A stretch of DNA of 64,000 nucleotides from Alphaproteobacteria bacterium (GTDB taxonomy: Bacteria; Planctomycetota; Phycisphaerae; UBA1845): NCBI GenBank assembly GCA_028285105.1, contig JANQQE010000030.1:124001-188000 (forward strand), given 5' to 3'. The position numbers and the translations under genes were made by a program. Positions 1-64,000 of this stretch are shown here, in pieces. The notes beneath the pieces were generated by a model. The model was not told the DNA's origin, ran no database searches, and saw only the letters and a program-made list of their open reading frames with translations. Numbering within the stretch: the first letter of the stretch is position 1; each line of letters begins with the position of its first letter.

Positions 1-434
1 TTGCTTTGAGAATCTACCGCCGTGATGTCGATGATGTTAACACCAACATTCAGATTGTCGCGGTTAATATCAATGTTAAAGTCGCCCTCGTTTTGCAGGC
101 GATATGTATCCGGTCCGATTGATAACGGAATGCTGGACCCGCCGTTTATGGTGTAAGAAAACGAACTGATAAACGTATCATCTGTAACCCGACCGAGAAT
201 GTTGTAGACTTTCTGAGGTACACCAGGATTGCCAAAGTGCTGAGACGGCCCTTGCCAGACATCGATCTCCGGATCGCCGGGAGCTGCTTGCACCACAGCA
301 GGGATCGATGTGCAACCGACGATCGCCGCGCAGCAAATAGACAAATGCCACCCGCGACCGAAGCCCGAACCGCTCAATCGGCGCGCACAGTTGCTGACAA
401 TTCCTACAAAGGCTGAACGATAGACCCACCCCAT
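1..434 (-). CDS. Secreted protein, N-terminal part only (runs off left edge)
   Basis: An open frame of 144 codons runs from an ATG at 434 to the window edge with no stop, so the C-terminal part is missing. The start has a good ribosome-binding site (AGGGGAG, about six bases upstream). A hydrophobic stretch around residues 31-50 (ICCAAIVGCTSIPAVVQA) looks like an export signal, although it is preceded by an unusually long N-terminal region. After it comes a beta-rich segment with GVPQKVYNILGRV, SYTINGG and GPDTYRLQNEGDFNIDI. This resembles an Ig- or LamG-like sandwich seen in planctomycete and cyanobacterial surface proteins, but I cannot name the family. The gene stands alone, with 443 non-coding bases upstream. 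That it is a real secreted protein is fairly sure; its function is unknown. Confidence 0.7.
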   Translation of the reverse strand, partial: MGWVYRSAFVGIVSNCARRLSGSGFGRGWHLSICCAAIVGCTSIPAVVQAAPGDPEIDVWQGPSQHFGNPGVPQKVYNILGRVTDDTFISSFSYTINGGSSIPLSIGPDTYRLQNEGDFNIDINRDNLNVGVNIIDITAVDSQS

Positions 435-877
435 TGATGCTCCCCTACCTCGTCTGTTCCCAAGACCCGCGCATTTGGTCGAGCGTGATATCGACGAAGT
501 GAATGGCCCTTGTGAACGACAATCCCGCGTCGGATCGCGCTGGGCCCTCTCTTGAATACCCCCGACTCATTATTGGCCACCAACCTCCCAAAGGCCAGTC
601 AACCGTGCGTTATTTTTGAGTGGCAAATCGCTCGCCGAAATCGCGGTCAATCCCCCCTCAAAAGCGGTCCACATCATTATAACTAATGCTCCAACCGTGC
701 CAAAGTCTGACAAGACTGGTCCGATTGAACTCGACAGGAACGCCGATTCACGTCCGCAAACGTAATTTGGGCGATCCAGAAAGTTACCCAGTCGCGCAGT
801 TCGGTATCAGGTAATCTAAAATTATGGGCTGCTGATTGCAGAAATCCCGGAAAATCTCCGGATTCAGTCGACCGCAT
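435..877. other. Intergenic stretch, no convincing gene
   Basis: This lies between the start of the partial secreted protein (minus) and the stop of the PIG-L gene (minus). A 64-codon minus-strand frame begins with an ATG directly after the PIG-L stop, but it has no recognisable domain, no ribosome-binding site of its own and unremarkable composition, so it is not called. A weak CCGGA...TCCGG hairpin follows the PIG-L stop and has no T-run. The promoter of the partial gene presumably lies here. Confidence 0.5.
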
Positions 878-1717
878 TCATGGCCAATCACGCATCGCGA
901 AAATCTCGAAATCTTGCGTACATGCTGCCAACCATGCCCCGTCGGAAACGTCGCTAAGGATCGTCCATTCTTCGTCGGGAATCAGACGCTTCACCTGCGA
1001 TTCGTGGGCAGCAAGCGCCTCGAGCTTTTGAGTCCGCTCGTTGGAAATGTCAACACACAAATTGAACGAACGTGTCATTCGAAACGGCCTGACGATTGCA
1101 TTCGATATCGCGCGCAACGGCGACCGAACAATTCGTTTATCCGGACGCACCCACGGCCAATGGTGCCAAAACCATACCGCATACTCTAGTAGACGCGGCG
1201 TTTGATTAAGATTCCGCAATGCATCGGTAACGAATTCAAATGTGGCAAGGTGATCGACTGGCCCGTCGTATCGCGATGGAACGAATACTTCATCTGGATG
1301 CAATCGTCTGAGGATTTCCTCGACTTGCCTGACACCGCTTTCTCGATGATTGCCGAGTTTGCCGTCAGGAAGATCGAAGATCGTCACGCGATCTTCCGGT
1401 ACGCCCATGATCTTCGCCGCACTCAGTGCTTCCTGTTCGCGAAGGGCAATGAGATCGCTGACATCCATTCTGCCGGCATGAGATCGACGCCCGTTGGTCA
1501 TAAAGACGATGTTGACTTCTGCGCCTTGTGCGACCTTCTTGATGATGGTTCCACCGCATCCCAAAACCTCATCGTCCTGATGAGGCGCGAAGACAATTGC
1601 TTTCTTTGAGTAATCCGGTAGTTCGGGGCGGCTGCGCATGACGGAATGCAAGCGCTGCCGACGGCGCTTCGCAACGAACCCTTTTGGAGCGTATTGATCA
1701 ATTGGCGAGGAGTTCAT
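878..1717 (-). CDS. PIG-L (LmbE) family deacetylase
   Basis: This 279-residue protein carries the PIG-L/LmbE signature. After a basic N-terminus of about 40 residues comes IVFAPHQDDEVLGCGG, where HQDDE stands for the usual H-P-D-D-E zinc site, and later DHLATF supplies the third metal ligand. The family removes N-acetyl groups from GlcNAc-containing glycans or conjugates, usually in the cytoplasm. Its start overlaps the end of the upstream glycosyltransferase by 20 bases, and it is the last gene of a four-gene minus-strand glycan operon. De-N-acetylation of a sugar or sugar intermediate made by its neighbours is a reasonable inference, but the substrate cannot be read from the sequence. The length is typical. 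Confidence 0.85.
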   Translation of the reverse strand: MNSSPIDQYAPKGFVAKRRRQRLHSVMRSRPELPDYSKKAIVFAPHQDDEVLGCGGTIIKKVAQGAEVNIVFMTNGRRSHAGRMDVSDLIALREQEALSAAKIMGVPEDRVTIFDLPDGKLGNHRESGVRQVEEILRRLHPDEVFVPSRYDGPVDHLATFEFVTDALRNLNQTPRLLEYAVWFWHHWPWVRPDKRIVRSPLRAISNAIVRPFRMTRSFNLCVDISNERTQKLEALAAHESQVKRLIPDEEWTILSDVSDGAWLAACTQDFEIFAMRDWP

Positions 1718-2945
1718 CGTATCGAGCGCTCACCGTCGCTGCGATTTTGTCCCAGGTAAACATTTCAAGCACGCGCGACCGGCCCGCCGCCCCCATCGCT
1801 TTTCGTTTTACCGCATCGCCAAGCATATCGCAGATGCCATCGGCGAGCGATTTCGGATCGTCTGGATTCACCAGGACACCCGTCTCCCCCGGCAAAACGA
1901 TTTCGGACATACCACCGGTCCTGGCAGCCACCACCGGCGTCTCGCAGGCCATTGCTTCGACGAGGCTCATGCCAAATGCCTCGCTGAGCGACGGGTTGAC
2001 CAGAACATCGGCATCTCGATACCGTGCGACCAGATCGGCTTGGGGCAATCCACCAATGAAGTTCACCCGAATTGCTGCTTCATCTGACAGTCCATCGCGA
2101 AGTTGCTGCATGTAGTCGCCCTCATAGAATCGCGCGAGGGCTTTGACCCGCTCATCGTCGCTGAGTCCAACGATGTATTCAATCGGCGCGGATCCTTCCG
2201 GCCCGACGATGTCCAATACTGCATTCGGCACGCGGGCGGCGATTTCATTAAACGCTTTGATCAAGACATGGACGCCTTTCTCGGGCGACAATCGCCCCAC
2301 GAACAGAATTCGCAGGTTATCGCTATCGCGTTTCGTGCTGTGGTTCGTTTCGGGAGAGAACGTTTCGGTGTTCACACCATTGTAAATGCAGTGGCACTTG
2401 CTCGCGTGCTGCGGTTGCTTTCGGGCAATGCGATCGACGACGTACTGACTGCATGCGAACACCGCATCGACATGATCCAGGTTCTTCGCCACACGCGCAG
2501 TGTCTAGTTGCGATAACCATTCGCAGTGCATGTGGACACATATTCTCGCGTTTGGCAGGGCTTTGCGGATGATCGGGGCGTACTGGGAAAAGTTGTGGAT
2601 GTGAACGATGTCGGCAGCATGGGTTGTTAACGTATCGGCGACTTGTCCGATAAACGATCGATAATGATGTCGCGATGCAAAGAACGGTTTCCGCGCGGAC
2701 CACAGACCTGGAATGCGACGCAGCAGTTTGTGCGACAACGGATCGGTATCGATCGCGATTCGCCGTAGCGTCAGGTTATCGATCGATTGGCCAGCCGCTT
2801 GCTTCGATCCGCGACGGGCAAAAATCAAAACGGAATTCGCCTTGGGCAATCGGCTTGCGACTTCGTAGGTCCAAATGGGAAGCGAACCGGACAGAGCGGA
2901 AAGATCCATCGTGTCCCAGGGATGATTGACGAAAGCGACCGTCAT
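1698..2945 (-). CDS. Glycosyltransferase family 4
   Basis: This is a 415-residue GT-B glycosyltransferase. The open frame extends further upstream, but the ATG at 2945 overlaps the stop of the preceding gene as ATGA and is followed by MTVAFVNHPWDTM, a normal family N-terminus, so it is taken as the start. The C-terminal donor-binding half has LRILFVGRLSPEKGVHVLI and the E-x7-E signature in SEAFGMSLVEAMACETPVV. The family transfers a sugar from a nucleotide donor with retention. The gene sits between a GT2 enzyme and a PIG-L deacetylase, so it probably adds one residue of the glycan made by this small operon. Donor and acceptor are unknown. Confidence 0.9.
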   Translation of the reverse strand: MTVAFVNHPWDTMDLSALSGSLPIWTYEVASRLPKANSVLIFARRGSKQAAGQSIDNLTLRRIAIDTDPLSHKLLRRIPGLWSARKPFFASRHHYRSFIGQVADTLTTHAADIVHIHNFSQYAPIIRKALPNARICVHMHCEWLSQLDTARVAKNLDHVDAVFACSQYVVDRIARKQPQHASKCHCIYNGVNTETFSPETNHSTKRDSDNLRILFVGRLSPEKGVHVLIKAFNEIAARVPNAVLDIVGPEGSAPIEYIVGLSDDERVKALARFYEGDYMQQLRDGLSDEAAIRVNFIGGLPQADLVARYRDADVLVNPSLSEAFGMSLVEAMACETPVVAARTGGMSEIVLPGETGVLVNPDDPKSLADGICDMLGDAVKRKAMGAAGRSRVLEMFTWDKIAATVSARYDELLAN

Positions 2946-3943
2946 CGGTCGGCTGACCCTCCACGGGTGGCAGATGGCGTCAACGACGATGGCGACTTGG
3001 GCAGATTCAACCGTCGATGCCGCCGCGCCTTCCAGGCACACACGAAGTCGCGCACGAACTTGCGCCGATACGAAATCGCAGATCGAATCAGGTGCAACTG
3101 ACACCGAAACCGCTGCCAGATGGATGTTGGGGTTCTGCCGATCGCCTTAAAATATTCCCAAAACATTCTCCAGGTTGGAAAGACCATGCGTCCGGTTTGC
3201 TTGGTGTCGAACCAGTCTGCGTAATCATAGCGGTCCTTCATCGCCTTCATCGACTGCTCGGCATGTTCCCTCGGAAAGAACAGTTCATCGGGCACTTCGT
3301 GAAACCGTCCGAAAAGTGCCACCCTCGCGAGCAGCACGCCGTCGCCATGCGGGTAGTTGCCGATGAGATCGGTGCGCTCCAGCACGCTCATCCGATAAAG
3401 CCCAAACACTTCGTAACACTTGTAACCCACATCGCCGCGAATAACTTCGCCATATCGGACATGGGCTTCGGTTGAATCCGTCTTGAGTTGGATCGGATAC
3501 GGTTCCTGTTTGTCGCCCTGAGCGTTGATGACCCGCGGCTTGGGACACACCAGAACGACTGACGCATCTCGATCCAGAACGTCAACGCACGATTGCAGGA
3601 ATTCGGGCGCACAAAGATCGTCGTGGGCTGCCCACTTGAAGTAACTGCCATTGGCGAGTTGCACGGTCCGATTAAAATTCCATGCGGCTCCGTGATTCAT
3701 GTCGATGCGGTAGTATCGAATGCGCGAGTCCTTCTCGGCATACCGACGACAAATCTGCATGGTCGAATCGGACGAACCGTTATCGGAAATGATGATCTCA
3801 AAATCGGTAAAGGTCTGAGCCAGCAACGCATCTAGGCACGCTTCAAGGTAGCGTTCGCCGTTGTATACGGGCACACCGATACTGACCGTGGGCGAGTGGT
3901 GGCGCTCGTTGACTTTGGTTTCAACTGACATGGAAGCGCACAT
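2942..3943 (-). CDS. Glycosyltransferase family 2
   Basis: This 333-residue GT-A enzyme has VSIGVPVYNGERYLEACLD near the N-terminus, IISDNGSSDST in the nucleotide-binding region, and HDD in FKWAAHDDL as the likely DxD metal site. An alternative ATG at 3931 gives a protein four residues shorter; neither start has a clear ribosome-binding site. The stop overlaps the next GT4 start by four bases (ATGA), which points to translational coupling. The C-terminus is basic and rich in Arg, which may aid membrane association. It is the second gene of the 878-5107 operon. Confidence 0.88.
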   Translation of the reverse strand: MCASMSVETKVNERHHSPTVSIGVPVYNGERYLEACLDALLAQTFTDFEIIISDNGSSDSTMQICRRYAEKDSRIRYYRIDMNHGAAWNFNRTVQLANGSYFKWAAHDDLCAPEFLQSCVDVLDRDASVVLVCPKPRVINAQGDKQEPYPIQLKTDSTEAHVRYGEVIRGDVGYKCYEVFGLYRMSVLERTDLIGNYPHGDGVLLARVALFGRFHEVPDELFFPREHAEQSMKAMKDRYDYADWFDTKQTGRMVFPTWRMFWEYFKAIGRTPTSIWQRFRCQLHLIRSAISYRRKFVRDFVCAWKARRHRRLNLPKSPSSLTPSATRGGSADR

Positions 3944-3994
3944 TCAAGCCGTTCAAAAACCCCAAAATCGCGACGCCCTCAGGCGGTTCTTCCC

Positions 3995-5107
3995 TCAAGA
4001 CGCCATGACTTCTCGAATCGCCTGAGCCATACGCTCCTGCGTCAGTTCCCAGGTGAAGTCAGCCGCAACGCGCTGTCGCGCCCATTTCCCCATCATAGCG
4101 CAGGTTTCCAAATTGGCGACTAATTTTTCCAGCGCCCCGGCCAAGCCTTCGATGTCATGCGGTTCGACGAGGACCCCGGTCTTATCGTTTTCGACAAAGT
4201 CGCGCGGCGCGCCAAGGTTTAATGCGACGACCGGTAATTCGGCATTCATGGCTTCGAGGTAAACCAACCCGAACGGTTCCCGCAAACTTGGCATACAAAA
4301 GCAGCACGCTTTGGACATGAGTTGACCGACCCGCTCCAGCGGTACGACACCAAGCACTTCGACACCGGCAACATCGATTTCGGGCTCGCACCCGACAACG
4401 ATCAACCGAGCATCCAGTTGCGATTCTCGGACGCGGGCGAACGCTTCGACCAATTGCGGGCCACCCTTTCGCTCCCAGTCGAACCCTACAAACAGGATGT
4501 CCCTTGATCGCGGTTTGTTATCCGAGGCCTTCCCACGGTTGCGCGCGTTGAAACCAGCCCCCACGCATCTGACTTTATCAGGCGAGACATTGTAGAACTC
4601 AACCAGCGAATCGCTGACGTGCGTGCTCATCGTAAAGATAAGCGCCGCATCTTCGATCAATGCCCGCTCGGTTGGCAGCCAATGCTCCCACCGTTTGATC
4701 GCCGCATCGCCGTCCGGGTAGTAACGATTGGTAAGGATGGCATGGTCCGTATAGATGAAATTCGGTTTGCCGGTGGGCGGAACCGGGATGAGCGTTTGGA
4801 ATGTCAGCGTAAGATCGAACGTATGGCGTTCACAGGTTTCACGAATCACATGGTCCAGTCGATTCAAATTCGTCTGCGATCGGAGGGCGATCTGCCGATA
4901 ACTGCGTTTCGCTTCCTTGATGCCCATCGAAGCGCTGGCTTTGACCAACTCGGGAAGCGCTCTGAATTTGTCGGCTGCGTTCTCGAAGTAGCCCTCATCG
5001 AGATCGCAACGGGTGATGATATCGTCGGGCGAGCAAGCCTCCCAGACGTCTAGAAGTGCGTCACTAATTCCCGAAAACGTACCGCGTTGTAATGACAGTA
5101 TCCGCAT
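3995..5107 (-). CDS. Glycosyltransferase family 4
   Basis: This 370-residue GT-B enzyme opens with MRILSLQRGTFSG. The donor-binding half has DILFVGFDWERKGG and the E-x7-E motif in SLREPFGLVYLEAMNAELPVV. It is the first gene of the four-gene minus-strand operon, 51 bases ahead of the GT2 gene when measured to that gene's first ATG. It probably adds a sugar to a lipid-linked or free acceptor in the cytoplasm. Acceptor and donor are not predictable. The start is divergent from the large lipoprotein gene at 5614. Confidence 0.9.
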   Translation of the reverse strand: MRILSLQRGTFSGISDALLDVWEACSPDDIITRCDLDEGYFENAADKFRALPELVKASASMGIKEAKRSYRQIALRSQTNLNRLDHVIRETCERHTFDLTLTFQTLIPVPPTGKPNFIYTDHAILTNRYYPDGDAAIKRWEHWLPTERALIEDAALIFTMSTHVSDSLVEFYNVSPDKVRCVGAGFNARNRGKASDNKPRSRDILFVGFDWERKGGPQLVEAFARVRESQLDARLIVVGCEPEIDVAGVEVLGVVPLERVGQLMSKACCFCMPSLREPFGLVYLEAMNAELPVVALNLGAPRDFVENDKTGVLVEPHDIEGLAGALEKLVANLETCAMMGKWARQRVAADFTWELTQERMAQAIREVMAS

Positions 5108-5613
5108 AACCGTCGATCATGCCGCCCATCTCTAGAACAGCAACGAAAATCCAATCGCTGCTTACATGCACCATCTCAAAAGCATTCGCTTCGGGCGAAC
5201 AAATACTTCACGCCAGACGAGCAACCACCACCCATGTCTTAGACGGGGAATGTCGTCTGGAACATGAGGGGAAAACGCCGACTTGAATCAAGTTTTACCG
5301 GAATCGTAGCACCTTCTCTGAAACTCCTTAAAGGGAGAATTCTTTCTTTTTCGGCCCCAAAAAATGGGGTCAAGAATTATCGATTTCGCAAAGCCCGGTA
5401 CCCCCAAGGTTTATTGGCCGCACACTTGCCATCGGCATTTTTTGCCGGTGATTATCGCTGGTTTGCTTCCGATGGTCTGCGTGCCGCTGTGCGACTCCTT
5501 GCCCCGTTCACCCAGGGAATCGTAGGTTCCAAGAAGTACAGGGGGAGAGAGTCCTGCCAAGCTGTATCCAGCGCGAAACACCGCGCCACCCAGCGGCACA
5601 CTAGGAGCAAAAT
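5108..5613 (+). promoter_or_regulatory. Divergent intergenic region with a structured leader for the beta-helix lipoprotein
   Basis: This 506-base gap separates the GT4 operon (minus) from the large lipoprotein (plus). Two hairpins fall in the half next to the lipoprotein. At 5353-5371 GGCCCC pairs with GGGGTC. At 5430-5450 CATCGGCA pairs with TGCCGGTG across a five-T loop. A ribosome-binding site (AGGAG) precedes the ATG at 5614. No riboswitch class was recognised and no clear promoter hexamers were picked out. A 117-codon frame here has no coding character. Confidence 0.4.
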
Positions 5614-8600
5614 ATGAACTTGTTTGAAGACCGTTCAGGTCTGCGCCCACTCGGTGCAGCCTGTCTTGCGATCTTTATTTCGTCCGGTATAGGCTGCCAG
5701 TCGCCAACGGAATCGTCAAGCAATGACGAATCGAATAGCGACACGCAAAGCTCGGCTGACACCGGTTCAGGCGACGATCGCGAAGTCGAATTCTCGACGC
5801 TGGTCGACGGTGAACCGGAATTGACGGACGAGTTCACCGAGGAAGAACTTGAAGAACTGGCGCAGGAAACGCCGCCGGAAGGAAGCGTTTTGATGCCAGT
5901 GACGGATGACAGCGGCAACTCAGGCGTTTACAGCCTGATCGCACAACCGATTAGTCCTGCCACTCCGGATACCTGGTCTTTCGCGATTCAGGCTGTCAAT
6001 CCGGTCGGTGGAAGACGATTATCGTTCACTTGGGACTTTGGCGATTCGTCCCGGCCGGTTCGTGGCGGTCGAACCACGCATGTCTTTTCCGAACCGGGCG
6101 AATACAACATCACCGTTACCGGACACGAGTTTCAATCGGGGCTGCTGGCGCTGTCATCCGACGTCGCAAACCTTGGCGATGACGTTTTCTCAATTGAATT
6201 CGGAATCGACGTTGAAGCCCTTGAAGTATCCGAATGCGACGAAGACGCTGACTGCGATGACGGACTGTTTTGCAACGGTGCCGAAGTCTGCAACGATGGC
6301 GATTGCGTCTCCAGCGACGGACCTTGCGGTGACGACGACTGCAATGAAGACACCGACACTTGCATCGCCGAGGAAGATCCGCAAGACCCAGAGGGTCCGG
6401 GTGGCGGTGGTCCGGGCGGACCTGGTGGCAACGGTTGCACCACCGATGCCGAATGCGACGATGGCGATTTCTGCAATGGCGAAGAATCATGCGTCGCAGG
6501 TGCCTGTGTCAGCGGTGATGCAGCATGCCCGACGAGCGGATGCAATGAAACGCTCGACGCATGCACCGACGTCCTCATCGCCGTGGGCGATCAATGGCAC
6601 TACCAAAAAGGCCTTTCAGGAACGCCTTCGGTCGGTTGGAGCGATACGTTCTTCAACGATGGCAGTTGGTTGGTGGGTCCGACCGGGATCGGTTATGGCG
6701 ACGGCGACGACGCCACCGTACTTTCGGACATGGCCGGCAGCTACCTGACCGTGTACGCCCGACGCAAGTTCGAAATCCCCAACGGTTCGGAAGTATCCGA
6801 CCTGAAACTCGTCATCGATTACGACGATGCGTTTGTCGCATACATCAACGGTACGGAAGTGAGCCGCCGCAACATCGGTAACCCGGGTTCGCCCGTGACC
6901 CGCGGTACGGAAGCTGATTCCGGTCGCGAAGCCGGTGTGGCCGAAGAAATCGACCTGCCCGTCGCAGGTCTGCTCTTGAACGGGCCAAACGTCCTGGCGA
7001 TCGAAGTCCACAACTACAACATCGACAGTTCGGACCTGACGTTCATCCCGCAACTGCTCATCGGTGACGCGGTCGCTTGTACCGCTGATGCCGATTGCGA
7101 CGACGGCTCGTTCTGCACCGGCGTCGAAAGCTGCGTCAATGGCGCATGCCAACCGGGTGCGGCACCCTGCGATGTCGAACAGTGCGACGAAGCCGGCGAC
7201 TTCTGCTACGAATGCGCTTCGAATGTCGACTGCGATGACGGCGCGTTCTGCAACGGTACCGAGACCTGCGACAACGGTCGCTGCCTCGTCGGTACTCCGC
7301 CATGCTCAGCCGACCTCTGCGACGAAGCCAACGAATTCTGCGGCGAATGTTCGCAGGACAGCGATTGCGACGACGGAGCATATTGCAACGGTGTTGAATC
7401 TTGCGACGGCGGTTCGTGCGTCGCGGGCGTTGCTCCTTGCGATGACGCCTCGCTCTGCAACGAAGGCCTCGACCGCTGCGACGAATGCGGTAACGATGCC
7501 GACTGCGACGACGGTGCATTCTGCAACGGTTCGGAAACCTGCAACAACGGTACGTGCAAAGCAGGCGTCGCTCCATGCGGTCCCGAGTTGTGCGCCGAAG
7601 ATCGCAATGTCTGTGACGAGTGCGCAAGCGACAGCGACTGCACCGACAGTCTCTTCTGCAACGGAGCAGAATACTGTGACACGGGCGTCTGTATGGCTGG
7701 TGAAGCACCGTGCGACGAATCGGCGGGAGAAAGTTGCAACGAATTCAGCAATGCCTGCGAAGTCGAATCGAGCGGCGGCGGATTCAACGAAGACTTTGAC
7801 GGCCTCTCGAACGGTAGCGATCCGTCAGACTGGTACGACACCGGTGCCAACAACAGCCTCAGCCAAAGCGACGGACTGTTCAAAGTTCAGACGGCTGGCG
7901 GTGACAAGGTACTTGGTACGACTTCAACGCAGACCAACATTCACTCGCACTATGTCGGTGACGGCAGCGACAGCTGGACCGCATACGAATTCAGCGGGCG
8001 CATGCGTGCCACGTCTTCAACCGGTGGTGTCGGTGTGACGTTCCTCTCTGATTATCCAAACAGCGACACGTACTATCGTCTCCGCGAATGGGGTGGCGGT
8101 ACGTTCCACATCTCACCGCACGGTACCGACATCTCCGGCGGAGAGACCGATTCGGGCGTCAACCTCAGTGCCGGAACGTGGTTCAACTTCCTCGTCGAAC
8201 TTGAAGACACCGGTTCGCGTACGGAAATCCGCGCGAAGGTCTGGGCGGAAGGCTCCAACGAACCGAATAACTGGCAAATTGACTGCTACGACAACAACGG
8301 TACCCGCGTAATGCAGGGAACCATCGGCGTCTGGTCAATGGGGGCTGGCGACAAGCAGTGGGATGACTTTGGCGTCACGTTCCTGAATTGCGACGAAGAC
8401 TCCGACGGCGACGGCGAACCGGATTGCAGTGACGGCTGCCCGAACGATCCATCGAAACAGAGCAGCGGTCAGTGCGGCTGCGGCGTCGCGGAAACCGATT
8501 CAGACGGTGACGGTGTTGCCGATTGCGTCGATGCGTGCCCGGGACAAGCCGACGTCGATTCCGACGGTGACGAAACCCTCGACTGCAACGACGGTTGCCC

Positions 8601-10371
8601 GAACGATGCCGACAAGACCGAACCCGGCGAGTGCGGATGCGGTACGGCCGACGCCGACTCCGACAACGACGGTGTCGCCGACTGCAACGATGCGTGCCCC
8701 GGATTCGACGACAGCGTCGATACCGACAACAATGGTACGCCTGACGGTTGCGAACCTTGCGGCAGCGATGCCGACTGTGACGATGGATTGTTCTGCAACG
8801 GTGAGGAAGTCTGCCAGAACGGTTCGTGCGTTGCCGGTAGCCTGCCTTGCGAGTCGGGCGATTTCTGCAATGAATCGAATGATTCCTGCGACGCCGACGG
8901 CTGGGCCGCTCCGATCGGTATTCCGGAACCAAGCTTTGGCATCCGCGAAACGGTGGCCAACACCTACGGCAGCGATTCGTACTACACGCACTGGGTCGAT
9001 CGCAATCACGGTAGCGCGACCGACAGCAACAACCCGAACGGTTCGCCATCGAAACCGCGCGTGACGATTCCGACGAACCTGCCAGCCGGCAGCGTCGTGG
9101 AACTTCGCGGTGGGCCTTACAGCTACTCGATTGGTGGCGACCTGCCAATGTCGGCGAACGGTACCGCGCAGCAGCCGGTCTTCATCCGTGGACCGCGCAA
9201 CGGAACCCGACCGCGCGTGACCAATTCGGTCAACTTTGGCGGTAAGTACCTCATCGTCGAACACATCAAGTTCGACGGCGGGAACGGTTTGTTCACCGAC
9301 GGTGGCGATCACCACATTGCGGTTCGCGACAGCGAGTTCATCGGTGGTGGTGGTGCAGGCATTATCATCATTTCGTGGGATGGCAGCACGTTGCACGACA
9401 TCGTGATTTCAAACTGCGTCGTCCACGATTGGGGCGATTGGCAGGCCAGCTACGACCAGGATTATCACGGTATCAACATCGGCCCGAAAACGAACAACAT
9501 CTGGGTTCTCGACAGCGAGTTCTATCACAACAGTGGTGATGGCATACAAATCAACGGTGGACAGGGTGGATGGGATTCGACGCACCACATCTACCTCGGC
9601 CGCAACGAGGCGTGGCAGAATAAGCAGACGGGTTTCTGGGCGAAACAGTCTCGCCATGTGATCATGTCTGAGAATATTGCCCACAATCATCGTCCTAGCG
9701 ATTCGTCGTTCCACGCTGCAGGTATGGGCGGTCAGTACGATCCGAGCCCGATCTGGTTCCTTTACAACGAGATCTACGACTGCGATACGGGCTTTGCACA
9801 GATGAGCGGTGACGGTGGTGGTGGTAGCAGCTACTACGTCGGTAACGTGATTCATGACCTCAACGACAGCAACAACGACTTTAATCCGAATTCGGCATGG
9901 TCGAATGCGGCGTTCACGCTGATCGGTACGACCAACCGTTACATCATCAACAACACGGCGTACAACGTGCCAGCTGGCATAAACGGACCGGCGACGTATG
10001 GAAGTTATGTCATCGCCAACAACATCGTCTCGAACATCAACGAATCGGGCGGACGCCATGTGATGATCGAGTATCCCGGCGCGGTGAACAACTCGTCGCT
10101 GACCAACTGCCTGTTCTATCAAAACGGCAGCGCAGTGGACATCCAGTGGGCCAACAGTTATCCGCAAGCCACCGGTTTCTCCGGATCGTTCAGCGCCAAC
10201 CCGATGTTCGTCAGCCCGAACTCCGACAACTTCGCATTGCAGTCGGGCAGCCCGGCGATCGGTGCAGGTTCATCCAGCGCCGAAGAAAGTGTATACAACA
10301 CGTTCGAATCAACGTACGGCATCAGCATCCGACCAAATCGAGCAACGGTAGACATCGGAGCCCCATACTAA
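5614..10371 (+). CDS. Giant lipoprotein: PKD, Cys-rich repeats, TSP3-like loops, C-terminal beta-helix
   Basis: This 1585-residue protein has a lipoprotein signal ending at Cys28 (ISSGIGC). In order it has an acidic linker, a PKD-like domain (TWDFGDSSRPV; about 105-165), and eight Cys-rich modules of the form C-x4-DCDDG-x-FCNG-x-E-x-C. Between the second and third modules lies a beta-sandwich (VIDYDDAFVAYINGTEV). The seventh is followed by a concanavalin-like domain (about 725-920) and calcium loops of TSP3 type (DSDGDGVADC). The last part, about 1097-1585, is a right-handed beta-helix of roughly 490 residues with conserved YDQDYHGI, NSGDGIQIN and THHIYLGRN. That final domain is the whole business end of the lipoprotein at 16076. 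Beta-helices of this kind often bind or cleave acidic polysaccharides, but no catalytic residues can be assigned here. Start: AGGAG eight bases before the ATG. Confidence 0.88.
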   Translation: MNLFEDRSGLRPLGAACLAIFISSGIGCQSPTESSSNDESNSDTQSSADTGSGDDREVEFSTLVDGEPELTDEFTEEELEELAQETPPEGSVLMPVTDDSGNSGVYSLIAQPISPATPDTWSFAIQAVNPVGGRRLSFTWDFGDSSRPVRGGRTTHVFSEPGEYNITVTGHEFQSGLLALSSDVANLGDDVFSIEFGIDVEALEVSECDEDADCDDGLFCNGAEVCNDGDCVSSDGPCGDDDCNEDTDTCIAEEDPQDPEGPGGGGPGGPGGNGCTTDAECDDGDFCNGEESCVAGACVSGDAACPTSGCNETLDACTDVLIAVGDQWHYQKGLSGTPSVGWSDTFFNDGSWLVGPTGIGYGDGDDATVLSDMAGSYLTVYARRKFEIPNGSEVSDLKLVIDYDDAFVAYINGTEVSRRNIGNPGSPVTRGTEADSGREAGVAEEIDLPVAGLLLNGPNVLAIEVHNYNIDSSDLTFIPQLLIGDAVACTADADCDDGSFCTGVESCVNGACQPGAAPCDVEQCDEAGDFCYECASNVDCDDGAFCNGTETCDNGRCLVGTPPCSADLCDEANEFCGECSQDSDCDDGAYCNGVESCDGGSCVAGVAPCDDASLCNEGLDRCDECGNDADCDDGAFCNGSETCNNGTCKAGVAPCGPELCAEDRNVCDECASDSDCTDSLFCNGAEYCDTGVCMAGEAPCDESAGESCNEFSNACEVESSGGGFNEDFDGLSNGSDPSDWYDTGANNSLSQSDGLFKVQTAGGDKVLGTTSTQTNIHSHYVGDGSDSWTAYEFSGRMRATSSTGGVGVTFLSDYPNSDTYYRLREWGGGTFHISPHGTDISGGETDSGVNLSAGTWFNFLVELEDTGSRTEIRAKVWAEGSNEPNNWQIDCYDNNGTRVMQGTIGVWSMGAGDKQWDDFGVTFLNCDEDSDGDGEPDCSDGCPNDPSKQSSGQCGCGVAETDSDGDGVADCVDACPGQADVDSDGDETLDCNDGCPNDADKTEPGECGCGTADADSDNDGVADCNDACPGFDDSVDTDNNGTPDGCEPCGSDADCDDGLFCNGEEVCQNGSCVAGSLPCESGDFCNESNDSCDADGWAAPIGIPEPSFGIRETVANTYGSDSYYTHWVDRNHGSATDSNNPNGSPSKPRVTIPTNLPAGSVVELRGGPYSYSIGGDLPMSANGTAQQPVFIRGPRNGTRPRVTNSVNFGGKYLIVEHIKFDGGNGLFTDGGDHHIAVRDSEFIGGGGAGIIIISWDGSTLHDIVISNCVVHDWGDWQASYDQDYHGINIGPKTNNIWVLDSEFYHNSGDGIQINGGQGGWDSTHHIYLGRNEAWQNKQTGFWAKQSRHVIMSENIAHNHRPSDSSFHAAGMGGQYDPSPIWFLYNEIYDCDTGFAQMSGDGGGGSSYYVGNVIHDLNDSNNDFNPNSAWSNAAFTLIGTTNRYIINNTAYNVPAGINGPATYGSYVIANNIVSNINESGGRHVMIEYPGAVNNSSLTNCLFYQNGSAVDIQWANSYPQATGFSGSFSANPMFVSPNSDNFALQSGSPAIGAGSSSAEESVYNTFESTYGISIRPNRATVDIGAPY

Positions 10372-10418
10372 CAACGCGAAAGAAGCAGTAGTAACAAGAA
10401 GCAAACACCTTTCATGAT

Positions 10419-10453
10419 GCGGGGCTGGGCGAATTGTCGCCTGGCCCTGCTTT
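10419..10453 (+). terminator. Hairpin terminator after the giant lipoprotein
   Basis: A 14-pair stem (including G-T pairs) runs from GCGGGGCTGGGCGA to TCGCCTGGCCCTGC with an ATTG loop, followed by TTT. It lies 48 bases after the stop at 10371. The T-run is short, so efficiency is uncertain. Confidence 0.6.
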
Positions 10454-10509
10454 CGTATTGCAAAGCGCGTCGCATCAGAACCGCCCAAAAAAAGGATAAT
10501 ACACCCCGT

Positions 10510-10537
10510 CGTCATTCCCGCGTGCGCGAGAATGACG
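10510..10537. repeat. REP-like palindrome, copy 1
   Basis: CGTCATTCCCGCG and CGCGAGAATGACG form an inverted repeat with one mismatch and a short loop. A second copy is at 18046-18073. Elements with the core GTCATTCCCGC are common dispersed palindromes in bacterial intergenic DNA. Confidence 0.6.
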
Positions 10538-10629
10538 GGCAGGCGCAACCGTCAAACGATTTCCAACCGATTACATTTCAAGTAAGCTGAACTTTCAAAA
10601 AACACGTTCGGACTCTGGAACCTCAACTC

Positions 10630-12057
10630 ATGAAACTCAAGCAGGCACCTTGGTTGCTAATTTCAATTCTGCTGTTGGTCGCTGGCACGATTGCGACATT
10701 CTCTATCGTTTGGAAACTCAATCGCGATTGGGAAGCGGATCGACGATGGGAAGATTACCGAAGCGAGTTGGTTGCTGCAGGTGAGCCGGTGACTTTTGCG
10801 GAACTGGAAGCCCGAAGGCCCGAAGTCCCCATCGATCAGAACGGCTCCCTAATCATTGAATCATTGGCCGGGAAACTCCAAGAACTGCAATCCGAAGAAG
10901 TAAAGCACATTCCGATTCTGGATAGAGACCTCAGGCGCATGGACACTTTTGAGGGTATTTCGCCTGAGTCGGTGGAAGCCATGCGCACATTCCTTGAGAA
11001 ACACGACGATCTTGTAACGTCGCTCGCATCCTTGCACGCCAACACCGACGGGCGATTGACTGTCATGAACTATGACTACGAGGGCGACAATCCATTCGAT
11101 TTCACATTACCCTCACTTGCACCATGGAAGTACACTGGCATTCTCTTTCACCTTAAAACGCTGGCTCAATCTCTTGATACGGACATGGAAGGAGCAATGC
11201 ATGCCACAATCACGCAATTTGGAGTCGCTGCCACAATGCGCAATGAGCCGAACGGCATCATTCGAGTGGTACGGCTAAGGGTCATCCAGCAGGCGCTGGC
11301 CTCCATTGAATTCATGCTCCGGACAAGTGAACTAGACTCAAAACAACTCGACGAATTGTCACAACTTGTCAGCAAACGAATCGCAGATATTTCCCCAAAG
11401 GAATTCATGCGCGCCGAGCGCATTGCGATGCTCACATTCTATGACAGTTTCGCCGACGGCAAGATTGATTCGACCAAAATCTATGGCAACGAATTCATCA
11501 AACGGCTCGGGACGATTTCAAGACGTGACATCAGACGCGCTCAGCGGCTAGCCGCGTCAATCTGGACGAAGCAGATCGAGGTCGCTGATGATATTTTAAA
11601 ATGGTTGGATGAAGCCGACAGAATCGACAATGTGTCCAATCCCTTGGCCGCCGGGTTGCGAAGCGCCATACTCGTGGGGCACATCATGCCTTCGGCGACA
11701 GTCATTGCCCAGCTAACGGGGCGCAGGCTTGCCGAACTGCAATGTGCGCACACTGCAATCGCGGCCGAACGATTTCGACTGGACCAAGGACGGTTTCCCG
11801 AATCGTTTGACGAGTTGTTGCCGGGCTACATCGACGTAGTTCCCATCGATCCGTTCACGGGAAAGCCATTGTTGCTGGGCAAAAACGAGATTGGTATCAC
11901 CATTTACTCCGTCAGCCAAAATCTCGAAGACGACGGAGGTGATCTGAAAATCCGTAAGGGCAAGTACTCGCCACCAGACGTCGGTTTCCGGTTGGTAGAA
12001 CCCTCAAACCGAGGCTCGATCATCGCGTCGAAGGAAACGTCCGACGATTCCGAATGA
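10630..12057 (+). CDS. Membrane-anchored hypothetical protein
   Basis: This 475-residue protein starts with one hydrophobic segment (PWLLISILLLVAGTIATFSIV, residues 7-27). The rest is largely helical and hydrophilic and probably lies outside the membrane. Near the C-terminus, HTAIAAERFRLDQGRFPESF, then VPIDPFTGKPL and a YSVSQNLEDDGG-type end resemble the last part of many planctomycete proteins and of pseudopilin-like proteins. The fold is not otherwise recognised and no enzyme motif is visible. It sits alone between a terminator and the convergent zinc-ribbon pair. Function unknown. Confidence 0.75.
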   Translation: MKLKQAPWLLISILLLVAGTIATFSIVWKLNRDWEADRRWEDYRSELVAAGEPVTFAELEARRPEVPIDQNGSLIIESLAGKLQELQSEEVKHIPILDRDLRRMDTFEGISPESVEAMRTFLEKHDDLVTSLASLHANTDGRLTVMNYDYEGDNPFDFTLPSLAPWKYTGILFHLKTLAQSLDTDMEGAMHATITQFGVAATMRNEPNGIIRVVRLRVIQQALASIEFMLRTSELDSKQLDELSQLVSKRIADISPKEFMRAERIAMLTFYDSFADGKIDSTKIYGNEFIKRLGTISRRDIRRAQRLAASIWTKQIEVADDILKWLDEADRIDNVSNPLAAGLRSAILVGHIMPSATVIAQLTGRRLAELQCAHTAIAAERFRLDQGRFPESFDELLPGYIDVVPIDPFTGKPLLLGKNEIGITIYSVSQNLEDDGGDLKIRKGKYSPPDVGFRLVEPSNRGSIIASKETSDDSE

Positions 12058-12077
12058 TGCCGAAGTGTCATTCGGAC

Positions 12078-12674
12078 TTACGCCGGCTCGCCACATTCGG
12101 GGCATCGACGCTCGCGTAAACCTGTCAAGTCGTAGCCGCATTGGACGCACTTGTTTCGTTTGCGGCGGCTTCTACGGCGAAGTGGCCCGATGATGAGCAT
12201 GCTGGCCGGAATCGCAGCGATCCCGACGAATAGGCACCAAAGTGGAAACACGACGTAGCCCATCGGGAACACCTTGGTTTTCAATGGTCGCTTGGCTGTG
12301 GGCCTCCGCTTCGAAGGCAATGGCACTTGAATCGAGGACGCATAACCAAACCTCGTTATGCAAGAATCGTTCTCGAACGCAGGTTGTCGTAAGACTTTCT
12401 CTTGCAGATCGTCTTCCCGCAATCTCCGAAACTCGCGCTCGAACTCCATGAAATCCTCGTAATCCGGATGAGACGGCGGCCACGAGAATTTGTTCGCTTC
12501 ACTACCGACCAAGACAATCGCACTTCCGCGAAAAACGCTGGCCATGACCAATGAATCGCCGATCTTGAAAGCCATTCGGTGAGTCGTTTTCTTCTCCGAA
12601 AAACTGGTCGTAAAGATGTATACAACCCCGATTGACGCACCCAATAGCAATACGATGATCGTTCTTCTAATCAT
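12078..12674 (-). CDS. Small membrane protein with C-terminal double-CxxC zinc ribbon
   Basis: This 198-residue protein starts at the ATG at 12674, which overlaps the upstream stop as ATGA. The frame stays open further upstream but there it only shadows the neighbour. Residues 1-23 form a membrane segment (MIRRTIIVLLLGASIGVVYIF). A second one (LWCLFVGIAAIPASMLII) comes before a basic stretch and the zinc ribbon KCVQCGYDLTGL...CPECG at the C-terminus. This ribbon is a recurrent planctomycete feature of unknown role and presumably faces the cytoplasm. The gene is paralogous in layout to the one just upstream. Function unknown. Confidence 0.78.
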   Translation of the reverse strand: MIRRTIIVLLLGASIGVVYIFTTSFSEKKTTHRMAFKIGDSLVMASVFRGSAIVLVGSEANKFSWPPSHPDYEDFMEFEREFRRLREDDLQEKVLRQPAFENDSCITRFGYASSIQVPLPSKRRPTAKRPLKTKVFPMGYVVFPLWCLFVGIAAIPASMLIIGPLRRRSRRKRNKCVQCGYDLTGLRERRCPECGEPA

Positions 12675-13168
12675 GTTTCCTGTCCGCATTCGGGACATCG
12701 TGGCTCTGGCAGACGTGTCAGGTTGTAACCGCACATAGCACATTGGTTGCAAGCGCGACGGCGGCTCGCACGCAAGGGTATGCATATCAACGCCCAGACG
12801 GGAATGATTGAAAACAAAATCATGGGAACCCACATGGGAAATCGAATCAGGGTTCCGTATTGTCTCGAATGCACACACGCCCATGCGGGCGCCAATGAAG
12901 GATCAACACAATACTGCGGTGTCCCCGCTAGTCTGTATTCAAACTCGAACGACCCATACGTATAGCAGAAATGCGTTCGACCAGGGTTCCAGCCGGAGTC
13001 GTAAATACGGAGGTACCCGTCACGGCCCATGATCCAGATCGCCAGCGTGATGCCGGCTAACATAAGCGAAACAACGACCACGGATTTGCGAACAAAATTG
13101 AAGAACACCTGAGAGCGCATGCGCAAGTGTTGATTTCGGTCTGTTTGAGGGCTCGATTGAAAATTCAC
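12671..13168 (-). CDS. Small membrane protein with C-terminal double-CxxC zinc ribbon (paralogue)
   Basis: This 165-residue protein has a membrane segment at about residues 31-51 (VVVSLMLAGITLAIWIMG), a middle domain with YTYGSFEFEYRLAG, a second membrane segment (MWVPMILFSIIPVWALIC) and the ending CNQCAMCGYNLTRL...CPECGQ. The two-membrane-segment plus zinc-ribbon plan matches the downstream gene, with which it shares a four-base overlap, so the pair looks like a tandem duplication that has diverged. It follows the M23 peptidase gene by 30 bases on the same strand and may be co-transcribed with it. Function unknown. Confidence 0.78.
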   Translation of the reverse strand: MNFQSSPQTDRNQHLRMRSQVFFNFVRKSVVVVSLMLAGITLAIWIMGRDGYLRIYDSGWNPGRTHFCYTYGSFEFEYRLAGTPQYCVDPSLAPAWACVHSRQYGTLIRFPMWVPMILFSIIPVWALICIPLRASRRRACNQCAMCGYNLTRLPEPRCPECGQET

Positions 13169-13198
13169 CGACAGTAACGTGCCCTGCAGTTTCGAGAA

Positions 13199-15730
13199 TT
13201 ACTCCAATTGCGAAGTCAAAGATGCCCAGTCAGCGAGGTCAATGGTTGAGTTTCCGCCATCGGCATTTGCACACTCGCATTCCGGCTGGGCGATCGTGTC
13301 TGCGCCGAAACAAGACTGGAATTGCTGCGCGTCGGCCAGGTCGAAGTCGCCGTCGTTGTCGAAGTCGCCCGGAATCAGGCAGTTGCATTCATCAACCTGG
13401 AGGGCTGCTGCCGCGCTGAATTCAACGCAATTTGGCCCGATCACGAGTACGCGCAAAGAGTAATCGCCGACATCGCCTGCCCCGGCGGTATTGATCGTGA
13501 GCGTATCGGTAAACACGCCACCAAGATTCGCTGTCGGAACCAACGGCGATCCGTCTTTGTGCCATTGAACAAACAAGGACGCGCCGGCTGGCGGACTCAC
13601 GCCTACGCTAAATACTGCCGACTGGCCCGAATCGATGCATAGGCTCTCGGGCTGGGCGCTGAATTCAGGACCGACTATCGCCAGAACACTTGGCTGCGTC
13701 AAAACTGAATTACCGCAGTTGTCGGAAACAAGACAAACATACCCAGGCGATGACGCTTCGTCTTCCTGGCTTAGATTCGAGATTGATAGATTCGGCGAAT
13801 CAGCCCCTGTGATCGATCCAGAGTTGGCGAGTGAATTGCCATCTTTGAACCATTGGTACGTTATTCCGTCGCCCACCGCGCCGACGCTGATCACGGTGGT
13901 TTCGCCAGTGCAGGCAGAATCGGATGAGATCGGTTGGCTCGTGATTCCAACAGGATCGAACACATTCAGCATCGCCGACTCTGACGTTGCGACGATGCAA
14001 CCCTCTGTAGTCTCGCAAGTATACGTGCCTTGAAATAATTCGCCGATGTTTGAAACCGCCAACGTATCGGTATTCGCGCCTGAAATGGCCGCGCCATCGA
14101 TCAGATCGACTCCGTCAAGTTTCCACTGAAAAGACTCTGCACCGGAAGCAGAAATGCCAAATATTCGCGAATCACCAGGACAAGCGTTTTGAGGCAACGG
14201 GTGCGCCACAATGAGGTCGTCTTCATCGCAGTCGTCTGGACGAAGATTCTCGTTGCAATCGTTATTCGTTAATTGGCAGTCGTCGGGCGTGTCGTCAAGG
14301 TTACAATTCGTTGCGAATTCATCGACGATCACTTGTGTGTTAACCGTTATTCCGGAAACGTCATCATCCATCGGCGTAACGCTGCACTCGATAACCGCGC
14401 CAGGTTGGGTATGCGTTCTGGCAATGGCGTCTGCCTGACCGGCTGAGATGATTCGCCGCACCTCGTTGCCATCGACCGTCCAGACGTATTCGTAACGCAC
14501 GATGTCGTAGTCAAGGTCATCAAGAACTCGCGGCGTACCCACGCGACAAAACACGACCTCGTCACGAATGGGCGCGGGCGGATCAATCGAAATAGTCACC
14601 GGTTCTGGAGGACGATTAAATGCCGCGTCCGGAGCTGCGAGCATCTCGAATGGCGCATTGACAACATTCTGCCCATTGACATCCATTTCCATTCGCCACG
14701 TCCCGGTGATGCTGTTGAGGTCTGAATGAAATGGGATACTGTTCCAGTACCAACCTCCACGATGCTCGCTATTCGTTAGACTCCAGTTATAAGATGCAGC
14801 CAGCGATCCGTTGGGTCGATAAGTGCGCACATCAAGAACGGAATTTTGTAGCATCGTTCCACCAACAAAGAACCAGAATTTCCGATCGGATGCACCAAGT
14901 TCGAAATGTCCTGTGCGAGGCAAATCGTGTGGGGGAAGCGGTACCGTATCGAGAGCCACCGGCGAAAATGCGAAGTCCCAGACATAGAAATCTCGCTGTG
15001 CGGGTGTTTGATCGCACCACCCACTTTCGATGGGATTGCACGCGCCAGCATAGGGTTCGATGCGCGGGCCATTCTGGCGCGAGGCGAAGTGAAGGTGCGG
15101 ACCTGTGCTGTTACCGCTGGATCCTGTCAGGCCAATCTGTTCTCCAGCAACGACCAACTGCCCGGGTTGAACTTCGACACTTCCATTCTTGAAATGATAA
15201 TACGCGACAATTCTTCCGTCACCGTGATCGATGACGCAAAAGTTTGCCGGTTGCCCAAGCCAAACGGTATTCATATCGAATTCGCCATCATGCGCATCGA
15301 TGACGGTTCCATCCAATGCCGCAAAGACAGGCACGCCGATGGCTTGTTCACCAAATGTACGAATTCCAGTGTCGGTCGCGTCGTGACCGTTGTACGTCCA
15401 GCCGAAACAATCGAAATCCAAAACCCCGCCGGCGTTGTCGAGATCGTCGAAGTTCACTGTGAACAAGTCTTGCCAAAGGTTCCCGCCCATCGGATAAAAC
15501 GAATACTTCGGTGCTGCCTGCGATCGCGCCGCATTCAAAGCGGGACCTCCGTCGCGGATGTAACGTTCGATCGCAGCATCGATCCGGGCCTGATCGGCAT
15601 CGCTGACACAGGGCGATTGGTGCGCCCCTGACTCAATACCGCCGGGAGACCATTGCCCAAATACTTGATGTGAAGATACGCCGATGCAGAGAAACACAAT
15701 CCATGAACGGGTGATAAGATATCGTTTCAT
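13199..15730 (-). CDS. Secreted M23-type peptidase with Ig-like repeats and dockerin-like C-terminus
   Basis: This 843-residue protein is taken from the ATG at 15730, which gives a normal signal peptide (MKRYLITRSWIVFLCIGV...VFG). An M23/LytM domain follows at about 100-225, with H-x3-D in NGHDATDTG and the HLHF motif in STGPHLHF, the zinc ligands of the family. The middle has several Ig-like modules (FQWKLDGVDLIDGAAISG, YQWFKDGNSL, VQWHKDGSPL). The end has two dockerin-like loops (GDFDNDGDFDLADAQQF and a second starting NADGG). M23 enzymes cut peptide cross-bridges or Gly-rich peptides. In a planctomycete the target may be an extracellular protein or foreign peptidoglycan; this is not decidable here. 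Confidence 0.88.
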   Translation of the reverse strand: MKRYLITRSWIVFLCIGVSSHQVFGQWSPGGIESGAHQSPCVSDADQARIDAAIERYIRDGGPALNAARSQAAPKYSFYPMGGNLWQDLFTVNFDDLDNAGGVLDFDCFGWTYNGHDATDTGIRTFGEQAIGVPVFAALDGTVIDAHDGEFDMNTVWLGQPANFCVIDHGDGRIVAYYHFKNGSVEVQPGQLVVAGEQIGLTGSSGNSTGPHLHFASRQNGPRIEPYAGACNPIESGWCDQTPAQRDFYVWDFAFSPVALDTVPLPPHDLPRTGHFELGASDRKFWFFVGGTMLQNSVLDVRTYRPNGSLAASYNWSLTNSEHRGGWYWNSIPFHSDLNSITGTWRMEMDVNGQNVVNAPFEMLAAPDAAFNRPPEPVTISIDPPAPIRDEVVFCRVGTPRVLDDLDYDIVRYEYVWTVDGNEVRRIISAGQADAIARTHTQPGAVIECSVTPMDDDVSGITVNTQVIVDEFATNCNLDDTPDDCQLTNNDCNENLRPDDCDEDDLIVAHPLPQNACPGDSRIFGISASGAESFQWKLDGVDLIDGAAISGANTDTLAVSNIGELFQGTYTCETTEGCIVATSESAMLNVFDPVGITSQPISSDSACTGETTVISVGAVGDGITYQWFKDGNSLANSGSITGADSPNLSISNLSQEDEASSPGYVCLVSDNCGNSVLTQPSVLAIVGPEFSAQPESLCIDSGQSAVFSVGVSPPAGASLFVQWHKDGSPLVPTANLGGVFTDTLTINTAGAGDVGDYSLRVLVIGPNCVEFSAAAALQVDECNCLIPGDFDNDGDFDLADAQQFQSCFGADTIAQPECECANADGGNSTIDLADWASLTSQLE

Positions 15731-16075
15731 TGCCCTGTTCCAATTCCAATCGGCGAAAGCAACACGCCTGGCGAAATGATACATAATCGCGAAGATTACT
15801 TGGCGTCACTCTAAGTGTATTCAGCATATGGTTGCAAGTCCCAGATTGCCAGATTGCGGCGTGAAGCGACTGCACAAGATGCGACTTGGTCGTTTTTCCA
15901 AGTAGAGAAGTTACAGCGAATGTCGCTTCCACCGAGTTTAAGGCTGCTTGTCTTGCAAGAAGGAAATGTGGCATAATGATGCGTTGGCGGCTGACCGATC
16001 ATGGCAGAATGTGTTTGATTTCGCCGGAAAATGGTCTTGAGAATGACTGCACTTGTCGACGATCTGGAGGCACGG
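15731..16075. other. Divergent intergenic region
   Basis: This is a 345-base gap between the peptidase (minus) and the second beta-helix lipoprotein (plus). It has a small hairpin (ACTTGG at 15884-15889 with CCAAGT at 15898-15903) and a short tandem AGATTGCC/AGATTGCG. A GGAGG ribosome-binding site sits just before the ATG at 16076. No gene was seen. Confidence 0.45.
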
Positions 16076-17971
16076 ATGCTGACGTTTTTGCTCATTGGAT
16101 GGCTTGCTGGATGCGGCGTTGCTGATGATCCGGCTGCTGTTCTTTCTGACGGTGGCGATACGGGTGCGCCTGCTGACGGTTCATCTGACTCGGGTGCGTT
16201 TCGGGCCGTTGGGCAGACCATTTATGTCAAAGCCGATACGCCTTCGCCGATTGCTTTGACTTGTCTGGGTAGTGAGTCTGGTGATCCGGCGATTGAGATT
16301 ACCGCCAAGCCGAAGCATGGTGCGCTTTCCGGCGATGCGCCTCGGTTTGTCTATACGCCTTCCAAGAACTTTACCGGCGAGGACGTTATCCGTTTTCGGG
16401 CGACTCGTGGGAAGGGTTCATCTGACGCGACAATTTCGATTCATGTCAGCGACTGGGTTCCGCCCATCGGTATTCCAGTTCCCGAGTTCGGTATCTTTGA
16501 AACGGTGGCGACGCAGTATGGCGACGCATCGTTCTTCACGCATTTCGTCGACAACACACATCCGCGTTCGACCGACGACGGGAATCCCAACGGTACGCGG
16601 GCGAAACCGCGGTGGAGCATTCCGACCGAACTCGATGCCGGCAGCGTCGTGCTGCTTGCTGGCGGACCTTACAACTATCGCATTGGCGGGACGATACCGA
16701 TTCATGCCAACGGGACGGCTGACCGTTCGGTCATCATCCGCAGTGCCAACCCGGTCACGCCCGTTCGATTTTCCGAAGGCGTGACGATGACGGGCGCGTA
16801 CCTCATCGTCGAACACGTCGTCTTCGATGGCGGTAATCCGTTACTGGTCAAGGAGGGGCCGCACCACATCGCCATCCGTCACAGCGAAGTCACCAACTGC
16901 GGCGGGTCGGCAGTGCAGATTGCCTCGTGGGATGGCAAACCGATCCACGACATCGTCATTTACGACTGCAAGATTCACGGCAATGGCGATGTCAATGCCG
17001 ACTACGATCAGGACTACCACGGCATCGGTGTGGGGGCTGGCGTACACAATCTTTGGGTTGTCGATAACGAACTGTACGCCAACAGCGGTGACGGAATCCA
17101 GATCAATGCAGGTAGCTTTGCGGCTCAGGCTTCGACACATCACATCTACGTCGGGCGAAACGAATCGTACGGTAACAAACAAACCGGCATGTGGTGCAAG
17201 CAAGCCGCCGATGTCATCTTTTCGCAGAATCACTCGCACCATCACGTACCCAGCAACTCATCGCCCGGGGCAGGGATGGGTTGCCAATACGACCCAGAGC
17301 GCATCTGGTTTATCTTCAACCGTATCCACGATTGCGACTTTGGCATCTCGCAAGCAAGCGGAACCGGTAGCGCAGGCGGAGAGAACAGTTATTTTGTTGG
17401 CAACATGATCTACAACATTCGCGACAGCGACGGCGACTTCAACCCGAACACATCATGGTCGAACGCGGGGATTCTCGTGGTCGGTGGGGTGCATCGCAGT
17501 ATTGTCAACAACACGATCGTCCGCGCGGACGGCGGTATCCACGCTGCCGCCACTTATGGTGACTACGTCATTTTGAATAACATCATCGCTGACATCAATC
17601 GCCCAGAGGGAAAGCACGTATTCTTTGAACACGCAGAGCCGGCTGCCAATTCGTCCATTCAGAATTGCTTGTTCTCGCAGCCGAATGATCGCTTACGACT
17701 CATCTGGGGCGGCAGGAACGTGCCAAGCGCTCGAGCGATCGGCGGTTCGCAGAGCCCGCAATCAAAATGCATCGAGGACGACCCGCACTTCATCGATATC
17801 CGTAGGGGTAAGTTGCAACTGCGCGATGACAGCCCGGCAATCGATCACGGTGCGAGCAGTTCGGTCTATGAAGAATTCGAGAATCGTTACAGCATCAGCA
17901 TCATGGTCGACATTGACGGCGTCGCCCGGCCAATTGGTGCCGGGTTTGATGTGGGTGCTGACGAGTTCTAA
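16076..17971 (+). CDS. Beta-helix lipoprotein, paralogue of the giant lipoprotein's C-terminus
   Basis: The frame is open from 16031, but the ATG at 16076 has GGAGG five bases upstream and gives a short lipoprotein signal (MLTFLLIGWLAGC, Cys13). That signal lacks a basic n-region, which is unusual and leaves the longer start possible. Residues 50-128 form an Ig/cadherin-like module (FVYTPSKNFTGEDVIRFRA). From about 130 to 631 it is a right-handed beta-helix aligning along its length with residues 1097-1585 of the lipoprotein at 5614, with shared YDQDYHGI, NSGDGIQIN, GRNE...NKQTG and GAGMG-x-QYDP. The conserved D, H and Q positions suggest a binding or catalytic groove. It is a candidate surface polysaccharide-binding or -cleaving protein; activity unproven. 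Confidence 0.87.
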   Translation: MLTFLLIGWLAGCGVADDPAAVLSDGGDTGAPADGSSDSGAFRAVGQTIYVKADTPSPIALTCLGSESGDPAIEITAKPKHGALSGDAPRFVYTPSKNFTGEDVIRFRATRGKGSSDATISIHVSDWVPPIGIPVPEFGIFETVATQYGDASFFTHFVDNTHPRSTDDGNPNGTRAKPRWSIPTELDAGSVVLLAGGPYNYRIGGTIPIHANGTADRSVIIRSANPVTPVRFSEGVTMTGAYLIVEHVVFDGGNPLLVKEGPHHIAIRHSEVTNCGGSAVQIASWDGKPIHDIVIYDCKIHGNGDVNADYDQDYHGIGVGAGVHNLWVVDNELYANSGDGIQINAGSFAAQASTHHIYVGRNESYGNKQTGMWCKQAADVIFSQNHSHHHVPSNSSPGAGMGCQYDPERIWFIFNRIHDCDFGISQASGTGSAGGENSYFVGNMIYNIRDSDGDFNPNTSWSNAGILVVGGVHRSIVNNTIVRADGGIHAAATYGDYVILNNIIADINRPEGKHVFFEHAEPAANSSIQNCLFSQPNDRLRLIWGGRNVPSARAIGGSQSPQSKCIEDDPHFIDIRRGKLQLRDDSPAIDHGASSSVYEEFENRYSISIMVDIDGVARPIGAGFDVGADEF

Positions 17972-18045
17972 GAATCGACATTGAATGTGGTGACACGGCC
18001 CGCCCTGCTATGGCAAACGCGGTTTTTTGGGCTATCGCCTATTAC

Positions 18046-18073
18046 CGTCATTCCCGCAAACGCGGGAATGACG
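18046..18073. repeat. REP-like palindrome, copy 2
   Basis: CGTCATTCCCGC and GCGGGAATGACG form a perfect 12-pair inverted repeat around AAAC. It lies between the convergent ends of the beta-helix lipoprotein and the methyltransferase, where it could also act as a bidirectional hairpin. A related, less perfect copy is at 10510-10537. Confidence 0.65.
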
Positions 18074-18206
18074 ACAGGGTGTCCGGACACTTTCATGGCG
18101 AGCGCTGTTCCATGGTGGGTTACCGTGAACCCTTTGGTCCGTTCGGAACTGAAAACCAAACTTTAGTTCAAATGTCACTGCCCACAATTCTCGCGTAGGC
18201 GGCGTA

Positions 18207-19091
18207 CTAACTGATTTTTCTGGCCGAGAAAGCAGCATTGCCGTTGGCGTTGGCTTCTACTTTGAAATTCTCGACGCCGAGTTTTCTTAGCGAGCGTCGC
18301 CACCAACCGAGTGTCGGATAGGCCACGCGATGAGAAGCGTGCATTCGACCTTTGACGGGAAGCGTCATCTGGCGATTCGCGATGGTGACGCCGAGTGAGT
18401 TGAGCAACGCAAACGCGCCGAGTACACGACTTCGAAAACGCAACTCCCCCTCAAAGATCCGGCGAAACGCACTGGGAAAAGTCTCTACCTGCACCCAGAG
18501 GATTCCGCCTTTTCGCATCACGTCAGCAACCTTCGGTAAGGTGGCCTGAATGTCCACGTGATTAAACACCAAGCGCGAAAAAACGAAGTCGATCGAGTTC
18601 GGTTCGATGAATTTGTTGAGATTCTCGACACCGGAATTGTGAATGACAGGCGGTTCGATCCCTTCGCAGCGCGCCAACGCCGAACCGAGTTCGACGTATT
18701 CAGGTTGCAACTCCAAACCCACCACCGAATTCGCCGACCGTTGAAATTCCCAAAGCCATCGTCCGAAGCTGCACCCCAGATCGAGTACGTCCTTGCCTTC
18801 GAACATCGACGTTGGCGGTCTGGGCGTGGGCATGGTGCGACCATGATCAACCCAGTTGCAGTATTCCTTTGCTACATTTCCGACGATGTAACCTTGATTG
18901 GTGAGCGTATGGCGTTTGTCGCCTTGTCCGATCAGTCCGAGTTCGCGTGCTTTCAAGGCCGTTTCTTCGGGATAAGCACCAGCCGTATCTTCGCCTTGCT
19001 GACCATAGTACGCATCACGCAGGAAACGCAATAGCACGTCTCCTGAGGGCGGTAGGATAGCCTCTCGGATTTCGGTCAGCGTCGCAGTCAT
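18207..19091 (-). CDS. SAM-dependent methyltransferase, class I
   Basis: This 294-residue protein has motif I in KDVLDLGCSFGRWLWEF at about residues 100-116, followed by GLELQPEYVELG and FVFSRLVFNHVD, the usual class I Rossmann layout. The C-terminal third is basic. It is the last gene of the exopolysaccharide operon, 65 bases after the amidotransferase. It probably O-methylates a sugar of the polymer or a terminal residue; chain-length control by terminal methylation is known in some O-antigen systems but is only a possibility here. Confidence 0.85.
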   Translation of the reverse strand: MTATLTEIREAILPPSGDVLLRFLRDAYYGQQGEDTAGAYPEETALKARELGLIGQGDKRHTLTNQGYIVGNVAKEYCNWVDHGRTMPTPRPPTSMFEGKDVLDLGCSFGRWLWEFQRSANSVVGLELQPEYVELGSALARCEGIEPPVIHNSGVENLNKFIEPNSIDFVFSRLVFNHVDIQATLPKVADVMRKGGILWVQVETFPSAFRRIFEGELRFRSRVLGAFALLNSLGVTIANRQMTLPVKGRMHASHRVAYPTLGWWRRSLRKLGVENFKVEANANGNAAFSARKIS

Positions 19092-19156
19092 TTTTGTCGT
19101 ACTCGAACGTACCTCTCTCTATCGGTCCTTAAGGCCTTCCCGTTCAGATCAGCCGC

Positions 19157-21127
19157 TCAGGTCAGTGCAGATGCCTTCGGTGCGGGTGCTTGAACCGATT
19201 CCCTCGCCCCGCCACGCAAGTCACGAATGGTATATTCGGACCCGTCGGTGATGCCATCCTCGATGTACATGCGATGCCACGCTTCCAAGGCAATCACGCT
19301 CCAGAGTTGCAGCGAGTAGTCGCGATGTCCGGCAAGGTGTTCGGATACCATTTTCTCGACGCCTGACGGATTGAGAACCCCTGTCCTGGCCACATGTTCT
19401 TTCGAAAGAAATCGCGTCACGAATTCCTGCAACTCGCCTTTGAACCATTGTCCGATGGGCGAGTCGAACCCAACCTTTTTGCGTTCGGCGATATCCTTGT
19501 CGATCCACTGCGTCGCGACAGTTTTGAAAATGTGCTTGCTCCTCGTGCCTTTGATGCGGTACTTCGCCGGTAGGCTGGTGACGAAATCGACCAGTTCAAA
19601 GTCGCACAACGGGGCGCGCACCTCCAGTCCGCCGGCCATACTCATGCGATCCATGTAGCAAAGCTGATATTCGGGCAGATACCCGTTCACATCCACATCG
19701 GTGACCCGCTGCATGAACCGACGACCGTCATCGGCACACAGAATGTCACGCAGAAACGCATCGCCCGCCGGATCATAGGCCTCGTTCTTGACTGCGTCTG
19801 CAATCAATCCATCGCGCACCTCTGCGGACAGCATGCTCACCCAACTGAGATACGCTTCTGGCAATGGCAATGTACCCCCGCTTACGAAACGTTTGGCGCG
19901 CTTGGCGAATCTACTGCCGGTCGTCGACTCAGGCCAACGGTTGACAATTCGCTCGACGATGCCCTTCCTCATCCAAACGGGTAGCCATCGATAATATTGC
20001 AACATTCTGACGCCACCATGGCGCGGGTACCCATAAAAAATCTCGTCGCCACCGGTCCCGCCGACGGCTACCTTGACGTGCTTTCGGGTGAACTGGCTGA
20101 GCAGGTATACCAGTACTGAGGTGGGCTCTCCGTGGGGTTCGTCGTAGTGCCACAGAATTTTTGGAAGCAACTCTATACTCGATACCGGACCAAGGATTAG
20201 TTCGTGATGTTTCGCGCCGAGGTCTTCGGCGACTTTGTGGGCGTAGTTGAGTTCGTTGAACCCTTCGGCAAGGCCCTCATAACCGACGGCGAACGTCTGC
20301 ACGTTGGCTTCGTGTTTGCGCATCAACGCGACCATGACAGAAGAGTCCAACCCCCCGCTGAGAAACGCCCCGACTTCGACATCGCTCTTAAGACAGAGGC
20401 GTACTGACTCGTCGAGTCGTTCGCTCAACTCGGTGCAGGCGTCCGCGAATGACAGGTCCGATCGCTGCGTCTGCGTCCGCTGCCAATACCGCCGAACTTC
20501 GGACTTTCCATTTTCCCAAACGAGCATTTCACCCGGGGCGAGTTTTTGGACTCCGGAATAAAACGTACCGGGCGCGGGCACGTACCCGGCCGCTAAAAAT
20601 TGGCATACGGCTTGCGGACTGACCGCACGATGATGCTGCGATTGCAAGATCGTTTTGGGTTCGGAACCGAACAGAATCTGCTGACCGTCGATCTTGTAAT
20701 ACAGCGGCTTCTCGCCGATCCGATCGCGGGCCAGCACCAGTCGGCGACGATTGGAATCCCAGAGAGCGATGCCGAACATGCCACGCAGGTGCGTTGCGAA
20801 ATCCAATCCGTGCTCTTCGTACAGGTGGACGATCGTCTCGGTATCACTCGCAGTCGAAAAACGATGCCCCGCAGATTTGAGCTGATTGGTTAATACTTGG
20901 TAGTTGTAGATTTCACCGTTGAAGACAACACGCAACGTGCCATCCTCGTTGGTCATGGGTTGCTTGCCGGTTGTCAGATCGATGATACTTAAGCGCCGCA
21001 TCGCCAGACCGACGCCGTCGGCGACAAAGAATCCATCTTCATCCGGACCGCGGTGTTCGATGCTCGCGCACATACGCTTCAAGAGCGCTTCATCGTTGAA
21101 CCCGACATATCCCGTGATACCGCACAT
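19157..21127 (-). CDS. asnB: Asparagine synthase-like glutamine amidotransferase
   Basis: This 656-residue protein has an N-terminal Ntn-type glutaminase domain with Cys2 as nucleophile (MCGITGYVG) and RRLSIIDL. The synthetase domain has the ATP pyrophosphatase loop AFLSGGLDSSVMVAL at about residues 255-270. Members in exopolysaccharide loci are thought to amidate a uronic acid or other carboxyl group of the polymer rather than to make free asparagine. The gene lies two bases after the GT4 stop, so it is surely operonic. The gene symbol indicates the family only. Confidence 0.9.
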   Translation of the reverse strand: MCGITGYVGFNDEALLKRMCASIEHRGPDEDGFFVADGVGLAMRRLSIIDLTTGKQPMTNEDGTLRVVFNGEIYNYQVLTNQLKSAGHRFSTASDTETIVHLYEEHGLDFATHLRGMFGIALWDSNRRRLVLARDRIGEKPLYYKIDGQQILFGSEPKTILQSQHHRAVSPQAVCQFLAAGYVPAPGTFYSGVQKLAPGEMLVWENGKSEVRRYWQRTQTQRSDLSFADACTELSERLDESVRLCLKSDVEVGAFLSGGLDSSVMVALMRKHEANVQTFAVGYEGLAEGFNELNYAHKVAEDLGAKHHELILGPVSSIELLPKILWHYDEPHGEPTSVLVYLLSQFTRKHVKVAVGGTGGDEIFYGYPRHGGVRMLQYYRWLPVWMRKGIVERIVNRWPESTTGSRFAKRAKRFVSGGTLPLPEAYLSWVSMLSAEVRDGLIADAVKNEAYDPAGDAFLRDILCADDGRRFMQRVTDVDVNGYLPEYQLCYMDRMSMAGGLEVRAPLCDFELVDFVTSLPAKYRIKGTRSKHIFKTVATQWIDKDIAERKKVGFDSPIGQWFKGELQEFVTRFLSKEHVARTGVLNPSGVEKMVSEHLAGHRDYSLQLWSVIALEAWHRMYIEDGITDGSEYTIRDLRGGARESVQAPAPKASALT

Positions 21128-21129
21128 GA

Positions 21130-22449
21130 CTATGCCATACTCCGAAGGATTTCATCCCAACGCGAAACGACCGTCGGTGTTTCGTATTTGCTTGCCGACG
21201 TGCGGGCGTTTTGCGAGAACTCGGCCCAACGTGCTTCGTCTTCGATGAGTTTGCTCATGCCAGCCGCAAAATGCTCTGGCGTTCGTTCGTCGATGAGGAA
21301 GCCGTTTTCCCCATCGGTGACGAGATCGCCAAGGTCGCCAACATTCGAGACGACGGCTGGCAAACCGCAGGTCATCGCTTCCATCAGTGACAACGCCAAC
21401 CCTTCCGAGTCTGACGTCAGGACGAATGCTTTTGACCGATTCAAGAAAGCTCCGACATCGCTTTGGTGGCCGAGGAATTCGACACGGTCGGCGATGCCCA
21501 ACTCCGTCGCCAACGATTCAAGTGCTACGCATAATTCGCCGTCGCCGACGATGGCGGCTCTCGTATTGGGATGATCTTTGGCGACGATTACAATTGCTCG
21601 CAGGTAGTGGTCAATTCGTTTGATGGGGCTTAACCGGGCTACGAGGATGAATTCAAAGTCGCGCGAATCGTTCGCAAAGTTAAACCGCTCGGCATTGATC
21701 GCACCGGAAACGACTTCGCAGCGCGATGTCACATTGTGGTCGCGATAGAACTGTGCAGCGCTCGTGCCCATCGTGATGATCAGATCGAAGCGGCGGACGG
21801 CTTTTAGAAGGCTGGCTTCGACTTTGGCGTCGGGTGTTTCCAGCCTGCAAAACAAGCGGTTTTCGGCCCAAATGCCACCGCCCAGAACCTCCATCGGCCC
21901 GCCCACGCAGAAATACAGCGCTCGGGAACCGGCGAATCGAGCGACCAACTGGGCGATTAATCCATTGAGCAGCAGATGAAAGCCGCCCACCCATGCCGGC
22001 CTGCGCCTCAGCGCCACCCACATGAATGTCATCAATCGCGACGGCACACCGCCAATGACTTTCCGCAACCATTTGGGTGGTGCAACGACTTCGACATCAT
22101 CCGATGGCGCGGCATCGAACGTCGTGACCAGCAGCAGTTTGCGACACTTCGACGAGGCCGCCAACGGTGCCACATGGGCGTTGAGCCAGTTGTCGGAGTA
22201 GAACGTTCCGGTCAATAGAATCTCAACCGGTTCGTCAGCCGCAACGGCTTTCGGCCTTCGTCCGAAGAAACCGGCAATAGCAACGCACCCATGGTATGAA
22301 ACCAGAAACGTACGAATAACCCAACGCCAAATGCCTCGCCGGATGCGCTGCCCCAAACCGACCTTGGCATATGCATCACCTTCAAGGGGCGGCAAGACCA
22401 ACGTCGAATCGGTCGAACGCACTTCGGTTGTTTGGGCCAATGTGGTCAC
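21130..22449 (-). CDS. Glycosyltransferase family 4
   Basis: This 439-residue enzyme is taken from a GTG at 22449 that overlaps the previous stop as GTGA, the same coupling used elsewhere in this operon. A GTG at 22476 would add nine residues. The donor half has FILVARLSPIKRIDHYL and the E-x7-E motif in SDSEGLALSLMEAMTCGLP. It is one of three GT4 enzymes of the main exopolysaccharide operon and presumably adds one sugar to the lipid-linked repeat unit at the cytoplasmic face. Confidence 0.88.
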   Translation of the reverse strand: MTTLAQTTEVRSTDSTLVLPPLEGDAYAKVGLGQRIRRGIWRWVIRTFLVSYHGCVAIAGFFGRRPKAVAADEPVEILLTGTFYSDNWLNAHVAPLAASSKCRKLLLVTTFDAAPSDDVEVVAPPKWLRKVIGGVPSRLMTFMWVALRRRPAWVGGFHLLLNGLIAQLVARFAGSRALYFCVGGPMEVLGGGIWAENRLFCRLETPDAKVEASLLKAVRRFDLIITMGTSAAQFYRDHNVTSRCEVVSGAINAERFNFANDSRDFEFILVARLSPIKRIDHYLRAIVIVAKDHPNTRAAIVGDGELCVALESLATELGIADRVEFLGHQSDVGAFLNRSKAFVLTSDSEGLALSLMEAMTCGLPAVVSNVGDLGDLVTDGENGFLIDERTPEHFAAGMSKLIEDEARWAEFSQNARTSASKYETPTVVSRWDEILRSMA

Positions 22450-23807
22450 CGCTGCGGAAACTCCAATCGCGTCCACGGTATCGAAACGCTTTGTCGACCG
22501 GTGGTGTCGGCAGCATTCTTGACGATTCCGGCCACTTCTTCGCCATCGATGCGAACGCGCGTTTGCTCGGGGTCGGGCGTATAGAATGTCATCCCCTCAA
22601 GGTCGCGGTCGATGATTGAGGGCAGGGTTTCGTACCGGTTACTAGTTGTGTCTATGTCGATGACAACTGAATCGTCGATTCGCCTGGCGGTAAATCCGAT
22701 CTCGTCTTTCGCACGACTATATCCCAGCAACCGGCGCGTCGTCGTCACATACACATCGCCCTCCGCTTGCCTGGCCGCCAACCTCCTGAATCCTTCGATC
22801 GCGGTAGGACCAAGCGGTACAGTTGAATTTGAATCAGACTTACCCAGGTGCGTATACAAAACGCAGCCGCCCTCACGCTCGACAAGTTGATCGAGCATTC
22901 GTTGCGTCAGCACATCACCGATGCCCCACGCCGTATCGTGCGAACTCACACCGCCCCAATGCGGATTACAGCGGAGAAATTCGTAGACCGGCTGACCGTC
23001 GCGCAACTTCGCTCGCGTTAAAATACGGTTGGGTGCATGCATGGCGTACTTCTGGCTGCCCGCTCGACTTAGCAATTGCTTGGTCAGTTCCTTGGCGAAC
23101 GTTTTGCCTGAAGCGAACGGGTGGGCGGACGACAGAATTCCACTCAATCTTGGCGGTACATTCTGCCCGAGCACGCTGCTGACCCGACATCGCCAGACGT
23201 ATTGCACGCCATGTTTGATCGTCAAGTCCGCATGGTATGCCGGCGACGACGTCACATCGCCCTCGCCCAACATGACTTCGCCATCGAAATTGGTAACGGC
23301 TCGGGCGTGATCGATCCAGACGTCGATGTGGCATCCGTTTTGTTCGAGTTCATCGAGTGCTCGTTGGGCGTGTTCGCGGGTGGTTGCGAGGTCGCCAAAG
23401 GAATGCAGGCAATCGATGTGCCCGCTGCGGATAAGCGACTGCACCATTGATCTGCCGGCGTCGTCGGTGTTCCAATAGGCGAACTGGTTGGCGGCCATGT
23501 CGAAGTAAATGGTGTTGCCGACTTCCAGCCCGAGTCCCTCGCCCATCGGCGTTCTGCGGGTTGTGTTGAGGAATTCGGCGGTGTCCCAGTAGGACTTGCG
23601 ATCGGGCGTTTCGTCAAGGTCGCTACAGACAGCCAGCATTGCGCGGTATGGGTACGGCCAGTGTCGCATGGTGACACTTTTTACCGCTTCCCCATCGCGC
23701 GCGGTCGCCGCTGTTTCCATGTGCGCCTGACTACCCAAACCGTTTGCTCCGGCATTGCACGTTGTTACGGGTACGCCCGTCGTTCTTACCTGGGTCCGCA
23801 CCGTCAT
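22446..23807 (-). CDS. Polysaccharide deacetylase-like protein
   Basis: The frame is open up to 24071, but the ATG at 23807 overlaps the preceding stop as TGATG and is the likely start, giving 453 residues. YRAMLAVCSDLDETPDR, then CLHSFGDLATTREHAQRAL and VWIDHARAVTNFDG, recall the NodB-like barrel with Asp and His metal ligands. A conserved block around HWGGVSSHDTAWGIGD and YTHLGKSD follows. There is no signal peptide, so it acts in the cytoplasm if the start is right. It may de-N-acetylate or otherwise hydrolyse a sugar intermediate. The relation to true deacetylases is distant and the activity is not certain. Confidence 0.65.
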   Translation of the reverse strand: MTVRTQVRTTGVPVTTCNAGANGLGSQAHMETAATARDGEAVKSVTMRHWPYPYRAMLAVCSDLDETPDRKSYWDTAEFLNTTRRTPMGEGLGLEVGNTIYFDMAANQFAYWNTDDAGRSMVQSLIRSGHIDCLHSFGDLATTREHAQRALDELEQNGCHIDVWIDHARAVTNFDGEVMLGEGDVTSSPAYHADLTIKHGVQYVWRCRVSSVLGQNVPPRLSGILSSAHPFASGKTFAKELTKQLLSRAGSQKYAMHAPNRILTRAKLRDGQPVYEFLRCNPHWGGVSSHDTAWGIGDVLTQRMLDQLVEREGGCVLYTHLGKSDSNSTVPLGPTAIEGFRRLAARQAEGDVYVTTTRRLLGYSRAKDEIGFTARRIDDSVVIDIDTTSNRYETLPSIIDRDLEGMTFYTPDPEQTRVRIDGEEVAGIVKNAADTTGRQSVSIPWTRLEFPQR

Positions 23808-24979
23808 CAGCCGCTCCGCCCCGTATCGTTTCCGCTTGCGGCAAGGGCCTGCGTACCGCGAACAGCTCGCAAATAGACCTCGCGTGTCCGCGTTGCAACT
23901 TTGGCGGGGTGAAATCTCGCCTTGGCAATCTCGCGCGATTCGTCGCCCATTTTCCTGCGAAGTTCGTCGTTGGATATCATCTGATGCAAGCGCATCGCAA
24001 TGTCTGACGGATCGTTTGGATCGACGAGGAAACCGCTCTCGCCATCGCGAAGCATGTAGGGCATGCCGCAACGATTCGATGTCACCACCGGTACGCCTGC
24101 CGCCATCGATTCTTCAATGCCCATCGGCGAACCTTCCTCGAAGGACACCAGCGAAAACACTGCCGCCTCCGACAGGTTCTTCTTGACGCCGATCGAATCG
24201 ATCTCGCCGAGCAACTTCACCTGATTTTCCAACCCGCACGCGGCAATTCGATCCTGCATTCGTTTGAAATACTCTTGATCCGTCGCACGGCCGGCCAGCC
24301 GCAACTCGGCTTCGACGCCCTGCTTTTCGAGAAGCGCGACAGCATCAATGAGCGCGATCGGATTCTTGCGCTTGTTCAATAGCGCGGCGGAGAAAATCAC
24401 GTTGGACTGTTCGTTACGCTCGATACCGAAGAACGATTCGTCGATGGGGTTGTCGATGTCGTGAATGATCCCGGTGGCGATGCCATTCAATCGTTCGCGC
24501 ACGTATGGGCTGATCGAAATGATGTGCGGTTGATCGGCCCAGCCAGCCAGCTCAACTTTCTTCCAAAGCTTCGACCGAATGCGTGAGAACCGCTGCCCGC
24601 TGTAGATCGTATCTTCGTGGATAAACCCATGAATCGTAAAGACGCGCGGGATGTTGAGTCCCTTGACCATCAGACCGTAAGTGTCGTGGGCATGAATGAC
24701 ATCCGGCTTGAGTTCTTCGATGTATTGAAGCACCGCCTGACGCCCGGGACCCGTAAAGTGTCGAAGCGTCTTGCTCGCCGTCCAGGGCAGTCGATGAATC
24801 GTCGCCCCTTCCCACGCTTTCATTTCGGCAGACGCACACTCGCGATCGGTGGTCACGACGTGAACATCCAAGTCGTCGGAGGCGGCTAACCCCCGCGTCA
24901 GTTGAACGCTGACGGCTTCGACGCCACCGTGGGGACGGAGCGGATCGCGCGGAAACGATGTGGCCATTGCAACTTTCAT
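23807..24979 (-). CDS. Glycosyltransferase family 4
   Basis: This 390-residue GT-B enzyme starts MKVAMATSFPRDPLRPHGGVE, with the Gly-rich acceptor loop typical of the family. The donor half has VIFSAALLNKRKNPIALID and the E-x7-E motif in SFEEGSPMGIEESMAAGVPVV. Its start overlaps the stop of the upstream GT4 as ATGA and its stop overlaps the next start as TGATG. It is part of the repeat-unit assembly set of the exopolysaccharide operon. Confidence 0.9.
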   Translation of the reverse strand: MKVAMATSFPRDPLRPHGGVEAVSVQLTRGLAASDDLDVHVVTTDRECASAEMKAWEGATIHRLPWTASKTLRHFTGPGRQAVLQYIEELKPDVIHAHDTYGLMVKGLNIPRVFTIHGFIHEDTIYSGQRFSRIRSKLWKKVELAGWADQPHIISISPYVRERLNGIATGIIHDIDNPIDESFFGIERNEQSNVIFSAALLNKRKNPIALIDAVALLEKQGVEAELRLAGRATDQEYFKRMQDRIAACGLENQVKLLGEIDSIGVKKNLSEAAVFSLVSFEEGSPMGIEESMAAGVPVVTSNRCGMPYMLRDGESGFLVDPNDPSDIAMRLHQMISNDELRRKMGDESREIAKARFHPAKVATRTREVYLRAVRGTQALAASGNDTGRSG

Positions 24980-26166
24980 GCGTGCAGCACCTTTCCCGCG
25001 TCGGCGCGTGTGGGTGTTGGCGAGTCAAAAAAGACGTCTTCAAACCGTGGCAGCACGGCACCGACGGTGTGGTTGTTTTCGTAATACGAACGGGCGTTTC
25101 GTGACGCTTCGATCCATGCGTCTGACGAACCCAGAATTTCTCGCAATCCGTTTGCCAAGGTTTCGACATCGGCGGCGGTCCGTCCCAAATTCTTCGACGT
25201 AACCAATCCGTCCGGGTCAAACGTCGTCACCAGCGGAAGGCCCAAACTCCAGGCTTCCAAAAACGTGTTGGGAAAACCCTCGAAATCGCTGGTCGAACAA
25301 AGGCATGCCGCGTTTCGATAAAGCTCGCCAACCTTGGCCCGTTCGATGCCACCCCAGACCTTTACATTGGGAATCGTCTTGGCCCGGCGGATCACTTCAC
25401 TGCAATATTCGTCGTCCCCATATGGACCGACCAGATCGAACTTGAACTCAGGACAGGCAGCCGCCAACTCCAGATATCGATCGGGACGTTTCTGCCTGCA
25501 AAGTCGCGCAATCCATAGAATCGATTGCTTCGTCGGATCGGCCGCGTCGGGCAGCGATTCGTTTTCTTGCAGTAAATCCGGACATGGCATGGGGATGACA
25601 ATTGAATCCAAACCGAACCCATCGAGCAGAGTCTGACGCTGCGTTTGGGTTTGCACGACGATGTTGCCAGCATTGCGAAGGCCGTATCGATATAGGATGC
25701 GCTCGCGAATCGTGCGCATGTCCGGCAGTTTCGGATCGACGTCGGGATCATTGGCAATGGTATAAACGAAGCGTTTGTTGTGTCGCTTGCACCACATCGC
25801 CACTTGTCCGGTGACGTATTCGGCGCAGTTTTGATAGTAGACATCCGCATCGGCCCGGGCGAGGGCTTGATTCAAACTTGACCAGCGGGGGTGGAAAAAT
25901 CGCAATCCCGGAATGCCAGCATCTTGCCGGCACATCTTGATCAATCGCACACCGTCAACGACGTCGCCGTCCTGATACCCTTCATCCCAGGTAATCAGCG
26001 AAACGCGATAACCTTGTTCAGTCAGCCACCGCGCCGTCAGCGACGTCTGCCGCTCGACCCCGCCAATATGACCCGTCGTGCCGCCGGTCATCGCGCCGTA
26101 TGCAAAGTGTGCGACAATGGCTATGGATGGTTTGGCTGAATCGATCAATGAATCATTCCCATGCAA
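24976..26166 (-). CDS. Glycosyltransferase family 4
   Basis: This is a 396-residue GT-B enzyme. The start is taken as TTG at 26166; no in-frame ATG precedes the first beta-strand (PSIAIVAHFAYGAMTGG), so the exact start is uncertain by a few residues. The donor half has ILWIARLCRQKRPDRYLEL and the E-x7-E motif in STSDFEGFPNTFLEAWSLG. It lies 24 bases after the Wzx gene and overlaps the next GT4 by four bases. Confidence 0.87.
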   Translation of the reverse strand: MHGNDSLIDSAKPSIAIVAHFAYGAMTGGTTGHIGGVERQTSLTARWLTEQGYRVSLITWDEGYQDGDVVDGVRLIKMCRQDAGIPGLRFFHPRWSSLNQALARADADVYYQNCAEYVTGQVAMWCKRHNKRFVYTIANDPDVDPKLPDMRTIRERILYRYGLRNAGNIVVQTQTQRQTLLDGFGLDSIVIPMPCPDLLQENESLPDAADPTKQSILWIARLCRQKRPDRYLELAAACPEFKFDLVGPYGDDEYCSEVIRRAKTIPNVKVWGGIERAKVGELYRNAACLCSTSDFEGFPNTFLEAWSLGLPLVTTFDPDGLVTSKNLGRTAADVETLANGLREILGSSDAWIEASRNARSYYENNHTVGAVLPRFEDVFFDSPTPTRADAGKVLHA

Positions 26167-26190
26167 ACGAGAAGCAAACTTAAGTTTCGG

Positions 26191-27798
26191 TTAGGACGGC
26201 TGCGGTACAACCGGACCGGATTCACGCGTCGCGTTTCCCGTCAACTTTTTTTTGAATTTCTGGGGGAGAACCAGCCACCAGTACAACGGCAGCAGAACCA
26301 TTCCGCCCGCAGCGCTACCGGAAATCAGGGCATACAACGGCTGATCGGGAAACGCATATCGCCCTCCGATCAGGCACGCCGAAAATGGTATCGCACAAAG
26401 CACCGGACCTTTGACGCACGCAACGAAGTACGTCGCCACGTTCATCTTTAATTGCCGACATGCATAGATTGGAACGTAGACTCCATTCACCAGCGTCATA
26501 GGAATGGTCACCGCCAACGCGACACCGATCAGACCTTTGTCATAAAACAAGAGCGCAACCGCTGCGCCTGCCGCACTGACGAGCGCGGAAAGAAAGTTCG
26601 CAATTCCGGGTCGGCCATGCGCGTTCAAACCGGCGAGGATGTTTTTGATCGGAAGTTGCACCATATACGCAAGGTGCCCGACAGCCAACACGATGAGCAG
26701 GATCCACGACGAACGCCCCGAATATTCTTCACCCATCCAGACTTGAAGCAGAATATCGCCCATGATCGATAAACCCAGCACCATCGGTAATGCGAGGTAC
26801 AGTCCCGCGCGGGTTGATTTGGTCAACAGGTCGCGAAGGGCTGAATTGCTCTTGCTGGCCTTGAGCGAACTGGCTGTTGGGGTGAGAACCAACGCAAAAC
26901 GTTCAACCAACGTGGCCGCTTGTCGCACAAGTGCAAGCGGACGGGCATAGACCGCCAACATTGTCACGTGCAGGCATGACGTAATCAGCACGTTAATCAT
27001 TTGGTATTCAAGCAAGCCGCCCAAATCCGGCAGCAGAGATTTACCGCCAAACGTCACCATCTGGCCCATCATTTTGCGACGCACGAAACCAGGTCGCACG
27101 TGCAATCCCGGACACAACCGGTAGGCAAAAAACATGCGGGCACCACGCCCCAATGATTCGCAGGCAAGTACGATGATGCCCATCGTCACCAGCCCCCCAC
27201 CCAGCAGGACCGCAGTGATCATCGCCAGAAACTGTGCAAAATTGACGCTGGCATGGATGCCAGACTGAATGTCCCAGCGATGATGGCCGGTGATCACACC
27301 GCCATATGCGGAAGTTGCCACCTGAATCGCAAAACTGGCCCCTAATAGCAGGATCACCCATCGGGCTTGTCCGGCAAACTCTCCAAGCTGTGTTTCGAGA
27401 TAGTGCGGTACAAAGAACGCAAACCCGACAGCCATCGCCACGATAGTCGATGCCAATAATACGAGGATGAGCGTTACGGAACTGACGGCTGAACTGATGC
27501 CGTCAACATCGTTGAGGGCACGATGCTTGGCGACAAATCGGTTCACCGAAGAAACAATTCCACTCTGCAAGAGTGCGAACAACCCGGTGAGCGACCACGC
27601 GAAATCCCAAACACCGAGCGCTCCTTGGCCGATCTGGTCGTTGACCACGCGCGGAAGAATGAACCCGCCCGCAATAACCACGAACTGCGCCAGCCAACTG
27701 GCCACCACGTTTTTCGCCAACCGACCGCGGCCCGAAACGTCACCATCTGCCACCGGCTCGTTTGGCGTGGGTTGATCTGTTGGGTTCGCTTGGGTCAT
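26191..27798 (-). CDS. wzx: Wzx-type polysaccharide flippase
   Basis: This roughly 535-residue protein has about 12-14 hydrophobic segments and the MATE/PST superfamily look (VVASWLAQFVVIAGGFILPR at the start; ALVRQAATLVERFALVLTP in the middle). A TTG at 27819 would add seven residues; the ATG at 27798 is preferred. Wzx proteins flip the undecaprenyl-linked repeat unit from the cytoplasmic to the periplasmic face of the inner membrane. With a Wzy candidate, a co-polymerase and Wza in the same operon, the assignment is well supported by context. Confidence 0.85.
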   Translation of the reverse strand: MTQANPTDQPTPNEPVADGDVSGRGRLAKNVVASWLAQFVVIAGGFILPRVVNDQIGQGALGVWDFAWSLTGLFALLQSGIVSSVNRFVAKHRALNDVDGISSAVSSVTLILVLLASTIVAMAVGFAFFVPHYLETQLGEFAGQARWVILLLGASFAIQVATSAYGGVITGHHRWDIQSGIHASVNFAQFLAMITAVLLGGGLVTMGIIVLACESLGRGARMFFAYRLCPGLHVRPGFVRRKMMGQMVTFGGKSLLPDLGGLLEYQMINVLITSCLHVTMLAVYARPLALVRQAATLVERFALVLTPTASSLKASKSNSALRDLLTKSTRAGLYLALPMVLGLSIMGDILLQVWMGEEYSGRSSWILLIVLAVGHLAYMVQLPIKNILAGLNAHGRPGIANFLSALVSAAGAAVALLFYDKGLIGVALAVTIPMTLVNGVYVPIYACRQLKMNVATYFVACVKGPVLCAIPFSACLIGGRYAFPDQPLYALISGSAAGGMVLLPLYWWLVLPQKFKKKLTGNATRESGPVVPQPS

Positions 27799-27887
27799 GG
27801 AATAAACGTCAATCTGCAATCGGTTTCACATACCGGGCGCATTCAACCCGCACCGGTCGTTACGCCGGATAAATACCGGTCCCTGCC

Positions 27888-28859
27888 CTACTTATAGCCA
27901 TATCGACGGTTCGCAGCACCAGCCACGCGCTCGAACGTGCTTAAATCATCGTCAGATAATTGTTCCCTCCAGCGCTCGTCAAGTCGAATTTCGGATGTTG
28001 AATCGAGTCGCATGCCATTGCCGATGACGTGCTGCGGCTTGTCTCGAAACGCGACCGTGCCCTCGGTGGGATCGAGGCCCAGGAACAGGTACACCGTGCC
28101 CAATACGCCGAGCGGGGTCTGGCAGACATCTTCGTAGTGGATCGTCATCACGCGGGATGGGTCGATCGTTTTGACGATTGCGTCGGCTTCCTCGTTGCTG
28201 CGTTTCCACTCGCTGGCTGCCTCTTCCATGTTCAACCGTTCGTCGTCGCGATTCCCGCCGCTACCGCCCCCGCGAAGCTTCGGATCGGTTGCATCGGCGA
28301 AGGTGGCGGGCTCCATCAAAGCCAGTGCTCCACCGCGTCCGTCTCGGATCAGGCGAATGACGTGAATGTCGAGTTCGGGAAGTCGAAGCAAATACTTCAA
28401 CCTAATCGCGATCTTGGAAGAATCGATCACCACCTTGGCGCCGGAAAGTGCAGCAACCGCGCGCATCAAGGCGACGTTGCGCTCGGTAAACGTGCGCTTC
28501 TGATCATGCCATGTGGGTGAGATACTCAGTGCCGCGTCGCGAACGAATTCCATCCATCGGTTTCGATGCAGTGGGCGGAGCAATCGATTGGTGTACTTTG
28601 AACCGTGGGCGATCAGTGCCGTTTGCGCATTCGTCACGTCAAACGATACACCTTCGCGTGCCATTTGCTCGGAAACTTGGTTCCAGAATTCGCATTGTTT
28701 GATTGGCGAACCGCACGCACATCGGTACTTCTCGACATCGCCGAGGCGCATGATCTTCAGTTCCCCAACCGTGCAGGCATCGGGGTGCGCTCCCAACAAC
28801 ATCGCCAGCAGCGTCGAACCGGAATGACTGGGTGCTAAAATATACGCAACCTTGGTCAT
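27888..28859 (-). CDS. Sulfotransferase
   Basis: This 323-residue protein has the PAPS 5'-phosphosulfate loop near its N-terminus (LAPSHSGSTLLAMLLGAHP) and a 3'-phosphate site in the middle (VVIDSSK...IRLIRDGRGGALAL). These are the two hallmark motifs of the family. It transfers sulfate from PAPS to a hydroxyl or amine, here most likely a sugar of the exopolysaccharide. Its ATG overlaps the stop of the polymerase gene as ATGA. Sulfated polymers are common in marine bacteria, so this hints at a saline habitat, but that is inference. Confidence 0.88.
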   Translation of the reverse strand: MTKVAYILAPSHSGSTLLAMLLGAHPDACTVGELKIMRLGDVEKYRCACGSPIKQCEFWNQVSEQMAREGVSFDVTNAQTALIAHGSKYTNRLLRPLHRNRWMEFVRDAALSISPTWHDQKRTFTERNVALMRAVAALSGAKVVIDSSKIAIRLKYLLRLPELDIHVIRLIRDGRGGALALMEPATFADATDPKLRGGGSGGNRDDERLNMEEAASEWKRSNEEADAIVKTIDPSRVMTIHYEDVCQTPLGVLGTVYLFLGLDPTEGTVAFRDKPQHVIGNGMRLDSTSEIRLDERWREQLSDDDLSTFERVAGAANRRYGYK

Positions 28860-30289
28860 TGGCCCACCCTTCCCAAAGATGGCGTGGCCATCCCAGGCCG
28901 ATGCATTTGACCGCGATGCCGTTTAGCAACCTGCATCTGTCGAACGAGAGCGGGCATGCCCTGCCGAGACTTGTACATCCGCAGCATCATCCCGATCGCA
29001 CACCACATACCGACAGCCCCCTCGCGCGGATAAAACGTCTGACTGCCCATCGCCGCAATCAAGAGTGCAAATACCAGCGCGCACGTCATCCCACCAACCG
29101 CATTGAACAACGGGTTGCGCGAGTCGAGAAATAAACGGATGGAATAGAGAACCACGATCCCATAGAAGGGCATGACCAGCAGAAATCCAATCAAACCGTT
29201 ATCCAGCAACATCTCAAGGTAGGCATTGTGCGGGTGCGGAAATCCTTCGCCGAGTTGTTCGTAAAGAAATGTCTCTACACCCGTGCGGGTCATCGCCCGT
29301 CGGCCATGACCCACGATCGGCGACTCTTCGATCTTGTCGATCACATAAGGCCAGATCAACGTTCGCCCGCTCGTCACCGCATAATCGTCTACCGCCGCTC
29401 CCACCTGTCCTGCATCGTCACCGAATCCTTCCATGAATCGCTCAGCGACCCCCGGTAAGAATACAACGACGAGAATGGGAACGACAGGTACCAACAATAA
29501 TAGCTTGCGCCATCGGATCACACACAAAACCAATCCGATCATGGCCCACGTGGCATATCCCATTCGACCAGCCGTCAGCGCCTGACCATAGACAATGAGA
29601 ACAAACATCCCCAACACTGCCAGCTTTTGCCAGGCCTTGCGAAACAATGGCATCGTCGCCAGCATCGCCCAGGACGCCCCCGAAAGAATCATGGACATGT
29701 TGACGGCGTGGTATCCGATTTCATTCTGAATGATCTTGCGACTGATTCTCGTGAATTCGGCACCGGAAACCGCAGCGCTGGCTGGCATGTACTTGGCCAG
29801 TTGAATCGCCAACAACACAAACACGCCCAAAACGGCGGTCATCCCCCATTTCATGTTGGCGCGGGTTCGGCAACCGTCATAGAGCATGATGCCTGGCATC
29901 ACCCATTTGATCGTGTTGATGAAATACTCGCTGGTCAGGCCCAATGGCGTGGGGTCGTATGCACTTAGGAAGATGTTCCCACGATCGACCATCAAACGGA
30001 TGAAACCGACCACGACGACACCCAGGTACGCAAACAAAAGCATGGTGACATGTCTGGGCATGTCCCAAGTCAGCCCCTGCCCGCGACGCTGCATCAGCCA
30101 GTTCAACCCAACGCCCAGAAGCACCACATTCCACGGATTAAGTCCCTGAATGTTGGCAACGTTCTTGGGAATGTCGGGGTGTTCGATGACGGCCATCAAC
30201 AGGATTAGGCCGCACAATGACTTGAACCAATCGCGAAACGCATAGGCGCACAGGAATGCAACGAATATCCACAGTAAGATGACTCTCAT
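28856..30289 (-). CDS. wzy: O-antigen ligase/polymerase family protein (Wzy-like)
   Basis: This 477-residue protein has about a dozen hydrophobic segments and the family signature in a periplasmic loop: IVGHGRRAM, then FPHPHNAYLEMLLDNGLIGF at about residues 330-375. The family includes Wzy polymerases and WaaL ligases. With Wzx and Wzc neighbours, polymerisation of repeat units on undecaprenyl diphosphate is the likelier role. The C-terminal tail is basic. It starts 39 bases after the WecG-type gene. Confidence 0.83.
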   Translation of the reverse strand: MRVILLWIFVAFLCAYAFRDWFKSLCGLILLMAVIEHPDIPKNVANIQGLNPWNVVLLGVGLNWLMQRRGQGLTWDMPRHVTMLLFAYLGVVVVGFIRLMVDRGNIFLSAYDPTPLGLTSEYFINTIKWVMPGIMLYDGCRTRANMKWGMTAVLGVFVLLAIQLAKYMPASAAVSGAEFTRISRKIIQNEIGYHAVNMSMILSGASWAMLATMPLFRKAWQKLAVLGMFVLIVYGQALTAGRMGYATWAMIGLVLCVIRWRKLLLLVPVVPILVVVFLPGVAERFMEGFGDDAGQVGAAVDDYAVTSGRTLIWPYVIDKIEESPIVGHGRRAMTRTGVETFLYEQLGEGFPHPHNAYLEMLLDNGLIGFLLVMPFYGIVVLYSIRLFLDSRNPLFNAVGGMTCALVFALLIAAMGSQTFYPREGAVGMWCAIGMMLRMYKSRQGMPALVRQMQVAKRHRGQMHRPGMATPSLGRVGQ

Positions 30290-30328
30290 GCTATCGCGTT
30301 TGCGCCTTGGAACGTTGGTGAATGAACC

Positions 30329-31144
30329 TTACGTCGGTTTGGAGGACGGCGCCGGATGATGGCTGCGACGGCGACGCGACCCTCCGAACAATTCGCCGAT
30401 GAACATCATGATAAAAACCGTATTGGTGACCAGATAACGCTTCCACATGCGCCTGGGTTCTTGAATCACGCGGTACAACCACTCGCATCCGAGTTTCTGC
30501 CAGAGTTTCGGCGCGCGTTTGACCTTGCCGGCCACCACGTCGAACGATCCGCCCACGCCATGCGTCACCGGAATTCTGATCTGCGATGCGTACCGCGCGA
30601 GAAACTGCTCCTTCATCGGCGAACTCATGGCGACGAACAGCACGTCTGCATTGGAGGCGGCGACATCTGCCGCAATTGCCGGTTCTTCGTCGGCGTTGAA
30701 ATATCCGTTGTGACTGCCAGCGATCACAATGCCGGGATACGCATTGGCGATGTGTGCTTTGACTTTGTCGAGGACTTCATTCGTTGCGCCAAAGCAATAC
30801 ACCCGATCGCCACGTTCGCTCCCGGTGCGGAGGATTTCCGTCATCAGGTCGATACCGGCGATGCGCTCGGGCAACGGATGACGCAGCATCCTGGCCGCCC
30901 ACACCACCGACATGCCGTCTGCCAGAATGAGGTCTGATTGCAACACCGCTTCGCGCAGTTCCGCGTTTCGGCGCATGTTCGCCACCTTCGACGCGCTGAT
31001 CACGCCGATGTGCAGCGGTGCCTTTCGGTCAATGGCACGATGAACGCGGGCCAACACCTGCGCCATCGTCAAAGCGTTGACCGGCAGTCCGAACAGGTCA
31101 CGAACCGTATCAGGTCCGCAATCGGTTGGCGTTGAAGATGTCAC
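30329..31144 (-). CDS. WecG/TagA/CpsF family glycosyltransferase (GT26)
   Basis: A longer frame reaches 31240, but that would overlap the preceding gene by 80 bases. The GTG at 31144 has AAGGAG eight bases upstream and gives 271 residues, normal for the family. Signature parts are DLILADGMSVVWAARML, then HGVGGSFDVVAGKVKRAP and LGCEWLYRVIQEPRRMWKRY near the C-terminus. Family members transfer an N-acetylmannosaminyl, glucuronosyl or similar residue to a prenyl-linked primer. The hydrophobic, basic C-terminus would hold the enzyme at the membrane. It probably adds the second sugar of the repeat unit. Confidence 0.9.
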   Translation of the reverse strand: MTSSTPTDCGPDTVRDLFGLPVNALTMAQVLARVHRAIDRKAPLHIGVISASKVANMRRNAELREAVLQSDLILADGMSVVWAARMLRHPLPERIAGIDLMTEILRTGSERGDRVYCFGATNEVLDKVKAHIANAYPGIVIAGSHNGYFNADEEPAIAADVAASNADVLFVAMSSPMKEQFLARYASQIRIPVTHGVGGSFDVVAGKVKRAPKLWQKLGCEWLYRVIQEPRRMWKRYLVTNTVFIMMFIGELFGGSRRRRSHHPAPSSKPT

Positions 31145-31160
31145 GGATGTCGCTCCTTCG

Positions 31161-32375
31161 TCAAGACATATTGGGAGCGGACGCAAGACGGTCAGACCAT
31201 GCGTAGAGGATCCAGCCCATGTGGTACGGTCTGGTTTCATAGTCTATGTACGTCGGGGGAAAGATCGTGTTCGCTGCCGGGACCCGAAGCGATGGATGCA
31301 CTTTGCTGGCTGTCGCTTGTAAACCGCGGACCAGCTTTCCGGGTTCGCGACGGGCAACTTTGCGCCAAATCAAATCGGCATCCTTATCGAACAGCGAGCC
31401 GTCGATTTCGGGTGAATTCTCAAGCCATCGCAGCCCACGCGCAATCGCATCGGCATGACACACACCCGCAGCTTTGCGCAATGCCAGAAGCGCCATCGGT
31501 GCCATCGAATCCTGGTGTACCGAATATACCGGATACGCTTCGATGCATTGGCCATTGCGGACATCGTGATGCCACCACCATTGCCCCAAAGCACCCTGCC
31601 CATCGCACATCCGTTGTGCGCAGCGGGTGGCTGCTGCCAATGCATCCGAATCGCCATCGTATTGATGATAAAACGACAGCGCCTGAATCGGATATACCAA
31701 ATCGGCAAAGCACGCAACATGGCTTCGCATTGAAGATGCATTCCCGTCAAACGGAATGTGCGAGAACAGCGACGTTTCATCGTTGAACGATCGAAGCAGA
31801 CGATCGGTAATCAGCCTCGCAAGATCGTCATCGCGCGCGACCTCGCGTTCATCTGCGACCAGAGCAGACAGCGACCAGGCGATTTCAACCGTCGGCGCGT
31901 CGCACGCTTGCGGCTTGACGCGGCGCAACACCTCAAGCGCCTTGGGCGCATCGGGATGATTCATCGCCCGTGCCGCCCACAACGTCAGCGCAACTTCGCC
32001 CAGTTCGGATTGTTCGCACAAGCCTGCAATCAGCGAAGCGCAAAGGTCACTGGAATCTTGACCGTGCAGCACCTCACGCGCCAGCGAATCGGGATGTTCA
32101 GCCAAACCGATCAGCACCGTGGCTGCGTAGCGTACGCTGGTCCCTTCGGTCCGATCACCCTGTTCGCCCCGACGAATGCAGTGACAAAAAGTCCGCGTTG
32201 CGGGATCGTACATCCGCACGAGGGCGCGAACCGCAACCGCACATAGCTCGCTTGATTGCTGGCTGATGTAAGAATCCAACTTGCCTACCGCCAAATCGCC
32301 TGCCGCCAACTCGGTCGATGCCAAATGGGTTAATTGCTGTGTGGCTGTCTTCATCCAGATGTCATCGTCAACCAC
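31161..32375 (-). CDS. Alpha/alpha-toroid protein of unknown function in the exopolysaccharide operon
   Basis: The start is GTG at 32375, overlapping the Wza stop by eight bases, or ATG at 32354 (397 residues). The 404-residue protein is a run of paired helices (LCAVAVRALVRMY, LALRKAAGVCHADAIARGL) like the toroids of prenyltransferases, terpene cyclases and some polysaccharide lyases or epimerases. A Trp/His-rich segment, QWWWHHDVRNGQCIEAYP followed by YSVHQDSMAPMALLAL, is the likely active or binding site. No signal peptide is seen. It may modify the lipid-linked sugar or bind the polymer. I do not recognise the exact family. Confidence 0.75.
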   Translation of the reverse strand: MVDDDIWMKTATQQLTHLASTELAAGDLAVGKLDSYISQQSSELCAVAVRALVRMYDPATRTFCHCIRRGEQGDRTEGTSVRYAATVLIGLAEHPDSLAREVLHGQDSSDLCASLIAGLCEQSELGEVALTLWAARAMNHPDAPKALEVLRRVKPQACDAPTVEIAWSLSALVADEREVARDDDLARLITDRLLRSFNDETSLFSHIPFDGNASSMRSHVACFADLVYPIQALSFYHQYDGDSDALAAATRCAQRMCDGQGALGQWWWHHDVRNGQCIEAYPVYSVHQDSMAPMALLALRKAAGVCHADAIARGLRWLENSPEIDGSLFDKDADLIWRKVARREPGKLVRGLQATASKVHPSLRVPAANTIFPPTYIDYETRPYHMGWILYAWSDRLASAPNMS

Positions 32376-33603
32376 CGGTCTGACTTTGAATCAGGTTGAT
32401 GCCGCTGTTGCGATTCAGGAACCCGAATGGATCAAACTGATCCTGCAAGTTTCCGCCGCCAACGCCACCTCCCTGCGCGCCATGCCGGTTCATGAACTCA
32501 ATACCCGAGACATTATAGCTCACAGATGCGTTGAGTCCTGCACGAATGAAGATGTTCTTGTTGATCCAATCCTGAACGCGGGTCTCGAATGTTTCCGGAA
32601 CCCAGAGAATATCGCCGGCTGCCAGCATCAGATTGGGGTCTGCGCCAGTCGCCAGCCGATTGAGATCGATCTTGACGTGTACGTCCTCACCATCGGGAAG
32701 GCGCCGAATCAAGGTTGCCATCTTGGGGGCGACATCGGTTCGCAAACCGCCAGCGGCTGCGATCGCCTGCAAGCTGTTGATCGTCGCACCTGGCGGATAG
32801 ATTTGCGTTTGTGGAGAACGCACAAGCCCACCCACGAAGATCGCATTCACCTTTGCGGATTCAACGGTAATGATATCACCATCTTCCAACGGATCGAGCG
32901 AAAGCGCTTGCGCCAATCCCTCGCGCGTCGCAATGTTGAGCGTGACCTCGTCATCCGGACAACGCAGTCGCGAAAGCGTGACCTGCGCTGCCGAAATGTC
33001 CGACAAACCGCCAGCCGCATGAATGGCGTACAGTAGGTTGCGTTCGGTTCGACGCAGTTTGGTCAGACCCGGTTTGGTCACTGCACCATGCACGAGAACA
33101 TTCGTCGGGGCTGCCTGTCGGAGTCCAACGAACACACTGACATCTTCCGCATTCTTGAAGAACCCCGGTACGAAGGCAGCTGTGATTGCGTCTTCGACTT
33201 CTTCCAACTCTTTACCGTTGACCTGGACGTCACCGACCAGCGGCAGGTCGATCGATCCATTGCGATCGACGCGAACGAGGGTCGGAACATTCGAATCGCT
33301 CTCGGTATTGATGTCGGCTTTCATGCTGATTTCCAGAACGTCACCGGGACCAACCGTGTATCGACCGAGCTTTGAATTGAGGTGGGCCGTCGCCACAATT
33401 CCATCGTCAGCCGGCGCGCTTTGGGCGAACTCTTCCTGAATCTGAAGGAACTCGTCCATCCCGATGCGATGATCCTTTTGACTGCAACCGACCAGCATGA
33501 TGAGCGGTGCAACCCAAAGACCCACATACGTGATGCTCAAGCTTGTTGTGATGCCCACTTTTGTATTGACTGAGCGACGGTTCATATTCTGACATGCTGA
33601 CAT
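32368..33603 (-). CDS. wza: Wza-type polysaccharide export lipoprotein
   Basis: This 411-residue protein has a lipoprotein signal ending at Cys40 (PLIMLVGC). The poly-export domain begins LGRYTVGPGDVLEISMKADI and continues RNGSIDLPLVGDVQVNGK, followed by SLBB-type soluble domains (FVGLRQAAPTNVLVHGAV; FVGGLVRSPQTQIYPPG). Wza forms the outer-membrane channel for export of capsule or exopolysaccharide. Start ATG at 33603 has GGGAG ten bases upstream; an ATG six codons later is possible. The gene is followed by the toroid gene with an eight-base overlap. Confidence 0.9.
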   Translation of the reverse strand: MSACQNMNRRSVNTKVGITTSLSITYVGLWVAPLIMLVGCSQKDHRIGMDEFLQIQEEFAQSAPADDGIVATAHLNSKLGRYTVGPGDVLEISMKADINTESDSNVPTLVRVDRNGSIDLPLVGDVQVNGKELEEVEDAITAAFVPGFFKNAEDVSVFVGLRQAAPTNVLVHGAVTKPGLTKLRRTERNLLYAIHAAGGLSDISAAQVTLSRLRCPDDEVTLNIATREGLAQALSLDPLEDGDIITVESAKVNAIFVGGLVRSPQTQIYPPGATINSLQAIAAAGGLRTDVAPKMATLIRRLPDGEDVHVKIDLNRLATGADPNLMLAAGDILWVPETFETRVQDWINKNIFIRAGLNASVSYNVSGIEFMNRHGAQGGGVGGGNLQDQFDPFGFLNRNSGINLIQSQTGG

Positions 33604-33836
33604 GGCACATTTACTCCCTCAAATCCGCATTGGACCAATCCTTCGGAACCATCGAAGCGTTTGCAAATTAAGACGGGTTTCAAATACGCCAACTGCGCAC
33701 GACAGAGACATGAACGCGCAGCCGTACCGCTTCGATCGCAGCCACTATAGTACGCATTAACGGATGATTCTAAAGCAAATGCAAGATAGAAGCGGAGACA
33801 AATCGGGTGCAAAATACGCGGCGCAATGCCCGCAGC

Positions 33837-35612
33837 TTATCCCAACTGTGCAGTTGACTGACTTTGAACGCCGTCCCTGGTGTGGTGATGCGAACGCACG
33901 ATCCACGAAAGCGGGACGCTCCAACGCCCTCCCAGTGTCAGCACCGTGGCTGCGAAGATCTTGACGTCAAGCCAGAGTGAAAACCGCTTCACGTAAATGG
34001 TGTCGTAGAAAATCCATTCGTGGAAATCGCCCTCGCTGCGATCGTTGCTTCGACAAACCTGCCAAAGTCCGGTAATCCCCGGATTCACCGAGAGTCGCGC
34101 CCGACGCCAAGGCACGCAAACCTGGTTCTCGCGGAACGGAGAAGGCCGCGGTCCGATCATGCTCATGTGTCCCAAGAGCACGTTGATGAATTGCGGTATC
34201 TCGTCGAGGTTCGACGCACGAAGAAATGCACCGAACCGCGTCACCCTGGGATCGTGATCCATCTTGAACTGCGGGCCGTCCACTTCGCTTTGGGCGTAGA
34301 GTTCCTTTTGCAATGCGTGGGCATCCTTGCGCATCGTGCGGAACTTGATGCACGGAAACACCTTACCGCCCTTGCCTTCGCGATTGTGCATAAAAAACAA
34401 CGGCCCTCGCGAATCGATTTTGATGATCGCCGCCACGATCAAGAGCAACGGTGCAAACAGTATCAGTACACTTATCGCTGCGACGATGTCGATGACACGT
34501 TTGATGCGCATCTGAACTTTTTTCTGATAACCCGGAAGCGCTTCGAGCTTTGGTCCTTCCATCCCGGTGATTGAATCGTACGGATCGAAATCGAGCGGCG
34601 CGAAACCGTTGCCGTTGGTTCCGTGACTCGTTAACGCAGCATGGGGCTGCACACCGTGATTTTGGCCACCCGACGACACCTGGTGACGCACCGTATCGTC
34701 GCAGTCTACCATGGCATCGCGCGCCAACACCGATTGGGCGACGACTGAATTTCGTCCGATGCGACAACCCGGACCGATGATCGTCGGACCGATGATCGAC
34801 GCATTCTCTTCGACAATCACATCGTCGTGAATCACCACCGGACCGACGATGCGCACGCTGCCGTCGATCCAGCAATCGGACCCGACCAGAACGTGTCGCC
34901 CTTTTTTCGAGTACCGACGGTGGTGCGCCCGACGAAATGCAGACGGCATCAGGTGTTCCGCCAGTTCCAATACGTCGTCCTGTTCATTCAGATCAACCAG
35001 GTCGGTGGGCAGCGGTTGATCCTGTTGCAGCACACCCGAATCGCCCAACTGTCGGCGAAGTTCCGACAGTGAATCGAAAGCCACGTGCGTGAGGTCGCCG
35101 GCAGAAGCCAATGACATCACCAGGCGTTTGTTGGCAACGTGTGGCCAGGATGTTCCTTGAAACAACCGTTTGACGCGGCGGACATTTCCCCTGGCGTCTC
35201 GGACAATGCGTTCGCGAGCACGATCGGTTCCATCGCCAACTGCAACGACGTGCGTGGCTCCGAGATACCCGCGATCGCCAACGATGGCGGCAGTCTTGCT
35301 GAATCCGCAAGTGGGACACGTGCCCGCATCGACGACGATAACCATTTCCTCGGGGTCGGATTCGCCCAAGACGTCGGTCAGTCCGGCAGGATCGACAACC
35401 TTTACGGTCGTGCCAGCCAACGAGGCAAGACTCTTTTCGTAGCCTTCTGACGGTTCGAATGCCGGAGCGACCCAGATGTCGCCCCCGCCTCCAACCGACG
35501 AGATGATGTAATCGATGTAGCTGCGCGATCCGAGCGGGAGCATCAAGAGCGACGTGGTACCGTACCCTTCGCCAAGGTATTCAGGACGTCGATCAATAAT
35601 GAGAAGTGCCAT
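33837..35612 (-). CDS. Initiating phosphoglycosyltransferase fused to degenerate nucleotidyltransferase and hexapeptide helix
   Basis: This 591-residue protein has three parts. Residues 1-250 have the fold pattern of an NDP-sugar pyrophosphorylase, but the GG-x-GTR loop and signature Lys are replaced (LLIIDRRPEYLGEG...TTSLLMLPLGSR). Residues about 250-310 form a left-handed helix of hexapeptide repeats (VGPVVIHDDVIVEENASIIG). Residues about 370-575 are a monotopic sugar transferase of the PglC/WbaP type: re-entrant helix (KRVIDIVAAISVLILFAPLL), KFRTM, catalytic Asp-Glu in NLDEIPQFINVLLG, and MSMIGPRP. It loads the first sugar phosphate onto undecaprenyl phosphate. The N-terminal part is paralogous to the separate protein at 38329-39456 and is more likely regulatory or substrate-binding than catalytic. 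Confidence 0.88.
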   Translation of the reverse strand: MALLIIDRRPEYLGEGYGTTSLLMLPLGSRSYIDYIISSVGGGGDIWVAPAFEPSEGYEKSLASLAGTTVKVVDPAGLTDVLGESDPEEMVIVVDAGTCPTCGFSKTAAIVGDRGYLGATHVVAVGDGTDRARERIVRDARGNVRRVKRLFQGTSWPHVANKRLVMSLASAGDLTHVAFDSLSELRRQLGDSGVLQQDQPLPTDLVDLNEQDDVLELAEHLMPSAFRRAHHRRYSKKGRHVLVGSDCWIDGSVRIVGPVVIHDDVIVEENASIIGPTIIGPGCRIGRNSVVAQSVLARDAMVDCDDTVRHQVSSGGQNHGVQPHAALTSHGTNGNGFAPLDFDPYDSITGMEGPKLEALPGYQKKVQMRIKRVIDIVAAISVLILFAPLLLIVAAIIKIDSRGPLFFMHNREGKGGKVFPCIKFRTMRKDAHALQKELYAQSEVDGPQFKMDHDPRVTRFGAFLRASNLDEIPQFINVLLGHMSMIGPRPSPFRENQVCVPWRRARLSVNPGITGLWQVCRSNDRSEGDFHEWIFYDTIYVKRFSLWLDVKIFAATVLTLGGRWSVPLSWIVRSHHHTRDGVQSQSTAQLG

Positions 35613-35670
35613 GCTCGTCGCCCCCTTTCCGCCGACCGCAGGATTACACTCGCTAACTGCTCCCTAACCA

Positions 35671-38004
35671 CTACACCGAATTCTCGAGGCGGTATGGATT
35701 ACGCCGGCTGTTCGACTCGGAGTCGTATGTCGAGTACGAAGAATAGCTCGTTCCCGTGGGGGCATCGACAAGCACCGTACCGAGAAGTTTACCGCCAGCC
35801 GCACTGAGATCGGCGTACGTCTGAACAACATCGGCGCGACGCGAATGGGATGATCGCAATACCATCAATGTACCGTCGGCTTGGTTGGCGAGGATGCGAG
35901 CGTCAGCCACCGGAAGCACGGGGGGACCGTCCATCAAGACGATGTCATATTTTTTCTTCCAACGGTCGATGCACGCCGAAAACACACCGTTCGCCAGAAT
36001 GTCGTGGTTGAAATTCTGCGGCGGTTCCCCCACGAGCAGAATGTCAAAACCGTTCACGCCAGTCGGCAAAATCGCTTCCTTGTCGGTGACTGCCCCTTGC
36101 AAAAGCGTCGGCAGACCGAACAACGGTTTGATATTCAAGTGTTGCGAAAGAGAGGGCCGATACAGATCGGCTTCGACCAGGAGTACCTTCTTGCCGAGTT
36201 TCGCCAGGCTCTTGGCGAGCAGGATCGACAGCACACTCTTGCCCGTCTGCATGGTCGAACTGGTGACCAGCACACAGCGTTCGCCACCTTTTCCGATGCG
36301 CTCCATCAGCGCCGTGCGCACCATACGCACATGCTGCGTCAACACCGGCGGAAGCTCACCGTAAAGATTGCAGCGCCTGGGAAGTGGCGGGAGTTGCCCC
36401 AAAAATGGCACACGACTGTTTTCGTCGACGTCGCGGGCTTCGCGAATTTTCGAGTCGGTAATGACCCGCAAGTAGGCTGCACCCATTCCGCAAATCATGG
36501 CACCAAAAAATGCCATCGCGCACATCACCGGGCGCCGGTCCTTGTTGGCCTGCTTCGGTTCAATGCCGTATGAAGCGACCGAAATGCGTCCGGGGGCTTT
36601 GTCTTCGAACTCCAGTCCTTGCAGTCGAGTTTTCACGCGTCCATACAGGTCTCGTTTGTCCTTCAATCGCTGCTGCAAGCCTGCAACGGTTTTCGCGTAT
36701 TCGCCTTTTTCAAGCTGCTCGGCGCGGACACTCTTGAGCTGTTCGTCAATCAATTCAAGTTCACGCTGCTTATTCGGCACGACATATTGCAATTCTGCAA
36801 GCGTTCGCGGGCCGTCGTCGTCTCTGTCCTTCGACGCCACCGACTGCACACCGCTGTCGAGTTCCTTCTGACGGGTCAGGAGCAAGCTTTCGAGGTGTCC
36901 GACTTCTGCATCCAGTACTCTGATCTTCGGATGGGCGCTCCCAAATTGCTGATTGGCCATCGTCAATTCGTGGCGCTTGTTCTTGAGTTGCAAATTCAGA
37001 CGTTTCCAATCGTCGTCGCTCGAATAACGAAAGACGCTGACATCGGTTTGCGTTTCGTGCGTTTGCGCTGATGCTTTGCTGGCTTCAAGCGCGGCAAGTT
37101 CTTCAGCCAACAGCGTATGCTTGCGGGCCAGTTTCTCGCGATCGGTCTCCAGCGTGGTAAGGCGCTTGGCCAACTGTGCCCGGGCGATATCCGGGTCGCT
37201 GGTCCCGATCAATTTTGAAAACTCGCCAATTTCTTCGACCAGTTCTGCGATTTCTTTTTGAAGGTTGACCTCTTCGTCACGCAGCGTGTCATAGACCAAC
37301 TGCTCGCCTTCTTCGGTGTGTTCTTCGGTGTATTTGACGTACTCGTCGACGATCGCGTCAACCAGCACTTTGGTGTCGCTTCCGTCATTGGTCGTGACCA
37401 TGACGTCGATCAGCTCAGTGTTGCGACGCGGCCCCGCTTCGACAGAATCCTTGAGTCGTTCCATGTGGCTGGGCGGTTCGCCCCCAAGCATGGTGCGGAC
37501 GGTCCGGGGTGCATTGTTGTACCAATCGGTGGCCTGCACATCGTCTCGCTTGAGTACTGACGACAAGACAGCCGACCCACGTACAATGGAAACCTGCGTG
37601 TTCAGAAACTGCCAATAGTACGGAACCATTCCGGTTTTTTCGGGTACGTCGAAGATGATGGGCGAAATCACCGGTCGAACTCGAAGCGAGGCCAGCGCTT
37701 CGTACTTCGGCGAAACCAGTGTCCAGATCGCGGGGATCGAACTTCCAGCAATGACAAGAAACACCGACAACATCAGCCACTTGTAACGCAGCAAATGAAA
37801 CAGCGAGAATCCGCCAGCCATCGGTTCGCGCGGTCCCACGCCCGTCGGACCGAATGAATCCATCAACAGATCGTCGCCCTGGTATGCCTGTGCAATTTCC
37901 GACGGCCTTGCAGGTTCGACCACCGCAGGCAGCGTCGGGCGACCAAGATCCGGTCTGCTCGAATCCGCATTGCCAATGTCCAAGTTGTCGCGATCCTTGC
38001 CCAT
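35671..38004 (-). CDS. wzc: Wzc-like polysaccharide co-polymerase / tyrosine autokinase
   Basis: This 777-residue protein has an N-terminal Wzz-type membrane segment (YKWLMLSVFLVIAGSSIPAI, about 74-93), a long periplasmic coiled coil (about 210-430), a second membrane segment (MCAMAFFGAMICGMGAAYL, about 500-518) and a cytoplasmic BY-kinase domain. The kinase has Walker A SSTMQTGKSVLS (about 583-592), Walker A' in LLVEADLYRPS and Walker B in IVLMDGPPVLPVADA. The tail is rich in Tyr (YSSYSTYD), the autophosphorylation cluster. The Walker A lacks the usual first Gly and the A' motif has Glu for its first Asp. It controls polymer length and couples Wzy to Wza. Confidence 0.9.
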   Translation of the reverse strand: MGKDRDNLDIGNADSSRPDLGRPTLPAVVEPARPSEIAQAYQGDDLLMDSFGPTGVGPREPMAGGFSLFHLLRYKWLMLSVFLVIAGSSIPAIWTLVSPKYEALASLRVRPVISPIIFDVPEKTGMVPYYWQFLNTQVSIVRGSAVLSSVLKRDDVQATDWYNNAPRTVRTMLGGEPPSHMERLKDSVEAGPRRNTELIDVMVTTNDGSDTKVLVDAIVDEYVKYTEEHTEEGEQLVYDTLRDEEVNLQKEIAELVEEIGEFSKLIGTSDPDIARAQLAKRLTTLETDREKLARKHTLLAEELAALEASKASAQTHETQTDVSVFRYSSDDDWKRLNLQLKNKRHELTMANQQFGSAHPKIRVLDAEVGHLESLLLTRQKELDSGVQSVASKDRDDDGPRTLAELQYVVPNKQRELELIDEQLKSVRAEQLEKGEYAKTVAGLQQRLKDKRDLYGRVKTRLQGLEFEDKAPGRISVASYGIEPKQANKDRRPVMCAMAFFGAMICGMGAAYLRVITDSKIREARDVDENSRVPFLGQLPPLPRRCNLYGELPPVLTQHVRMVRTALMERIGKGGERCVLVTSSTMQTGKSVLSILLAKSLAKLGKKVLLVEADLYRPSLSQHLNIKPLFGLPTLLQGAVTDKEAILPTGVNGFDILLVGEPPQNFNHDILANGVFSACIDRWKKKYDIVLMDGPPVLPVADARILANQADGTLMVLRSSHSRRADVVQTYADLSAAGGKLLGTVLVDAPTGTSYSSYSTYDSESNSRRNPYRLENSV

Positions 38005-38328
38005 GTTCAGTCCATTCAGATTTCACACCGCCTGCAAAACGTGCATTCGGTCGAAACCATCACACCCGTACGACAACACGCTACAGAAGTTTTTGCCATA
38101 CAATTACTTCCGTCAAGAGAATCGGCCTGACGGCGAGACCGCCTGATGATCTAATCGACCCGGGAGACGAGTTTTCTACGCTTTATTGGCAGAAATGGTT
38201 TGACTCTCCCCCCGAGATTCTTGCCCCAAGAATCTCAAATGGCGTCGGCATCCGAGCCTGGCCACTTAAAGCACTACCCCAAATACCCTGCTGAACCCGT
38301 GCCCAAGTGAGAACTTTGCAGCACCGGG
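38005..38328 (-). other. Gap with hairpin upstream of the co-polymerase gene
   Basis: This 324-base space lies inside the exopolysaccharide gene set. A perfect nine-pair hairpin at 38213-38235 (GAGATTCTT and AAGAATCTC around a five-base loop) is the main structure. It sits about 210 bases upstream of the co-polymerase start in the direction of transcription, and no T-run follows it on the minus strand. It could be an attenuator, a processing site or part of an internal promoter region. No gene was seen. Confidence 0.4.
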
Positions 38329-39456
38329 TTATCGGCGGCGATTACCAAACCACCCCAAAATTCCGCCGCGATTTTTTGAATTCAACTTGCAAATCGTCCG
38401 TCGATAGACCTCGTGGTTGTTCGCGCGGGCACCATTCGAGACGATGCTGTCGTCCACAATCGCGCCATCACCGACCATACCCCGATCCCAAATCGCCGAA
38501 CGTGTGACCACCGCGTTTGCTGCCACTTCGCAACCCGCACCAACTGACACCGGTCCGACGATCATTGCACCCTGGCCAATCAGCGCCCCAGGGCCCACCC
38601 AGATCGGACCGATGAGTTTCGCCGAATCATCGACTTGCGCCGAGCGATGTATCCAAGCATCGCCATGACGAACGTGCCCTTCAAATTCGCCTTTGTACTT
38701 CGAGAGTTTCTGCACCGCCCAACTGTTGACCGTCAGATACGAGGCCAAACACTTGATTCGCGGCGCAACATCAGTCGGGACGGGCAGTACCGAAACCGAC
38801 TCGCCTCGTTTGTAAAGGTCGGAGATCAAACCCTCTTTGATATCACAAAATCCATGCCCTGAAACATACGAAAGGGACTTGCGGCTGAAAACGTAAATAC
38901 CAAGCAACTCTTCATCTTCGAGTCGCTGATCCGGCGAAAATTCATTGCCGTGAACGACCATCGTCATCGACGCCCCGCTTGTGCGGTGATGATCCAATAG
39001 CACACCAAGATCGACTTGCGGAACAACGCCACCTTCGACCACGACGAACAATTCTTCGTCACCCTTCTTCGCTGCGTCATGCGCACACCCAGCCGGTCCG
39101 CGCGGCATCAGGTCTTCGGTGTAGTCGATCGAAATGTTCAGCCCTTCGCCATTTCGCAAATGATGCGAAAAGAGCGCGGTGTTACCGTTCGCACAAACCG
39201 TTGCGCGTCCGACACCATCGTTACCGAACCAACTGAGGATGTGACAGATGAGCGGGCGCGTCGCCACCGGAAGCATCGGTCGGGGCATGATCTGTTCCAA
39301 TTCGCAATCACCATACGAAGGACCGCCAGCCAGCACGATTCCGCGTATGGTGGTTGACTGGGCGGGTTGATCTGCCCGATTCGAATTCAGATCGTTCGCA
39401 ACGGAATTACCCGCTATCGATTCACCCAATCCCCGGATGGTTGAATTAAATTCCAC
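38329..39456 (-). CDS. Sugar-nucleotidyltransferase-like protein with hexapeptide helix
   Basis: This 375-residue protein starts at GTG 39456, which has a strong GGAGGTGA ribosome-binding site and overlaps the previous stop by 11 bases. The N-terminal half is a nucleotidyltransferase fold: GIVLAGG is kept, but the GTR residues are absent, and the signature PKPMLPV reads PRPMLPV, with Arg for the catalytic Lys. The C-terminal third is a left-handed helix (IGPIWVGPGALIGQGAMIVG). True pyrophosphorylases make NDP-sugars for the pathway; the altered residues make catalysis doubtful. It is a paralogue of the N-terminal part of the fused phosphoglycosyltransferase. Confidence 0.82.
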   Translation of the reverse strand: MEFNSTIRGLGESIAGNSVANDLNSNRADQPAQSTTIRGIVLAGGPSYGDCELEQIMPRPMLPVATRPLICHILSWFGNDGVGRATVCANGNTALFSHHLRNGEGLNISIDYTEDLMPRGPAGCAHDAAKKGDEELFVVVEGGVVPQVDLGVLLDHHRTSGASMTMVVHGNEFSPDQRLEDEELLGIYVFSRKSLSYVSGHGFCDIKEGLISDLYKRGESVSVLPVPTDVAPRIKCLASYLTVNSWAVQKLSKYKGEFEGHVRHGDAWIHRSAQVDDSAKLIGPIWVGPGALIGQGAMIVGPVSVGAGCEVAANAVVTRSAIWDRGMVGDGAIVDDSIVSNGARANNHEVYRRTICKLNSKNRGGILGWFGNRRR

Positions 39457-41575
39457 GGTGCGTCACCTCCCTGAATCCCAAACCACCGATACCGGGATTT
39501 CCAAATTCGGAACTGCCCTGTGGAGGAAGTGACTGCTGGGGCACCGGAGTGGCAGAGACATCTGCCTTGACGGGACTACGGTGCATGGATATGCGTGTCA
39601 CCAGGGTTGTGCTACCCGTCCATCGAAGTTTCCCCACGATGGTTGGGCAGGGGACTTTTTTATGATATCCTCGGCTGACCCAGCCGAAAATGGGGTTTTC
39701 CTGACCGCGATGGGCTTTGACTTCCAGACGCGGATCCAGCGCCAATTGAACCGTGCCAAACGGCGCTCTAATGATAGCCACGTTTTCGCGGATTTCTTCC
39801 ACTTTGCAAAATTCCGAGAAATGGAAGCAAATTTCACCATCATGCTCAGACTTACCGGTCAATTCATCGTTGATCGTCAATTCGGAACGTGAACCCTCGA
39901 GTTCGACCGTCCGCCGGTGCTTGACCGGGTCTTTCAGTCGATCATAACCCGTGTGCTCGCCGGAAACCTTCCCGCCATATTCCGTTGGCCGCCAATCCAG
40001 GCACTTCGATTCGGCTCGCTCACCCCAAAGGAACAACCCGAGCAACTGCGATTGATCCTCGCCATCGACGGTCACGGTGTTGTGGGCGCGGGTGCTTTTG
40101 AAATAGTCTCGCCACTTGCGGTGGGTGAAGTAGTCGTAGGTCCCGGGATCGACCAGTACGTCGTGACCGAATGCCCGCAGCGTCAGCGACAAAGCATCGG
40201 CATGTCCGTGAGCGGCGATACTGCCCATGCCCAATTCGGCGCAGTCGAATACGGCACTGATTCGATTATCGCCGGACTGCGAATTCTGCGAACCGCTTTG
40301 AAGCAAGTAATACCCAGTGTCGGTAAATGCCTTCGACTCCAGTTTGATTGTTGAATCTTGCGCACTGGATTCCGCTGACGACGGTTCGGCGTTCAACTGC
40401 CAACCGGCGCGTTCGTTTCGATTGCCCGCGAGGGCTGTAAAATCGATTCGATTGAACATGTCGCCAGCAACCGACAGCAATGCCCGCACCTGATCCGATC
40501 GATCGCCGAGGTCGAGTACATATCCATCGTCGTAATCGCCATACAGCGGAAGGTTACCGCCACCTTCGACGAACGCAGCAACGTAGTCGAACATACGCTC
40601 GATGTGTTGCCAATACACATTCGAGAATTCGTCACCAACGCTGCGTCCCACCTGTCCTGCTAGCATAAAGAACTCAAGCACGAATGTGTGGTAACCAAGC
40701 GCTTGTTCTTTGTTGCCGCCATCGGGATGTGTTTGATTGGCGATCTCTTCTTCGAGAATTTGTTTCGCCCGTGATGCCCAGCGATTCGACTCAGAGAATC
40801 TGTTGAAGTATCGCGCCGCGATGTACGCGCCAGCCGCCTCGCCAATCAAATGATTGTTCGCCGACGAATAGCGCGAATAGCTGCGGTCCAGACACCACAT
40901 GTGTCGATGGATCGTGGGAACCAACGATTGCCAACGCTCCTGCGTCAACAAACCGGACGACTTGATCAACTCAAACGCCCAGACCCAGTTGATGATGCGG
41001 ACGCCAAACTCCAGCGGACTCCGCCAGTTCATTCCGGTCGGGAACGGGCACTGTGCCAACCAACTGTCGATCTGATCCAACACAGCGGCTGCATACTTGA
41101 CGTCGCCCGAAACGGCATACGCCCGTGCCAGCACTACCAGATGCTGATGGCGGTTGGGCTCCCAGACAAGCTTGCAGTCGCCAGCCACCTCAAAATCGCG
41201 GTAATCGATCCGTGAAGCCTTGGTCCTGGGTGAATGCTTCTTGGCCGAGTAATCGTAATTCCAGTTAATCTCGGTGCCTGAGTCTAGGTCTTCCAGGTCA
41301 AAGAACGCCAACCGACCCGCCAGCAGACGGTCGGCTTGTTCGATTAAGTTCGCTTTTTGATCGTCACGAAGCGTCGGGGCCAACGGGATCGCCGAAAATG
41401 CATTTGCCGTTTCGAATGACGCATCGCCGACGAGGTAGGCAAACGTTCTGCGCGATTCGCGTATCGGCGCACAGACGCCATCGACGCTCCGCCGAACGAT
41501 GCCACACGACCGCCACCAAATTTCAGCTGGTGACATCGATCGTAAACGGCGCCAATACCAGTCTAAAGTCTGCAA
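39446..41575 (-). CDS. Heparinase II/III-like polysaccharide lyase family protein
   Basis: This 709-residue protein starts at TTG 41575 with AGGGGA five bases upstream. It has an N-terminal alpha/alpha toroid (NNHLIGEAAGAYIAARYF at about 240-257) and a C-terminal beta-sandwich with the family core AHGHADALSLTLRAFGHDV, then DPGTYDY and RAHNTVTVDG at about 455-515. The His and Tyr positions of the lyase active site are present. No signal peptide is evident. Homologues recur in exopolysaccharide operons of the PEP-CTERM-associated type, where they may edit, epimerise or release polymer. It is the first gene of the operon. Confidence 0.87.
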   Translation of the reverse strand: MQTLDWYWRRLRSMSPAEIWWRSCGIVRRSVDGVCAPIRESRRTFAYLVGDASFETANAFSAIPLAPTLRDDQKANLIEQADRLLAGRLAFFDLEDLDSGTEINWNYDYSAKKHSPRTKASRIDYRDFEVAGDCKLVWEPNRHQHLVVLARAYAVSGDVKYAAAVLDQIDSWLAQCPFPTGMNWRSPLEFGVRIINWVWAFELIKSSGLLTQERWQSLVPTIHRHMWCLDRSYSRYSSANNHLIGEAAGAYIAARYFNRFSESNRWASRAKQILEEEIANQTHPDGGNKEQALGYHTFVLEFFMLAGQVGRSVGDEFSNVYWQHIERMFDYVAAFVEGGGNLPLYGDYDDGYVLDLGDRSDQVRALLSVAGDMFNRIDFTALAGNRNERAGWQLNAEPSSAESSAQDSTIKLESKAFTDTGYYLLQSGSQNSQSGDNRISAVFDCAELGMGSIAAHGHADALSLTLRAFGHDVLVDPGTYDYFTHRKWRDYFKSTRAHNTVTVDGEDQSQLLGLFLWGERAESKCLDWRPTEYGGKVSGEHTGYDRLKDPVKHRRTVELEGSRSELTINDELTGKSEHDGEICFHFSEFCKVEEIRENVAIIRAPFGTVQLALDPRLEVKAHRGQENPIFGWVSRGYHKKVPCPTIVGKLRWTGSTTLVTRISMHRSPVKADVSATPVPQQSLPPQGSSEFGNPGIGGLGFREVTHRGI

Positions 41576-41614
41576 GTGTTCCCCTGCCCTACATTGGGTC
41601 CGAAGACCTGTCTT

Positions 41615-41776
41615 CTATTGAACGCCCGACTGACCGCATCTCGTCTGCGATGGACGGAATCCAATGTTCTGCCGTAATGCTTGTACGATATCACGCCCTT
41701 TGTTTGGGGTGATCGTCCAGCCACATTGGCTGCATTCAACCGCAGCAAACGAACACCCATCCGGGTCCGCCTCCAT
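41615..41776 (-). CDS. Possible small protein with a CxxC motif
   Basis: This 53-codon frame starts at ATG 41776 and ends 39 bases before the heparinase-like gene on the same strand. It reads MEADPDGCSFAAVECSQCGW followed by TITPNKGRDIVQALRQNIG. C-x2-C could be half of a metal site. The ribosome-binding site is weak. It may be a real small protein or the last segment of the suspected decayed gene in this region. Low confidence. Confidence 0.22.
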   Translation of the reverse strand: MEADPDGCSFAAVECSQCGWTITPNKGRDIVQALRQNIGFRPSQTRCGQSGVQ

Positions 41777-42748
41777 GCGGTTCGCAACCTGCGCAAACTG
41801 CGACGCTAATAACGTCGCGGGTCAATCCCAATTGATTGCCGGTACCCGACGGGGGATATGTCACGCCAACTTCAATGACGGCACCAACCAGAGGGGAGCT
41901 GCTCAACCGTTCGATCGCCCGATAATTGGCAAAACGACGGCGGGTCGAATTCGATACCACCAACAGAAGACCATCAGGCGCTCGATTGATCTAGCATGAG
42001 CGATTCAATCGACGCAACCCAAGCACTGTGCCAATCGGCCGCATAACCGTCACGCGCCACACCGGCGCGATATTGCCAGTGCGATATAGATTGAGTCGGT
42101 AACAAAACGTCACGGCCAACCTGCGTCTTCTAACGAATCAATGTCGAAACCCCAATTGACATCGCAATCTGATTTGCCCGCACCACGCAAAAGAAATGAA
42201 CGTGGCGAATAGATTGTTAGAGAAACGTCATGATAACGCGGCAAGTTTCGCCAAGCGCTTCAAACCCCCACTCATACGACCAACGTCACCCGAGCATACA
42301 CGGTTTTACCGGACGCTGAACTGCCAGTTGCCCCACATGCTCACAGTTTGTGCGATCAACCCCATTGCTTCAATTCCACTCCAGTCGAAAAACAATCAAC
42401 TACAAGTATAACGATACTTCAATTTTGGGCGTAATCAAGTGTCCGTAACGGTTTCCTCATGGCCTGATCGCGTAGATTCTCTTTTATCATTTTGGGTATT
42501 CGGGAAGCAAGCGCCTAATGCGGCGAATCAGGCGGAATGGGTTAGCGGGGAGAGTATGGTGAATGTAGGATGGCCCGCAATTCAAACCGGTCGAGAATCG
42601 AGTCATGTAACACAATTTATTCGGACGAAACGGCGAGATTCGATTCGCGCCTCCCACCGCACCGCCAGTCACGTTGCGATCCACGACCTAACGTGATCGT
42701 CTCACTTTCATCACGTTCAACGAAACTCGTTTAGCCTTCAAATAAAGT

Positions 42749-42792
42749 GCCACGGTATCGCGCGCTAGAAAGCGTTTGCGCGATACCGTGGC
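42749..42792 (-). terminator. Strong hairpin, likely terminator of the coiled-coil lipoprotein
   Basis: A perfect 15-pair inverted repeat (GCCACGGTATCGCGC at 42749-42763, GCGCGATACCGTGGC at 42778-42792) surrounds a 14-base loop. It lies 35 bases after the lipoprotein stop on the minus strand and is followed there by ACTTTATTTG. The T content after the stem is modest, so a role in RNA stability is also possible. Confidence 0.65.
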
Positions 42793-42826
42793 GTCACTCT
42801 GGAACAGGTTTGCCAAATATTCGGAT

Positions 42827-44329
42827 TTAATAACTGGCAACGGAAGCACGGACAGGCGGCTTTTGGTTCTGTCGGACAACCGTTGCGCTATTTGGCATTC
42901 GTTGCTTGGACTGCGACTCGAGGTGAACCGTCATCAACGCATCGTTTTCGAGCAGGCGAAAAACTTCGTGCGGAAGAACCGGGGCAATGTTGGCCGAGGC
43001 CATCAACGTTTTGGTCGCTACCCGCTTCACAGGCGAATTGGTCTGCATGGCATTCAGCGCGACGCGAACGTCTTCAACGAGCGCCAACTGGTTCCTCAAA
43101 TCTTCCAGTTCATTCTGATGGGCTTCGACCGCAGCACGCAGTCCGACGCGTCCGGGATTCGTTTCGACCGATTGGGCAAAGAGCAGTTCGGCACGTTGGA
43201 GCGCCGTTTCGGTCACGCGGATTTCGGCATCAATCGCGCGGGCTTGATCTCTTGCCGTCGCGTCACCGCCACCGGGCACGAATAATTCTTCCCGCATCGC
43301 CAACGCAAGAACATGGAGACGAAGTTCCCGCAGTTGCTGCGACACCCGGCGAAATTCACTCTTCGCACTTCGCAAACTCTTTTCGTTCTTGAGAAAACCT
43401 TCGTGACTTTTGAACACGATGGCCTTGAGTTTCTTGCGCCCTTCAAGTCGAGCGATTTCGTCGCGGATGCTGGCGCGCAATTGAACGGTGTCGTCAATCA
43501 ACTGATCCAACGACTGCTTCTTCCAGGTAATTTCGTCCTGATTGGCTAGCAGCAACAATCGACAAACCGGATCGGAGTTGCGTGCATGGTTGACGTCCGA
43601 TGCCAGGAACGCAGCCATCGTTGCCGGCGTACCTACGGCTCTTTCGGGTTCAAAAATGTCGATGGAGTCTTGACTGCTGCGACGCTGTTCAAAATCACCG
43701 CGTGGATCGTGACGACTTGCGTCATCGTTGACCATCGAAAGAAGTTGCCCGTCGTATTTGTCCAGGGCAGCCAGTTGCGATTGCAACGAAGACAGCAAGC
43801 CTGAGTCGTATCGATCGCTCTTGCGTTGAAGCTCGAATTCATAGGCCAGCCGCCGCCGCTGGTCTGGCACTTGGGAACGCCATTTCTCCAACATCTGCCA
43901 GAGTTCGTCGTCTGGGTGGTGAACCCGAAGCGTACCATTCAAGTTGTCGTTGGCTTTGACAAATCGACATAGAAATGCGTAATCGCCCGGGGCCAATGAC
44001 AGGTCCAACCCCCGCACTTCCTGCCTTGGAAACGAATCGCCCCACAGCACGATGCTGGTCGAGTCGGTTGATAGCGGCGTCAGGTCTTCGACGAATCCAT
44101 CCCCGGATTGCGGTTCGTTACCGAAATGTTCATCCGATGATTGACCGTCATACACCGCCCTATCTGAGGCCAGCCTCTCGCCTGTAGACGGACTTGTTCT
44201 CGACGCCAGTTCCGAATGAGAACTGGGTGGGCTGAAGCACACCTTCACGCTCGTGCTTTTCTGCTGGCATCCGATCAGCCCAATACCGGACACGCCCAAA
44301 GCGATGGCACACGGAATCCGCGCTTTCAT
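42827..44329 (-). CDS. Coiled-coil lipoprotein of unknown function
   Basis: This 500-residue protein is taken from ATG 44329, preceded by GGAGGAGAG and followed by a clean lipoprotein signal ending at Cys21 (GVSGIGLIGC). The middle and C-terminal parts are rich in heptad-like helices (EIRVTETALQRAELLFAQSV; VEAHQNELEDLRNQLALVE), pointing to a long coiled coil. The N-terminal third is less regular. The architecture recalls periplasmic adaptor or outer-membrane-efflux helical proteins, but no family motif is seen. It lies upstream of the exopolysaccharide operon on the same strand, separated by a strong hairpin, so it is probably a separate unit. Confidence 0.75.
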   Translation of the reverse strand: MKARIPCAIALGVSGIGLIGCQQKSTSVKVCFSPPSSHSELASRTSPSTGERLASDRAVYDGQSSDEHFGNEPQSGDGFVEDLTPLSTDSTSIVLWGDSFPRQEVRGLDLSLAPGDYAFLCRFVKANDNLNGTLRVHHPDDELWQMLEKWRSQVPDQRRRLAYEFELQRKSDRYDSGLLSSLQSQLAALDKYDGQLLSMVNDDASRHDPRGDFEQRRSSQDSIDIFEPERAVGTPATMAAFLASDVNHARNSDPVCRLLLLANQDEITWKKQSLDQLIDDTVQLRASIRDEIARLEGRKKLKAIVFKSHEGFLKNEKSLRSAKSEFRRVSQQLRELRLHVLALAMREELFVPGGGDATARDQARAIDAEIRVTETALQRAELLFAQSVETNPGRVGLRAAVEAHQNELEDLRNQLALVEDVRVALNAMQTNSPVKRVATKTLMASANIAPVLPHEVFRLLENDALMTVHLESQSKQRMPNSATVVRQNQKPPVRASVASY

Positions 44330-45564
44330 GTTTACTCTCTCCTCCATAATTCTGTTCTTGTTTCGATTGAAACGACTGCTTGCTCTGCGATGAATCGCCA
44401 AAAGAGTTTTGCGGGCGATTGGAAATCAGAGTTCCCCCCGTTCGACATGATTGAACTATCCCATTCGTCTCGCCGTTGTGCCAATGGCCAGCCTACTTAA
44501 ATTGCGTAACATGTAACGATTTTACTGTTTATGATGCCTGCAACAGGAGAATCGGGATGGAGCAATTGGGCCATTAGCGTCATTGGATGCGCTAGAATCT
44601 GTCGGCATATCCGCAGGAAGATTTGCACATCGGCGGATTTGTTAAAGTCGCACACCAATTCACAATGGCGGAGCCTTAATCGATCGGAAGCGCCACTGAA
44701 ACAAGTTTGCAATAGGGGCTAGGCGCAGTCCCATAAGGTTCGCTACAATCATGAAGCGGAAAGTTAGGGAATCTGCCGCGATCGGGTTACATATGGACAC
44801 CCGCATTGCATGATCCCAGTTTGTCAGCACCGCATAGGGGAGACTACGAGAGACACAGCCGGAGCCGGATGTGTTTCCGAGAAGCATCAAGAATCATATC
44901 CAACTCCTGCCAGGAGTTTGTTCAGTTGCGCTGTGCGAATTGTGTTCGATGTCCAATTGCCAGACCTGGCTGCTGTCGCAACTTTATTTGAAGTCGGTTG
45001 ATCTAGTCTGGTTGGCTTAGACGCAATACGCCGCTCAAGAAACGGCGTACATGAAATTGTGCGTTGCAAAAAGAACAATCTGCGGTTTCGTCGAGCGTAC
45101 TGAATCGGGTCAAGTATGCGACGGGCATCAGAGAAATTGCAAGCTTGCCAATGATTGCAAACGCATGTCTTGGCGAGGGCGTCACTTGATCGTTCAGCTT
45201 ATTCGTTCCATGTTGCGTTGGCAGCATGATTGAACAGTTGCGTTGGCAGCATGATTGAACAGGATCAATTATTAAATAGGGTGGATTATCCAGTCTAAAG
45301 TCAAGTAATGAACATGAAGCAATGAATTTCGTTGTCGCAACTGAAAGCAATGAGAACATTCGTGATGACATTGTTTAGCAATAGGACAGCGTTTGGTAAT
45401 AGGACAACGATGGCGCAAAGCAATTTTGAATTCAGGAACCATGAAATCAACTTGAACAACAAACCATTAATTTGATGAATCATTTATTTGGAATTCAGGT
45501 GGGCTTAGAGTCGCAATTATTCGGCTTGAGTCCTTCACAAGAGGTAATTCGAAAGGGGATGGCT
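44330..45564. other. 1.2-kb divergent intergenic region, no convincing gene
   Basis: This gap lies between the coiled-coil lipoprotein (minus) and the 1437-residue protein (plus). It looks more AT-rich than its surroundings. It contains a seven-pair hairpin (TACGCCG at 45027-45033 with CGGCGTA at 45043-45049), a 25-base tandem duplication at 45213-45262, and a near-repeat ATAGGACA(G/A)CG. Short frames on both strands lack coding character. Promoters of both flanking genes should be here. Confidence 0.45.
45213..45262. repeat. Perfect 25-base tandem duplication
   Basis: The unit TTGCGTTGGCAGCATGATTG followed by AACAG occurs twice in direct succession, at 45213-45237 and 45238-45262. It is in the non-coding region upstream of the 1437-residue protein. 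It could be a doubled operator or a replication slip. Confidence 0.9.
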
Positions 45565-48500
45565 ATGACAAAGAAGATTCGGCGTCTGCTCGCTATTGGA
45601 TGTATGGCGGCAGGCATGTGTATCCCAAGCACAGTGCTTGGGCAGTTGCAGCAAATGGTACCACAAGGAGAAAGGCGAGGCGCCGGCCAGCCGATCCAAA
45701 CTCCCGATGCAGTGTTTGAATTCGTGTTGATGGATGGTTCAGAACGACTCACTGGTTCCACGGTGGTTTGTGTTGAAGACGGCAACTCGGAATTTGTCCA
45801 ATCAGATGCCAACGGCGTCTTTACGATGCCAACCCCCCCTGCTGAATTTGAACTGATTGTCGAGCGGGCAAATGCGACTCCTGTCCATGTCAAGGTTGTC
45901 ATGCCTGAAGCTGACGCTTCAATAACAAACATTGTGCCGGGACGACGAGGCGCAGACAGCGATGTCTTTACGAATCAGCAACAGGCGACCGGAGACTTGG
46001 TTCGCGGTGTTGTTAATGTTTCAAACACCAACCCCATGATTTCGATTTTGCCGTCGGGTACCGATTTCGATAAAGCCGAAACGACAATTCGCAGCAAGGC
46101 AGGCATCATGGCCCCACCTGGCGGTCCGGTCGTTCAGGGCCCCGGCGCATCTGGGGACACCTGTCTTGACGCGATCCCAATCGCTTGCGGCGGAACTGAA
46201 ACTTTCACACTTGGCGGTTTCACGGCTGACGCAACGGAATTCACCAGTTCTTGCGAGATTGCTGTTGGTGGCCCGTTCCCCAACGACCGTTCGGTCTGGT
46301 TCGAATTTACGGCATCCGCAGCAACCGCACAGATCGATCTCTGCACCACCGATCCAGATCAAGATTCGGTGATGACACTCTTTACGAATGGCAGCACCTG
46401 CGCTGCGTTGACCGAACAAGATTGCGATGATGACTCGTGCCCGGGCATCACCACGCCTCCGGGATTCGGTGCTCCATTGATGGTCACCGGCGGTCTGACT
46501 CCCGGCCAAACTTATTTTGTCCTCGTTGATTTCTATTCGGGTGGATACGACGAGACTTTCGATAACACGATCACCGTAACTTGTGGCGTTTCTCTTCCAA
46601 CCGGTGCCTGCTGTGCAAACGACGGCACATGCACGGAAGGCGAAGAAGCTGACTGCACGTCAGGTGGCGGAACCTACCAGGGCGACAACACCACTTGTGC
46701 CGGCGTGACGTGCCCGGTTCTCGCAACCAATGAAACTTGCGAATCAGCCATCGTGGTCGATGCGGTTCCTTTCTCGTCGGCAGTGGACAACGATCTGTCG
46801 ATTCCAAATGGCCCGGCTGGCTCTTGTGATGGATTTGGCGCCACCGGCATGATGCAGAATGACATCTGGTACGAATGGACCGCCGATCAGGACTGTCTGT
46901 TGGACATGACCGTCACAGGCGCTTACGACACGATTCTGGTCGTTCGTGATGACTGCACAGATTTGAACGAAATCGTATGTATTGATGACGGCGGATTCGG
47001 TGGTGGCGAACTTGGTCAGATTTCTGTAACCAACGGAACTACTTACTACTTCCAGATCGGCGACAATGGAAGCCTTGAAGGTGGTGGACTGACCCAGTTC
47101 GATCTATCATGCTTTGAAAATACCGGTGCCTGCTGCGTCGACAAGAGTTGCACGATCGAATCCGAAGCAGACTGCACCGGAATGGGCGGATCCTATCTCG
47201 GCAACGATTCATCATGCGATGCCCCGCCAGCAGGCAACCCGACGTCATATGCAGGTGGTGGCGGTATTGCCATTCCTGACGATGACCCAACCGGTATCGA
47301 AGACACGATCAACGTTGCCGATGCATTCGCGGTTGGCGATGTCAACGTGACCATCGAAGCCACCCACACCTTCCTGGGCGATCTTGACATTACGTTGACG
47401 CACAATGGAACGACGTCAGCCATCATCATGCAGGATGCATGCGGTACCAATGCCGACATGAACATCACCATCGATGATGCAGCCGGCGATGTGGTTTGTG
47501 CGGAACCGCTGACGGGCACGTTCAACTCAGCAAGCCTCAACGGCGAAGGCATGTCCGCCTTCAACGGTGAGAACAGTGCAGGAAGCTGGACCCTCAACAT
47601 CGTTGACGATGCTGGCCAGGATACGGGGTCGCTCGTGAGTTGGTCACTCGAACTTGACGGTGCAGGCGCCGGTCCTTGTGACGACGTCGATCCGGAACCG
47701 ACCTGTAATGCAGATGCCTGCCCCGATGGCACCACTCCGATCATCGGTGTCGAAAATGGCAACTTCGCAGGTTGGTGCGTTTCCGGTGCACCGGAAGCTG
47801 ACGTGGACTTCTTCTTCTTCCGCGTCGATAAAGCCGGCGATTTCGCACTCATCGAAATCACCAAGGAATTCACGCAGGGTCCGCAGGCACCGACTGGTTT
47901 GGTCCCGCCGATTCTCGTAACCTTCTTCCAGGTGTGTGACGATGCAGACACCGTTGGCTCGATCATCATCGGTGAAGAAAGCGTCCGAAACGCGACGGGT
48001 GTCGATTGGACCGATTACCACTGGAGCCTCTTCGACGATACCGAAGTTTGGTTCGACGTTGCTGCTTCGTCGCAGTGGAGCACACTTCCGTTCGCAGACA
48101 AGGCATTCGCCAGCTTTATTGACTCACCGGCGAATACCAAAGCCAAGTCGCTCAATGCAGAAAATGGTGTTGTGCCAAACAACAGCCAGTACTTCCCAGG
48201 TAGCGGAACGGGCGTCTTGAAGATGGACGTGGATCTCTCCGGTCCTCCGGTCAACTTCACGTTCAAACAGCGCCCGACTATCGACGGCGCGCCTGATCCT
48301 GAAGGTGCATGCTGCGTCGGTGAAACCTGCCAGGTTTCCACTGAGGCAGACTGCAACAGCCAATCAGGAACCTATCAGGGCGATGACACCACATGCACAC
48401 CGGGCCTTTGTGATGCGCCGGGTGGCGACGGCGATGTTTGTGCCGACGCAGCGGTGGCTGTTGATGGTTTGAACATGGGCGACATTGTCGATGGCGGTGT

Positions 48501-49878
48501 GGATGATCCAGATCCGTCATGCACCTCGTCAGGTTCAGCCGACACATGGTTTATGTACACGGCCACGACTGCTGGCTCGTTGCTGATTGAGACCTGTGGC
48601 ACATATGAAGACGATGCAACCGGTGGTAGCGAAGTTGACACAATCCTGGCCGTCTACGATGCATGTGGCGGTAATGAACTTGATTGCGATGACGACTGCA
48701 CCACGGGTGGTACTGATCCAGATGCGCCATGTAAAGACGCTCCTCAGGCTGGCACGGCTACGCGTGACTCATGCGTCTGCGTTGAGAACGTCAATGTTGG
48801 CGATGAATTCTGGATTCAGGTTCAGGAATTCGGTGGCGACAACTTTGATGCCTTGTCGTTGACAATCACACCAGGCGGTTGCGATCCTACTCCGCCGTTG
48901 GCCAACGACACGTGCGATACGCCAACGCCCGTTGACTGTGGCACGAGTCTGATTGGTGAGACCAACGCAGCCATCGATGGCGCTAATGACGATTTCTCAC
49001 CTGGTGGCTTTGGAAATCCTTGTACGGGTTTTGATGCTCCAGGACCTGACGTCGTCTATGAATTGAATCTGGCTTCGACTCAGGATGTCACCGTAACCAT
49101 GGACGGCGCAGCCGGTCTCGACTCGTCGCTTTATGTCGTTACAGATTGCGCTGACGAAGAAGGTACCTGCGTCGCAGGTGACGATTCGACCACCGGTGGC
49201 GGTTCGGAAGAAGTCACGTTTACTGCAAACGCCGGCACAACCTACTTCATCATTGCTGACGCATTTGGTGCGGCTGGCGGTACGTTTGATCTTTCGGTCA
49301 CTTGTGCTGGCGGTCCGGTTGGCGGTGCATGCTGCAATGGCGACGGTAGTTGCGACGATGTCGCTGACCAAGCCGCATGCGATGGTCAAGGCGGCGCTTA
49401 CGAAGGCGACGGAACGAACTGTGCTTCGACTTCATGTCCGCAGCCGACGTCAAACGACGAGTGTGAAGGCCGTGCCGCTTTGGCGTGCGACCAGACCACA
49501 TTCGCCGACTTGATCGACGCAACCAACGGAACGGACGACATCGATCCGAGCTGCTCAACGTCGACAAATCCGTGTACGGAATACTATGAGTTTGTTCCTA
49601 GCGGAACTTCAGCCCGTATCCGTACCGATTTGAACTCGACCGCCGATGACTCGGTCTACACGCTCTACTCGGTCGATCAGGGCGATCCTTGCAATGAAGC
49701 CGCCTGGACCGAGGTTGCTTGCAGTGAAGACGAAGTCGGTTTGCTTGGTGACATTTGCGTTGACGGCCTTACCGCCGGCGACAGCTATGTCCTGATGATC
49801 ACAGGATTTGCGGCATTCCGTTGCGATGATGGCCCGTACGGCATAGACGTGGACTGCTCAGCAACCTGTGGCCCGTAG
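45565..49878 (+). CDS. Large multidomain secreted protein with PPC-like, P-domain and Cys-rich repeats
   Basis: The frame is open from 45472, but ATG 45565 has AAGGGG seven bases upstream and gives a good signal peptide (MTKKIRRLLAIGC...VLG). The roughly 1437-residue protein has about five PPC-like beta-sandwiches (for example CLDAIPIACGGTETFTLGGF). Between them are four short Cys-rich repeats of the form GACC...C...DC...G-x-YQGD-x-T-x-C. A proprotein-convertase-type P domain follows the second repeat (HTFLGDLDITLTHNGT). At about residues 710-905 it has a domain with WTDYHWSLFDDTEVWF and FTFKQRPT that recurs in the PEP-CTERM protein at 50114. No catalytic domain is seen. It is probably a surface or matrix protein. 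Confidence 0.85.
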   Translation: MTKKIRRLLAIGCMAAGMCIPSTVLGQLQQMVPQGERRGAGQPIQTPDAVFEFVLMDGSERLTGSTVVCVEDGNSEFVQSDANGVFTMPTPPAEFELIVERANATPVHVKVVMPEADASITNIVPGRRGADSDVFTNQQQATGDLVRGVVNVSNTNPMISILPSGTDFDKAETTIRSKAGIMAPPGGPVVQGPGASGDTCLDAIPIACGGTETFTLGGFTADATEFTSSCEIAVGGPFPNDRSVWFEFTASAATAQIDLCTTDPDQDSVMTLFTNGSTCAALTEQDCDDDSCPGITTPPGFGAPLMVTGGLTPGQTYFVLVDFYSGGYDETFDNTITVTCGVSLPTGACCANDGTCTEGEEADCTSGGGTYQGDNTTCAGVTCPVLATNETCESAIVVDAVPFSSAVDNDLSIPNGPAGSCDGFGATGMMQNDIWYEWTADQDCLLDMTVTGAYDTILVVRDDCTDLNEIVCIDDGGFGGGELGQISVTNGTTYYFQIGDNGSLEGGGLTQFDLSCFENTGACCVDKSCTIESEADCTGMGGSYLGNDSSCDAPPAGNPTSYAGGGGIAIPDDDPTGIEDTINVADAFAVGDVNVTIEATHTFLGDLDITLTHNGTTSAIIMQDACGTNADMNITIDDAAGDVVCAEPLTGTFNSASLNGEGMSAFNGENSAGSWTLNIVDDAGQDTGSLVSWSLELDGAGAGPCDDVDPEPTCNADACPDGTTPIIGVENGNFAGWCVSGAPEADVDFFFFRVDKAGDFALIEITKEFTQGPQAPTGLVPPILVTFFQVCDDADTVGSIIIGEESVRNATGVDWTDYHWSLFDDTEVWFDVAASSQWSTLPFADKAFASFIDSPANTKAKSLNAENGVVPNNSQYFPGSGTGVLKMDVDLSGPPVNFTFKQRPTIDGAPDPEGACCVGETCQVSTEADCNSQSGTYQGDDTTCTPGLCDAPGGDGDVCADAAVAVDGLNMGDIVDGGVDDPDPSCTSSGSADTWFMYTATTAGSLLIETCGTYEDDATGGSEVDTILAVYDACGGNELDCDDDCTTGGTDPDAPCKDAPQAGTATRDSCVCVENVNVGDEFWIQVQEFGGDNFDALSLTITPGGCDPTPPLANDTCDTPTPVDCGTSLIGETNAAIDGANDDFSPGGFGNPCTGFDAPGPDVVYELNLASTQDVTVTMDGAAGLDSSLYVVTDCADEEGTCVAGDDSTTGGGSEEVTFTANAGTTYFIIADAFGAAGGTFDLSVTCAGGPVGGACCNGDGSCDDVADQAACDGQGGAYEGDGTNCASTSCPQPTSNDECEGRAALACDQTTFADLIDATNGTDDIDPSCSTSTNPCTEYYEFVPSGTSARIRTDLNSTADDSVYTLYSVDQGDPCNEAAWTEVACSEDEVGLLGDICVDGLTAGDSYVLMITGFAAFRCDDGPYGIDVDCSATCGP

Positions 49879-49899
49879 TTAATTCAGAGTCCGAAAATA

Positions 49900-49958
49900 A
49901 CGGTCGGCCGCACCGGTCGAATTCTCATCGATTCGGTGCGGCCTCCGTCGGGCTTTTT
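49900..49958 (+). terminator. Rho-independent terminator after the large secreted protein
   Basis: GGCCGCACCG (49906-49915) pairs with CGGTGCGGCC (49934-49943). ACGG and CCGT extend the stem across a small internal loop, and CGGGCTTTTTC follows. It lies about 20 bases after the stop at 49878. Confidence 0.75.
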
Positions 49959-50113
49959 CAAGGTTTTTTGATGAATCGGACTGGTATTGAATTCCGTCAG
50001 TTGATACCATAATGGAACATGTGACTCTCTCTCTCGGAGGATCTCGGCATACATCTGAGCCCGCATTCGCAGGCTTGAATTGTGTCGAGCAGCAATTGGA
50101 AGGAGCAGGTAAA

Positions 50114-50794
50114 ATGCTGAAAGGGAAAAGCGCGGTTATCCGCGGCGCACTCTCTCTCGCCGTGGCAGCGCTAGTGACTTCGCCGGCACTTGCAGCCCCG
50201 ATCGACATCGGTGGAGGTTGGCAGGCGGAAGTGATGAACGGTAATGTTGCCAGCATCGTCCCTGACACGGTGACGGGTTCGGCAACAATTATTCAGATCG
50301 CCAAGCAGTTTGACGATCCGCCCGAATTTGGGCAGTTCCCCCCCATTGAAATCGCCTTCACGCAGATCGCGGACGACGCTTCAACCGTCCCGAGCATCGT
50401 GATCGATGACGAAAACATCATTAACAACACGGGTCAGGGCTGGACCGACTACCATTGGGCGTTGATTGACGGTGGTCAAGCTTGGTTCAACGTATCTCAG
50501 ATGACCGGTGTAAATGCGATTGATACATCCCCATTTACGACGCAATCATTCGCTGACCAGCATGGTTTTGGCGACCCCAACAAAATGACCGATTTCAATG
50601 TCGAAGACGGTTTTGTGCCGAATGGCGGAACGTTCAACCCAGGGCTTCTGGGTGGCGCACTGTGGATCGACACGGATCTTTCCAGCGCTGGACCGGTGAC
50701 CTTCAACTTTAAGCAGTTTCCGACTCCGGAACCGGCATCCTTGGTACTGATGCTGGGTGGCTGTGCGCTGATCGTAGGTCGTCGTCGTAGCTAG
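50114..50794 (+). CDS. PEP-CTERM protein sharing a domain with the upstream gene
   Basis: This 226-residue protein is taken from ATG 50114 with AGGAG eight bases upstream, giving a normal signal peptide (MLKGKSAVIRGALSLAVAAL...ALA). The body, about residues 30-200, aligns with the domain at about 710-905 of the large protein upstream: GWTDYHWALIDGGQAWFNV, N-V-E-x-G-x-VPN, and VTFNFKQFPT. The C-terminus has the PEP-CTERM sorting signal: PEPASLVLMLGG, a hydrophobic stretch and GRRRS. An exosortase, not in this window, would cut and anchor it. The function of the body is unknown. Confidence 0.88.
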   Translation: MLKGKSAVIRGALSLAVAALVTSPALAAPIDIGGGWQAEVMNGNVASIVPDTVTGSATIIQIAKQFDDPPEFGQFPPIEIAFTQIADDASTVPSIVIDDENIINNTGQGWTDYHWALIDGGQAWFNVSQMTGVNAIDTSPFTTQSFADQHGFGDPNKMTDFNVEDGFVPNGGTFNPGLLGGALWIDTDLSSAGPVTFNFKQFPTPEPASLVLMLGGCALIVGRRRS

Positions 50795-50885
50795 TCGAAG
50801 TACTTGGCCTAGTCGAATTTACGGCCTTTGGCGAATTCACTCTTGGTTGAGTGAACGTCAACCATCTAAGTATCATTCAGAACTC

Positions 50886-50924
50886 GAGCAGCCAAGCGGT
50901 TTATTCGCTTGGCTGCTCTTTTTT
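50886..50924 (+). terminator. Rho-independent terminator after the PEP-CTERM gene
   Basis: GAGCAGCCAAGCG and CGCTTGGCTGCTC form a perfect 13-pair stem around GTTTATT, directly followed by six Ts. It lies about 90 bases after the stop of the PEP-CTERM gene. This is the most canonical terminator in the window. Confidence 0.93.
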
Positions 50925-51088
50925 GATATTCCCGGAATCAGCGGTGTCCCTTGGGCATGATTCCCTCGCCTGGAAACATTTCCATATAGGCAATAGCAGA
51001 GCAACGTGATTCCGTAAATCTTGGCTTTGGGTTGAGCCTGCTTCCACTCACCGGTATGATCCTTCCAGCCTTCAAGGATGGACTTGCC

Positions 51089-51448
51089 ATGGATCAACCC
51101 ACCACCGCTGCCGTTGTACCACACGACGAAGCCCTCATCATTGATGTGCAGAGCAAATCGCTTGACGAAGCTGCCACTCGGGAACTTGTCGATTTCGTAC
51201 TCGGAGAAGCCGGTATGCGACCCGGCGTGCCCATTGTCCTGGACCTGGCCAAGGTCCGCTTCGCTCCCAGTGTCGCACTCGGCGCGTTGGTTCAAATGAG
51301 CAAGAGCTTCTCATTTGAAAAACGTCGGATCGCCTTGATCAACGTCCACAAACGGATCACTGATACGATTCGCGTCACGCAATTGCACCGCATTCTTGAG
51401 CTGCACCACAAACTCGAGGACGTCATCAAGTCCAAACCTGCGAAGTAA
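51089..51448 (+). CDS. STAS-domain protein (anti-sigma factor antagonist type)
   Basis: About 119 residues from ATG 51089 (AAGGA ten bases upstream); the frame is open from 51032. The fold is that of a single STAS domain: a beta-start with EALIIDVQSKSLDEAATREL, and PIVLDLAKVRFAPSVALGAL, where the Ser in APS matches the phosphorylation site of SpoIIAA/RsbV proteins. Such proteins bind an anti-sigma kinase or other partner when unphosphorylated. No kinase gene is nearby, so the partner is elsewhere. It may also bind a membrane transporter, as other STAS proteins do. Confidence 0.83.
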   Translation: MDQPTTAAVVPHDEALIIDVQSKSLDEAATRELVDFVLGEAGMRPGVPIVLDLAKVRFAPSVALGALVQMSKSFSFEKRRIALINVHKRITDTIRVTQLHRILELHHKLEDVIKSKPAK

Positions 51449-51588
51449 GCTCGTTGACTCAAATCCAACTTGTCGTACGAGCCGTTTCGGTGCAAAGCGC
51501 AAGCATGCCATATCACAAAAATTATAACTGTCGGCTGGTTCGTAGCGGTTGAGCGACGCGGTGGTGATAGACGCCTTGCCAACGTTTT

Positions 51589-52005
51589 TCAACTGTGATC
51601 AGATGACTGACTTTGTGAAATCCTGCAAACTTTGGACACGCGATGTCGATGGTTCGCAAAAGTGCGATACCCCCAATCAAAAAGGGATGAGAGGATTGGA
51701 ATAATGGAGAGGACAAATAGTGGGTATGCCCAGAAAATTCGCCGCATCAGGTAGCGATATGCATTGGCACCGCTGATGATTTTGCCATTGATCAGCAGCA
51801 CGCGAAGGTCTTGCAGGAGAATGTCTTCAGGCATCGCAATGCGGGCTTTGACAAAGTCGCTTTGTAGGGGCGCAACGCCAAAACCACGTTTGCCAATGAT
51901 CGGCTTCCAAAACTGCACCCACCGGTCACAGAATCCACACGATCCATCATAAAGAAGCCAGCCGTTGGTCGGCATGTCGTGATCTGGCAGATGGTCATGG
52001 ATCAA
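51589..52005 (-). CDS. DCC family thiol-disulfide oxidoreductase-like protein (DUF393)
   Basis: This 138-residue protein has the family hallmark YDGSCGFCDRWVQFW at about residues 19-33, with the C-x2-C pair of a thioredoxin-like active site. Further on it has APLQSD and GANAYRYLMRRIFWAYPLF. Its ATG overlaps the DUF2071 stop as ATGA. DCC proteins are widespread and poorly characterised; many are assumed to be redox proteins. The pairing with a DUF2071 gene recurs in planctomycetes as far as I recall, which suggests a common process. Confidence 0.88.
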   Translation of the reverse strand: MIHDHLPDHDMPTNGWLLYDGSCGFCDRWVQFWKPIIGKRGFGVAPLQSDFVKARIAMPEDILLQDLRVLLINGKIISGANAYRYLMRRIFWAYPLFVLSIIPILSSLFDWGYRTFANHRHRVSKVCRISQSQSSDHS

Positions 52006-52718
52006 AGAACTGCACCTCGATGCACGCTGATTTCCGACCCCTCGGTGTAGATGACCGATTGAGGGCCTTCTGCGAATGTTTGCGCGAAGCGACTACCGTA
52101 TGCGTTGGAAAGATCGCCGATCAATTGGACACGACTCGGTTCGTAAAGCGGCCACGGAGGATGATCAACCTGGTATTCGATCGTCCTTCCATCTGGCATC
52201 CGCGAATACCCCCAAAAGTGATCCGCAAAAAACCTGGCTCGGTCATTCGAACTAACGTTATGGTGCCGGGGGCTGTCGCAATGAATCTGATGCGTTGCTC
52301 CATCTATCTTCCAATCATAGGATGCCGACATGCATCGCCCTGCAGAATCCAATTCAATTTGATGACTCATCAAAGCGGTTGCGTAGTTCTCATGGTACAA
52401 CCGGCGCGCGACCCAGGTCACTGCCGGCTTGGGGACAAATTCTCGAATGAACACAACGCCTCGCCGCCATTGACCGTCCACTTTCCGACGAACGTAAAAT
52501 CTTAGATTGATCTCCTCGAACTTTCGATGAAATGGCAAAGGGATGGTGTAGATACGTACTTTCTCGAACATGAAACCGACAAGGCTGATGTGGGCCTCGC
52601 CATCAAATGCATCCAATTCGGTATCGCCAGGGAGAACATCTGCAAGAAGTGCTGGATCGACGCGAAAATTGATCAGTACGATGTGTTTCCAACGCGCCGT
52701 TAAAAAGACCGAAGACAT
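52002..52718 (-). CDS. DUF2071 (YqjF) family protein
   Basis: This 238-residue protein opens with FLTARWKHIVLINFRVDPAL and continues with ISLVGFMFEKVRI and FEEINLRFYVRR, then VVFIREFVPKPAVTWVAR and ENYATALMSHQI. This is the pattern of the acetoacetate-decarboxylase-like barrel of the family. The biochemical role is unknown. It is translationally coupled to the DCC gene (four-base overlap) and begins 12 bases after the PEP-CTERM gene stop, so all three may share a transcript. Confidence 0.88.
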   Translation of the reverse strand: MSSVFLTARWKHIVLINFRVDPALLADVLPGDTELDAFDGEAHISLVGFMFEKVRIYTIPLPFHRKFEEINLRFYVRRKVDGQWRRGVVFIREFVPKPAVTWVARRLYHENYATALMSHQIELDSAGRCMSASYDWKIDGATHQIHCDSPRHHNVSSNDRARFFADHFWGYSRMPDGRTIEYQVDHPPWPLYEPSRVQLIGDLSNAYGSRFAQTFAEGPQSVIYTEGSEISVHRGAVL

Positions 52719-52730
52719 GGCAGAATTTTC

Positions 52731-53294
52731 TTAACTGGGTTTGGCGCGATAGGCGTTGCGACGGCGTGCAACGGTCGCAATTCCTGCGATGCCCAGAACC
52801 GCCGATGTGACTGGCTCTGGAACGACGGTCAACGTCATGGGTTCATAGTTCACCGTATCGAATCCATTCGGATCAAGAGCGAACCCTTCGGTCAGGTCGA
52901 CGGGATGATCGTCACTGACAGATAGTTGAATCTCCCCTTCGGTCAAGGCCTCAAGGGTCAAGGTTGCCAGCAGAATTTGCGACCCCTGAATCGGCGAAGG
53001 AAACGCAGCACCGGCCAATCCATCCCCGTCAGACGTCGCAACGGGCAGCCAATCCGCTCCGACCTCAACGTTGGTGATCGCCGCGACAGAAGGTGCGTCA
53101 GATTCAAAATCCAACCCCCACCCCAGGACCGGGTTTGTCAGATCGGCAACGATTTGAACCTCAAACATCTCGCCGACAACCGCTTCCGACGGAATGTCTA
53201 GCGTGACAGTTACGGTCGCCTTTGCAATCGAAGTCGCGCAGCACACAACCAGCAGCAACACCCCCACCGACAAATTGCGAATTCTGGATCGCAT
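52731..53294 (-). CDS. Cohesin-like PEP-CTERM protein
   Basis: This 187-residue protein starts at ATG 53294 with GGGAG seven bases upstream and has a signal peptide (VGVLLLVVCCATSIAKA). The single body domain (VTLDIPSEAVVGEMFEVQIV, GWGLDFESDAPSV, QILLATLTLEALTEGE) has the strand pattern of cohesin-like domains. The C-terminal PEP-CTERM signal is VPEPVTSAVLGIAGIATV followed by ARRR. It lies downstream of the subtilisin gene (gap of 147 bases), whose product ends in dockerin-like loops. Cohesin activity is inferred from pattern only. Confidence 0.82.
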   Translation of the reverse strand: MRSRIRNLSVGVLLLVVCCATSIAKATVTVTLDIPSEAVVGEMFEVQIVADLTNPVLGWGLDFESDAPSVAAITNVEVGADWLPVATSDGDGLAGAAFPSPIQGSQILLATLTLEALTEGEIQLSVSDDHPVDLTEGFALDPNGFDTVNYEPMTLTVVPEPVTSAVLGIAGIATVARRRNAYRAKPS

Positions 53295-53441
53295 CAATTC
53301 TCTCCCGTCCACCTATAGAAGCGATACATCTGTAAATCCATGTATGGCTTCGATTCTCTCTTATTCCAATAGGGCGCACCATCTTAACTTTGTCCCAATC
53401 GCGTCGAATTAACGATTGGGAACTGGATGGCGCACTGGATT

Positions 53442-56400
53442 CTAGCGCGACTGTTCCGAACTTTCCGTCACTCGGATTGCTGCAAAGTCATGCATGTCCA
53501 GATCACCGTCATTATCGGCATCGAACGCAGTCAAACACGATTCGCCGGTTCGAGGCGCTTCCGGCGTCGGCACGCTGTCCGGGCCACCGTAGCAGTCCAG
53601 CCAAGCAGCATAGTCGAGCGCGTCGACATCGCCATCGACGTCGTAGTCCCCAAGTCTCGGATTCGGTGATTCGCCAAGATAGTCCTGATAGCACACAAAC
53701 CACGACTGGTAGTCTACAAAAGTGACCGCACCGTCGCGATCAAAGTCGGCTAAGAAGGAATACGCGCCGCCATTGACGGTCTGCGAGAAACCTTCGAAGA
53801 ACAGACTCAGGTCGGTTTCATCAAGATCGCCATCGCCATCCATATCTCCGCAATGGTCGCACGCATCGATCACGTCATTCGCGTTTTCGTCGAAGCCCAG
53901 GACGATTTCATAGACGACGCCGGCGTTTTCACCAACGGTGTCATCTCGCCATGCGCCGACCATGAGTCGATCGCGATACCCCCACAGACCCGACGAGAAA
54001 TTATCGTTGGGCTCAGGCGATGGGTTGTCCACGCGACCGACAGGCTGACCGTTCTGCGAGTCAAACACGACGACCGAACCTGCATCGCTGGCACCGACAT
54101 TCGAAAGGGGAACGCCCACCACAGCGCGATGACCGACCGCGGTTACATCCGATCCAAATTGATCCGCTGTTTCCGGTGCAGGGTTGTGCAGCGTGTGCAG
54201 GATGGCTCCGCTCTGTGCGTCGGCAATGTATGCGATACCGACGTTGTCTCCATCGGTGTCGTCCAGCCTTGCACCAATTACGATTTGATTTCCCAAGCCA
54301 GCCACCGAAGTACCGAAGGCGTCACTGATGTTTGGGCTGGGGTTTTTGATCGTGTTAACAAGGGCCCCGGATTCAACGTCAACAACCTGAACAACGCCGG
54401 AATTCACCAGCGGATCGTCACTTCCTTGAATACCCACAACAAGCAAACCACCCGCACGCGCGAGCGTTCCACCGAACAACTCCGAAACTTGACCTGAAGG
54501 ATTCACGATCATTCGCTCAAGATCACCGGTTTCTGTATCAAAGACGTATACAGCTCCCGAATTGTTGGAAGCCGCGTCGTCAAGTCTGGCTCCAACCACG
54601 ACACTCCCGCCGATCTCGATGGCTGCTCCACCAAATTGATCGTTTTCTGCCGGTGTCGGGTTGTTGACCGCAAACTTGAAACCATAAGTCGCCGCATCGA
54701 AAACGTAAACAACGCCCTCGTTCTCAAAGTTGCCCGCTGCCCCCGGCGCACCGATCCAGATTCGAGAACCTGCGATAACGACTGACGCGCCAAATGCTTC
54801 ACCCTCAACGGGTACCGGACTGACAAACGAATGTACGAGATTGCCGTTATCCGCATCGTAGAGAAACGCCCTGCCCGCCCCATCTGCGAAGGTGACATCG
54901 CCAGCCGAACCAATCAAATAGTAGTCGTCGTTGAACGCAACATCAGACGGGAAACTGAATTCCGTTGTGGTGTTTGGATTGAATACAGCCTTCGAAAAAA
55001 CGCCGCCTGCCAGTTCGCAAACATCCGGCGTTCCGTTGCTGTTACAATCTTCGAGATAACCACCGGCAATATCGCATTCGTCGGGAACGCCATTGGCATC
55101 GCAATCGAAACTTCCAAATCCAGAAATATCGCACGTGTCCGCCACCGAATTTGCATTGCAATCTGGCTGGCATTCATCGGGAACCTGATTGAAATCGCAA
55201 TCCAGACTGCTGCCTTCCGACAAGTCGAACAGGTCGGCGATTCCATTCTCGTTGCAATCGATCCCACACTCGTCTGGCTCACCATCTGAATCGGCATCGA
55301 TGCTTGCCCCGGCGGCGATGTCGCACTGGTCGGGGATGCCGTTTGAATTGCAATCGTCTTCAAGTCCCGACGCGATGTCGCAGGCGTCGGCAATCTCGTT
55401 GGCATTGCAATCGGGCTGGCATTCGTCGGGCTCGCCGTTTCCGTCGCAGTCCAGACTCAGAAGCGAATCGATGTCGCATTCGTCGGGAACGGCATTGGTG
55501 TTGCAATCTGTGCTTTCGCCGATGGGGCTTAATTCGCATGAATCCGGAACAGAGTCCCCGTCGCAATCGGGCTGACAAAGATCGGGTACGCCGTTCGAAT
55601 CGCAGTCGCCATGGATGGAATCGACGAGGTCGCAAGCGTCGAAAATGCCATTTCCATCGCAATCTACGAACGCATCGCAGTTGTCGGGAATCAGGTTTGC
55701 ATCGCAATCCCGCTGGGCACCAGTCCTGATTTCGCAGGAATCGACGACGCCATTGGTGTCGCAGTCCGGTTCGCATTCATCGGGGATGCCGTTTCCATTG
55801 CCACCGCAGTCTGTCGAAGTACCCGCCGCGATGTCGTCAAAGTCGGGAACACCGTTGGAATTGCAATCGGGAAGCGGGTGGTGATACCCCATATCGACGA
55901 CACCCTCGTCCCCAACGCCATCCGTTCGAGTGGTACGCAAATGCAAGCCCAGATCGATGGCCAAGGTGCTTCCCGCATCGACACAAGGGCTTTCCAGCAC
56001 TTGCCCGGCTGCCGTTTGACTGAGCAAATGGCTGAAGGCGAAGGTTTCAACAAACCCGGGATCGGCGTCGATCATTCCGGCGCCAACATTCAGTGTGCTG
56101 CTAAATTGGAAGACATTATCAGGTCCGCCGGCAAGGTTACTATAGGAGAGGTCTGCCGTCGAATTATCAACCAACGCCACCTGAGGACCGTTGATCGCGT
56201 TGTTCTGCACAATGAGGCTGTCTTGAATCTGAATGGTCCCGCGAAGTATATTGATCGCACCACCCGTCTGAGCGATGTTGTCGACGAACGTCGAAGACTG
56301 CACATGAATATCTGTCGTAACACCGTAAACACCGCCCCCATCCAATCCGGCGTCGTTACCGATAAACATGCAGTTGTCTACGAATACAGTTGAGTTTTGA

Positions 56401-59400
56401 CCAGAAATGGCCCCACCACGAGACGAGTTCGCGACCACTCGATTTTCCTCGAACCAGCAATGAACAAAGCGCGGCCCTGTGCCTCGCAGGCAATGAACCG
56501 CCCCACCCAGCGAGCCAGCCGTGTTTCCTCTGAATACGCTGTCGGTCACCACAGGATCGCTGTCAACGTTTAAGATCGCACCAGCCAGGTTGGCCGGGTC
56601 AGCATAATTCGATTCAAACAAACAATTCCGAATCGATGCATGACTGAGAAGTTCGTTGGTGATCGCCCCTCCCTGCAGCGCGCTGTTTCTTCTGAAAACG
56701 CAGTCGTCGATGACCGGTTGACTACCGCGAGTATTGTGGATTGCGCCACCTGCGGCTGCCGTTTCACCTTCAAATCGACATTGCGAAATCGTCGGGTTGC
56801 TTTCGCCTATGTAGATTGATCCCCCAAATCGCGATTCGTTGTTGAAGAATCCGCAGTTCGAGAACGTACCATTCGCTCCTTGAATGTTGTAGACCGCCCC
56901 ACCGCCGCCATCTGGAAACTCGCCGTTGGAAAAATTGTCCCTGAAGATGACATTGCTGATTTGGGGTTTACCGCCCTCATTGAATATTGCGGCGCCCACG
57001 TCGGCTTCGTCCTGTGCGGAGCCGGTGGCTTGTCCGTCGGCGATGGTGACACCGTCAAGGATTGCGTTGCTGTTGACATCGCTCGCGATAACGACGTGGA
57101 ATGTATTGTCGATCGAATCCTGAGGCGCACCGATATCACCGGATAAAATCGTCGCATGCGCACGCCAATCTCGTTCATCTCGACTTGTTTCGGTCCCTGC
57201 AAACCCACCATAAATTCCGACATCATCGACCAGGCGAAAATGAGCCGTTCGGTCATCGCTGGCGGTGGGATAATACGTACCTTCAGCGATCCAGATTTCT
57301 TCAACCAGTCCCGCATTGTTTGCCACGATCAGTGCGGATTGCAGATTGATGTATGCATTTGGCCAACTGGTACCCAGATTTGTTCCCTGCGCATCGGCAT
57401 CCACGTAGATGATTGGACCCTCACATTCGTCTGGCGTCCCATTGACGTTGGAATCGTCGCTGGTACCTGCCGCGATTTCGCATTCATCGGGAATTGAACT
57501 GCCATTGCAGTCCAGACTTGAACCGATCGCAATGTCGCAGTCGTCCGGCTGGCCGTTTGAGTTGCAATCGACTTCGCAGGAATCCGGAATGAGATTCACG
57601 TTGCAATCCGGTTCTCCACCGATCACATCGCATACGTCAAGCTGCATATTGCCATTGCAGTCGCTGGCTGCACCGTTCGCCAATTCGCACAGATCGGGAA
57701 TAATGTTGCCATTGCAATCTTCGGCATCACCGGCCAGTACGTCGCAACTGTCAGCCGTTCCGTTCGTGTTGCAATCCGGCTCGCACACATCCAATATACC
57801 GTTGCCGGAACAATCCAATGAGGGATTGCCTGCGATTTGTTCGGCATCGACAATCGAATTCAGATCGCAGTCTCGTCGCAACATTGGGTTACTGGCGATT
57901 GAAAACAGCTGCGGTCCCTCTGGCACATTGACACCGACGACACGCACCTTCCACATGCCAGCCGCTGGAAAATCGACTTCGACCTGTTCGATGTTGTTCA
58001 CCGAATCGGGTTGGTCACGAACCGCCAATGCTTCGGGCACATTGGGATTGAGGGACCAGGGATAATGTCTTACGCCGTTGGGATCGACAACCACCAGATC
58101 CAGGTCGTTGACCAAAGCGTTGGCGACGTTGGGTGTCGCCGGCACGTCGTCCCATGCGAGTGTTACCTTCAATTGGGATTCACCCGAAACTTCAATGAGA
58201 TATCCAGATGTGTCCGCATGCTCGATAACCGATTCGGCAAAACTGCCGGTGCGCATGAATTCAATGGTATCGACCGCACGGATGGACCCGTATCCGGATT
58301 GATAATCTGGTCCAACCGGTCCAACATCGATTGCATTGTGAACCAGGAATGTCTTGATCGTCGCCGGTTGCGGATCACTTTCATGGGGGAACTGCGCTTG
58401 GTAGTCTTCAAGCAGCAATGCCGTCACACCCGTCGCCGTTGGGGTGGCCATCGATGTACCGCAAAAAGAACTGTATCCTCCCCCCATCACAGTTGAAGTG
58501 ACTCCACCGTCTCCGTCGTTTTGACAACCGGGCGCGCTGATGTCCGGTTTCAACCGGCCGTCGTCGGTGGGTCCCCAACTGGAAAAGAAAGTTGCGCTAT
58601 CGTCATCCGAATTGACCGCCCCCACGATGATCGCATTCTTCGCGCCAGCCGGCGGCGCTATCGAACGATAACCCTCGGGTGTATGCACAGCCTCATCAAT
58701 GCAGCGACAACAATGACCGGTCGCGCAATCGCCAACGTCATTGCGCTCATTGCCTGCCGCAAACAACATCGTCATCGGGCGACCCAACTCACCGATGACA
58801 ATGGCGTCCAGAAGGTTGGCCGTAACGCCGTAATCTCCTGATATCTCGCATGGAAACAGGTTTGCGCAAGTATTGGTTCCAAGGGAATTGTTGGCGACGA
58901 TGACACCCAATGCCAATCCATCGCGGTAATCGCGTTCGATGTCACCGGGATTGGAATACAGAAACAGATCGTCGAAACTCGGTTCAAACCCGAAACTTTC
59001 CAACACGACTCCGGGGGCCATCCCGCGATGCTGCCCGCCGCTTGCCGAACCGTCACCGCCAATCGTTCCGGCAACATGAGTCGAATGATCGACGGTGATC
59101 GCCAGATCGCGCGGCGTCAATCGACCGCCAAAGTCGGGATGGGAGGCATCGCCCGTACCGCTGTCAAACACCATGACCGAAACACCGGAACCGTCGAGGT
59201 CATAAGGCGGCGCCTGGGCGGCTTCTGCCTGGGTTCGATCGCGGTTCTGTTCGTTGACACCCTCAAGAGGCGGTAAAGGCGGTTCGACCCATTGCACCGA
59301 GTCACGATCGATGAGCCGATCGAGCATGGATTCGGGAATATCGACCACGAGCGCATTGATCGATTCGACCTTTGAAATCAGTTTTCCACCGATGGCAGCG

Positions 59401-59936
59401 ATCTCATTGACCGCCTGGCGTTCGAGAGACACATCCGGATGAAATATGACATTCACCACGAGGCGCTCGCGATCGGCACCAGGGGCGATTTCATTTTCGG
59501 CCACCGTGCCTCGAATCCAACTGGGTCGTTGCGGCTTCGCAAGCAATGGATGCCGCTTCCACTCGCGCTCGATTTCGTATGCGTCCGCCAGACCATTGAT
59601 GACCGCGGGGCGGAGCTTTCCTGGATCAAAAGTCTTGGCAACTGCAAAGTACGCATGCTTTCCAACCGGACGGAGCAACCCGATGCCTGCCGCCATCATC
59701 CTGCGTTTGTCAGCAACGGAAACGGAACCGTCGAATTGAATGACGAAATGTTTTGGATTCTCGCGCGCGTCGCGGGCGATGTCCTCCAGGCGACTGATCG
59801 CCAGATCGCGAGTCGGCTGTTGTCGAGCCACCACACCAGAACGCCATTGAATATGACGTTCCTGTGCATGCAGCTTTGCCGCACACAAAAGTGTCAGCGC
59901 TGTCGCGAATACAAAGATTTGGCGAGTGTGTCTCAT
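53442..59936 (-). CDS. Giant subtilisin-like protease (S8) with beta-helix, propeller and dockerin-like loops
   Basis: This 2164-residue secreted protein has a signal peptide (IFVFATALTLLCAAKLHA) and a subtilase domain with Asp near 257 (VMVFDSGTG), His near 287 (DHSTHVAGT) and Ser near 495 (CGTSMATPTATG). A beta-sandwich follows (about 570-690), then DCN-x-NG-x-PD-x-C repeats (about 700-840). Next are a right-handed beta-helix (about 840-1350; GGAVYNIQG and similar turns), a second block of the same repeats (about 1355-1645) and a propeller-like array (about 1650-2015; DQFGGAAIEIGGSVVVGARL). At least four Ca-loops of dockerin type end it (GDMDGDGDLDETDL). The catalytic triad is intact. It is probably a surface-attached protease acting outside the cell. 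Confidence 0.9.
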   Translation of the reverse strand: MRHTRQIFVFATALTLLCAAKLHAQERHIQWRSGVVARQQPTRDLAISRLEDIARDARENPKHFVIQFDGSVSVADKRRMMAAGIGLLRPVGKHAYFAVAKTFDPGKLRPAVINGLADAYEIEREWKRHPLLAKPQRPSWIRGTVAENEIAPGADRERLVVNVIFHPDVSLERQAVNEIAAIGGKLISKVESINALVVDIPESMLDRLIDRDSVQWVEPPLPPLEGVNEQNRDRTQAEAAQAPPYDLDGSGVSVMVFDSGTGDASHPDFGGRLTPRDLAITVDHSTHVAGTIGGDGSASGGQHRGMAPGVVLESFGFEPSFDDLFLYSNPGDIERDYRDGLALGVIVANNSLGTNTCANLFPCEISGDYGVTANLLDAIVIGELGRPMTMLFAAGNERNDVGDCATGHCCRCIDEAVHTPEGYRSIAPPAGAKNAIIVGAVNSDDDSATFFSSWGPTDDGRLKPDISAPGCQNDGDGGVTSTVMGGGYSSFCGTSMATPTATGVTALLLEDYQAQFPHESDPQPATIKTFLVHNAIDVGPVGPDYQSGYGSIRAVDTIEFMRTGSFAESVIEHADTSGYLIEVSGESQLKVTLAWDDVPATPNVANALVNDLDLVVVDPNGVRHYPWSLNPNVPEALAVRDQPDSVNNIEQVEVDFPAAGMWKVRVVGVNVPEGPQLFSIASNPMLRRDCDLNSIVDAEQIAGNPSLDCSGNGILDVCEPDCNTNGTADSCDVLAGDAEDCNGNIIPDLCELANGAASDCNGNMQLDVCDVIGGEPDCNVNLIPDSCEVDCNSNGQPDDCDIAIGSSLDCNGSSIPDECEIAAGTSDDSNVNGTPDECEGPIIYVDADAQGTNLGTSWPNAYINLQSALIVANNAGLVEEIWIAEGTYYPTASDDRTAHFRLVDDVGIYGGFAGTETSRDERDWRAHATILSGDIGAPQDSIDNTFHVVIASDVNSNAILDGVTIADGQATGSAQDEADVGAAIFNEGGKPQISNVIFRDNFSNGEFPDGGGGAVYNIQGANGTFSNCGFFNNESRFGGSIYIGESNPTISQCRFEGETAAAGGAIHNTRGSQPVIDDCVFRRNSALQGGAITNELLSHASIRNCLFESNYADPANLAGAILNVDSDPVVTDSVFRGNTAGSLGGAVHCLRGTGPRFVHCWFEENRVVANSSRGGAISGQNSTVFVDNCMFIGNDAGLDGGGVYGVTTDIHVQSSTFVDNIAQTGGAINILRGTIQIQDSLIVQNNAINGPQVALVDNSTADLSYSNLAGGPDNVFQFSSTLNVGAGMIDADPGFVETFAFSHLLSQTAAGQVLESPCVDAGSTLAIDLGLHLRTTRTDGVGDEGVVDMGYHHPLPDCNSNGVPDFDDIAAGTSTDCGGNGNGIPDECEPDCDTNGVVDSCEIRTGAQRDCDANLIPDNCDAFVDCDGNGIFDACDLVDSIHGDCDSNGVPDLCQPDCDGDSVPDSCELSPIGESTDCNTNAVPDECDIDSLLSLDCDGNGEPDECQPDCNANEIADACDIASGLEDDCNSNGIPDQCDIAAGASIDADSDGEPDECGIDCNENGIADLFDLSEGSSLDCDFNQVPDECQPDCNANSVADTCDISGFGSFDCDANGVPDECDIAGGYLEDCNSNGTPDVCELAGGVFSKAVFNPNTTTEFSFPSDVAFNDDYYLIGSAGDVTFADGAGRAFLYDADNGNLVHSFVSPVPVEGEAFGASVVIAGSRIWIGAPGAAGNFENEGVVYVFDAATYGFKFAVNNPTPAENDQFGGAAIEIGGSVVVGARLDDAASNNSGAVYVFDTETGDLERMIVNPSGQVSELFGGTLARAGGLLVVGIQGSDDPLVNSGVVQVVDVESGALVNTIKNPSPNISDAFGTSVAGLGNQIVIGARLDDTDGDNVGIAYIADAQSGAILHTLHNPAPETADQFGSDVTAVGHRAVVGVPLSNVGASDAGSVVVFDSQNGQPVGRVDNPSPEPNDNFSSGLWGYRDRLMVGAWRDDTVGENAGVVYEIVLGFDENANDVIDACDHCGDMDGDGDLDETDLSLFFEGFSQTVNGGAYSFLADFDRDGAVTFVDYQSWFVCYQDYLGESPNPRLGDYDVDGDVDALDYAAWLDCYGGPDSVPTPEAPRTGESCLTAFDADNDGDLDMHDFAAIRVTESSEQSR

Positions 59937-60219
59937 CCCTCTCCATGTCGCCCGGAAAACATTTTTGGTTGCGACTTATTCCGTTTGCGCTCCAAATGGA
60001 GGTATCACAGAAGTGTCGAGGCCAAGAATGCGCACTAAATGCGTTGAACTATTTGGGTTGGTTGGGCCGCGTCTCCCTCGCGTTGAAACCTTGCCCGGTT
60101 CCGGTTATAGCGATTATAGACAATCGCAGTGGATGGTTCCACCAGTCAATCATAACGCCGCGCGAGATATTATTGACACCGAGCGGATATTATTCGCCGC
60201 TTCACAGGACAACAGGCTC

Positions 60220-60762
60220 ATGGATACAAGCCGGAAATCAATTGGCGAAGACACGCACATTCGCGTCAAAGTTTTTAGCACTGGTGGAACAATTGAAAAG
60301 ATCTACGACGAACGCGAAGGCATCCTCCACAATTCGCCGTCGCGCTTTGACCACATCCTCTCCTGGATGCGCCTGCCAACTGTTCAAATCGATCACCAGG
60401 GTCTCATGGGCAAGGACTCGCTCGACATGACCGATGCGGACCGGGTTCTCATCAAGGATGCTGTCGCAGCGGTTATGGACGAATTCGACGCGATCCTGAT
60501 TGTGCACGGAACCGATACACTCGATCAAACCGGCACCCTGTTACATCGCGAAATCGAAAATCCGACAGTACCGATAATTCTTACGGGGGCGATGCGTCCA
60601 TTTGAATTCAGAGACACCGACGCTTTTCAAAACGTGTACGAATCGCTCATCTCGTGCCGATTGCTATCACCCGGAGTGTATTGCGTCATGCACAGCAAAG
60701 TGCTGCATTTCCCCGACGTTCACAAAGATCGCAAGCAGTTGACCTTCGTCAAACACGAGTAG
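60220..60762 (+). CDS. Single-domain asparaginase-like protein
   Basis: The frame is open from 59926, but ATG 60220 directly precedes the domain, giving 180 residues. VKVFSTGGTIEKIYDE holds the first catalytic Thr and VHGTDTLDQTG the second Thr/Asp pair; TGAMRPFEFR follows. These match the N-terminal domain of L-asparaginases. Classic enzymes are about 330 residues with a second domain, which is absent here; short versions exist in other bacteria. It may hydrolyse asparagine or a related amide, or act on a different substrate. It is convergent with the LKR-family gene, with six bases between the stops. Confidence 0.82.
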   Translation: MDTSRKSIGEDTHIRVKVFSTGGTIEKIYDEREGILHNSPSRFDHILSWMRLPTVQIDHQGLMGKDSLDMTDADRVLIKDAVAAVMDEFDAILIVHGTDTLDQTGTLLHREIENPTVPIILTGAMRPFEFRDTDAFQNVYESLISCRLLSPGVYCVMHSKVLHFPDVHKDRKQLTFVKHE

Positions 60763-60768
60763 TAACGA

Positions 60769-62061
60769 TTACAAGAACTTTTGGATGTACTTGAAGTCAG
60801 GCGTGAGTTCACCGCGGTGCAGAATCACCGCACTCTTGAGTGGCGCTGGCAGTTCCCAATCTTCAAACTCTTGCGGTAGTTGATGTCTGGCGAGGGCAGG
60901 AATCATGTCCACCAGTGCTTCGCCGAATGCGGTTGAAGATTCGCGCGGGAGTTCGGTCGGCAAAATCTCAACAGCCATGATGACCGGACCGTTGCCTTCG
61001 AATCCATCGACGGCTTCGCTTCGTTTCGTGTCATAGACATATACAGGGTTGCCCGGATCGGTGGGCCGAGATGTGATTTCGATGGATCCTTCCGGGTCGC
61101 ACGAAATGTCGCCAATGACACGCAGCTTCGGATTCTCTGAACCGTCATACAACTTCGCAGCCGCCTCCTTCGTAACAAGACGCGGATACTTCGGTTCCCA
61201 ATAGATGCAGTTGACCAGCATGCTCAAGTTCGGAAGATACTGTTCAAATTTGCCCCGATACTTTTCCGGTTTCTGATAATAGTCCTGTAATTCAAACGGT
61301 TGGCTGGCGTCAATTGGCTCGACCATGTCGCTTTCCTTGAAAACGACTTTGACGAATGTGTCGCTCGTCATCGAACCGTCCAATTCGTCAGGCGCGACCG
61401 TCGTCGGATTCAATAGATCGTAGATCTCCTGCGCCCCTTGCGACACGCGCCCATATCCACTGAATCCGCAAACCACCGGTATGAATTTTTTGAGCGACGC
61501 ATCGTTGCGTGCCGCTGCACCGATTTCTGCGATGTGCTTCTTCGCGTCGGCGAGGCTGTCGTATTTGTGGGCCGGTTGTATATTCGCCAGCGCGGTCTCG
61601 TACCCTTCCGCCGAAAGACGCTGCCCATACGACCAGAGCGTATCGATCATGCCCGCCAATCCGGCATACTCGCCAAAGAACACCAAACGTTGCCCCTGCT
61701 CGTCGACGATACGCTCGTAATCGAGCAAGTTGCATTTCAATTCCATCATGCGGGCGAGCATGGGCATGTTGTACGACTGCCCTTTGATCGTGTGCGAGAA
61801 AAACATGTACGTCTTTTCGGGTTCGAATTGAGCAGACGGAATCTCCTTGACGCCGATAACGATCGGGCAGTCGGCGAGGCAATCGGTAACCTCTGCGCCG
61901 GACGCGGCCATCTCTTCACTTGAAAACACCCGCTGATTGGAAGTCTGCACCGCAAACGGTATTCCGTGCGAATCGATCAATCCGCGAATCTGATCGGGAA
62001 CCAGCGGAACCCGTCGCTCCCACTTTGTCTTATCCTCGTGGCGTATGCCGATCTTTTGCAC
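60769..62061 (-). CDS. Lysine-ketoglutarate reductase / alanine dehydrogenase-type N-terminal family protein
   Basis: This 430-residue protein begins IGIRHEDKTKWERRVPLVPD, the start of the AlaDh/PNT and LKR N-terminal domain. IGVKEIPSAQFEPEKTYMFF and SHTIKGQ follow, and later VCGFSGYGRVSQGAQEIYD for the nucleotide-binding part. The C-terminus has ISCDPEGSIEITSRPT. LKR joins lysine and 2-oxoglutarate to saccharopine in lysine degradation. The saccharopine dehydrogenase half is not fused to it and is not in the window. The substrate is assumed from family only. Confidence 0.82.
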   Translation of the reverse strand: MQKIGIRHEDKTKWERRVPLVPDQIRGLIDSHGIPFAVQTSNQRVFSSEEMAASGAEVTDCLADCPIVIGVKEIPSAQFEPEKTYMFFSHTIKGQSYNMPMLARMMELKCNLLDYERIVDEQGQRLVFFGEYAGLAGMIDTLWSYGQRLSAEGYETALANIQPAHKYDSLADAKKHIAEIGAAARNDASLKKFIPVVCGFSGYGRVSQGAQEIYDLLNPTTVAPDELDGSMTSDTFVKVVFKESDMVEPIDASQPFELQDYYQKPEKYRGKFEQYLPNLSMLVNCIYWEPKYPRLVTKEAAAKLYDGSENPKLRVIGDISCDPEGSIEITSRPTDPGNPVYVYDTKRSEAVDGFEGNGPVIMAVEILPTELPRESSTAFGEALVDMIPALARHQLPQEFEDWELPAPLKSAVILHRGELTPDFKYIQKFL

Positions 62062-62208
62062 GTTGCTTCTCCCATTGAAGATGATTCCGATGGTGACAAA
62101 GATTAACTCACTTGCGGCACGTCGCCAAATGCTGCCAATCGGGCTAAGCTACGCAACTTGTTCTGATCGGGTCCACCTCGGTCGGAGTCAAATTGGACCG
62201 ATCCGAAC

Positions 62209-63615
62209 ATGACCGCTGGCACGCCCCAACAATCTCCGCCCGAGCTCAACCGCATCGTCACCGACCCGGTGCGACCGGTGATGCTATCGCTAACCTTCCC
62301 GGTTTTGGCAGAACAGATGCTCAGCACGCTGGTGGGGCTGGTCGATACCTACCTGGCTGGAAATCTGATGGAACATGCCGTCGAGGCGACGAGCGCCGTG
62401 GGATTGGCATCGTACGTCGGGTGGCTGGTCACGATGCTCTTTGCCCTTGTTGGCACCGGAACGACAGCGCTCGTCGCACGGGCCTACGGTTCGGACGATC
62501 GCGAATACGCAAACCGCGTTGCCAACCAGTCGATTTTGCTTGCGTGCGTGATGGGTGCATTTGGCGTTGCCGGGATGTATTTTCTCGCGCCACGATTCGC
62601 CGAGTGGCAGGCGATGCGTGGGGTCACCTTCGATATCACCGTCCGCTATCTTCGCATCGAATCTTTGAGCTATATCGGAATGGCTGTGACCCTTGTCGGC
62701 GGTGCAGCGATTCGCGGGGCGGGCGACACTCGAACACCCATGAAAGTGTTGGCGTCGGTCAACGTCTTTAATGGCATCCTGTCCTACGGTTTGGTCCATG
62801 GTATAGGTCCACTTCCAAAAATGGGTGTCGATGGCATCGTCGCTGGCACGCTGATCTCGCGACTTCTTGGCGGACTCATTCTCACAATTGTGTTGCTGAA
62901 GGGAGCGCGAGGACTCGCCATTCGTCTGACACTGCTGCGCCCGGTCGTTGAAGTCATCCGCCGCATCACGCGCATCGGAATCCCTGCCGCCTTTGACGGG
63001 GCAATCATGTGGACCGGACATTTCCTTTTCCTGCGAATCATCGGCAACATGGCCAGCGACACAGCGACCGGATTCAATCCATCGTACGCCGCACAAATCG
63101 TAGTCGTCAGGTTGGAAGCGTTCACATACTTACCCGCATCGGCATACGCTGCCGCCTGCGCGACAATGATTGGTCAAGCATTGGGTGCCAACATTCCCAA
63201 ACGCGCAATTCGCAGCGGTCACGAAGGCGCAATGCAGTGCTGTATGTTGACGACGGTCAGCGGCATTTTGTTCATCGTATTCGCTCGCCAGATCTGCGGT
63301 CTGATGCACAAAGATCCTGACGTGATCGAGATCGCCACACCGGTCTTGATGCTGGCCGGAGCAGCGCAACCGATTCTCGCATTGGGCATGGTGTATGCGG
63401 GTGCATTGCGCGGGGCAGGCGATACGCTGTACCCGCTCATTTACACGACGTGCGGATTGGGTCTGATGCGTCTGCCTTTCGGATACTTCTTCGGGTTGAC
63501 GCTTGGATGGGGACTGTTTGGCGCCTGGATCGCAGTCGCAGGTGACATGGTCATTCGAATGTTACTGGTGGCTACTCGTTTCCGACGGGGTAAGTGGGTC
63601 GCACTTCAGGTATAA
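62209..63615 (+). CDS. MATE family efflux transporter
   Basis: This 468-residue protein has about 12 membrane segments. Family signatures are PVRPVMLSLTFPVLAEQML at the start, DTYLAGNL, GTGTTALVARAYGSDD in the first half, and the repeated pattern CATMIGQALGANIPKRAI in the second half. MATE proteins export cationic drugs, metabolites or toxins using a proton or sodium gradient. It is divergent from the LKR-family gene and its end overlaps the convergent TPR-like gene by 44 bases. Substrate unknown. Confidence 0.9.
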   Translation: MTAGTPQQSPPELNRIVTDPVRPVMLSLTFPVLAEQMLSTLVGLVDTYLAGNLMEHAVEATSAVGLASYVGWLVTMLFALVGTGTTALVARAYGSDDREYANRVANQSILLACVMGAFGVAGMYFLAPRFAEWQAMRGVTFDITVRYLRIESLSYIGMAVTLVGGAAIRGAGDTRTPMKVLASVNVFNGILSYGLVHGIGPLPKMGVDGIVAGTLISRLLGGLILTIVLLKGARGLAIRLTLLRPVVEVIRRITRIGIPAAFDGAIMWTGHFLFLRIIGNMASDTATGFNPSYAAQIVVVRLEAFTYLPASAYAAACATMIGQALGANIPKRAIRSGHEGAMQCCMLTTVSGILFIVFARQICGLMHKDPDVIEIATPVLMLAGAAQPILALGMVYAGALRGAGDTLYPLIYTTCGLGLMRLPFGYFFGLTLGWGLFGAWIAVAGDMVIRMLLVATRFRRGKWVALQV

Positions 63616-64000
63616 ATTCCTGGCCGTTGGGTCCGATGTACATCGTTGAGCTGTTAGTGCCCTGGATGCTCGCGCTTGGCCGATCCATATCGTTTTGACT
63701 GGCTGCCAGAATATTCGCAGCCCGCAACGCCGCATCGCGCATCGACAGAATCTGAATGTCATTTGGCGCCCGCGACGCCGCCCGTTTTAGTATTTCGTGA
63801 GCCAAGTCGGCATTGCCTGCCGCGTACTGCACGTAGCCCGCGAGGAACAGAAACTCGGGGTCGTAAGGGTTGGCTGCAATCGTGCGTTCCAGTCGCAAAA
63901 ACTGATTCTCGAAGTCCGTCGCGTTCGAATAATATGCTGCGATGTCAAGCGGTTGGGTAATCATCGAAGGATCGGCACCCAGCGCGCGGCGAAGTGCCTG
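63572..64000 (-). CDS. TPR-like protein, C-terminal part (runs off right edge)
   Basis: An open frame runs from the window edge to a stop at 63572, giving the last 142 residues of a longer protein. An internal ATG at 63964 is not the start, since QALRRALGADPS reads in frame before it. Residues PYDPEFLFLAGYVQYAAGN and LAHEILKRAASRAPND look like one to two TPR helix pairs. The C-terminus is low in structure (SASIQGTNSSTMYIGPNGQ). The 3' end overlaps the MATE gene by 44 bases in convergent orientation. Probably a scaffold or secreted repeat protein; function unknown. Confidence 0.75.
   Translation of the reverse strand, partial: QALRRALGADPSMITQPLDIAAYYSNATDFENQFLRLERTIAANPYDPEFLFLAGYVQYAAGNADLAHEILKRAASRAPNDIQILSMRDAALRAANILAASQNDMDRPSASIQGTNSSTMYIGPNGQEFIPEVRPTYPVGNE

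Follow-up and report, generated by a model that had tools for sequence, protein, structure and literature searches.

A phosphoglycosyltransferase with a pyrophosphorylase-like front end, and a paralogue of that front end, in an exopolysaccharide locus of a Phycisphaerae bacterium

Results

The locus and its genes

The window, i.e., the whole stretch of 64,000 nucleotides analysed here, carries an exopolysaccharide (EPS) gene cluster of a Phycisphaerae bacterium. The genes with which this work is concerned all lie on the minus strand:

38329..39456, minus strand: P0002 (375 aa), stand-alone pseudo-pyrophosphorylase with LbH (left-handed beta-helix of hexapeptide repeats), a paralogue of the P0001 N-terminus and its proposed partner
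35671..38004, minus strand: Wzc-type chain-length/tyrosine autokinase gene, located between P0002 and P0001 in most relatives
33837..35612, minus strand: P0001 (591 aa, ATG start), predicted initiating monotopic phosphoglycosyltransferase (PGT) with a pseudo-pyrophosphorylase and LbH front end
32368..33603, minus strand: Wza-type polysaccharide export gene, next downstream of P0001
30329..31240, minus strand: WecG/TagA/CpsF glycosyltransferase of the same EPS cluster (Pfam)

P0002 is located two genes upstream of P0001 in the same operon. In close relatives the genes are arranged in the order of HepII, P0002, Wzc, P0001, Wza, w404, and WecG; the order from HepII to Wza is conserved in three loci (L004-L006) and conserved in part in three others (L007-L009), and the arrangement P0002-Wzc-P0001 is a recurrent one in Phycisphaerae. 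Such conservation also fits plain co-regulation. The WecG-type transferase downstream of P0001 may, judging by its family, hint at a HexNAc-type start.

Several neighbouring genes were also recorded. HepII is a heparinase II/III-like protein (polysaccharide lyase; window 39446-41575, minus strand) whose end overlaps the P0002 start and which precedes P0002 in many loci of the stand-alone type. The conserved 404-aa gene w404 (window 31161-32375, minus strand) lies between Wza and WecG and gave weak DUF6288 and oxidosqualene-cyclase-like matches with no clear Pfam family; its counterpart directly follows the PGT where Wza was undetected (L124, L128). A 524-aa protein (window 42827-44401, minus strand) with a sub-threshold Vps51-like match is conserved beside the EPS operon in L004-L006. 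An ORF consisting of cysteine-rich repeats (such as CDDGDLCTTLDACTNGVC) was seen near an NTP_transferase gene in L089, a locus of the same genome as the window and located just before it (C35:117201-120818).

Domain layout of P0001 and its PGT core

The following features were assigned within P0001:

34917..35612, minus strand: residues 1-232 (approximate), pyrophosphorylase-like domain without catalytic motifs (BLAST, profile-profile comparison, AlphaFold model)
34677..34907, minus strand: LbH, residues about 236-312, approximately four coils (Pfam and model)
34527..34676, minus strand: variable linker of about 50 residues, 313-362 (orthologue comparison)
33888..34526, minus strand: PGT catalytic domain (PF02397), residues 363-575, with a hydrophobic re-entrant helix near 371-400
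34332..34346, minus strand: KFRTM motif, residues 423-427
34200..34205, minus strand: Asp470-Glu471 catalytic dyad
34143..34154, minus strand: GPRP motif, residues 487-490

The Bac_transf domain (PF02397) was matched by Pfam at residues 371-559 with an E value of 9.7e-60, covering positions 1-176 of 179, and NCBIfam recognised an exopolysaccharide polyprenyl glycosylphosphotransferase core with a score below the cut-offs of the full-length families. The Asp-Glu, KFRTM, and GPRP motifs that the sequence-only reading had described in a PglC/WbaP-like C-terminus were all present and did not vary among seven orthologues; among related PGTs the dyad was found in 69/71, a KFRTM-like motif in 69/71, and GPRP in 71/71. 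By its motifs, the region of residues 371-559 is apparently an intact monotopic PGT. In large PGTs, the core is preceded by a transmembrane (TM) bundle and a PF13727 domain (PMC10942596). Pfam gave no PF13727 match in P0001 at E <= 1 and no TM bundle lies ahead of the core, the peak mean hydropathy of residues 1-340 being 1.15 vs 3.03 in the PGT. On the basis of motifs and Pfam assignment, P0001 is a predicted monotopic PGT that falls outside the large (WbaP-type) class.

The hexapeptide helix that had been read into the fusion was recovered by Pfam as Hexapep/LbH repeats at about residues 245-311 (E = 2.6e-9). No invariant His was found in this helix among seven orthologues, and an active LbH acyltransferase was ruled out because the catalytic His is not conserved in them.

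The front end of P0001 resembles an NDP-sugar pyrophosphorylase devoid of catalytic motifs

No NTP_transferase (PF00483) match was found by Pfam in residues 1-235 of P0001 at E <= 1. BLAST aligned residues 24-321 with P0002 (E = 5e-10), and profile-profile comparison (HHalign) of the P0001 N-terminal family with the P0002 family gave a probability of 98.5% over residues 24-311, pyrophosphorylase-like part and LbH together, and 94% for the pyrophosphorylase-like part alone after removal of the LbH. Control profiles of Wzc, PGT, exosortase, and Wza gave 0.1-0.4% when compared with a larger pooled set of the P0001 pyrophosphorylase-like part, which itself gave 92% against the P0002 family. Against intact pyrophosphorylases (three sequences only, from the fetched loci) the probability was 3.5%; there is thus no direct profile match, and the kinship of P0001 to these enzymes runs via P0002.

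An AlphaFold model of residues 1-314 (13-sequence alignment) reached a pLDDT of 74.5 and a pTM of 0.76. A superposition of the kind that had been proposed as a check gave the expected fold: the model aligned with GDP-mannose pyrophosphorylases over its whole length (VIA-align Z 19.5, 279 residues, rmsd 4.3 A), a result not fully independent of the P0002 homology because P0002-type rows were included in the model alignment. Foldseek placed VTC1 and GMPPA at the top; the best fold matches were GMPPA, GMPPB, and VTC1 (VIA-align Z about 19), and eIF2B epsilon was likewise similar. The LbH is the best-modelled portion of the front end (pLDDT about 90-96 at residues 241-310), and much of the stretch of residues 113-161 is below 50. 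A full-length model built from seven orthologues had a mean pLDDT of 43.5 and was set aside.

The loss of GG-x-GTR and of the signature Lys, noticed before in P0001, was borne out in P0001 and its orthologues, which also lack the GD aspartate and the EKP lysine; GxGTR is absent from all 58 related PGT N-termini (0/58). Residues 1 to about 232 look like a catalytically dead NDP-sugar pyrophosphorylase fold, as judged from motifs and model. The sequence-only reading had described a pyrophosphorylase-like N-terminus of about 350 residues: its fold is supported by model and profiles and its extent is not, since about 232 residues of this fold are followed by the LbH and the linker.

Conserved residues and selection

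Two codons encode signature residues of the pyrophosphorylase-like part:

35211..35213, minus strand: Glu134 codon of P0001 (Glu in 59/59 PGT-fused N-termini)
35166..35168, minus strand: Arg149 codon of P0001 (Arg in 56/59 PGT-fused N-termini), at the canonical EKP position by hand alignment

Tyr occupies position 151 in 51/59 of the same N-termini, and the three positions sit on a two-strand hairpin in the model, within the poorly modelled stretch. The conserved features of the front end are the Glu/Arg pair and the LbH. Mean conservation was 0.40 for residues 8-20 (the loop standing in for GGxGTR), which is low for this domain, as against 0.71 for residues 21-28 and 0.56 for residues 133-152. 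Between the window gene and close relatives, dN/dS was 0.07-0.15 in the pyrophosphorylase-like part, 0.04-0.11 in the LbH, and 0.05-0.08 in the PGT, rough figures because dS is near saturation. The P0001 N-terminus is maintained by purifying selection; a decaying remnant is ruled out by the low (if rough) dN/dS, the invariant Glu134, and the near-invariant Arg149.

In other families of the class (L080, L081, L082), PGTs of 469-607 aa have a shorter N-terminus, which contains LbH remnants and the motif YRE[RV]...ER.Y. This sequence motif is suggestive of a wider Planctomycetota PGT front end.

The paralogue P0002

Pfam assigns P0002 as NTP_transferase (E = 1.8e-7) plus LbH. The sequence-only reading had overlooked this gene, the recurrent gene order, and the fusions described below. 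Its motifs are degenerate: GGPSYG replaces GGxGTR, Arg replaces the Lys, and EGG replaces GD. The P0002 family, without GxGTR, retains GxAG (both Gly in 74/74) and D[IL]KE (Asp205 in 73/74, Lys207 in 71/74, Glu208 in 72/74). The pyrophosphorylase part of the family matched intact pyrophosphorylases with a profile probability of 99.3%, and the family profile matched UGP, GMPP, and eIF2B epsilon chains in PDB. Since more of the canonical pocket is kept (GxAG and D[IL]KE), P0002 appears a better candidate sensor than the P0001 front end, and nucleotide sensing, if any, may belong to it.

Distribution and fusions in relatives

Other genomes carrying the same fusion, a search for which had been recommended, were found; a genome-contig scan covered close relatives, a wider survey was made within the class, and 59 PGT-fused N-termini were compared. 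By profile detection, some relatives have only LbH remnants, or no match, ahead of the PGT. A profile of the P0002 family had matches at E <= 1e-8 in 316/397 sampled genomes of the class, a threshold that probably admitted ordinary pyrophosphorylases too; its strongest matches were mostly proteins of one of two lengths, about 330-480 aa or about 630-740 aa. Full-length P0002 counterparts (n=73) comprise 44 exosortase fusions, 23 stand-alone copies (one of which, L085, is an intact pyrophosphorylase), and six direct PGT fusions, tallies that should not be read as frequencies because the neighbourhoods were taken from the strongest profile matches. The exosortase Cys, Arg, and His are intact in all 44 fusions, and Pfam independently found the exosortase in 5/5 fused copies submitted. 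A P0002-type dead pyrophosphorylase-LbH followed by a complete exosortase (PF09721) is seen, for example, in L068:6919-8904, L069:3436-5334, L071:6905-8806, and L078:2577-4532, and in about 40 more loci.

With tally profiles for exosortase, PGT, and Wzc that were built from members of the same locus set, a second gene encoding a PGT in the fetched piece lay on the same strand and had more than 150 aa before its core in 21/21 stand-alone loci and 37/37 exosortase-fusion loci, contig ends being partly responsible for missing second genes. Wzc was located between the P0002 counterpart and the PGT in 16 stand-alone loci and 36 exosortase-fusion loci. In L080 and L082 the P0002-like gene, the exosortase, and the PGT are separate neighbours, in L082 also with Wzc.

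The genome of the window encodes two other PGTs, in neither of which a match to the P0001 front end was found, and holds further NTP_transferase genes. The sole exosortase found in it is encoded on a different contig, where further Wza and Wzc genes are its neighbours; the window locus is thus without exosortase and exosortase coupling cannot be general.

Discussion

The loss of catalytic motifs, purifying selection, and an arrangement conserved across the class support a non-catalytic pyrophosphorylase front on an initiating PGT, and that part of the sequence-only reading has held up well. Together, the P0001 N-terminus and P0002 are, by motifs and model, a GMPPA-like case, i.e., a predicted non-catalytic pyrophosphorylase plus LbH with a paralogue of the same architecture. 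GMPPA, itself dead, binds GDP-mannose and allosterically inhibits its paralogue GMPPB (PMC11228364), and in the GMPPA/GMPPB complex the LbH is the main or sole contact (PMC9168903). By analogy, we consider it somewhat probable that the P0001 front end is a non-catalytic docking or allosteric module pairing with P0002. P0001 would initiate synthesis in an exopolysaccharide locus of the Wzx/Wzy type, its PGT transferring sugar-1-phosphate from a UDP-sugar to polyprenyl phosphate, and the dead pyrophosphorylase with its four-coil LbH would occupy the place of the TM bundle and nucleotide-sensing domain of typical large PGTs. The front end would play the part that non-catalytic subunits have in LbH pyrophosphorylase complexes (GMPPA/GMPPB, eIF2B gamma/epsilon). 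Its LbH would pair with that of P0002, in which a ligand pocket may be present, and the two proteins together would dock and gate the PGT inside the EPS machinery. The contact between the two proteins, its allosteric effect, any ligand, and the identity of the transferred sugar are what we infer. The pair looks regulatory or docking rather than catalytic because the P0002 copy is often fused to an exosortase in relatives, and both the gene order and the fusions are at least as indicative of assembly between proteins as of nucleotide binding.

It is unlikely, in our judgement, that the P0001 front end senses a nucleotide or nucleotide sugar on its own, switching the attached PGT when UDP-sugar or UMP is bound, as proposed for the WbaP DUF. 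The pyrophosphorylase fold would suit such a role, and nucleotide sensing by a PGT accessory domain has a precedent in WbaP: uridine nucleotides stabilise its accessory domain, which is unrelated to that of P0001, and WbaP is inhibited by UMP (apparent IC50 4.1 uM; PMC10942596). However, the nucleotide-binding loop of P0001 is lost and its replacement is poorly conserved even in relatives, which disfavours sensing by the front end; the metal-site and lysine motifs are also absent, and more of the pocket is kept in P0002. Still less probable is a purely structural role, in which the dead domain and LbH serve solely to hold the PGT in a homo-dimer or trimer and replace the TM bundle of large PGTs with no partner and no ligand. 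The absence of a TM helix in residues 1-340, the well-modelled LbH, and the relatives with LbH remnants only, or no match, before the PGT are in keeping with it, but it leaves unexplained both the conserved nearby paralogue and the invariant Glu/Arg pair. Substrate channelling, in which UDP-sugar would still be made or passed on by the front end for the fused PGT, is highly improbable: monotopic PGTs fused to functional domains do form a recognised class (Bi-PGT, PMC10942596), but GxGTR is missing from all the related PGT N-termini, GD and EKP are lost in the orthologues, and other NTP_transferase genes are present in the same genome.

The preferred reading, a docking or allosteric pair of P0001 and P0002, may be compared with known systems. 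Like Salmonella WbaP, P0001 has a C-terminal monotopic PGT core and a presumed regulatory N-terminal accessory region, which in WbaP is a four-helix TM bundle plus the PF13727 DUF and in P0001 a pseudo-pyrophosphorylase plus LbH. Bi-PGTs such as Neisseria PglB with its LbH acetyltransferase also join a PGT to another sugar-metabolism domain, whereas the fused domain of P0001 is N-terminal and without catalytic motifs, and its LbH of about four coils has no invariant His. GMPPA and the plant KJC proteins share the dead or regulatory pyrophosphorylase-LbH subunit and its paralogous partner; GMPPA, however, regulates a pyrophosphorylase, while here a PGT (or exosortase) is attached and neither of the pyrophosphorylase-like partners looks active. 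A pyrophosphorylase-LbH pair is likewise reused as an assembly and allosteric scaffold in eIF2B gamma/epsilon, part of a eukaryotic translation factor with no membrane enzyme attached. The EPS loci of exosortases (EpsH/Xrt) have a PF02397 sugar transferase, Wzc, and Wza, and relatives carry an exosortase fused to the P0002-type domain, whereas the window locus has no exosortase. A dead pyrophosphorylase-LbH front on a PGT with a nearby dead paralogue, exosortase-fused in relatives, was not found in an incomplete literature search, so that earlier notice is possible, and no paper on an exosortase-pyrophosphorylase fusion was found within partial literature coverage.

The co-occurrence of exosortase and EPS synthesis has long been noticed (PMC1569441). 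A bolder proposal, which we put forward tentatively and hold to be rather doubtful, is that the two paralogous dead pyrophosphorylase-LbH modules hetero-oligomerise and, around Wzc, connect the PGT with the exosortase, which sorts surface proteins; the start of glycan synthesis and the sorting of proteins would then be co-located and jointly gated, and the window would represent the version without exosortase in the locus.

PGTs draw on a scarce lipid carrier, and the regulation of the first, committed step of polysaccharide assembly is a largely open question in the field. The partner fusions in relatives make the gating or docking idea directly testable. Should a dead pyrophosphorylase-LbH pair indeed gate or dock the PGT, bacteria would have an equivalent of the GMPPA/GMPPB logic that acts on a membrane enzyme, and this would hint at a physical connection of exosortase with EPS synthesis.
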